In this document: one piece after another, positions 1 to 23,890 of the stretch
How the letters are laid out: each line of letters starts with the position of its first letter
How positions within the stretch are numbered: the first letter of the stretch is position 1
From: a virus
Length of the DNA stretch: 23,890 nucleotides
Reading direction: 5' to 3' (one strand)
Virus record (IMG/VR): IMGVR_UViG_3300044922_000215
Location: 1-23,890 of that record
Notes under the pieces: generated by a model
What the model was told of the DNA's origin: nothing
Databases searched by the model: none
Seen by the model: the letters and a program-made list of their open reading frames with translations, nothing else
Position numbers and translations under genes: made by a program

Positions 1-246
1 CAGGCCCCGCGCCTTAGCAAAGTTCTTCGCTTCAGCCACAGCCTCATCCCAAAAGGTTGGCAATGAGATGGATTTGCGATTCTTTAATTCAAGGACATAG
101 CTCTTGCCTGCGATGATGGCAATGATGTCGCCTTCATCTCTGCTACCCGATAGTCGCAAACGCTCTGCATTGACACCGCGAGATCGCAACCACTTGAGAA
201 CTCCGATTTCAAATGCAGCGCCTTTGCGACCATTGGGGTTAGCCAT
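1..246 (-). CDS. PD-(D/E)XK nuclease, Holliday junction resolvase-like (3' end outside window)
   Basis: The reading frame begins at the ATG at 246 and is still open at the left edge, so only the first 82 residues are visible. Seen: a conserved-looking N-terminal Glu (E13), the pair D40 within the DEGD motif (37-40), and E53-L-K55, the spacing and order expected of a PD-(D/E)XK active site (E...D...ExK) followed by basic residues. Known: such small nucleases in phages resolve branched DNA or trim recombination intermediates during replication and packaging. The start codon overlaps the stop of the upstream gene by one base (TAATG), so it is translationally coupled to it. The fold assignment is good; the exact substrate (Holliday junction or other) is inference. 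Confidence 0.75.
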   Translation of the reverse strand, partial: MANPNGRKGAAFEIGVLKWLRSRGVNAERLRLSGSRDEGDIIAIIAGKSYVLELKNRKSISLPTFWDEAVAEAKNFAKARGL

Positions 247-581
247 TATTTGACCAACTCAAGTTTCATCGGGCGACCGGCGATGGCGCGGGCAAACTTC
301 ACTGAATCGATAAGAGCCTCGGCCAATGCCAACGCCTCATCCTCATTGATTTGTGCGACCTTGACTGTGACATCAGGCAATTGCTGTCGCACCTTGTCGA
401 GAAGCCTTGTAGCTTCAGGTTCATTGATAACTTCTAGGCGAGAATGCTCTGCCAAGCGAGATAAAGCCAACAAAGGCACCTGACCTACGACATCTTCCAA
501 GAGGTCGAGGTTGGCATCCTGTTCTTCTAAATAGACGACAAATGAGCCATCAGAGGCGTTGTGAACTGAAAATAGGCTCAT
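246..581 (-). CDS. Hypothetical protein, 111 aa
   Basis: I do not recognise a family. The protein is acidic, leucine- and alanine-rich and mostly helical in look after a short beta-like start (FSVHNASDGSFVVYLEE). It contains no cysteine, transmembrane segment or evident catalytic motif. It lies between a tiny membrane protein (4-base ATGA overlap at 578-581) and the PD-(D/E)XK nuclease (1-base overlap at 246), so the three are probably made from one message and may act in DNA metabolism. That role rests only on the neighbourhood. Confidence 0.7.
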   Translation of the reverse strand: MSLFSVHNASDGSFVVYLEEQDANLDLLEDVVGQVPLLALSRLAEHSRLEVINEPEATRLLDKVRQQLPDVTVKVAQINEDEALALAEALIDSVKFARAIAGRPMKLELVK

Positions 582-730
582 TCGGAAAGCACCTTCTTGA
601 GCCTGTTTTGGCTTTTAGACCACGCCTGCGCCTGTCTGATACCTTCTCTCAATGGGTCATCGTGAAGGGCTAAAATAGCCCATAGAAGCCCTAGAACGGC
701 CATCAGGCCGCCGAATAGTGCGTATTGCAT
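578..730 (-). CDS. Small single-span membrane protein, 50 aa
   Basis: Translated by hand from the ATG at 730 to a TGA at 578. The first 22 residues (MQYALFGGLMAVLGLLWAIL...) form one clear hydrophobic span; the remainder is a charged helix rich in Gln, Arg and Lys. A purine-rich ribosome binding site AGGGGAA (complement of 734-740) sits a few bases before the start. The stop overlaps the next start as ATGA, which supports a real, coupled gene. Topology is probably N-out/C-in or the reverse with a cytoplasmic basic tail. Function is unknown. It is the first gene of the leftward early group, so it may depend on a promoter in 731-800. Confidence 0.7.
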   Translation of the reverse strand: MQYALFGGLMAVLGLLWAILALHDDPLREGIRQAQAWSKSQNRLKKVLSE

Positions 731-892
731 AAGTTCCCCTTTCGTGTTGCCCTAAGTATGAGGGGAAGGGCTGACATCCTAGTTTGACACGCCGAAGGGG
801 TCTAATAGTTGTGTATGGACAAACGCCCACACATAGGTTATCGTCATCTTATTGGAGCGAAAGGTAGTAGTTCCAAGAAACGGAAGAAGAAG
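731..892. promoter_or_regulatory. Divergent intergenic region with a candidate rightward -35 element
   Basis: This gap of about 160 bases separates a leftward gene (start 730) from a rightward operon (start probably 893). A perfect TTGACA lies at 784-789 on the plus strand. About 13-16 bases further on are TAATAG (803-808) and TAGTTG (806-811), but neither is a good -10 at the ideal spacing, so the exact promoter is uncertain. No comparable -35 was found for the leftward direction. An in-frame extension of the first rightward gene (TTG at 809 or ATG at 815) covers part of the region and could be translated, but it has no ribosome binding site and reads as a basic low-complexity string. Confidence 0.4.
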
Positions 893-1105
893 ATGAAAAC
901 AATTGTAAAGGTCACTTGCTTAGTCTGCAATTGGTCAAGTCAAGATGCTGATGAAATTGAATCAGCAAATCAATATGGCGAATGTTTAGGTGGATGTGCA
1001 GGTGAAGAAGTCTTGCTTCGTTGGGATTTGCGAGATGATTCAATCATCGTCACTAATAGTCAAACAGGCGACAGAGTTTCCTGCAATGAAAGCGTGGTTG
1101 CATAA
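893..1105 (+). CDS. Small Cys-pair protein (putative zinc-binding), 70 aa
   Basis: I chose the ATG at 893 because a good ribosome binding site (GGAAGAAG, 882-889) precedes it. The frame stays open upstream to a TTG at 809 or an ATG at 815, which would add a Lys-rich extension. The protein has C9-x2-C12 and C31-x3-C35, an arrangement suited to one zinc ion in a zinc-ribbon-like fold, followed by a beta-rich, acidic second half. No named family recognised. The stop overlaps the next start (TAATG at 1103-1107). It leads a rightward cluster of tiny proteins before the primase gene, so a role in early takeover or replication is plausible but unproven. Confidence 0.65.
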   Translation: MKTIVKVTCLVCNWSSQDADEIESANQYGECLGGCAGEEVLLRWDLRDDSIIVTNSQTGDRVSCNESVVA

Positions 1106-1275
1106 TGAAGTGCGATTTCTGTAACAGAAACAAAGAAACAATCAAGACTGCTATTGAATACAGAGGCAATGATGTTTTCAAATTTGATTCATTAGTTTTA
1201 ACTTTTATCTTATGCGCTCAATGCGTTGGTGAAAATTTATCTGCAAGCAATGGGTTCACAAAGGCAGGTGCATAA
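1105..1275 (+). CDS. Tiny CxxC/CxxC protein (putative zinc ribbon), 56 aa
   Basis: Hand-translated from ATG 1105 to TAA 1275. Cysteines form C3-x2-C6 and C37-x2-C40, the typical two-knuckle layout of a zinc ribbon, separated by a charged stretch and a hydrophobic strand (LVLTFILC). One-base overlaps (TAATG) at both ends link it to its neighbours, which is strong evidence that it is translated. No family is recognised beyond the metal-binding pattern. Base composition is AT-rich compared with the late genes. Confidence 0.65.
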   Translation: MKCDFCNRNKETIKTAIEYRGNDVFKFDSLVLTFILCAQCVGENLSASNGFTKAGA

Positions 1276-1472
1276 TGACCAAGAATCGTTTATGGGTTGG
1301 AACAAATGGCAGTGTCACTTGCGATGAACACGCAGGAGTTTATTTGAAGTCTGCTATTGAAAATAATCCAACTGCAAGAAATCACATCACACCTCTTGAT
1401 TGGTGGGTTATTTATAGCGAAGCAAGTTTCCCTTGCGAAACCTGCACCCCTTGGATGGAGATGGCTAAATGA
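1275..1472 (+). CDS. Small Cys/His protein (putative zinc-binding), 65 aa
   Basis: This is the third small metal-site protein in a row. C16-x2-H19 near the N-terminus and C54-x2-C57 near the C-terminus could together form a CCHC-type zinc site; the middle is rich in Trp and Asn. The start overlaps the previous stop by one base and the stop overlaps the next start by four (ATGA, 1469-1472). I know no named family for it. Candidates are nucleic-acid-binding or host-factor-binding adaptors. Confidence 0.65.
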   Translation: MTKNRLWVGTNGSVTCDEHAGVYLKSAIENNPTARNHITPLDWWVIYSEASFPCETCTPWMEMAK

Positions 1473-1594
1473 AAAAGATTCGCTCGATTAGAGTTTCAGA
1501 GCAGTTGTGGCGAAGGGCGCAGGCGAAGGCAAAGTCAGAAGGCAAGACAGTGTCAGAAGCCATCAATGACTTCTTAAAGGAGTTCGTCAAATGA
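1469..1594 (+). CDS. Ribbon-helix-helix DNA-binding protein, 41 aa
   Basis: Hand-translated from the ATG at 1469. The pattern is the minimal ribbon-helix-helix (CopG/Arc-like) fold: a short beta strand with alternating residues (KIRSIRVSE, residues 3-11), helix A (LWRRAQAKAKSEG) and helix B beginning T28-V-S-E-A and running to the C-terminus. Known: such proteins dimerise, the two strands insert into the DNA major groove, and they usually act as transcription repressors or as plasmid/phage partition or relaxosome factors. It is coupled by ATGA overlaps to genes on both sides, directly before the primase. Autoregulation of this operon is a reasonable inference; no operator was identified. Confidence 0.7.
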   Translation: MKKIRSIRVSEQLWRRAQAKAKSEGKTVSEAINDFLKEFVK

Positions 1595-2049
1595 CAACTG
1601 CCGAAATTGCCACCGCCTTTGCCGAACGCGGTTGGTATGTGATGCCTTGCTATCCGCAACAGAAAACGCCATTCTTTCCAATAGCAAAGCAAGGCTACAA
1701 GTCGGCGAGCAATGACCCGAAGGTTGTCAATAAATGGTTTAGCAAGTCACCGCTTCTAAACATTGCCATTGCTTGTGCGCCATCAGGTCTTGTTGTCTTT
1801 GATGTTGACTATCGTAATGGCGGAAGCACAGATGGCTTAGATACCAACACATTTACAGTTGAAACAGGCGATGGTCTGCATCTCTACTATCAAGCACCAT
1901 TTGGCGCTAGTTTTAAGGGTAAATTGCGCGATGGCGTTGATATTAAGTTCAATGGATATGTAGTCACCGCAGGATCAGTTCACGAAAACGGCAAGTTTTA
2001 TGAAGTTGTCAAAGACATTGAGCCTGCCCCTGTGATGGGATGGTGCTAG
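1591..2049 (+). CDS. Stand-alone primase-polymerase (Prim-Pol) domain protein, 152 aa
   Basis: The sequence matches the N-terminal domain of bifunctional DNA primase/polymerases (Prim-Pol, archaeo-eukaryotic primase superfamily). Seen: the metal-binding pair D71-x-D73 in the VVFDVD strand, H97 in the TGDGLHLYY strand, D117 and the GYVVTAGSVHENGKFYE-type block (122-138) that follows in this family. In many phages and plasmids this domain is fused to a D5-like or RepA-like helicase; here the protein stops at 152 residues, so only the polymerase module is present. Known role: synthesising primers, or DNA extension, for replication. It starts within the previous gene's stop (ATGA) and abuts the following membrane protein gene. 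Assignment is firm; activity as an isolated domain is inferred. Confidence 0.85.
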   Translation: MTTAEIATAFAERGWYVMPCYPQQKTPFFPIAKQGYKSASNDPKVVNKWFSKSPLLNIAIACAPSGLVVFDVDYRNGGSTDGLDTNTFTVETGDGLHLYYQAPFGASFKGKLRDGVDIKFNGYVVTAGSVHENGKFYEVVKDIEPAPVMGWC

Positions 2050-2289
2050 ATGAATGGATGGGATTTGCTAATCGTATTCTTCACCGCGTTCTACGCCTTT
2101 GCCATTGGTAGAAGCATCATCATTTGGACTTTATTCTCAGCCTTTTATGGCTTTTGGATTCCACTTCTGATGGTTCTATTTATGCCAAAACGCCAACCAA
2201 GTGCGGTCATCTTCCCTCAATGGTTTATGGATTGGGCAGGGCCTAAATACATCAACCGCAGAATCAAGAAAATGGAGGAACAGTTCTAG
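2050..2289 (+). CDS. Aromatic-rich membrane protein, 79 aa
   Basis: The ATG at 2050 follows the stop of the primase gene without a gap. Two hydrophobic segments, roughly residues 5-20 and 22-44, are unusually rich in Phe, Trp and Tyr; the tail is basic (INRRIKKMEEQF). It would sit in the host membrane with a short cytoplasmic tail. No family recognised; it could be a superinfection-exclusion or membrane-anchoring factor, but nothing shows which. Its last four bases overlap the end of the oppositely oriented epimerase gene. Confidence 0.6.
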   Translation: MNGWDLLIVFFTAFYAFAIGRSIIIWTLFSAFYGFWIPLLMVLFMPKRQPSAVIFPQWFMDWAGPKYINRRIKKMEEQF

Positions 2290-3152
2290 TCACTTGCTAA
2301 GGCAAGAGCGATGCCTTCTTCCAAAGAAATCTTTGGTTGATAGAACTCAAGCATCCTAGAAGGATTTCCAACCCGATAGGCAACCCCAACAGGTGCCTTC
2401 GGGTTGGTTCTTATTTGAGCCAAATAGCCTGCCTGCAACATCACCATCTCTGCTAGTTGGATGAATGAGGTTGGGCGACCTGAACACAAATTGGCAACCT
2501 TGACATCATTTGTGATTGCCTCAAAGGTTGCTTTGACGACATCGTCAATGTGGATGAAGTCGCGCACCTGCGTTCCACGACCCCAAACATCAAAAGGAGT
2601 TGCCTTTTCTTTGCCTCGCTTGATAAAAGATGGGAACGGATAGTCAAGGCTTTGATCGCTTCCGTATCCGCTAAATGGCCGCAGAATTGACACCTTCAAG
2701 CCTTGAGCGCGAGCATAAGAGGCTAGCATCTCCCCTGATAACTTCGCCCAACCATAGGTCAAGTCAGGGGTGCGGATATGCTCAAGGTTGATGTCAAACT
2801 CTTTGAGAGTCTGCTTATATTCTAGTTTTTGCAGATAAATGGGATAAGCAGCGCTTGATGAGAAATAGACAATGTGTCCAGGGCGCGTTCGCAAAGCCCA
2901 TTGGAAGAGGTCTGCATCAATAGCTAAATCAGCAGCAACGCTCAAGGGGTTGCCCTCAATGGTTGCCCGCCCGCCGACAATAGCTGCCAAGTGAATCACA
3001 ACATCAAACTTTGTGTCATCTTTGGCAAAGAAATCCCTGACATCGCGCCCATTCTTTATGTCAATGCCTGTGATGTTATTGAGTTTTGAATCTAAGTGTT
3101 TCTTGAAATTAGTGCCAACAAAGCCTGCATCGCCTGTAATCAGGATTTTCAT
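2286..3152 (-). CDS. NAD-dependent epimerase/dehydratase (extended SDR), 288 aa
   Basis: Extended short-chain dehydrogenase/reductase acting on a nucleotide-sugar. Seen: the Rossmann motif G7-x2-G10-x2-G13, D31 at the end of the second strand (NAD preference), the serine cluster 98-100 and the catalytic Y133-x3-K137 pair. Length is slightly short of the usual 300-340. I chose the ATG at 3152, not the GTG at 3161, because it has a GGGGGAA ribosome binding site and an ATGA overlap with the upstream glycosyltransferase. The family includes UDP-glucose/GlcNAc 4-epimerases, GDP-fucose synthase and dTDP-rhamnose enzymes; the sequence does not let me choose. With two glycosyltransferases in the same message it probably supplies the activated sugar they use. 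Confidence 0.88.
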   Translation of the reverse strand: MKILITGDAGFVGTNFKKHLDSKLNNITGIDIKNGRDVRDFFAKDDTKFDVVIHLAAIVGGRATIEGNPLSVAADLAIDADLFQWALRTRPGHIVYFSSSAAYPIYLQKLEYKQTLKEFDINLEHIRTPDLTYGWAKLSGEMLASYARAQGLKVSILRPFSGYGSDQSLDYPFPSFIKRGKEKATPFDVWGRGTQVRDFIHIDDVVKATFEAITNDVKVANLCSGRPTSFIQLAEMVMLQAGYLAQIRTNPKAPVGVAYRVGNPSRMLEFYQPKISLEEGIALALASD

Positions 3153-3886
3153 TTCCCCCACCTGTCGCTCTCGTATTTGTAAAACTGCGAATCACAGAAA
3201 TCTAGTTGTGCCTTGCGGTCAATGTCAAAGATGAATCGGTCATTGGCATCAAGAGCTGCTCCGATGTGTGAAGTTGGAGTCGGCGCATTAAAGCCAATCG
3301 TGGTTCTTATTGAATCGCCCTCAATAGGTGTTGCAAAGAACGGATCGTGAATGAGAACTGAGTTCTTGACTCTCGGATAGATTTCAGATGCGAGAAAATC
3401 TTGGTCGGTTGTGTAGTAATCCTCTATTTCATTGAAAGCAATTAGTTGCGCCATATCGCGCAACTTGTCGGTTTTTCCGGCAAACATCCCTGCGCTGATA
3501 AGATAGTTGTGACCTATCTTGTGGTCTTTGATGATGTGATAATCAAGACCTGATTGCTCCCACTCTTCGTGCGCTATTCTGTCGCGAAAAGACAGACGAG
3601 CATCAGCATCACGGCAGATGACCACTTCAAATTGCGGGTCAGCAAAAGCAAGATAACGCCAAAGCCTTGCGGTGTTATTTTCTACCTCACTCATCCTTAC
3701 AATCTTCACGCCTTTGACGAGATTCAAAGTGCTTATGACCCATTCATCAACGCTTTCGCCCACATAAAAGACTAAGCGGAAGCCATCCTCAAAAGGGAAA
3801 TAGCGCGAGCCAAGGATTGCATTCTTAATAGCTCCGATGTTGTAGCGCGGATCATTGCCATATAAGGAAAAGGCAATTGCTTTCAT
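3149..3886 (-). CDS. Glycosyltransferase-like protein (GT-A fold), 245 aa
   Basis: An N-terminal Rossmann-like beginning (KAIAFSLYG, residues 2-10), an arginine-bearing helix before the active site (NNTARLWRYLAF) and the metal/nucleotide-sugar DXD motif D93-A-D95 in VVICRDADAR are what point to a GT-A glycosyltransferase. The second half contains DHKIGHNYLISAGMFAGK, typical of the acceptor side of such enzymes. Expected to work in the host cytoplasm on a nucleotide-sugar donor; acceptor unknown (host surface glycan, virion protein, or modified DNA base). ATGA overlaps tie it to the glycosyltransferase upstream and the epimerase downstream. Confidence 0.72.
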   Translation of the reverse strand: MKAIAFSLYGNDPRYNIGAIKNAILGSRYFPFEDGFRLVFYVGESVDEWVISTLNLVKGVKIVRMSEVENNTARLWRYLAFADPQFEVVICRDADARLSFRDRIAHEEWEQSGLDYHIIKDHKIGHNYLISAGMFAGKTDKLRDMAQLIAFNEIEDYYTTDQDFLASEIYPRVKNSVLIHDPFFATPIEGDSIRTTIGFNAPTPTSHIGAALDANDRFIFDIDRKAQLDFCDSQFYKYESDRWGK

Positions 3887-4560
3887 TTCAATAAATCTCG
3901 CAGGAGGACTTGATAGTCCTCGCTCTTGATGTAAAAGTCATAGGCCAAAACATCCAATGAATAAACCTCGCGAGCATTGACAGTGCGATAGCCCTCATCC
4001 CACTCGGCTTTGCCTGCTAGTGGATGGCAATGCTCGATGATGACTTCGGGCAGATAAACGAGGTTGCCAAGGTCTTGACCTAGTTTCTTCCAAAAGTTGT
4101 CAAGATAAAGATGGCGAAGTTTCGGTGGCACCATCCCGCCGAGGGCGATGACGATGGCTTTTGACATCATCACGGCAGTTGGCAGATTTTGGCCTTGGAG
4201 CAGGTCATCGCCATAAGCCAAGCCAGGGGCGGTGCCTATGGCTTTACTCAATGCAATATCCCAATCAGGTGTTCTGAATCTATGGTCATCGCCAATGAAG
4301 GTAAAGAACTCGTATTCATTGGCATACTTCTTGGCAGCGACATTGACAGGATAAGCCATTCCCCTTGTGGTGTTTTCAATCTCCAAGATGTATTCGACAC
4401 CGACTGCGGTGCGATAATTGATTAGTTCCTCATCATCTTTGTCCACAACGAAGAGCAGTTCAGAGCGACAAGAGAACTGCCTGTGTGCTTGCAGAACTTC
4501 AACTGCATTCTTTGGCCTGCCTCTTGTTGGCACAAGCACTAGATTATTTTTCACTATCAT
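3883..4560 (-). CDS. Glycosyltransferase family 2-like protein, 225 aa
   Basis: A GT-A fold enzyme is suggested by the start NLVLVPTRGRP (residues 6-16, the usual first strand plus loop), VVDKDD (38-43), and the F-I-G-D91-D92-H93 metal site. A late YLDNFW block resembles the region that positions the catalytic base in family 2 enzymes. I chose ATG 4560 because GGGGAAATCA immediately precedes it; ATG 4572 would remove that site's function and lengthen the overlap with the upstream gene. It overlaps that gene by 17 bases and the next glycosyltransferase by four. The sugar and acceptor cannot be read from sequence. Confidence 0.75.
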   Translation of the reverse strand: MIVKNNLVLVPTRGRPKNAVEVLQAHRQFSCRSELLFVVDKDDEELINYRTAVGVEYILEIENTTRGMAYPVNVAAKKYANEYEFFTFIGDDHRFRTPDWDIALSKAIGTAPGLAYGDDLLQGQNLPTAVMMSKAIVIALGGMVPPKLRHLYLDNFWKKLGQDLGNLVYLPEVIIEHCHPLAGKAEWDEGYRTVNAREVYSLDVLAYDFYIKSEDYQVLLRDLLK

Positions 4561-4813
4561 TGATTTCCCCATAAATAGCGGTGTAAGCCGCCAAGTCGAT
4601 GATGCTATCTTCGTGGTCAGGTGTCTGAATCAAACGAGCAATTTTGACAAGACATAAACACAAAGCGACCTGTGAAGCACTTATCTCTTTTTCAAGATAA
4701 ACACTCCACAGGTCGGCGATGCGCTTGTGATTGATGTATGGGTCGCCATAAATATCTTGGCGATCCGTTGCGGTGAGGCGTTTAGCCTCATCCAAAATCT
4801 TCCCCGATTTCAT
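4544..4813 (-). CDS. DUF6378 family phage protein, 89 aa
   Basis: The pattern ILDEAKRLTATDRQDIYGDP followed by an all-helical region ending DSIIDLAAYTAI is the small phage family DUF6378. Its biochemical role is not established; members are often found among nucleotide metabolism or accessory genes. I chose the ATG at 4813 because it follows the holin-like gene's stop by four bases; the alternative, a TTG at 4837, would add eight residues from inside that gene. It lies between lysis and sugar genes, so it may simply be carried in the late message. Confidence 0.75.
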   Translation of the reverse strand: MKSGKILDEAKRLTATDRQDIYGDPYINHKRIADLWSVYLEKEISASQVALCLCLVKIARLIQTPDHEDSIIDLAAYTAIYGEINDSEK

Positions 4814-4817
4814 TTTC

Positions 4818-5015
4818 TTACTTACTTCCGCGCCCAAACTCTGTTGCCTTTGGGTCTATGGCTTTTAATATCGGGCCAAGGAATGCTGCAACAAAGCAGG
4901 CAACATAATCCTTTAGAGGGCGCGATGGGTCTGCGAGGTAGAGAGCTGCGACTGAGGCTGCTCCTGCTCTTGCGTAGGTGCTACCAACTGCGATGAGTTT
5001 TTCTTTGTCGAGCAT
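4818..5015 (-). CDS. Putative holin, 65 aa, overlapping the endolysin tail
   Basis: Small protein with two moderately hydrophobic stretches, about residues 14-28 (AGAASVAALYLA) and 38-54 (YVACFVAAFLGPILKAI), charged at both ends, as in actinophage holin-like proteins next to endolysins. Expected role: forming membrane lesions that release or activate the endolysin. An excellent AAGGAG five bases before the ATG at 5015 sets the start. The first 103 bases lie inside the 3' end of the endolysin gene in another frame, an unusually long coding overlap. Holin identity is inferred from size, hydrophobicity and position. Confidence 0.6.
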   Translation of the reverse strand: MLDKEKLIAVGSTYARAGAASVAALYLADPSRPLKDYVACFVAAFLGPILKAIDPKATEFGRGSK

Positions 5016-5518
5016 TTGCACTCCTTGAACTTAGGTCTGCCGAAGCCCACTATGAACACCGGCAGAGATGGAAGGACTTTCCCCCGATTTTTTACTTTGT
5101 AAGCGCGAATCTTACGACATACCTGACCGCCATTGCGTTGGTCGCCTTTGACATCAGGTGAAGTGTTGCCTTCGATGACGATGACAGTGCCATTGCCTTT
5201 GACTTCTTCAACGATACCGATGTGGGAGATGCGGTCAAGGCTATCATTTGGAAAATCAAAGAAGGCTAAGTCGCCAGGCATCGGCTCGGCGGTGGCGAGG
5301 TCTTGCCAACGCTTCGCAGAGGCGAACGCCTTTGCCCCTGCCGGTGTGTAGGTGCAATCAGGAATCTTCAAGCCAACTTGCTTGGCACACCAATTGACGA
5401 AGGCACCGCACCAAGGCTGATTCGCCTTCTGATACTTTGTTTCATTATCGGCAGGGCCTTCAATGTAGCCAAGTTCGCCTGCTGCCACTTCAAGAAACTT
5501 CTCAAGTTGCGAACACAT
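4913..5518 (-). CDS. Endolysin, CHAP domain, 201 aa
   Basis: Cysteine-histidine-dependent amidohydrolase/peptidase. Seen: the catalytic Cys C37 in QPWCGAFVNW, H99 in ISHIGIVEEV, E116 and N118 in VIEGNTS, and the PGDLAFFDF block (81-89) typical of CHAP. The domain fills residues 1-160; there is no separate cell-wall-binding domain. The last 34 residues are a Gln/Ser/Thr-rich tail encoded in the stretch that also encodes the start of the holin-like gene in another frame, so that tail may be constrained by the overlap. Role: cutting peptidoglycan cross-links or the amide bond at the end of infection. No signal peptide, so it needs a holin. Its start overlaps the previous stop (TAATG at 5518). 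Confidence 0.9.
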   Translation of the reverse strand: MCSQLEKFLEVAAGELGYIEGPADNETKYQKANQPWCGAFVNWCAKQVGLKIPDCTYTPAGAKAFASAKRWQDLATAEPMPGDLAFFDFPNDSLDRISHIGIVEEVKGNGTVIVIEGNTSPDVKGDQRNGGQVCRKIRAYKVKNRGKVLPSLPVFIVGFGRPKFKECKCSTKKNSSQLVAPTQEQEQPQSQLSTSQTHRAL

Positions 5519-5721
5519 TATTTCAGCAGAGCTTCTTTCACGATGTCGGTTAGGAAGTCAACCTTATCCTCTAAGACGGCAACTTTGTCCTTTATCGAAC
5601 TTCCACCATTTGGCTTGAGTTCGTTTAGATAATGTTTGACGAGCCACTTTACTCCAAGGGCAGTTGAGCCAAGGATGCTAATAAGGGCGACAACAAAGCC
5701 TGCCCAATCGGTTGGATTCAT
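5518..5721 (-). CDS. Holin-like membrane protein with coiled-coil tail, 67 aa
   Basis: One transmembrane span (about residues 6-27, WAGFVVALISILGSTALGVKW) is followed by a basic turn and a heptad-like helix (IKDKVAVLEDKVDFLTDIV, 43-61). This single-span-plus-coiled-coil design is common for phage holins or holin-associated proteins encoded directly before the endolysin. With another candidate on the other side of the endolysin, one may be the holin and the other an antiholin or accessory. The start at 5721 lies just after the stop of the preceding gene; its stop overlaps the endolysin start by one base. Confidence 0.62.
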   Translation of the reverse strand: MNPTDWAGFVVALISILGSTALGVKWLVKHYLNELKPNGGSSIKDKVAVLEDKVDFLTDIVKEALLK

Positions 5722-5722
5722 T

Positions 5723-5983
5723 TTATGGCTTCAAGTAAAGAACGGAAACTGTGGTCGTGTTTGGTGATGCTGTCGCCGCATAAATCACGCTTTTAAGCGG
5801 AACATTCAAATCAATGGTGGTGTTTTTGTCAAACTTAAATCCATTGGTAGAGCTAACATCACTTCCACCTAGAAAGCAAGGATGTGAATCATCGTTGTGC
5901 AATCTTACAACACGATTTTCGCCATAGCTCTCAACTAGAATTTGAGCAGTTGAATTGACAGTGAGTTGCTTGCTTGAAGCCAT
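5723..5983 (-). CDS. Small beta-rich virion-type protein, 86 aa
   Basis: The sequence is a short beta-sandwich-like pattern: QLTVNSTAQILVES, VVRLHNDDSHPCFLGGSDVS, GFKFDKNTTIDLNV, VIYAATASPNTTTVSVLYL. Proteins of this kind, with the Cys/Val-FLGGSDVS-like turn and an ending of VxVLxL, recur in phage structural regions near tail-fibre genes, but have no settled function. A strong AAGGAG (complement of 5988-5993) precedes the ATG. Position after the adhesin genes suggests a tail tip or fibre accessory protein. Confidence 0.6.
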   Translation of the reverse strand: MASSKQLTVNSTAQILVESYGENRVVRLHNDDSHPCFLGGSDVSSTNGFKFDKNTTIDLNVPLKSVIYAATASPNTTTVSVLYLKP

Positions 5984-6071
5984 TTTTCTCCTTCAGTAAG
6001 ACCCCAATGTTTTCAAAATCGTCTATTTGGTCATCAATGGTGCGAGTGATCGGAAAGATGTCCTCTGTCAT
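5931..6071 (-). CDS. Possible micro-gene, 46 aa
   Basis: The 115-base gap between two structural genes contains an ATG at 6071 opening a frame that ends with TGA at 5931 and overlaps the next gene by 53 bases. The first 30 residues are acidic and protein-like (MTEDIFPITRTIDDQIDDFEN). However, there is no good ribosome binding site and the last part looks like out-of-frame translation. I list it as a possibility only; the gap otherwise holds just the ribosome binding site of the next gene. Confidence 0.3.
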   Translation of the reverse strand: MTEDIFPITRTIDDQIDDFENIGVLLKEKNGFKQATHCQFNCSNSS

Positions 6072-6098
6072 AGAACTGCACTATCTTGAGGGATTGTG

Positions 6099-6449
6099 CT
6101 ACTCGGTTAGAGGTTCTATTTCAACCCAACTAAGGGTTGCCTCATCCCAAAGCCATAAATTCTCTTTAGGCATAGGTTTTGGTGCTTGCCAATCAAAGTT
6201 TTCATCTAGCAACCAAGATGGATAAGGCTGTGGCGCAACAAATACATCTGCCACAGAATCGTAGTTAAATCCTATGCCTGCATATTGCTTGCGGATATTG
6301 CCATTGTATGAAGTGCGCTTGCAGACTTGGCCTCTAAAATTACCATACCAAGTTTCTGTATCTAAACCTTCAATAAGTTCAGTTTCATCTATACCAGTAA
6401 TAACTTCAATTACTACATTATTTTTATCTAAAAATGCGTAATGTGCCAT
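6099..6449 (-). CDS. Phage virion-associated protein of unknown function, 116 aa
   Basis: The pattern MAHYAFLDKNNVVIEVITG at the start, followed by GLDTETWYGN, CKRTSYNGNIRKQYAGIGFNYD and a proline/tryptophan-rich end (PYPSWLLDE, LWLWDEATLSWVE), matches a widespread small protein of marine and freshwater tailed phages found near tail-fibre genes. Its function is not established; a structural or fibre-associated role is usual. I chose ATG 6449 over the in-frame ATG at 6458 because of the TAATG junction with the adhesin gene. Confidence 0.75.
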   Translation of the reverse strand: MAHYAFLDKNNVVIEVITGIDETELIEGLDTETWYGNFRGQVCKRTSYNGNIRKQYAGIGFNYDSVADVFVAPQPYPSWLLDENFDWQAPKPMPKENLWLWDEATLSWVEIEPLTE

Positions 6450-7333
6450 TATGCCCAACTCACATTTCCTGTGCCAGCAGTAATCGTGGCTCGCTTATAT
6501 CCACCACTTGCAGCACTTTCTGTTCCTGTTAAACCTGCACCGATAGTAATTGTCTTACTGTCTGGATAACGCAAAATTACTACACCACTACCGCCTGCCC
6601 CTGGAACAGTTGGGCTAGCATCCCTAAATCCACCACCACCGCCGCCACCTGTATTAGCAGTGCCAGCCGTGCCATCTGTCGTTGGATTGGCTCCAGTTCC
6701 ACCACCACCAGTTCCCGCCGCTCCTACAAAATCAACAGCCGCACCGCCACCGCCACCGCCTCGCGTCACACTTGAACCTGTTATGTCAGAAGATAAGCCG
6801 TTGCCACCTTTACCGCCGCCAGCACCGCTAGCCGTGCCACCTGCTACGCCTGCTCCACCGCCACCGCCACCTTTTTGAGAAGCAACACCACCGCCACCTA
6901 AGCCTTGATTTGCAGTTCCATTTCCACCAACTCCGTCATCAGAGCCACCGCCACCGCCTGAACCGCCGTCATTTCCTGTTCTTGATCCGCCAGTGCCACT
7001 GCCACCACCGCCGCCACCTGTTGAAGTAATTGTTGAAAACACGCTGTTTGAGCCGTTGGAACCCTTAGCGCCTGAACCACCAAAAGCGCCACCTGCGCCA
7101 ACTGTCACTGTGTAATTTATTCCAGGGCTTGCAGAAATTGGAGTTTCGGCTGACGAATTAGCGCCTGAAGTTCCTGACGAATTTCTATACCCGCCAGCAC
7201 CTCCGCCACCGCCTGCCCGTATGTCTGGGCTATTAACTCCATCACCACCACCTGCACCGCCCGCAATTACTAGAAAATCAACAGTAAAAGTGCGCGGATA
7301 ATTTTGTGAAGCAATAATCCCGAGTAAACTCAT
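6449..7333 (-). CDS. Glycine-rich tail adhesin, 294 aa
   Basis: After a short strand (FTVDFLVIAGGAGGG) roughly 200 residues are dominated by Gly runs of four to seven, interleaved with Ser/Thr/Asn, and the chain closes with GSGVVILRYP and a small C-terminal domain. Known: this glycine-rich pattern forms stacked polyglycine-II helices in phage adhesins such as the T-even gp38 type and in many predicted receptor-binding tips. The likely role is recognising the host surface at the tail tip, with the loops between Gly runs determining specificity. ATG 7333 was chosen for the TAATG junction with the fibre gene. DNA repeats of gccaccgcc type make this a probable hot spot for slippage and recombination. 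Confidence 0.78.
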   Translation of the reverse strand: MSLLGIIASQNYPRTFTVDFLVIAGGAGGGDGVNSPDIRAGGGGGAGGYRNSSGTSGANSSAETPISASPGINYTVTVGAGGAFGGSGAKGSNGSNSVFSTITSTGGGGGGSGTGGSRTGNDGGSGGGGGSDDGVGGNGTANQGLGGGGVASQKGGGGGGAGVAGGTASGAGGGKGGNGLSSDITGSSVTRGGGGGGAAVDFVGAAGTGGGGTGANPTTDGTAGTANTGGGGGGGFRDASPTVPGAGGSGVVILRYPDSKTITIGAGLTGTESAASGGYKRATITAGTGNVSWA

Positions 7334-8121
7334 TATGCTATATCTCCTACGACATACCAAGTATCGGTAGCAACCTTAATACAGGATGCAGCCGAGAATT
7401 GCGCTCTTAACTTAGGAGCTGTGGCAGTTGCTCCAGTTGATGAGATTGTAGTAGTGCCTGAAGTGACAGCCTTGATAGTTGTCTGACCTGCTCCGATTTG
7501 GATAACATTGATTACTGTGCCAACTGGAAAAGCAACATTGGCGTTAGTTGGAATTTGAAAGTCATTGGCAGAGCCAACAGACATTGTGACCAGTTTTTGG
7601 TCTGCATCTGTTAAAACTACTGTATATGTGGCAGTTTGGGCATTAAGGGTTAAGGCTGATCCTGCGCGGTAGTCATAGGAGAGAGTGACTGTGCCACTTG
7701 TGCCGCCTCCGCTTAAACCTGTTCCTGCGGTGACACCTTCGATGTCGCCCGAAGCAGGTGTTGCGAATTGGAAGAAGATTGCTGCGCTTGCGCTAGTGAA
7801 GCGAAGAACGCCACCTTGATTCTGAGCAAGAGCAAGTGATCCTGATGTTGTCACAGTTGCGGTTCCTGCGGTGATTGTGCAAACGCCTGCGCCTAAATTG
7901 ATTATTGTGACAATGTCACCTGCTGCAAACAATCCTGTATTCACAGTGATTGTTGTTGCGCTGCCATTGCTCATTGATATAGCAGTGCCGGCATCGGCAG
8001 CCACTAGAACATAAGAGGCAACCTTTGCACTTGCATCGCCACCAAGCATTGCAGTCTGTTGCAATGATGTCATTTGCGCAGCCGTCAAGACCTGACCGGT
8101 CGTGAAGGTTTGTTTAGCCAT
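7333..8121 (-). CDS. Tail fibre-like protein with duplicated domain, 262 aa
   Basis: An N-terminal FTTGQVLTAAQMTSLQQ segment (residues 5-21) is a common phage fibre/attachment start. Two related beta domains follow, about 36-118 and 165-261; both begin Y-x-V-x2-(A/T)DA, continue through G-x-V-x2-(I)-I-x2-(L/I)GAG and end with a hydrophobic strand. The linker (about 129-148) has the GVTAGTGLSGGGTSG sequence typical of phage fibre connectors. Ser/Thr/Ala-rich throughout and lacking enzymatic motifs. Probably a trimeric or hexameric fibre or tip component supporting the adhesin encoded next. Starts at ATG 8121 after a 9-base gap from the minor tail gene. Confidence 0.7.
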   Translation of the reverse strand: MAKQTFTTGQVLTAAQMTSLQQTAMLGGDASAKVASYVLVAADAGTAISMSNGSATTITVNTGLFAAGDIVTIINLGAGVCTITAGTATVTTSGSLALAQNQGGVLRFTSASAAIFFQFATPASGDIEGVTAGTGLSGGGTSGTVTLSYDYRAGSALTLNAQTATYTVVLTDADQKLVTMSVGSANDFQIPTNANVAFPVGTVINVIQIGAGQTTIKAVTSGTTTISSTGATATAPKLRAQFSAASCIKVATDTWYVVGDIA

Positions 8122-8130
8122 TTCTTCTCC

Positions 8131-9396
8131 TTAGTATGAAAGAACTCCCACAGTTCCATCAAGCAGACCTTGGATTGTGGAATCCAAGATGAATGCCTGA
8201 ATTATAGGCTCTGCGGTGAGGAAGCGTGTTGTCCAAGTGTTCGGCGTGATGTCGTGCTGAATACCTTGAACGAATAACTCAAGGGTAAAGGTTGAGGATG
8301 CCTGACCTGTCTTGGTGACATTTATCAGGGTGAACAAATCTGATTCAAGGCCTGCCACAATGCGATTTGAGGCAGTCGAATCCATAAGATTTAAGCCAAT
8401 GGAATCAATGCGAAGCAGGGCATTTTCGCGGGCATTTAGAAGCATTGAAGCCTGGTCTAAGGCCTCGGCATCGGTCTGCATTAGAAGGTCAGAGCGCGAT
8501 CCTGAGTGAATGAAGAATGTTTCTATCGAGCTAGTTGATTGAACATTTTGGGCAACTCCGCCAAGGCGGGTGACAGTTATATCGTTGAAAATCTGTGTGT
8601 CATCGTAGGCAAAGTCAATGCTTTGATAGGAGATATTTGTGCCATCATCATTGAACAATAAAGGCGTTTCGTCAGCCTTTTCTGAAACTGTGGTTCTTGA
8701 TAGAAATACTGCGTTGCCTTCGTCATCAATAAAGAAGCCACCAAGTTCGCTTTGCTCTATTGTCTGACAGGCTCCAAGCAAGGTGCGATTTGTGCCAGGG
8801 TCGGCTTGCACTAGCGTATCGCCTACATCAATCAGTCTTTGACTTACAGGGAAACTTGCAATATCGAGCAAGTTCTCAATGCGCGCCCCCGTGGTTTGAC
8901 CGGCGGATGAACCCGCAACAGTCGTGATGTTGACATTTTGTAAAAGACGAAAAGCATCGACACATTGAAAAGTCACAGTTGAAACTTCATCATTGCCAAG
9001 CCTAAATGTATTGTCAAAACTTGTGATGTAGCCTGAATAGAGATAGTAGCGGTCAACACCTGAGCCATCATCATAATCTGCCCAAATGCGAATCTTGCGA
9101 AGGGGCAAGAGTTTGCCATAGTAAGGCCCCGAAACATTCTGAGGGTTATAGTCACCATTCTCGTCTTCTAAGACGACACTGGCGGTGCCTGCTTCAAAGC
9201 TATTAAGAACTCGATTTCGGCCTCGGCGGATGGAAACGCGAAGGGCGATGTCACTTACATCAACGACATCTGCCGGTGCATCTGCCAAAATGCCCACGCC
9301 AAGGGGGGTTGAAGGATCGTCAAGTAGAAGCGGGTTGCCAAAGGCAGGGCCATTTGCGAAGTCAATGCTGACTCCAAGAACGGGTGTTCCTGGCAT
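8131..9396 (-). CDS. Minor tail protein (distal tail/hub type), 421 aa
   Basis: The block GRNRVLNSFEAGTASVVLED, then NGDYNPQNVSGPYYGKLLPLRKIRI, and a YLYSGYITSFDNTF strand are characteristic of minor tail proteins encoded after the tape measure in actinophages. The end (GIQHDITPNTWTTRF, about 382-396) is also recurrent in this group. By position and sequence it likely forms part of the tail tip below the tape measure, linking tube to fibre. It shows no peptidase or lysozyme motif. Its start overlaps the tape measure stop (TAATG at 9394-9398). Confidence 0.78.
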   Translation of the reverse strand: MPGTPVLGVSIDFANGPAFGNPLLLDDPSTPLGVGILADAPADVVDVSDIALRVSIRRGRNRVLNSFEAGTASVVLEDENGDYNPQNVSGPYYGKLLPLRKIRIWADYDDGSGVDRYYLYSGYITSFDNTFRLGNDEVSTVTFQCVDAFRLLQNVNITTVAGSSAGQTTGARIENLLDIASFPVSQRLIDVGDTLVQADPGTNRTLLGACQTIEQSELGGFFIDDEGNAVFLSRTTVSEKADETPLLFNDDGTNISYQSIDFAYDDTQIFNDITVTRLGGVAQNVQSTSSIETFFIHSGSRSDLLMQTDAEALDQASMLLNARENALLRIDSIGLNLMDSTASNRIVAGLESDLFTLINVTKTGQASSTFTLELFVQGIQHDITPNTWTTRFLTAEPIIQAFILDSTIQGLLDGTVGVLSY

Positions 9397-11768
9397 TACA
9401 GACCGCCAACAAAGAGGATTGGCTTACCGCTTGCCTGCTCAAGCAAGATGCGCTGACGGATAGCATCTGCCAAATCTTGTTCTGTCTGCACATTGCCTTG
9501 CACTGTCATATTGATAGTCATTCCTGCATTTTCTGCCATACGGAAAGAGGCAGGGTCAAAACCTGATGATGTAGAAGAGTCAAAAGTTCCCATTGCTTGC
9601 ATTCTTGCCCGCTCATCGCTAAGAGCGCCAAGCCCCAATGTGCTAATTGAGTCGGAAAGAGTGTCAATTTGTTCTTTGAGTAAGAAACTAATTGCCGTGC
9701 CACTTTCAGTGCTTTCGCGCAAGGCAGTTAAAGTGTCAATTTGTTCTTTAACAGCGCCCGTTGAAACAGGAGCAGAAGAAGGGTTGAAAGGATTTGGAAT
9801 CACTGCGTTAGGCACTGCCGATGGCGTTCCTGTTGGCGTTCCCGTTGGAGTTCCTGTTGGAGTGCCTGATGGAATGCCTTGTGGCTTGCCGGTATTCAAA
9901 GCCGCGAGATAGGCGTTTAGAGCTGCAAGAGCGCGCTTCCAAGCATCGGCAGCTTCATCTCCTGGCAAAGACCAATTCTTAGAAAGAGCTGCTTGTAGCG
10001 CAGTTCCATCTTGAACTGTCTTTCCATAGGCAAGAACTTCAGCGCGGGTCATTCCCCATTTGCCCATCAACTTCTCAATTTCTGAGTCGTCAATCTTTTC
10101 ATCTTTTAGGGCGCGGGTGAAATCTACATACTTCTCGGCTTCTTCTTTTGTCAGACCCCACTTCATTAGCAGGTTGACAATTGGGCCGTCATTTAGGTCT
10201 GTTGAGTTGGCAGCATAGATTCGGGCGATGTATTCAAGAACTTCGCCCTTTGTAATGTTCCACTTTTGAGCAAGAACAGAAACTTCTTCATCACTAATTA
10301 CTGCATCAGAAAGAACTTGCAAGAGATCGGTATAACGCTGCGCAGCCTCATTGAGTTTCATCTGCGCTTCCATATTGGCAATCAGCGCATTGACTCTTGC
10401 TGCTTCTTCTAAGTTGGCTTGCTTTAGAAGGTTGAGTCGAGCAGCCTCAAGTTGAATTGGGTCTTTCTCGGCGGTTGGCTTCACACCTAACTTGCGCAAA
10501 GCTGCGAGCGCTCTTTCAGTTGCAAGTTGCTCTTTTGTCTTTTTATTCAAACCAGCAGTTGTGACAGTCAAAGCCTTGTTTTTGATATTGGCGGTGGCAG
10601 TTGCCTGAGATAATCTGTTCAAATCTGCTAGATGACCTGTCACAACTTGCGAGTTCTTTTGAATTGCCTCGGTGTTGTCTTCAATTGAGTCAGTCAGTTT
10701 TTCAAACGCATAGAAGGCTGTTAGCGCAGCGATAGCGCCAAGAGCAGTTGCACCACCAGTGGCGAAAGCAGTTGCAGCTCCTGCCTTCTTTGCAAAGAAT
10801 GCCTGTCTTTTGAATAGTAGAATTAAGCCTGAAATGGCGGTGTGAATTGCCATAATACCTGTCACGATTTTAACGCCAACAAACATTCCAAAAAGCAGAG
10901 AACCTAGGGCTTGAATTACGCCGAGATTGTCTGAAATAGTCTTGAACATTTTACCCAAAGCAATTGCAGCTTTGATTGAAAAATCAATCACATCTCCAAG
11001 GGTTTTGGCAATCTGATCCTTATTGTTGGCAATAAATTGTTCAAAAACAGGCAAGATATCTGTGCGGAAAACTTCAGCAAGTTCTTGTAAAACAGGGATT
11101 AAAGCATAACCCAAAGTGTCAAGGGTTTGATCAAACTGTAAACGAAGGCGCTGAATTTGAAATTCAAAAGTTTCTGCTCGATTCAGAGCTTGCCCGCCGA
11201 AGGTTGTAGAAAGAACTGAGAGAGCAGCATTCAAATCTTTGTTCTTAACAATGGCTTCGTCAAGCGGAATGTCTAATTTTCTTAAGGCTCCGATATTTCC
11301 GCCAATGGCACGGACAATGCCATTGGTCACCGCAATAAGTGATTTGCCTGTGCCTGCACTAACATCAAGGGCAAGTGCTTGCAAAGCCTGAGCCTGTTCA
11401 ATGTCGCCTGTGGCTTGAGTCAACTTTTGAAGGCTTGGAATCAGCTCATTATTGTTGACACCAACTTGCAGTTCTAAGGCATCAAGATAAGTAACAGTCG
11501 AAGCAATTTGAGCATCGGTTGCGCCAACAGTATTTCGCAAAGCGGTCGCAAGTGCAATTTGCGCCTTTTGGTCTTCCATCGCGCCTTGGACTGCATCCTT
11601 GCCTAGTTTGACTGCGAGCGCCCCTGTTGCAAGGGTGACAACACCAAACGCCTTTGCCATCTTCTTGCCAGCATTGACGAAAGTTGTTTCTAGTTTTGCT
11701 AAATCCTTAACTGCCTTTTTGGAGCCTTTGTCATTGTAGACAGTGACAATGCGTTCAATCAATGTCAT
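9396..11768 (-). CDS. Tape measure protein, 790 aa
   Basis: It is the longest gene in the block. It has a basic helical N-terminus with a hydrophobic segment (about 40-55), long Ala/Leu/Gln-rich helices, a membrane-like stretch at about 285-355, and a beta-ending with NMTVQGNV. These are normal features of siphovirus tape measures, which set tail length and enter the host membrane at DNA ejection. Odd parts: three tandem 33-residue helical repeats at about 490-590, each with L-x3-KW(G/N)-x-T-(K/R)-x-E near its centre; a PTGT proline linker at about 633-651; and two copies of KEQIDTL (674-680, 698-704). With the family's rule of about 0.15 nm per residue the tail would be near 120 nm. No peptidase or lysozyme domain seen. 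Confidence 0.88.
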   Translation of the reverse strand: MTLIERIVTVYNDKGSKKAVKDLAKLETTFVNAGKKMAKAFGVVTLATGALAVKLGKDAVQGAMEDQKAQIALATALRNTVGATDAQIASTVTYLDALELQVGVNNNELIPSLQKLTQATGDIEQAQALQALALDVSAGTGKSLIAVTNGIVRAIGGNIGALRKLDIPLDEAIVKNKDLNAALSVLSTTFGGQALNRAETFEFQIQRLRLQFDQTLDTLGYALIPVLQELAEVFRTDILPVFEQFIANNKDQIAKTLGDVIDFSIKAAIALGKMFKTISDNLGVIQALGSLLFGMFVGVKIVTGIMAIHTAISGLILLFKRQAFFAKKAGAATAFATGGATALGAIAALTAFYAFEKLTDSIEDNTEAIQKNSQVVTGHLADLNRLSQATATANIKNKALTVTTAGLNKKTKEQLATERALAALRKLGVKPTAEKDPIQLEAARLNLLKQANLEEAARVNALIANMEAQMKLNEAAQRYTDLLQVLSDAVISDEEVSVLAQKWNITKGEVLEYIARIYAANSTDLNDGPIVNLLMKWGLTKEEAEKYVDFTRALKDEKIDDSEIEKLMGKWGMTRAEVLAYGKTVQDGTALQAALSKNWSLPGDEAADAWKRALAALNAYLAALNTGKPQGIPSGTPTGTPTGTPTGTPSAVPNAVIPNPFNPSSAPVSTGAVKEQIDTLTALRESTESGTAISFLLKEQIDTLSDSISTLGLGALSDERARMQAMGTFDSSTSSGFDPASFRMAENAGMTINMTVQGNVQTEQDLADAIRQRILLEQASGKPILFVGGL

Positions 11769-12415
11769 TTGTCGCTCTCCTTTTTAGGCGGTCTATTCAG
11801 GCGTTCCTGTGCTTTTGCTTCAGCATCCTTAATCGCTTCAAAGATAGCACGCTGCGCAGATTTCTTGTTGTTATCCACTGCCTTGATAAGAGCGCGACCT
11901 TTATCTTGACCCAAGCCCTTAGATGGAGGAATGACTCCATAATACTTTTCTAAGGTTTCGATAAAATCTTGAGATGCAGTCGGATTTGTTGATTGCGAAG
12001 CGCGGGTGCGGGCGCGACTTGCTTTGCTTCCGCGACCAGCAGTTTCAAAGATTGCACCTGCGGCATCTCTTTGCACGATGCCATAGGAATTGCGAAAGCC
12101 TGTGCTGTTTTTCTTGCTTGTTGGCGAAGTAGATTTTATTCCCATTTTTGCCTTAGCTGCATCATAAGGAACAAAACTTCCTCGCCCTTGGCCTTGTTGT
12201 AGTGGGCCAATCAAACCTGCATTCTTGTTTGCTTTTGCCCATCCTGAAGGATGAATGTCGTAAGGAATATAGTCCCGAGCTTGACTGACAATGACTAACA
12301 AAACTCTTTTAACTTTACGATCTAAGGCGCGCTTCAAATCAGGATTGAATTGCTCAAGCGTAGCGATGCTTTTGCTCAATCCTTGAATGGTAACTTTGTA
12401 ATTAGGTGATTGCAT
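11765..12415 (-). CDS. Connector/tail-completion-like protein, 216 aa
   Basis: The N-terminal 60 residues (YKVTIQGLSKSIATLEQF... AL...VSQARDYIPYD) resemble the HK97 gp10-like/tail-completion family by pattern: a strand, a helix with basic residues and the ARDYIP motif. The rest is basic and Ser/Lys-rich (KKNSTGF, GRGSKASRARTRASQS) and probably flexible. Its place between the frameshifted chaperone and the tape measure is not usual for a neck protein, so the assignment is tentative. It could also be a tail-assembly factor. The start overlaps the chaperone extension stop (TAATG) and its stop overlaps the tape measure start (ATGA). Confidence 0.5.
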   Translation of the reverse strand: MQSPNYKVTIQGLSKSIATLEQFNPDLKRALDRKVKRVLLVIVSQARDYIPYDIHPSGWAKANKNAGLIGPLQQGQGRGSFVPYDAAKAKMGIKSTSPTSKKNSTGFRNSYGIVQRDAAGAIFETAGRGSKASRARTRASQSTNPTASQDFIETLEKYYGVIPPSKGLGQDKGRALIKAVDNNKKSAQRAIFEAIKDAEAKAQERLNRPPKKESDK

Positions 12416-12594
12416 TATCTGTCGCGCGCCTTTGCTCGTTCTTTCACATAAACGAAAATTGCTTCCAACACTCCGTCAGGGGCATCAAGTAATGCCACCG
12501 GCGAAATTCCAGACTCCACAGAGAGAGCTGCTATTTGATAGGTCAGGCTATCTCTGTGGATTCGGAAGAAGGGTCTGTCACCAAGGTCACTTCT
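12415..12594 (-). CDS. Tail assembly chaperone, T extension reached by -1 frameshift
   Basis: After the stop of the upstream G product, the -1 frame is open from 12594 to a TAA at 12415 and encodes (S)LTYQIAALSVESG followed by ISPVALLDAPDGVLEAIFVYV and a basic end. It has no ATG and no ribosome binding site of its own, but it is clearly coding and is shaped like the second part of the G/GT tail assembly chaperones of siphoviruses. These make a fused product by programmed slippage. The shift must occur between 12594 and 12546. I see no canonical X-XXY-YYZ heptamer there; the C-CCT at 12570-12573 is the least bad slip site (Pro-tRNA can re-pair on CCC). Confidence 0.75.
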   Translation of the reverse strand, partial: RSDLGDRPFFRIHRDSLTYQIAALSVESGISPVALLDAPDGVLEAIFVYVKERAKARDR

Positions 12595-12821
12595 TCAAGA
12601 GTGTCTAAGAAGTCAGGGCCAAAAGGTTTAACAACGCGACCATTGTGCTTCATCGCTGACCAAGCCAGGAAGTAGATATGCTCTAGTTTCTGCTCTTCGG
12701 CAATAAGTTTTGCTAAGCCCTTTTGATACTTCTGCTCAAACTCCACAATCACTCTTGGTCGAAGCGAATAAGTCGCATCGGTTCCATCGGTAGTGCGAAC
12801 ACGGATTTTTAAGCCATCCAT
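12543..12821 (-). CDS. Tail assembly chaperone, G product, 92 aa
   Basis: Compact alpha/beta protein following the tail tube genes and preceding the tape measure. It starts with KIRVRTTDGTDATYSLRPR, has the VEFEQKYQKGLAKLI block and LEHIYFLAWSAMK helix usual for this family, and ends acidic. Known role: coats the tape measure before tube polymerisation. The ATG at 12821 is preceded by AGGGGGAAACAA, a strong purine-rich site. It makes the G form by termination at 12543 and a longer GT form by frameshifting into the overlapping frame. Confidence 0.8.
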   Translation of the reverse strand: MDGLKIRVRTTDGTDATYSLRPRVIVEFEQKYQKGLAKLIAEEQKLEHIYFLAWSAMKHNGRVVKPFGPDFLDTLEEVTLVTDPSSESTEIA

Positions 12822-12840
12822 TTGTTTCCCCCTAATTGAT

Positions 12841-13248
12841 TTAAGATGTTGATTTTGTGATTGCGCCCGAAATAGGCCAAGTCACACTCGCAGTTGCTAA
12901 TTCTCCCACAGCACCATTAAGAGGTGTCCATTCAGAGATTAGAACTGAGAAGTTGTATTTTGGATTTGTTGCGCTAACTGTTGTGTTGACAGGTCTGACC
13001 TCACAAGCGACTGAGGTTCCAAGCAACGGATAAATCGTTGATTCAACCGAGCCTGAAGCGTAGTCCTGGTGGAACTCGAAACTTACAGAGTTATCTGCAA
13101 GTCCGGCCACTCTCTTTTTTGCCGTGTCACCAAACGCCGTTGTTTCAACGATGTCAAAGGTGGTGTTCAGTGACACGCTCGCAATATGATCCGACAAGTC
13201 GGTGGATGCGAAAGTCACATAGGCATTAGTGAGAACAAGTCGTGCCAT
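12841..13248 (-). CDS. Major tail (tube) protein, copy 2, 135 aa
   Basis: This is one of two adjacent tail tube proteins. Aligned by eye, it is about 70% identical to its upstream neighbour over the whole length. The shared parts include GLADNS-x-S-x-EFHQDYASG and the near-identical end SEWTPLNGAVGELATASVTWP. The family's role is to polymerise into the tail tube. It differs from copy 1 mostly in the N-terminal strand (VTFASTDLSDHIAS), around residue 40 (GDTAKKRV) and in residues 78-86. There is a one-base gap between the stop of copy 1 and its ATG, and no strong ribosome binding site, so translation is likely coupled. Confidence 0.82.
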   Translation of the reverse strand: MARLVLTNAYVTFASTDLSDHIASVSLNTTFDIVETTAFGDTAKKRVAGLADNSVSFEFHQDYASGSVESTIYPLLGTSVACEVRPVNTTVSATNPKYNFSVLISEWTPLNGAVGELATASVTWPISGAITKSTS

Positions 13249-13249
13249 A

Positions 13250-13660
13250 TTATGCAGTTGTCTTTACGATTGCGCCGCTAACTGGCCAAGTGACAGATGC
13301 AGTTGCAAGTTCTCCAACTGCTCCGTTAAGTGGTGTCCACTCTGAAACAAGTGCGCTTGCTGTATAGAGAGGATTGCTTGCGCTTGTTGTGGTATTTACA
13401 GGCTTGACAGTGACAGTGGTCACTGTTCCGAGTAGTGGATAAATTGTTGCTTCAACTTCTCCTGAAGCATAGTCTTGGTGAAATTCAAGACTGATTGAAT
13501 TGTCTGCAAGACCGCCGATGCGTGTGCGAGCTGCATTGCTTGAAAATGCTGTTGTTTCAACTACATCGATGGATGAGTTAAGTGTCACTGATGCCACATA
13601 ATCAGACAAATCAACTGCGTTGACTGTGACTAGGGCATTTGTAAGAACGATGCGTGCCAT
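13250..13660 (-). CDS. Major tail (tube) protein, copy 1, 136 aa
   Basis: This is the first of the tandem pair. It has the same layout as copy 2: N-terminal strand VLTNALVTV, VETTAF, GLADNSISLEFHQDYASG (about 51-68), YPLLGT and the C-terminal SEWTPLNGAVGELATASVTWP block. It forms the rigid tube in siphoviruses. Order in the operon (tail terminator-like gene, a small unknown gene, tube genes, chaperone) fits the canonical layout. One residue longer than its paralogue near position 41. The start is coupled to the preceding stop (TAATG at 13658-13662). Confidence 0.82.
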   Translation of the reverse strand: MARIVLTNALVTVNAVDLSDYVASVTLNSSIDVVETTAFSSNAARTRIGGLADNSISLEFHQDYASGEVEATIYPLLGTVTTVTVKPVNTTTSASNPLYTASALVSEWTPLNGAVGELATASVTWPVSGAIVKTTA

Positions 13661-13854
13661 TAGTTTTTGGCTCCTTCTGATAGTGCTGGTTTGATGGTTG
13701 GTTGACTTGCTTGACTTGCTTGACTTGCTTGAATGTGGCCGCTTGCAATGAGAGCATCAATGTTTGCGCCTGCATTTTCTAGCTCTTTCAAGGTAAGAAT
13801 CTCACCTTGTTTTTTTCCACAGACCTCGCGGCCTGAGATGACCTTGTAAGCCAT
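13660..13854 (-). CDS. Small protein with QAS repeat, 64 aa
   Basis: The first 42 residues look like a small folded domain (AYKVISGREVCGKKQGEILTL, then LENAGANIDALIASGHI), resembling short proteins often placed between neck and tube genes of actinophages. The function is not known to me. The C-terminal third is low complexity: (QAS)3 followed by QPTIKPALSEG. It is encoded by three perfect copies of a 9-base unit at 13702-13728. AGGAGAACCT precedes the ATG at 13854. Confidence 0.65.
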   Translation of the reverse strand: MAYKVISGREVCGKKQGEILTLKELENAGANIDALIASGHIQASQASQASQPTIKPALSEGAKN

Positions 13855-13863
13855 TAGGTTCTC

Positions 13864-14262
13864 CTATCCCCAAATCGTGAGTCTGTATCGGTATGAGAGA
13901 AATGTGACTCCTTGTGAGTCATAGGTGCCTGCTTCGGCTCCTGTGACACGCAGAGTGTTCACTGCTCCCGACAAAGTGCGATCACTTTCTAGCGCGGTCT
14001 TGATAGAGCCAGTGCCACTTCCTGCAAGGAAGGCATCCAACTTGTCTTGTCCTGAGCGTTCTGAAAAGCGTTGCACAATCACAAGAACATCGACTTGCGC
14101 TTGGTCTAAGCCACGAGCGTTGTCGATGTCGAATGTGAAATCTAGTTGGCCTACAACTGCGGCAGGCGGTGTCACTGTGTCAGGGATTAAGTCATAGACT
14201 CTGAGTCCTGAAATAGTTTGAAGATTAGTTTTAAGACCATCACGAACTTGGCTTGGATTCAT
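13864..14262 (-). CDS. Tail terminator-like protein, 132 aa
   Basis: The pattern NPSQVRDGLKTNLQTISGLRVYDLIP followed by TPPAAVVG, a strand with VDVLVIVQRFSERSGQDKLDAFL and a C-terminal YRLTIWG matches phage tail terminator/tail-completion proteins that cap the tube and dock to the head. Size (132 aa) and position between head-tail adaptor and tube genes agree. It overlaps the adaptor gene by four bases (ATGA). Confidence 0.75.
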   Translation of the reverse strand: MNPSQVRDGLKTNLQTISGLRVYDLIPDTVTPPAAVVGQLDFTFDIDNARGLDQAQVDVLVIVQRFSERSGQDKLDAFLAGSGTGSIKTALESDRTLSGAVNTLRVTGAEAGTYDSQGVTFLSYRYRLTIWG

Positions 14263-14867
14263 ACTGCCAAACCATTGTTTCTTTTAATTGGTCGAAGTAG
14301 AGCTTCGACATCAGGGTCAAGACGGGATGAAAGTCTTACAGTGCCAAGTTCAGGAGTTCCTGCGATTCCAAATGGCGACTGCTTACGAATGAAAAGCCGA
14401 GAGCTTTGAATTAAACAAGCCTGATTAACTTCTGAAGGAACCGCAGACCAACCCCAAACGCCTGTCACTCGACAGGATTGAGGCAGATAGTAAGGCCAAA
14501 CATAACGACCTGTTGCCAAGATTCTTGTGTAAGGCCAACCGCGCCGAGGGTTATTGATAGGCTCAACCATAAAGTCAGAAGTCGCCCAAACAGTTGACCA
14601 AGTTTGATTGAAGTTGTCATCGGTTGCGATTTCGGATATTGACACGAAATCATCTACTGCGAGGCTCCAAGGATCAAGGGCTGTGTAATATCTAACAACA
14701 GGTGTTCCGACAGTTCCATTTGCATAGAAGAAGCGACCTGTAAAGTCATCAATCATTCTGCTTGTGGCAGTTATTGAAAGTTCAAGCAAAGCATCATCGC
14801 TTGTGTCAGTTATTGTCAGCGATGACTTTAGTTCCGCGAGAGTCGCGTAGCCGTTGGTGATTGCCAC
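14259..14867 (-). CDS. Head-tail adaptor (gp6/gp15-like connector), 202 aa
   Basis: The N-terminus MAITNGYATLAELKSSLTITDTSDDALLELSI has the pattern of HK97 gp6/SPP1 gp15-type connector proteins (helical, Y-x-T-x2-(D/E)L-K). IDDFTGRFF follows, then a Trp/Pro-rich beta part. It sits below the portal and joins head to tail. Translation begins with GTG at 14867, preceded by AGAGGAAATCTA; no ATG lies near. A 49-residue basic ORF overlaps its first 62 bases in another frame. Confidence is good for the role and moderate for the start. Confidence 0.78.
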   Translation of the reverse strand: MAITNGYATLAELKSSLTITDTSDDALLELSITATSRMIDDFTGRFFYANGTVGTPVVRYYTALDPWSLAVDDFVSISEIATDDNFNQTWSTVWATSDFMVEPINNPRRGWPYTRILATGRYVWPYYLPQSCRVTGVWGWSAVPSEVNQACLIQSSRLFIRKQSPFGIAGTPELGTVRLSSRLDPDVEALLRPIKRNNGLAV

Positions 14868-14955
14868 TAGATTTCCTCTTCTTTGGTGTTGTTTGAATTG
14901 CTCGTTCTAACTTAGGCAGAGCTAGTGCCGTTTCTTTGCGCTTTAATCTCGCCAT
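14806..14955 (-). CDS. Possible micro-gene, basic, 49 aa
   Basis: A frame from ATG 14955 to TAA 14806 overlaps the end of the glycosyltransferase gene by 13 bases and the beginning of the adaptor gene by 62. The product is strongly basic (MARLKRKETALALPKLERAI, then PKKRKSSGNHQRLRDSRGTK). The first half, up to the point where the adaptor gene starts, reads like a real protein. It would account for most of the 75-base gap between the two larger genes. There is no strong ribosome binding site; translation could be coupled to the upstream stop. Confidence 0.4.
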   Translation of the reverse strand: MARLKRKETALALPKLERAIQTTPKKRKSSGNHQRLRDSRGTKVIADNN

Positions 14956-15626
14956 AATTCGTGGTGTTCTTCCTTGAGCCAATAAGACTTGGAGTGTGGC
15001 AAAATCGCTCCGGTGTTCACATAGATTGGAAAACCTAGCGATTTGATTCGGCGGCAGAAGAGCAAGTCTTCGCCAATCCATTCGCCCTTAACAGGGCCAT
15101 CCCAAAACCAACACCAATCCTTGCCTTGATTTGGGTCTGCTGCTTCGCGCATTGCTTCAAGAACGCTCCTGTGAACCATCAAGCAACCTGTGCCTGCGGC
15201 ATCGATTTCAAAAACTGCGTTCTTGTCGTATTTGTAAAGCGGTAAAAATCCATCAGGTGAATCTTGAAATATCGCTGGCACTGGTTTCGGATAAGGCTTG
15301 CCTACCACGCCGAAGCCTGCGAAAACTAGACCTGCAACAACAGGTCGTTCTTTATCGTGTGCAGTTTCGCACAACTTGTCAAAAGTTAAGACATCAAGCT
15401 GCTCATCTGAGTCAATCATCAGAAGCCAATCTGAATCAGTTGAGTCTAAGAAATGCTTGACAACGCGATTTCTTTGTTTAGAAAGTAAGCCTGATCCTTT
15501 GATTCGAACAAAGGGGCCAAGTTTATTTGAGCGTGCTGATGCTAATTGAATGAGATGGAAGGCGAATCCGCCATTGACCATTCCAGGGTCGCAAGACCCG
15601 ATTGAAACTTTGTGACCTGTTTTCAT
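14943..15626 (-). CDS. Glycosyltransferase (GT-A fold), 227 aa, within the head module
   Basis: The DXD metal site D72-S-D74 is in WLLMIDSDEQL; a further strand FEIDAAGTGCLMVHRSV (139-155) and E186-D187 in IGEDLLFCRRIKSLGFPIYV are the acceptor-side and catalytic-base regions of family 2-like enzymes. I chose the ATG at 15626 since GGGGGAATCA precedes it; GTG or ATG further upstream would run into the hairpin at 15650-15692. It lies between the capsid gene and the head-tail adaptor, not with the other sugar genes. It probably uses a host nucleotide-sugar; the likely acceptors are a virion protein or host wall glycan. Family call firm, target inferred. Confidence 0.8.
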   Translation of the reverse strand: MKTGHKVSIGSCDPGMVNGGFAFHLIQLASARSNKLGPFVRIKGSGLLSKQRNRVVKHFLDSTDSDWLLMIDSDEQLDVLTFDKLCETAHDKERPVVAGLVFAGFGVVGKPYPKPVPAIFQDSPDGFLPLYKYDKNAVFEIDAAGTGCLMVHRSVLEAMREAADPNQGKDWCWFWDGPVKGEWIGEDLLFCRRIKSLGFPIYVNTGAILPHSKSYWLKEEHHELWRD

Positions 15627-15649
15627 TGATTCCCCCGAATCGTTTAGAA

Positions 15650-15692
15650 GTGTAAGAGCGCCCAAGTCGGGGGGCCTTGAACGCTCTTACAC
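15650..15692 (-). terminator. Strong hairpin after the capsid gene
   Basis: There is a perfect 11-base inverted repeat, GTGTAAGAGCG (15650-15660) with CGCTCTTACAC (15682-15692). The 21-base loop itself contains CAAG/CTTG (15663-15666, 15676-15679), so the structure can lengthen. It lies just after the capsid stop (15714) on the leftward message, where phages often limit read-through from the very abundant capsid message. The U-tract is poor (UUCU follows), so it may be an attenuator, an RNA-stability element or a processing site instead of a strong terminator. Confidence 0.6.
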
Positions 15693-15703
15693 AATTTAGT
15701 TTT

Positions 15704-15720
15704 CTTCTAGTGACTAGAAG
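15704..15720. repeat. Short inverted repeat at the capsid stop
   Basis: CTTCTAG (15704-15710), three bases, CTAGAAG (15714-15720). It includes the TAG stop of the capsid gene. No T-run follows on either strand in the direction needed. Directly next to the larger hairpin at 15650-15692 it may add to a 3'-end structure that protects the capsid message. Confidence 0.45.
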
Positions 15721-17060
15721 GTTGGTGCTGCCAAGCCTGTTCCCGAAATAATCGAGTTCGCTAGTGGATAACGACCTGCGGTGAACGCGGCATATCCATA
15801 GACAACAGTCTTGATTGTTAGGTTTCCTGCACCTGTCGCATCGTAGCGAAGGGTGAATGGTGAACCTGATTGTTCCCACAGATGGCACTCAGGAGCAGTC
15901 ACAACATAGATTTCATCTTGGTTTGTGGTTGTTCCATAAGTTGTTCCAATGTTTGCATCTGTGATGATAGGTAGGCCCATCATCTGATAGCCAGAGTTGC
16001 CATAAGCAACTGAACCTGAGCCTGAAGAAACTGCATTCATTGGGCCGCTTGCGGCTGGAACCACAAGTGGGCGGTTTGTTGTGTCAACCGCAGCAAGTAG
16101 GAATGCTAGGCGGCGAGGGTGCATTACGAAGTGAGTTGGATTCACAAATGCATTGGTCTGAATCTGTTGGATCGCATCAGCGAGCTTTGGATATAGCAAT
16201 GCAACTGTTGGAGCAGTTGATGTGAAGGTGACTGCGTTTCCACCGGCGGAGCGAAGTCCAACGATGGTTCCTGCGGTTCCTGCACCATTTAGAATCTGTG
16301 AATCTAGTGTGGTGTGCCAAGAACGGATAAGGTCTTGAGCAACGAATTGGTCAATTCCTGTTCCGCGCTCAATCGCCTGGCGCGATAGGTCTTGCTGGCC
16401 GGCAATTGTGCGCACATTGATTGTCAATAGTGTGTCATCGACATCTGTTTCGCTAACTGCATCGTTCTGTGTGACCTGAACAGCAGTGCTTGATCCTGTG
16501 GTCATTCTTGAGATATTCAAGGTCATTCCAGCAGGTGGAAGTGTGTGCTTGAATGTGGAGAAGTCTGCGAACGGGCGACCTGCGCGAGCAAGTGGCGCTG
16601 CAAACTCTGTGAGATATTGAGGAATTACTAGACCCTCAAACTGTGCAGTTCCGACATCGCGGCGCTCGATTTCCTCTTCGCGCTGATGGCGTGCAAGTCT
16701 TTCCTGAGCTGAATAGTCAGACTTGAACTGAGCGTTGTAAGCATCCTTGAAGAAGGATGAATCAGACTCAGGTGAATAAGTGCGTGATTCTTTTGTAACT
16801 TTGAAACCGCCGACCTTTGGGGTTGCGATTTCTGCTACTGCGGAACGAGCTTCTGCGGCCTTTGCATCGGCTGCTGCTTGTGCAGTGAGCTTTTCAATTT
16901 TCTCATCGAGAGAACGGGATTCAGCAACTAGAGCATCAACCTTAGCGGTTTCCTCTGCGGTGAGATCAGTGCGGTTCTCTGAAGCTACTGCCTCAAGAAC
17001 TGCATCCATCTCTGCCTTCACTGCATCACGGCGCTCGACTACTTTGTCAAGATATGACAT
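15714..17060 (-). CDS. Major capsid protein, HK97 fold, 448 aa
   Basis: The first 75 residues are a long charged coiled coil (VVERRDAVKAEMDAVLEAV, then DEKIEKLTAQAAADAKAAE), the delta/scaffold domain normally removed by the prohead protease. The rest follows the HK97 plan: FKDAYNAQFKSDYSAQERLARHQREEE (N-arm and E-loop region), a long central part with the VDDTLLTINVRTIAGQQDLSRQAIERG spine-helix-type region, and the P-domain/A-domain block HFVMHPRRLAFLL with MMGLPIITD. The ATG at 17060 has AAGGAG at a spacing of 9; a TTG at 17102 was discounted. It forms the icosahedral shell. Downstream: hairpins and a glycosyltransferase gene. Confidence 0.92.
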   Translation of the reverse strand: MSYLDKVVERRDAVKAEMDAVLEAVASENRTDLTAEETAKVDALVAESRSLDEKIEKLTAQAAADAKAAEARSAVAEIATPKVGGFKVTKESRTYSPESDSSFFKDAYNAQFKSDYSAQERLARHQREEEIERRDVGTAQFEGLVIPQYLTEFAAPLARAGRPFADFSTFKHTLPPAGMTLNISRMTTGSSTAVQVTQNDAVSETDVDDTLLTINVRTIAGQQDLSRQAIERGTGIDQFVAQDLIRSWHTTLDSQILNGAGTAGTIVGLRSAGGNAVTFTSTAPTVALLYPKLADAIQQIQTNAFVNPTHFVMHPRRLAFLLAAVDTTNRPLVVPAASGPMNAVSSGSGSVAYGNSGYQMMGLPIITDANIGTTYGTTTNQDEIYVVTAPECHLWEQSGSPFTLRYDATGAGNLTIKTVVYGYAAFTAGRYPLANSIISGTGLAAPTF

Positions 17061-17169
17061 TGAGTTTTGCTCCTTATGATTAGGTTTCGAGGTGGTGGCC
17101 AAGATGCTCGCGGCGCTTAACGGGGTGCGAGGTTGGCTCCGACTTCAATCTGCTCTGTTGAGCAGAAAT
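17061..17169. promoter_or_regulatory. Leader of the capsid gene with a small hairpin
   Basis: This 109-base non-coding gap is the longest in the head module. It begins, on the leftward message, with a perfect 6-base hairpin CTGCTC-AACA-GAGCAG (17150-17165) just after the protease stop, with no T-run for the leftward direction. A GC-rich stretch follows and then the AAGGAG of the capsid gene. I could not pick a convincing promoter; the gap may serve to insulate capsid expression. Confidence 0.4.
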
Positions 17170-18180
17170 TTATTTTGTTGAGTTGATTATTGCTTGAGCA
17201 AGGCGCAGAGAAATCTTGCGACCTGCTTCTTCGCTTGGTTCAGGTAGTGGGTCGATTGCACGAAGTTCTGAGGCTTTGTGACCTACTAGAGTTTCAGTTG
17301 CAACATAGCCATCACGCAGTTCACGATAAACCCGAATCAATACGGCAGGGTCGCCTTCTTCTGCGGTGATTGTGAAATCTGAGTCAGGAACATTTATGCT
17401 TCCTTCTCTTGCTACGCGAACAATTCTTCCACGAGCAGTTCCGCCTGATGAATCCCATTCGACAAAATCACCGACAACATCAACTGCGCGAGAACTATCT
17501 TCATTCTCATCCTCATCAACTTCATCTTCATCATACACGCGATCATTCATTAAAGTTTCAAAGACTCCAAGAGCCTTCATAATGTATTCGTGACCTTCGC
17601 TCATATCATCAAAGACTGTCTGCAAGACCATCATTGTTGCATCGTCAATCTGACGGCCTTCTTTAAGCGCCTTCATTGCTTGCTTGATATGTTCACGGGC
17701 TTCAACTGTTGTTGTTGGATAAGCAGGATAAGTGACAACAGAAACATCACCATCTGCCAAAGATACTTCGGTCAATACTCGCCGACTTCTATCATCGTTC
17801 CACTTTTGACGGATGACTCGGAAAGCGAAGGACATTTGGTCAACATCGCCACGCTTGACGAGTTCGTAAATATCACGACCTTCTTGAGTGTCTGCAAGGT
17901 CTGCTTCAAAGCGCAATCCTCGGTCATCCTCTTCTAATTTCAATGTTCCATTCTTGGTGCGAGCTACTGGCAGGCCTTCGTGATTGATTAACATTCTCAC
18001 ATCAGGTGTTTCGCTCAAGGTCTTTCTAAAAGCGCCAGGAGCGATGCTCTCTTTGAAAGGTAGCGGAACACTCGCATCATTAAAGACTGCCGCATAACCA
18101 GCGAGGCGCATTCCATCGCCATCGGCTCTCGCTTCTACATCGCGCACGCTATATGTGCGCCGTTCAATTTTCTTTGCCAT
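17170..18180 (-). CDS. Prohead protease, alternative short form from internal ATG, 336 aa
   Basis: An in-frame ATG at 18180 is preceded by AAGGAGCAAA, the best Shine-Dalgarno in this gene and almost the same as that of the capsid gene (AAGGAGCAAAACTCA). It starts MAKKIERRTYSVRD, which is how stand-alone HK97-family prohead proteases begin. So the same DNA may yield a long form with the N-terminal Cys and helical domains and a short active protease. This nesting resembles how lambda makes its scaffold inside the C gene, though the functions may differ. Supported by sequence only. Confidence 0.6.
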   Translation of the reverse strand: MAKKIERRTYSVRDVEARADGDGMRLAGYAAVFNDASVPLPFKESIAPGAFRKTLSETPDVRMLINHEGLPVARTKNGTLKLEEDDRGLRFEADLADTQEGRDIYELVKRGDVDQMSFAFRVIRQKWNDDRSRRVLTEVSLADGDVSVVTYPAYPTTTVEAREHIKQAMKALKEGRQIDDATMMVLQTVFDDMSEGHEYIMKALGVFETLMNDRVYDEDEVDEDENEDSSRAVDVVGDFVEWDSSGGTARGRIVRVAREGSINVPDSDFTITAEEGDPAVLIRVYRELRDGYVATETLVGHKASELRAIDPLPEPSEEAGRKISLRLAQAIINSTK

Positions 18181-18906
18181 TTTGCTCCTTGAATCGGCTT
18201 CGGCATCTAGGGCATCAATCTTGCGTTGCGCCCAATTTTGCGCTCTATCACTGAAGTTGGAATCTCCGCCCCAAATCAACCAGGCAACTAAACCTGCGCC
18301 TGGATATTCAGGATGCGATGAGTCTTTGTTCTTTGGCGCTTGGCCGTCAACTTTATGACGAGCAAACCAAGGTGCCATCTTGCGAACTTTGTTTTCGCTG
18401 ATCCTACCTGCTGCCATTTCGCGTGCTTCGCGCTTGGCGGTATCGGTTAGACCATCGCCCCCAAAACCTTCTCTTACATATTTCAAACCGCGTTCTGCAT
18501 TGTCGCGGATAAATTGTGGAACTGTTAAATCTACTTGACGATTTTCTGAATCTGCTTTCCATTTGTTGCAGTAGTAAGCGCCATCAACAAAATCTTCCCA
18601 AAGTTCGCACCAAGCCTTATTGCCTGCATCATTCTGCTTGGCTTCGTTGTAGAAGTAGCAGTTGCCACAGGCTCTACCTTCTGGCACATCTTCTGAGAGT
18701 GCTGGTCTGTAATTATCAGGAAGAGCGCGTTTGCTAACTTCTCCACCTGGCTCAATGCCTTCTTCAATGCTGACAGCAACCATTTGGTCAATGGCATCTT
18801 GCTTGTTGTCGTGGCAACCGATAGTCGTGTAAGAACCATCTGATTCTTCTTTGACAGTTGCCCAACCTTGGCAATCACTTTGCTTGTCGGATATTAGATA
18901 TGGCAT
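17170..18906 (-). CDS. Multidomain prohead protease, 578 aa, with internal start
   Basis: There are four parts. Residues 1-56 are a small domain (PYLISDKQSDCQGWATVK..) known at the front of actinophage head proteins. Residues 80-113 hold four Cys (C80, C83, C100, C113), an iron-sulfur or zinc-like knot. Residues 127-232 form a helical domain with VPQFIRDNAERGLKY and AWLIWGGDS. The HK97-type (U35/S78) prohead protease occupies about 246-405, with H309 in INHEG, S359 in DQMSFAF and LADGDVSVVTYPAYPTT; an acidic linker and a beta domain (DFVEWDSSGGTARGRI..) end the chain. The protease trims capsid delta domains and itself. An ATG at 18180 (codon 243) with AAGGAG just upstream can make the protease part alone. 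Confidence 0.85.
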   Translation of the reverse strand: MPYLISDKQSDCQGWATVKEESDGSYTTIGCHDNKQDAIDQMVAVSIEEGIEPGGEVSKRALPDNYRPALSEDVPEGRACGNCYFYNEAKQNDAGNKAWCELWEDFVDGAYYCNKWKADSENRQVDLTVPQFIRDNAERGLKYVREGFGGDGLTDTAKREAREMAAGRISENKVRKMAPWFARHKVDGQAPKNKDSSHPEYPGAGLVAWLIWGGDSNFSDRAQNWAQRKIDALDAEADSRSKMAKKIERRTYSVRDVEARADGDGMRLAGYAAVFNDASVPLPFKESIAPGAFRKTLSETPDVRMLINHEGLPVARTKNGTLKLEEDDRGLRFEADLADTQEGRDIYELVKRGDVDQMSFAFRVIRQKWNDDRSRRVLTEVSLADGDVSVVTYPAYPTTTVEAREHIKQAMKALKEGRQIDDATMMVLQTVFDDMSEGHEYIMKALGVFETLMNDRVYDEDEVDEDENEDSSRAVDVVGDFVEWDSSGGTARGRIVRVAREGSINVPDSDFTITAEEGDPAVLIRVYRELRDGYVATETLVGHKASELRAIDPLPEPSEEAGRKISLRLAQAIINSTK

Positions 18907-18913
18907 TTGATTC

Positions 18914-19300
18914 CTAAATCAGAAGCAGAACTTCTGCATCATCTTCCATTATCGAGAAGTAAATCTCAGACATTGCACTTGCACTGACTGCGCCTAAGCC
19001 TGCGACTGCGCCTGCATAGATTTTTGAGATTTTTATTTCTTGCGGTGGGATAACTTGTGGGAAAGAAGGTTGAACAAAGCCGTGACTTATTCCACCTTCA
19101 TCTCCGCCAGGTGTATCGGGCTGAGTGTTTGCATTTGCTGATAAGCCACCAAGTTCGGCTTGCATAGTCACGAGGTGCGTGACTAATGAACTTCCGCTTG
19201 ATGATATTCCACCAAGGTCAGCACTTGCCGAAACAATGATGATTGGCCCAAGTAAATCTGTGTCTAAGACACCTTCATCAAGAAGAAATTGGGCTGCCAT
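18914..19300 (-). CDS. Small structural-type protein with three LGG repeats, 128 aa
   Basis: Not assigned to a named family. It contains three loosely repeated units of the form A-x-LG(G/A)-x-S-A/S: residues 24-34 (SASADLGGISS), 46-56 (MQAELGGLSAN) and 98-108 (AVAGLGAVSAS), in a Ser/Ala/Gly-rich chain with a Pro/Gly linker in the middle. Such repeats are seen in small head or fibre proteins of actinophages. Flanked by the capsid-type protein at 19302 and by the protease, so a minor head protein is likely. Confidence 0.6.
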   Translation of the reverse strand: MAAQFLLDEGVLDTDLLGPIIIVSASADLGGISSSGSSLVTHLVTMQAELGGLSANANTQPDTPGGDEGGISHGFVQPSFPQVIPPQEIKISKIYAGAVAGLGAVSASAMSEIYFSIMEDDAEVLLLI

Positions 19301-19301
19301 A

Positions 19302-19685
19302 CTAGGAAGCCAAAGTCAATGATGCAATTAGAGAGCCACTTGGAATGGTATAAGTATCACCTGCAACATAAGCATTGCCAGTGATAGAACCACTAAATAA
19401 GAAATTGCCAGCAGAAGCATTATCCCAAGCAGAGAAAAAAGTAGCATCTTCAGAACCCGCAATGTTTGTCCAAGTGACGGCAGCATCGGATGCGACTGAT
19501 CCACTTGAAGCACTTGCAAAGGTTGCTTCTTGACGAGTTGTTTCAGTTGCAGCATTGGCAGTTCCATTCGCCCCTGGCTCGCCTGTATGAAGTTTGATGT
19601 AAACATTGGCAGTTGAAAAGGACACGCCATTTGCAACAGCATCAAGGAATTTGTTTGCTAAATAAGAACTAAGACCTGTCGCCAT
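19302..19685 (-). CDS. Virion structural protein (phage fibre/decoration family), 127 aa
   Basis: The pattern LSSYLANKFLDAVANGVSFS, then VYIKLHTGEPG, RQEATFASASSGSVASDAAVTW, FFSAWDNASAGNFLFSGSIT and a final TYTIPSGSLIASL is a widespread small beta-barrel protein of phages found next to portal or tail genes. A decoration or accessory virion role is assumed. The start is coupled to the portal stop (TAATG at 19683-19687). Confidence 0.72.
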   Translation of the reverse strand: MATGLSSYLANKFLDAVANGVSFSTANVYIKLHTGEPGANGTANAATETTRQEATFASASSGSVASDAAVTWTNIAGSEDATFFSAWDNASAGNFLFSGSITGNAYVAGDTYTIPSGSLIASLTLAS

Positions 19686-21343
19686 TATTCATCCCCCTCA
19701 ATAAACTCTTCAATGACTTCAGAGATTCGACCTTCTGAGTCACGGATAACTTTCTTGCGAACCTTGCGCCGGTCAATTTGATTTGTGACTTCAACTGTTG
19801 GTGAGGCAACATTGACAGTTGGAGCTTCAACGCGAACTTCAGGTGATTCGAGCATAACCATTGCAGGCTCGATGTTCACATTTGGAGCTGCTACATTGAC
19901 GACAGGCTCAGGAACATTGACAACAGTTCCATTATTGCGAGCATCTCTGACATCGTAGGCAGCAGCAGGGTCATTTGGGTCAATCTGTGAAATTGGTTGA
20001 AGTTGTGAACTTGGAACGCCTGTGTGTGCGATAGGAACCATCTCAACCGCCTTCAAGACTTCTTCAGGGTCAAAGCCAACCTGAACCAACTTGCTCACAA
20101 TGTCGGCGCGTAGATTTAGGCCGACATCCTTAGCATCAGAGGCATCAATGTTCTGCAATGGAACACGGAACTGATCGCCTGCCTCGCCTATTGGTGCAAG
20201 GTCTTCGACAGAGCGAACATCGTTCAAAGATAAGAAACCTTCGCGTAGTCCTTTTGTGTAAGCATCATAGCGTTCAATTGTTGTGCCACGAAGCAGAGCA
20301 TCAAGGTTGAACTTGATAAATCCATCAGGCTCAGGCAACAAATTAGAGAAGCTCTGTTCTAGGCGCTCAAGTAAAGGGCGCAAACTGTGTTGAACGAATG
20401 AAAGATTCTGCGCTTCAACAGATGCAAACGACATTGCGCCAGCAACAGGATGACCAAGAAGTGAAATAGGGCAACGGAATAATCTTGCGATTTCCTCGAC
20501 CCCAAATCTCCGCGAGTCTAGGAGCTGTGCATCTTGGGCGTTTAATGTCAAAGGTTTGAAAATTGCTCCGCCTGAAAGAATGCCAATCTTGCCTGCGCGA
20601 TAAGGGCCTGTGTGAGTTATGTTCCAATCACGGCTGATGTCTTGTGCTTGCTCTTGCGTAAGTTCGCCAGCAACTTCAATGACACCGCCAGGGTTGGCAG
20701 CGTTGCCAAAGTAGGCAGCAGCATAAGTTTCTGCTGCCATTGCGCCACCTATTGCAAGGCGACAAGCTGCGACAGGGCCTAGACCATAATACGATCCTGG
20801 AAGTCTAAACATTGGGATATGTAGAATTTCTCTGCCTGTAAGAATCTCAGTTCTGACTTCGCCTTCTTCACGAACTGTTATCTCATAGACCAAAGGCTCA
20901 TTCGGCCCTAGTCTGCGAATGCGAACCTCATTTGGGTTCAAGCAATAAAGCTCAAAGACTTCATCGTTCTGATCGCGCACTGTCAAGATGTATGCGTTGC
21001 CGTGGAGATTGAGTGAGGCCAAGACCTGCTCAAAGAACTCAATGCGTGAGGCTTCAGGGTTTGGTCTATTGACCCAAGCAGGTGTTTCGCCATAAACGGC
21101 TGCGTAAGAAATGCGGTTGCGACCTCTGCGCACATAAGCGCCAAGAGGAAGCGATGAGATTGTGTCGCCAAGCAAACGCACACAAGCATAAACGGCTGAC
21201 ATTCTGATTGCAGAATCAGGTGTGACATCGACTCCTGACGGAGCCATAAAAGCAGGGCGACCAGGAATGATTGGTTCTACATATTGCGAATTTTGATTCT
21301 GTCGCTTCTCGCCTTGAATGCGAATGCGCTTTGATATTCCCAT
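19685..21343 (-). CDS. Portal protein, HK97 family, 552 aa
   Basis: Recognisable HK97-type portal: SAVYACVRLLGDTISSLPLG (49-68), NRPNPEASRIEFFEQVLASLNLHGNAY, LNPNEVRIRR, EILHIPMFR, the GVEEIARLFRCPISLLGHP block in the clip/stem region and the final LREGFLSLNDVRSVEDLAPI. Twelve copies form the DNA-entry vertex. Its C-terminal addition is odd: about residues 483-525 have a V-x-V-x2-P repeat (VVNVPEPVVNVAAPNVNIEP.. VEAPTVNVASPTVEV) and the chain ends with a charged coil (RKVRKKVIRDSEGR..). This rod-like tail, probably facing the capsid interior or scaffold, is not part of the core fold. Start at ATG 21343, overlapping the stop of the upstream membrane protein gene by one base. Confidence 0.92.
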   Translation of the reverse strand: MGISKRIRIQGEKRQNQNSQYVEPIIPGRPAFMAPSGVDVTPDSAIRMSAVYACVRLLGDTISSLPLGAYVRRGRNRISYAAVYGETPAWVNRPNPEASRIEFFEQVLASLNLHGNAYILTVRDQNDEVFELYCLNPNEVRIRRLGPNEPLVYEITVREEGEVRTEILTGREILHIPMFRLPGSYYGLGPVAACRLAIGGAMAAETYAAAYFGNAANPGGVIEVAGELTQEQAQDISRDWNITHTGPYRAGKIGILSGGAIFKPLTLNAQDAQLLDSRRFGVEEIARLFRCPISLLGHPVAGAMSFASVEAQNLSFVQHSLRPLLERLEQSFSNLLPEPDGFIKFNLDALLRGTTIERYDAYTKGLREGFLSLNDVRSVEDLAPIGEAGDQFRVPLQNIDASDAKDVGLNLRADIVSKLVQVGFDPEEVLKAVEMVPIAHTGVPSSQLQPISQIDPNDPAAAYDVRDARNNGTVVNVPEPVVNVAAPNVNIEPAMVMLESPEVRVEAPTVNVASPTVEVTNQIDRRKVRKKVIRDSEGRISEVIEEFIEGDE

Positions 21344-21483
21344 CAGTTAGCCTTCTCCGTTATCCAAACTAGAAATGACCCCAAGCAGACAAGAGCGAGA
21401 GGAACTGAGAACATTGCAAGACCTGTCGTGGCAATAGCTAACCCACCGACACCAACAAGCATTGACAAATCAAGTTTCTTCAT
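21343..21483 (-). CDS. Small membrane protein between terminase and portal, 46 aa
   Basis: Hand-translated from ATG 21483. Residues 8-41 are almost entirely hydrophobic with a Ser-Val-Pro kink near the middle (MFSVPLA), consistent with a two-span hairpin or one long span. AGAGGCAAT precedes the start, and the stop overlaps the portal start (TGATG at 21341-21345). Its function is unknown; a membrane-docking or superinfection role would be speculation. The coupling argues that it is real. Confidence 0.68.
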   Translation of the reverse strand: MKKLDLSMLVGVGGLAIATTGLAMFSVPLALVCLGSFLVWITEKAN

Positions 21484-21491
21484 ATTGCCTC

Positions 21492-23018
21492 TCAGACTTG
21501 TATCGAAAAGAATTGAGCCACAGGCGGCTTCGGCGGTGGCGGTTGCGTGGCGCGGTCATAGCCAAAGATTGCTGCAACTGCGGCATCGACCTTGCGCCTT
21601 GCAGATGCCTTGGCCACCATCACACCTCGACTTGATTGTTTTGTGACACAGTTTGCGATGTGTCTAGCAAGACCCTCATTGCCATCGTGAGTGAATGATT
21701 GGTTGATGACACCTTCATAGAATTTAGCTGTGGCAGGAACCATTCGCTCTGCTGAGTTGGGGTAAGCCAAAACAGGCAATCCCTCTTCATCGAGAACCAT
21801 AAATGTTCGGTTCCATCTTGCGGGGTCGAAAACAATTTCCCGCACAGTAATTCTGTTATTTCTTGCAGTAGAGATAATCGCTTGTTCGACTTCTGCGACA
21901 GGAACAAACCAACCTTGTTCTGCATTATCAGGCTTCTCCCATAATCCAATGACCGAACAATGTGGTCGCTCTCCACCTAGATACCAAGCGATTAAAGCAG
22001 TTGAGTCATTTGAGAAAGAACCATCAAAGGCAAGGACTACATCTTCGCCAGGAATGTGTGGTCTGCCTTCATAGATAAGAGCTTCCCACGATCCTTGCGG
22101 AAGCCAAGCGGTTGTGGTGCTTACAAATGTGTTGCATCTTTTGGTGCGAAATTCTGCTTCAGGTGTTCGCAATACCGCCGACTCAAAATCTTGAATGTCA
22201 ACAATATCGCCAAGACCAGGATTTGCCTCTGCCCACACTTCAGGTTTTCTGTGGTCGGCATCGGCGGCTGTCGGCTCCCACCAAGCAAAGAAAAATGATG
22301 GGTCAATCTTTTCGCTTTTAACTAATTGTTGCCCATATTGGTAGAGCGAGTAGCAGAGCGAGTCTTGGCCTTGCGAGTCACTTTTAACGCCCGCAGTTGT
22401 AATGCCGAAAAGTAAAGAATCCGCACGAGCGCCACCGGCAAGGGATAGCGTGTTCCATAAATCCCACGATGGTTGCGCGTGGACTTCGTCAAAGATAACA
22501 AGCGGTGAAGGGTTGAGTCCTTCTTTTGTGTAAGCCTCGGCAGAGAGGACACGATAAACACTCGCCTTCTCTTTGAACTCTATTGCATCGCGGTAGAGAG
22601 TAAACATTGATGAAAGTTCTTCATCTAGTTCAATCATTCGCTTGGCAGTTCCAAAGACGATTCGTGCTTGATCTCTATCTGCTGCGCAAGAATAAATCTC
22701 AGAGCCATTGCCACCAAGAGTTAAACCTGCAAGACCCATTGAAGCTGCAAGTGCTGACTTGCCATTCTTACGAGCCATTCCAACAAGCGCAGTTCTATGA
22801 CGAAATCGCCCATCTTCACGGCGAGCAAGAGCGTGGCTTAGAAGTTGCTTTTGCCAATCTCTCAAGAGCAGAAGTTTTCCGGCAGGAGAAGCTACGGAAT
22901 CTTTCGTGACTCGACAGACGGCCTCTGCGAATTTGGCGTAGATAGCGCCATCGCCCAAGTCTTGTTCTGACTGTGGCACTGGCGTTAGCCAACGCGGTGG
23001 CCAACTACTTTGCGACAT
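21492..23018 (-). CDS. terL: Terminase large subunit, 508 aa
   Basis: Packaging motor ATPase plus nuclease. Seen: Walker A-like loop G80-MARKNGK-S88, Walker B and catalytic acid LVIFD177E178 in SPLVIFDEVHAQ, motif III-like LFGITTAGV (203-211), and the RNase H-fold nuclease with D332 (LAFDGSFSND), D398 (IVFDPARW) and D478 (KVDAAVAAIFGYD). The arrangement follows the HK97/Terminase_1-type large subunit. It overlaps the small subunit by 14 bases. The likely headful or cos mode cannot be read from this gene alone, but the HNH neighbour favours cos. Confidence 0.93.
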   Translation of the reverse strand: MSQSSWPPRWLTPVPQSEQDLGDGAIYAKFAEAVCRVTKDSVASPAGKLLLLRDWQKQLLSHALARREDGRFRHRTALVGMARKNGKSALAASMGLAGLTLGGNGSEIYSCAADRDQARIVFGTAKRMIELDEELSSMFTLYRDAIEFKEKASVYRVLSAEAYTKEGLNPSPLVIFDEVHAQPSWDLWNTLSLAGGARADSLLFGITTAGVKSDSQGQDSLCYSLYQYGQQLVKSEKIDPSFFFAWWEPTAADADHRKPEVWAEANPGLGDIVDIQDFESAVLRTPEAEFRTKRCNTFVSTTTAWLPQGSWEALIYEGRPHIPGEDVVLAFDGSFSNDSTALIAWYLGGERPHCSVIGLWEKPDNAEQGWFVPVAEVEQAIISTARNNRITVREIVFDPARWNRTFMVLDEEGLPVLAYPNSAERMVPATAKFYEGVINQSFTHDGNEGLARHIANCVTKQSSRGVMVAKASARRKVDAAVAAIFGYDRATQPPPPKPPVAQFFSIQV

Positions 23019-23475
23019 TTTGATTTTGCGAAATGAGCTCTTCGAGTTTAGTTCGAGCTTTCACTTCCGCAACCCCCATTTTACTTCGGTCAACAGGTGT
23101 GAGTCCTAGTTGGCAAAGCAATTTGAAAATCTCTGTTTCTATTGTTGAGAGCATTCCGAATAAAGGGTTGGCATAGGCATAGCCCTTGTCGGTGTAAAGA
23201 ACGAATTGGCTTTTCTTTAGTTGCTTGGCGATTTCTTTTTGCCTTGCCATTTTCTCAACCAAGGAGGTCAGCAAGTGTTCATCGGTCACAGCAATCCAAG
23301 GTGCGAGCCTGCGCATCTCTGACCATTTTTGCTTTTGGACTTTGCTCAAATGCGTTGGCGGTTCGCCTGATATTTGTGGAAGCATAATTAAATTCTTTTT
23401 GTCGGGTAGTTTTCTACCGCTTGGGTTACCCAATAAACGCTTGACTTCATTTGGCTTTGGCTGTGGCCCTGGCAT
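23005..23475 (-). CDS. terS: Terminase small subunit, P27 family, 156 aa
   Basis: The N-terminal basic stretch with PGPQPKPNEVKRLLGNPSGRKLP is the signature of P27-family small terminases. A helix-rich DNA-recognition domain (LSKVQKQKWSEMRRLAPW and TDEHLLTSLVEKMARQ) and a C-terminal oligomerisation helix follow. It selects the packaging start site and recruits the large subunit. The start at ATG 23475 follows a 153-base non-coding gap that is a good candidate for that site. Confidence 0.88.
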   Translation of the reverse strand: MPGPQPKPNEVKRLLGNPSGRKLPDKKNLIMLPQISGEPPTHLSKVQKQKWSEMRRLAPWIAVTDEHLLTSLVEKMARQKEIAKQLKKSQFVLYTDKGYAYANPLFGMLSTIETEIFKLLCQLGLTPVDRSKMGVAEVKARTKLEELISQNQNVAK

Positions 23476-23628
23476 TACAAATCAACACTCACTTGAATTA
23501 AACCCCCATAGGTTGTATCTTGCTACTCTGTGCAAGAAGGAATACGCGGGGTGCTTTACCCGCTTGTTTCCTAGACTTTTTACCCATACCCGTATATGCC
23601 ACGGGGGGTTGTTTTAATTTTGTATGTT
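23476..23628. other. Intergenic region before terminase; candidate packaging (cos) site
   Basis: A 153-base gap without a convincing gene separates the HNH endonuclease and small terminase. It contains dyad symmetries, CCCGT-ATATGCC-ACGGG (23589-23605) and GCGGG-8 bases-CCCGC (23546-23563), and G/C runs in an otherwise AT-rich stretch. Phage cos sites lie beside terminase genes, and HNH endonucleases encoded beside terminase are needed for cos cleavage in HK97-like phages. This makes the gap the best place to seek cos, but I cannot define an overhang. A leftward late promoter could also be here; none was clear. Confidence 0.4.
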
Positions 23629-23890
23629 TTAACCTTTTGATGAATTACATTTGCGACAAAGCACTTGAATATTTCTTAACTCTGACTTGCCACCAAGAGC
23701 CAGGGGAATTATGTGATCCGCAGTCAAGTCATAAGGCGAGTGGCACCGCAAACAAAATGGTTGCAATTTGCGGGCGAGCTTTGATAACTGCTGCCACTTG
23801 TAATCATAACCACGCTCTTGTCTTGATGGTCGTTGTGCTTCTCTTTTGCGTTTGCATTCCACACAAAGATAAGAGTTGCGAACAACAGTT
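23629..23890 (-). CDS. HNH endonuclease (5' end outside window)
   Basis: The reading frame is open to the right edge, so the start lies outside. A GTG at 23862 could start a 77-residue form but would leave out the preceding Y-L-C-V-E-C segment. The full frame has CVEC as its first zinc pair, then FCLRC, the catalytic DHIIPLALGG (ADH and N in the betabeta-alpha-metal fold) and LCRKCNSSKG. Known: HNH proteins encoded beside terminase work with it in cleaving phage DNA for packaging. Order (HNH, small and large terminase, portal) fits this exactly. Seen: intact catalytic His and Cys knuckles. Role with terminase is inferred from context. Confidence 0.88.
   Translation of the reverse strand, partial: TVVRNSYLCVECKRKREAQRPSRQERGYDYKWQQLSKLARKLQPFCLRCHSPYDLTADHIIPLALGGKSELRNIQVLCRKCNSSKG

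Follow-up and report, generated by a model that had tools for sequence, protein, structure and literature searches.

The operon and its genes

The locus considered here raises the question of why a series of tiny proteins with paired cysteines should be encoded together with a ribbon-helix-helix (RHH) protein and a stand-alone Prim-Pol. It lies in a 23,890-base viral fragment comprising one IMG/VR record, which is referred to in its entirety as the window. The first-pass annotation had placed five ORFs here, coding for 70, 56, 65, 41 and 152 aa; all of these were recovered where it had placed them and joined as it had described, by TAATG overlaps at 1105 and 1275 and ATGA overlaps at 1469 and 1591, and to them we added a sixth gene coding for 79 aa (Table 1). 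Pairwise dN/dS values were low for all six ORFs (70-aa protein 0.17–0.45; 56-aa protein 0.12; 65-aa protein 0.14–0.50; RHH 0.05–0.12; Prim-Pol 0.13–0.15; 79-aa protein 0.07–0.10), indicating that the frames are real and under purifying selection. The frames are also conserved in related phages, a point on which the proposal had beforehand been made to depend. As regards gene order, the relatives have the block RHH – Prim-Pol – 79-aa gene in nearly constant form, whereas most of them lack the three Cys genes or carry others in their place.

Table 1. Features of the operon and its control region in the window
Feature	Position	Strand	Remarks
Divergent early genes, 111 and 50 aa	246..730	-	bound the leader on its other side; conserved across phages
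Putative operator	812..834	+	box TGTATGGACA at 812-821 contains the -35; degenerate second box at ~825-833
Promoter TGGACA-N17-TATCGT	816..844	+	from leader alignment
5' leader stem-loop TTGGAGC-GAAAGGTAGTA-GTTCCAA	852..876	+	7-bp stem, downstream of the -10
70-aa Cys protein, cassette 1 (family 1)	893..1105	+	family also in L005, L007, L015, L020, L024, L051, L077
Cassette 1/2 junction	1090..1107	+	3 mismatches to AAAGGTNGGTGCATAATG
56-aa CxxC...CxxC protein, cassette 2 (family 29)	1105..1275	+	single relative, L157, 75% identity
Cassette 2/3 junction	1260..1277	+	1 mismatch to consensus; tail -KAGA*
65-aa CxxH...CxxC protein, cassette 3 (family 3)	1275..1472	+	relatives in L002, L014, L041, L028, L118, L131, L185
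41-aa RHH protein, constant end gene of array	1469..1594	+	proposed autorepressor
152-aa stand-alone Prim-Pol	1591..2049	+	PF09250
79-aa predicted membrane protein, operon end	2050..2289	+	hydropathy; hydrophobic N-terminal half; no gap after Prim-Pol gene

A hypervariable cassette array

We recovered 74 related IMG/VR loci with the Prim-Pol and based the analysis of the array on the 57 with a recognisable leader, all compared loci being metagenomic. Between the constant leader and the constant RHH gene these 57 loci carry about 40 families of mini-genes in 38 arrangements, with 0 to 6 small ORFs per locus, the state of the window being families 1-29-3. Automatic tiling of the array was complete in 49 of the 57; of the 8 incompletely tiled loci, L050 is devoid of cassettes and the other seven have a family-6 gene that extensively overlaps the RHH gene (six-frame reading; two loci examined). 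The RHH gene is present in nearly every locus, with 70–100% identity, and closes the array both in the 57 loci and in sister phages.

The content of the array turns over rapidly. Among 208 pairs of loci with Prim-Pol DNA at least 90% identical, 21 are identical in cassettes, 53 have some of them in common and 134 have none, and the aligned fraction in close pairs is 0.32 within the array as against 0.90 outside it. In the pairs L039/L047 and L013/L011, which are otherwise nearly identical, one cassette has been gained or lost as an exact unit. The divergence of cassettes is also independent of that of the core: in L005/L015 cassette 19 is 99% identical and cassette 1 64%, with the Prim-Pol at 96%, and in L015/L020 family 1 stands at 95% with the Prim-Pol at 80%. 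Both of these observations indicate module recombination rather than tree-like descent. The segment with the three Cys genes is hence a hypervariable cassette array, whose architecture and shuffling are apparent across the compared loci, and its Cys proteins are exchangeable accessory cassettes that have no relation to the primase.

We also noted a single 109-aa protein in L157 (10360-10689) that is a fusion of the 65-aa family with the 38-aa Cys cassette of L197 (9028-9144, reverse strand); cassettes are therefore able to merge into a longer gene. Furthermore, L041, L024, L008 and L013 have a second, smaller slot between the RHH and Prim-Pol genes, occupied by ORFs coding for 42–51-aa helical proteins, most of which end in -VK* at an ATGA junction resembling the RHH gene's own.

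A common junction between cassettes

The array junctions conform to a consensus, AAAGGTNGGTGCATAATG, which codes for a -KVGA* tail and contains a Shine-Dalgarno-like stretch and TAATG. The ending GCATAATG was found at 36 of 42 distinct family-pair array junctions, as against 5 of the 43 TAATG junctions that these phages have outside the array (P = 2e-12). Beyond these loci the junction recurs in other viral contigs (at least 120 stretches), often between mini-genes, where it accompanies relatives of the 56-aa (one) and 65-aa (several) proteins. Some of these copies separate ordinary structural genes, and the junction is thus not exclusive to arrays in general.

One interpretation that we considered is that the -KVGA tail is a protein signal. 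This was rejected given that L077, a phage of another type, has a family-1 gene outside an array, with its own ribosome-binding site, that lacks the tail, and that the tails change with the junction. As the tail follows the junction and not the protein family, a role at the DNA level is preferred. A generic optimum for coupling was likewise rejected, since other TAATG junctions of these phages do not display the sequence, although some non-array gene pairs in other contigs have it, and the -KVGA similarity could in part be due to convergence on an optimal coupling site. We infer that the junction serves both the exchange of cassettes and their coupling: homologous recombination at this short sequence would exchange them, and its doubling as a Shine-Dalgarno stretch and stop/start overlap would mean that any cassette arrives ready for translation.

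The leader and the RHH protein

The alignment of leaders (45 distinct sequences) yielded a promoter consensus, TTGACA-N17-TANNNT; a scan with this consensus alone was not above chance. A tandem repeat of the GTATNGACA / GTAGGCAC type is present in 48 of the 57 leaders, mostly in direct and, in L157 and L158, in inverted orientation. The TGTATNGACA box occurs in one copy per Prim-Pol-type record examined, solely in the leader. It is altered in one lineage, the very one in which the RHH protein has Asn for Ile at position 4 (I4N), a DNA-contacting position in CopG; because this is a single event, the co-change is weak evidence. Further downstream, the leader hairpin displays covariation, with 92% of the cells paired and 10 cells changed on both sides, as against at most 61% paired when the stem is slid. 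Its loop is nearly constant; in distant phages a hairpin is retained at this place, but the loops differ. A comparison of the leader with Rfam recovered no known RNA family.

The assignment of the 41-aa protein to the RHH fold, made in the first-pass annotation, is sustained by a match to PHROG 6506 (Arc-like repressor; E 1.7e-8), with RHH_1 matching below threshold (E 0.017). The position of the boxes and the one lineage-wide co-change suggest that the RHH protein binds to the boxes over the -35, and it may thereby act as a feedback repressor of its own operon.

Cysteine sites and functions of the cassettes

All three Cys proteins have the paired Cys or Cys/His motifs that had been ascribed to them, and the ligands are conserved in relatives, which had likewise been set as a test: the 70-aa family keeps C9, C12 and C31 plus a fourth Cys at a shifting position, the 65-aa family keeps C16, H19, C54 and C57, and the 56-aa protein shares C3, C6, C37 and C40 with its one relative. 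These conserved residues point to putative zinc-binding mini-proteins. Motifs of the form C-x2-C/H are found in 12 of 41 cassette families, more than in shuffled sequences (mean 3.9, maximum 8), but are no commoner than in the other small minus-strand ORFs of these phages (18 of 78; P = 0.5). Thus, being a zinc protein is not the defining trait of the operon, and we discarded the motif as its unifying feature. The structure predicted for the 70-aa protein is of low confidence (pLDDT 71, pTM 0.59), and this model had no match in the PDB.

Most cassettes have no match in Pfam, PHROGs or PADLOC, the few PADLOC matches being weak, and none of the cassettes matched a known anti-CRISPR family. Among the matches that were found, one cassette family and a related 102-aa cassette contain LPD29, a domain of polyvalent (conflict) proteins in phages and conjugative elements (PMC5512222). 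Two families are DUF7249 and one is C2H2-like with sub-threshold Pfam scores. Gp87 of mycobacteriophage McProf is a 42% match to the 65-aa protein, and its gene overlaps one for an ADP-ribosyl glycohydrolase. These matches, taken with the turnover of the array and its layout, similar to that of acr-aca operons (see below), lead us to favor a role in counter-defence. Given the presence of WhiB in relatives, the freshwater phages sharing the array are probably actinobacterial phages. A similar gene flux has been described in isolated Nanopelagicales phages (PMC10202952).

The Prim-Pol

The 152-aa protein is a stand-alone Prim-Pol as proposed earlier: it matches PF09250 with E 1.2e-27 and 97.7 bits (gathering score 22.8), and its AlphaFold2 model (pLDDT 82) finds 1rni, the prim-pol of pRN1 ORF904, as the best PDB match (E 5e-6). 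The catalytic DxD, H and third-motif D (D71, D73, H97 and D117) are invariant in 24 aligned sequences. In 13 of 15 Prim-Pol-bearing relatives the early module also encodes a Prim-Pol/AAA helicase of about 690 aa, the two exceptions being incomplete records; this count pertains to the relatives, as the window does not extend far enough to include a copy of its own. No DnaB helicase was found in 17 records. The array ends in the RHH gene with no Prim-Pol behind it in L152, L157, L158, L185, L198, L208 and L209, and the gene directly after the RHH gene in L157 and L197 is homologous to the 79-aa gene. Because a further Prim-Pol/AAA gene is present and sister phages have no Prim-Pol at this position, the small Prim-Pol is an addition to the platform and not its purpose. 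From its conserved residues it is probably a catalytically competent primase, and an accessory one since a gene of its own encodes the replicative Prim-Pol/AAA helicase. A scan of bacterial genomes for close relatives of this Prim-Pol returned five distant matches alone (31–36% identity) and identified no host.

In the large Prim-Pol/AAA protein (for example G001 (L081), 2359-4419, minus strand) the DxD is replaced by ELE in all relatives examined. We also considered the small Prim-Pol as the catalytic partner of a defective large one, and set this aside as weak because ELE is also seen in sister phages with no small Prim-Pol behind the RHH gene.

Proposed function and alternatives

Taken together, we assign a probability of roughly 0.6 to the reading of this locus as an accessory, cassette-swapping early operon, with mini-genes for anti-defence or host takeover, an RHH feedback repressor and a semi-fixed auxiliary Prim-Pol. 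One constant leader, with its promoter, operator box over the -35 and 5' mRNA hairpin, would drive 0 to 6 coupled mini-genes drawn from a pool common to many probably actinobacterial phages. Their products may be early-acting factors directed against the defences or other functions of the host, and the RHH protein would then bind the TGTATNGACA boxes over the -35 and shut the operon after an early burst, as Aca does in acr-aca operons. Behind the RHH gene, those for the Prim-Pol (152 aa) and the membrane protein (79 aa) would form a semi-fixed auxiliary unit. A more specific version, which we put forward tentatively, is a plug-in system in which promoter, RHH and hairpin provide a fixed expression platform and anti-defence parts from a common pool are swapped among phages via a junction serving simultaneously for recombination, ribosome binding and the stop/start overlap.

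The first-pass annotation had suggested a replication or host-takeover module. The latter still suits the small cassettes well, while replication around a helicase-less primase is unsupported. One form of the replication reading would be a compact copy-control module in which the RHH and Prim-Pol genes correspond to copG-rep as in pRN1 (orf56/orf904) and the zinc proteins are replication helpers. In pRN1, orf56, a repressor with a role in copy control, is cotranscribed with orf904 (PMC4234260); here too a small RHH gene lies directly upstream of the Prim-Pol gene, ATGA-coupled to it in most loci, and ORF904 provides the closest solved fold. However, this Prim-Pol lacks a helicase part, is accompanied by another primase in these phages, and is missing after the RHH gene in the sister phages. 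Moreover, several loci have other small ORFs between the two genes, and the Cys cassettes are freely replaced. An obligatory copG-rep operon of the pRN1 type is hence not what we observe, since the RHH gene can stand with no Prim-Pol after it and there is a second Prim-Pol/AAA gene, and we consider the replication reading rather improbable.

Under another alternative, the cassettes would not block defences, and would instead alter host metabolism or keep out superinfecting phages. While their position in an accessory operon with a membrane protein at its end would suit this, and high turnover is also compatible with phage-phage competition, the domain searches found no metabolic domain among the cassettes and LPD29 points to conflict functions, making this alternative unlikely. 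Phages commonly show mosaicism and small ORFs of uncertain function (PMC3029335, PMC3233612), and the array might accordingly be mostly neutral mosaicism, with tiny ORFs gained by illegitimate recombination and lost again, and no common function. The purifying selection on the frames, the array-specific junction, the unit-precise insertions and deletions and the recurrence of the same locus and leader in many phages render this very improbable.

Relationship to known systems

The accessory-operon reading finds a close counterpart in the acr-aca operons, in which anti-CRISPR genes are followed by the gene for an Aca autorepressor (PMC9410906). Both have variable small genes followed by one constant gene for a DNA-binding repressor, the repressor role here being proposed, and a conserved repeat-type site inside the promoter, here the paired boxes over the -35 forming a putative operator. 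They differ in that the repressor here is RHH/Arc-like and not of the known helix-turn-helix Aca family, and that the array is larger, with a common junction and a presumptive anti-defence role. Furthermore, if the hosts are Nanopelagicales, these are not known to have CRISPR (PMC10202952). The early anti-defence regulon of SIRV2-type archaeal viruses (PMC11065993) similarly combines diverse small accessory genes with one conserved early regulatory sequence and a small DNA-binding protein (Aca8 there), but its genes mostly have their own promoter copies, as opposed to the one promoter and one polycistronic coupled array seen here. Polyvalent proteins (PMC5512222) also include LPD29, which here occurs as a cassette, and are multidomain polypeptides in contrast to these stand-alone mini-proteins.

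Short conserved boundary sequences have been discussed as sites of module exchange in phages (PMC3029335). The boundary described here differs in that it also provides ribosome binding and stop/start in coupled form, recurs within a single operon and is common to different phages; recombination at boundary sequences, an old idea, thereby becomes testable at base resolution. The parts of the system are ordinary, and it is their arrangement, an operon of variable genes plus repressor with a standard junction, that is unusual. The leader and junction provide a defined address by which dozens of mini-protein families without known function can be listed from abundant, hard-to-culture phages and then screened as probable factors of anti-defence or host takeover.

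Other features of the neighborhood

Two further variable spots were noted in the compared span, at the DNA methyltransferase genes and in the tail region (positions compared by eye). In G001 (L081), a C5-cytosine methylase is encoded in two ORFs of 214 and 281 aa (4433-5937, minus strand), and is either broken, interrupted or an assembly error. In the window, two adjacent paralogues of 135 and 136 aa (12841-13660, minus strand), probably tail proteins, are also duplicated in the relatives. Adjoining the operon in the window (2286-4572, minus strand) are genes for an epimerase and a TAGT-like glycosyltransferase, which possibly function in glycosylation of DNA or of a surface.
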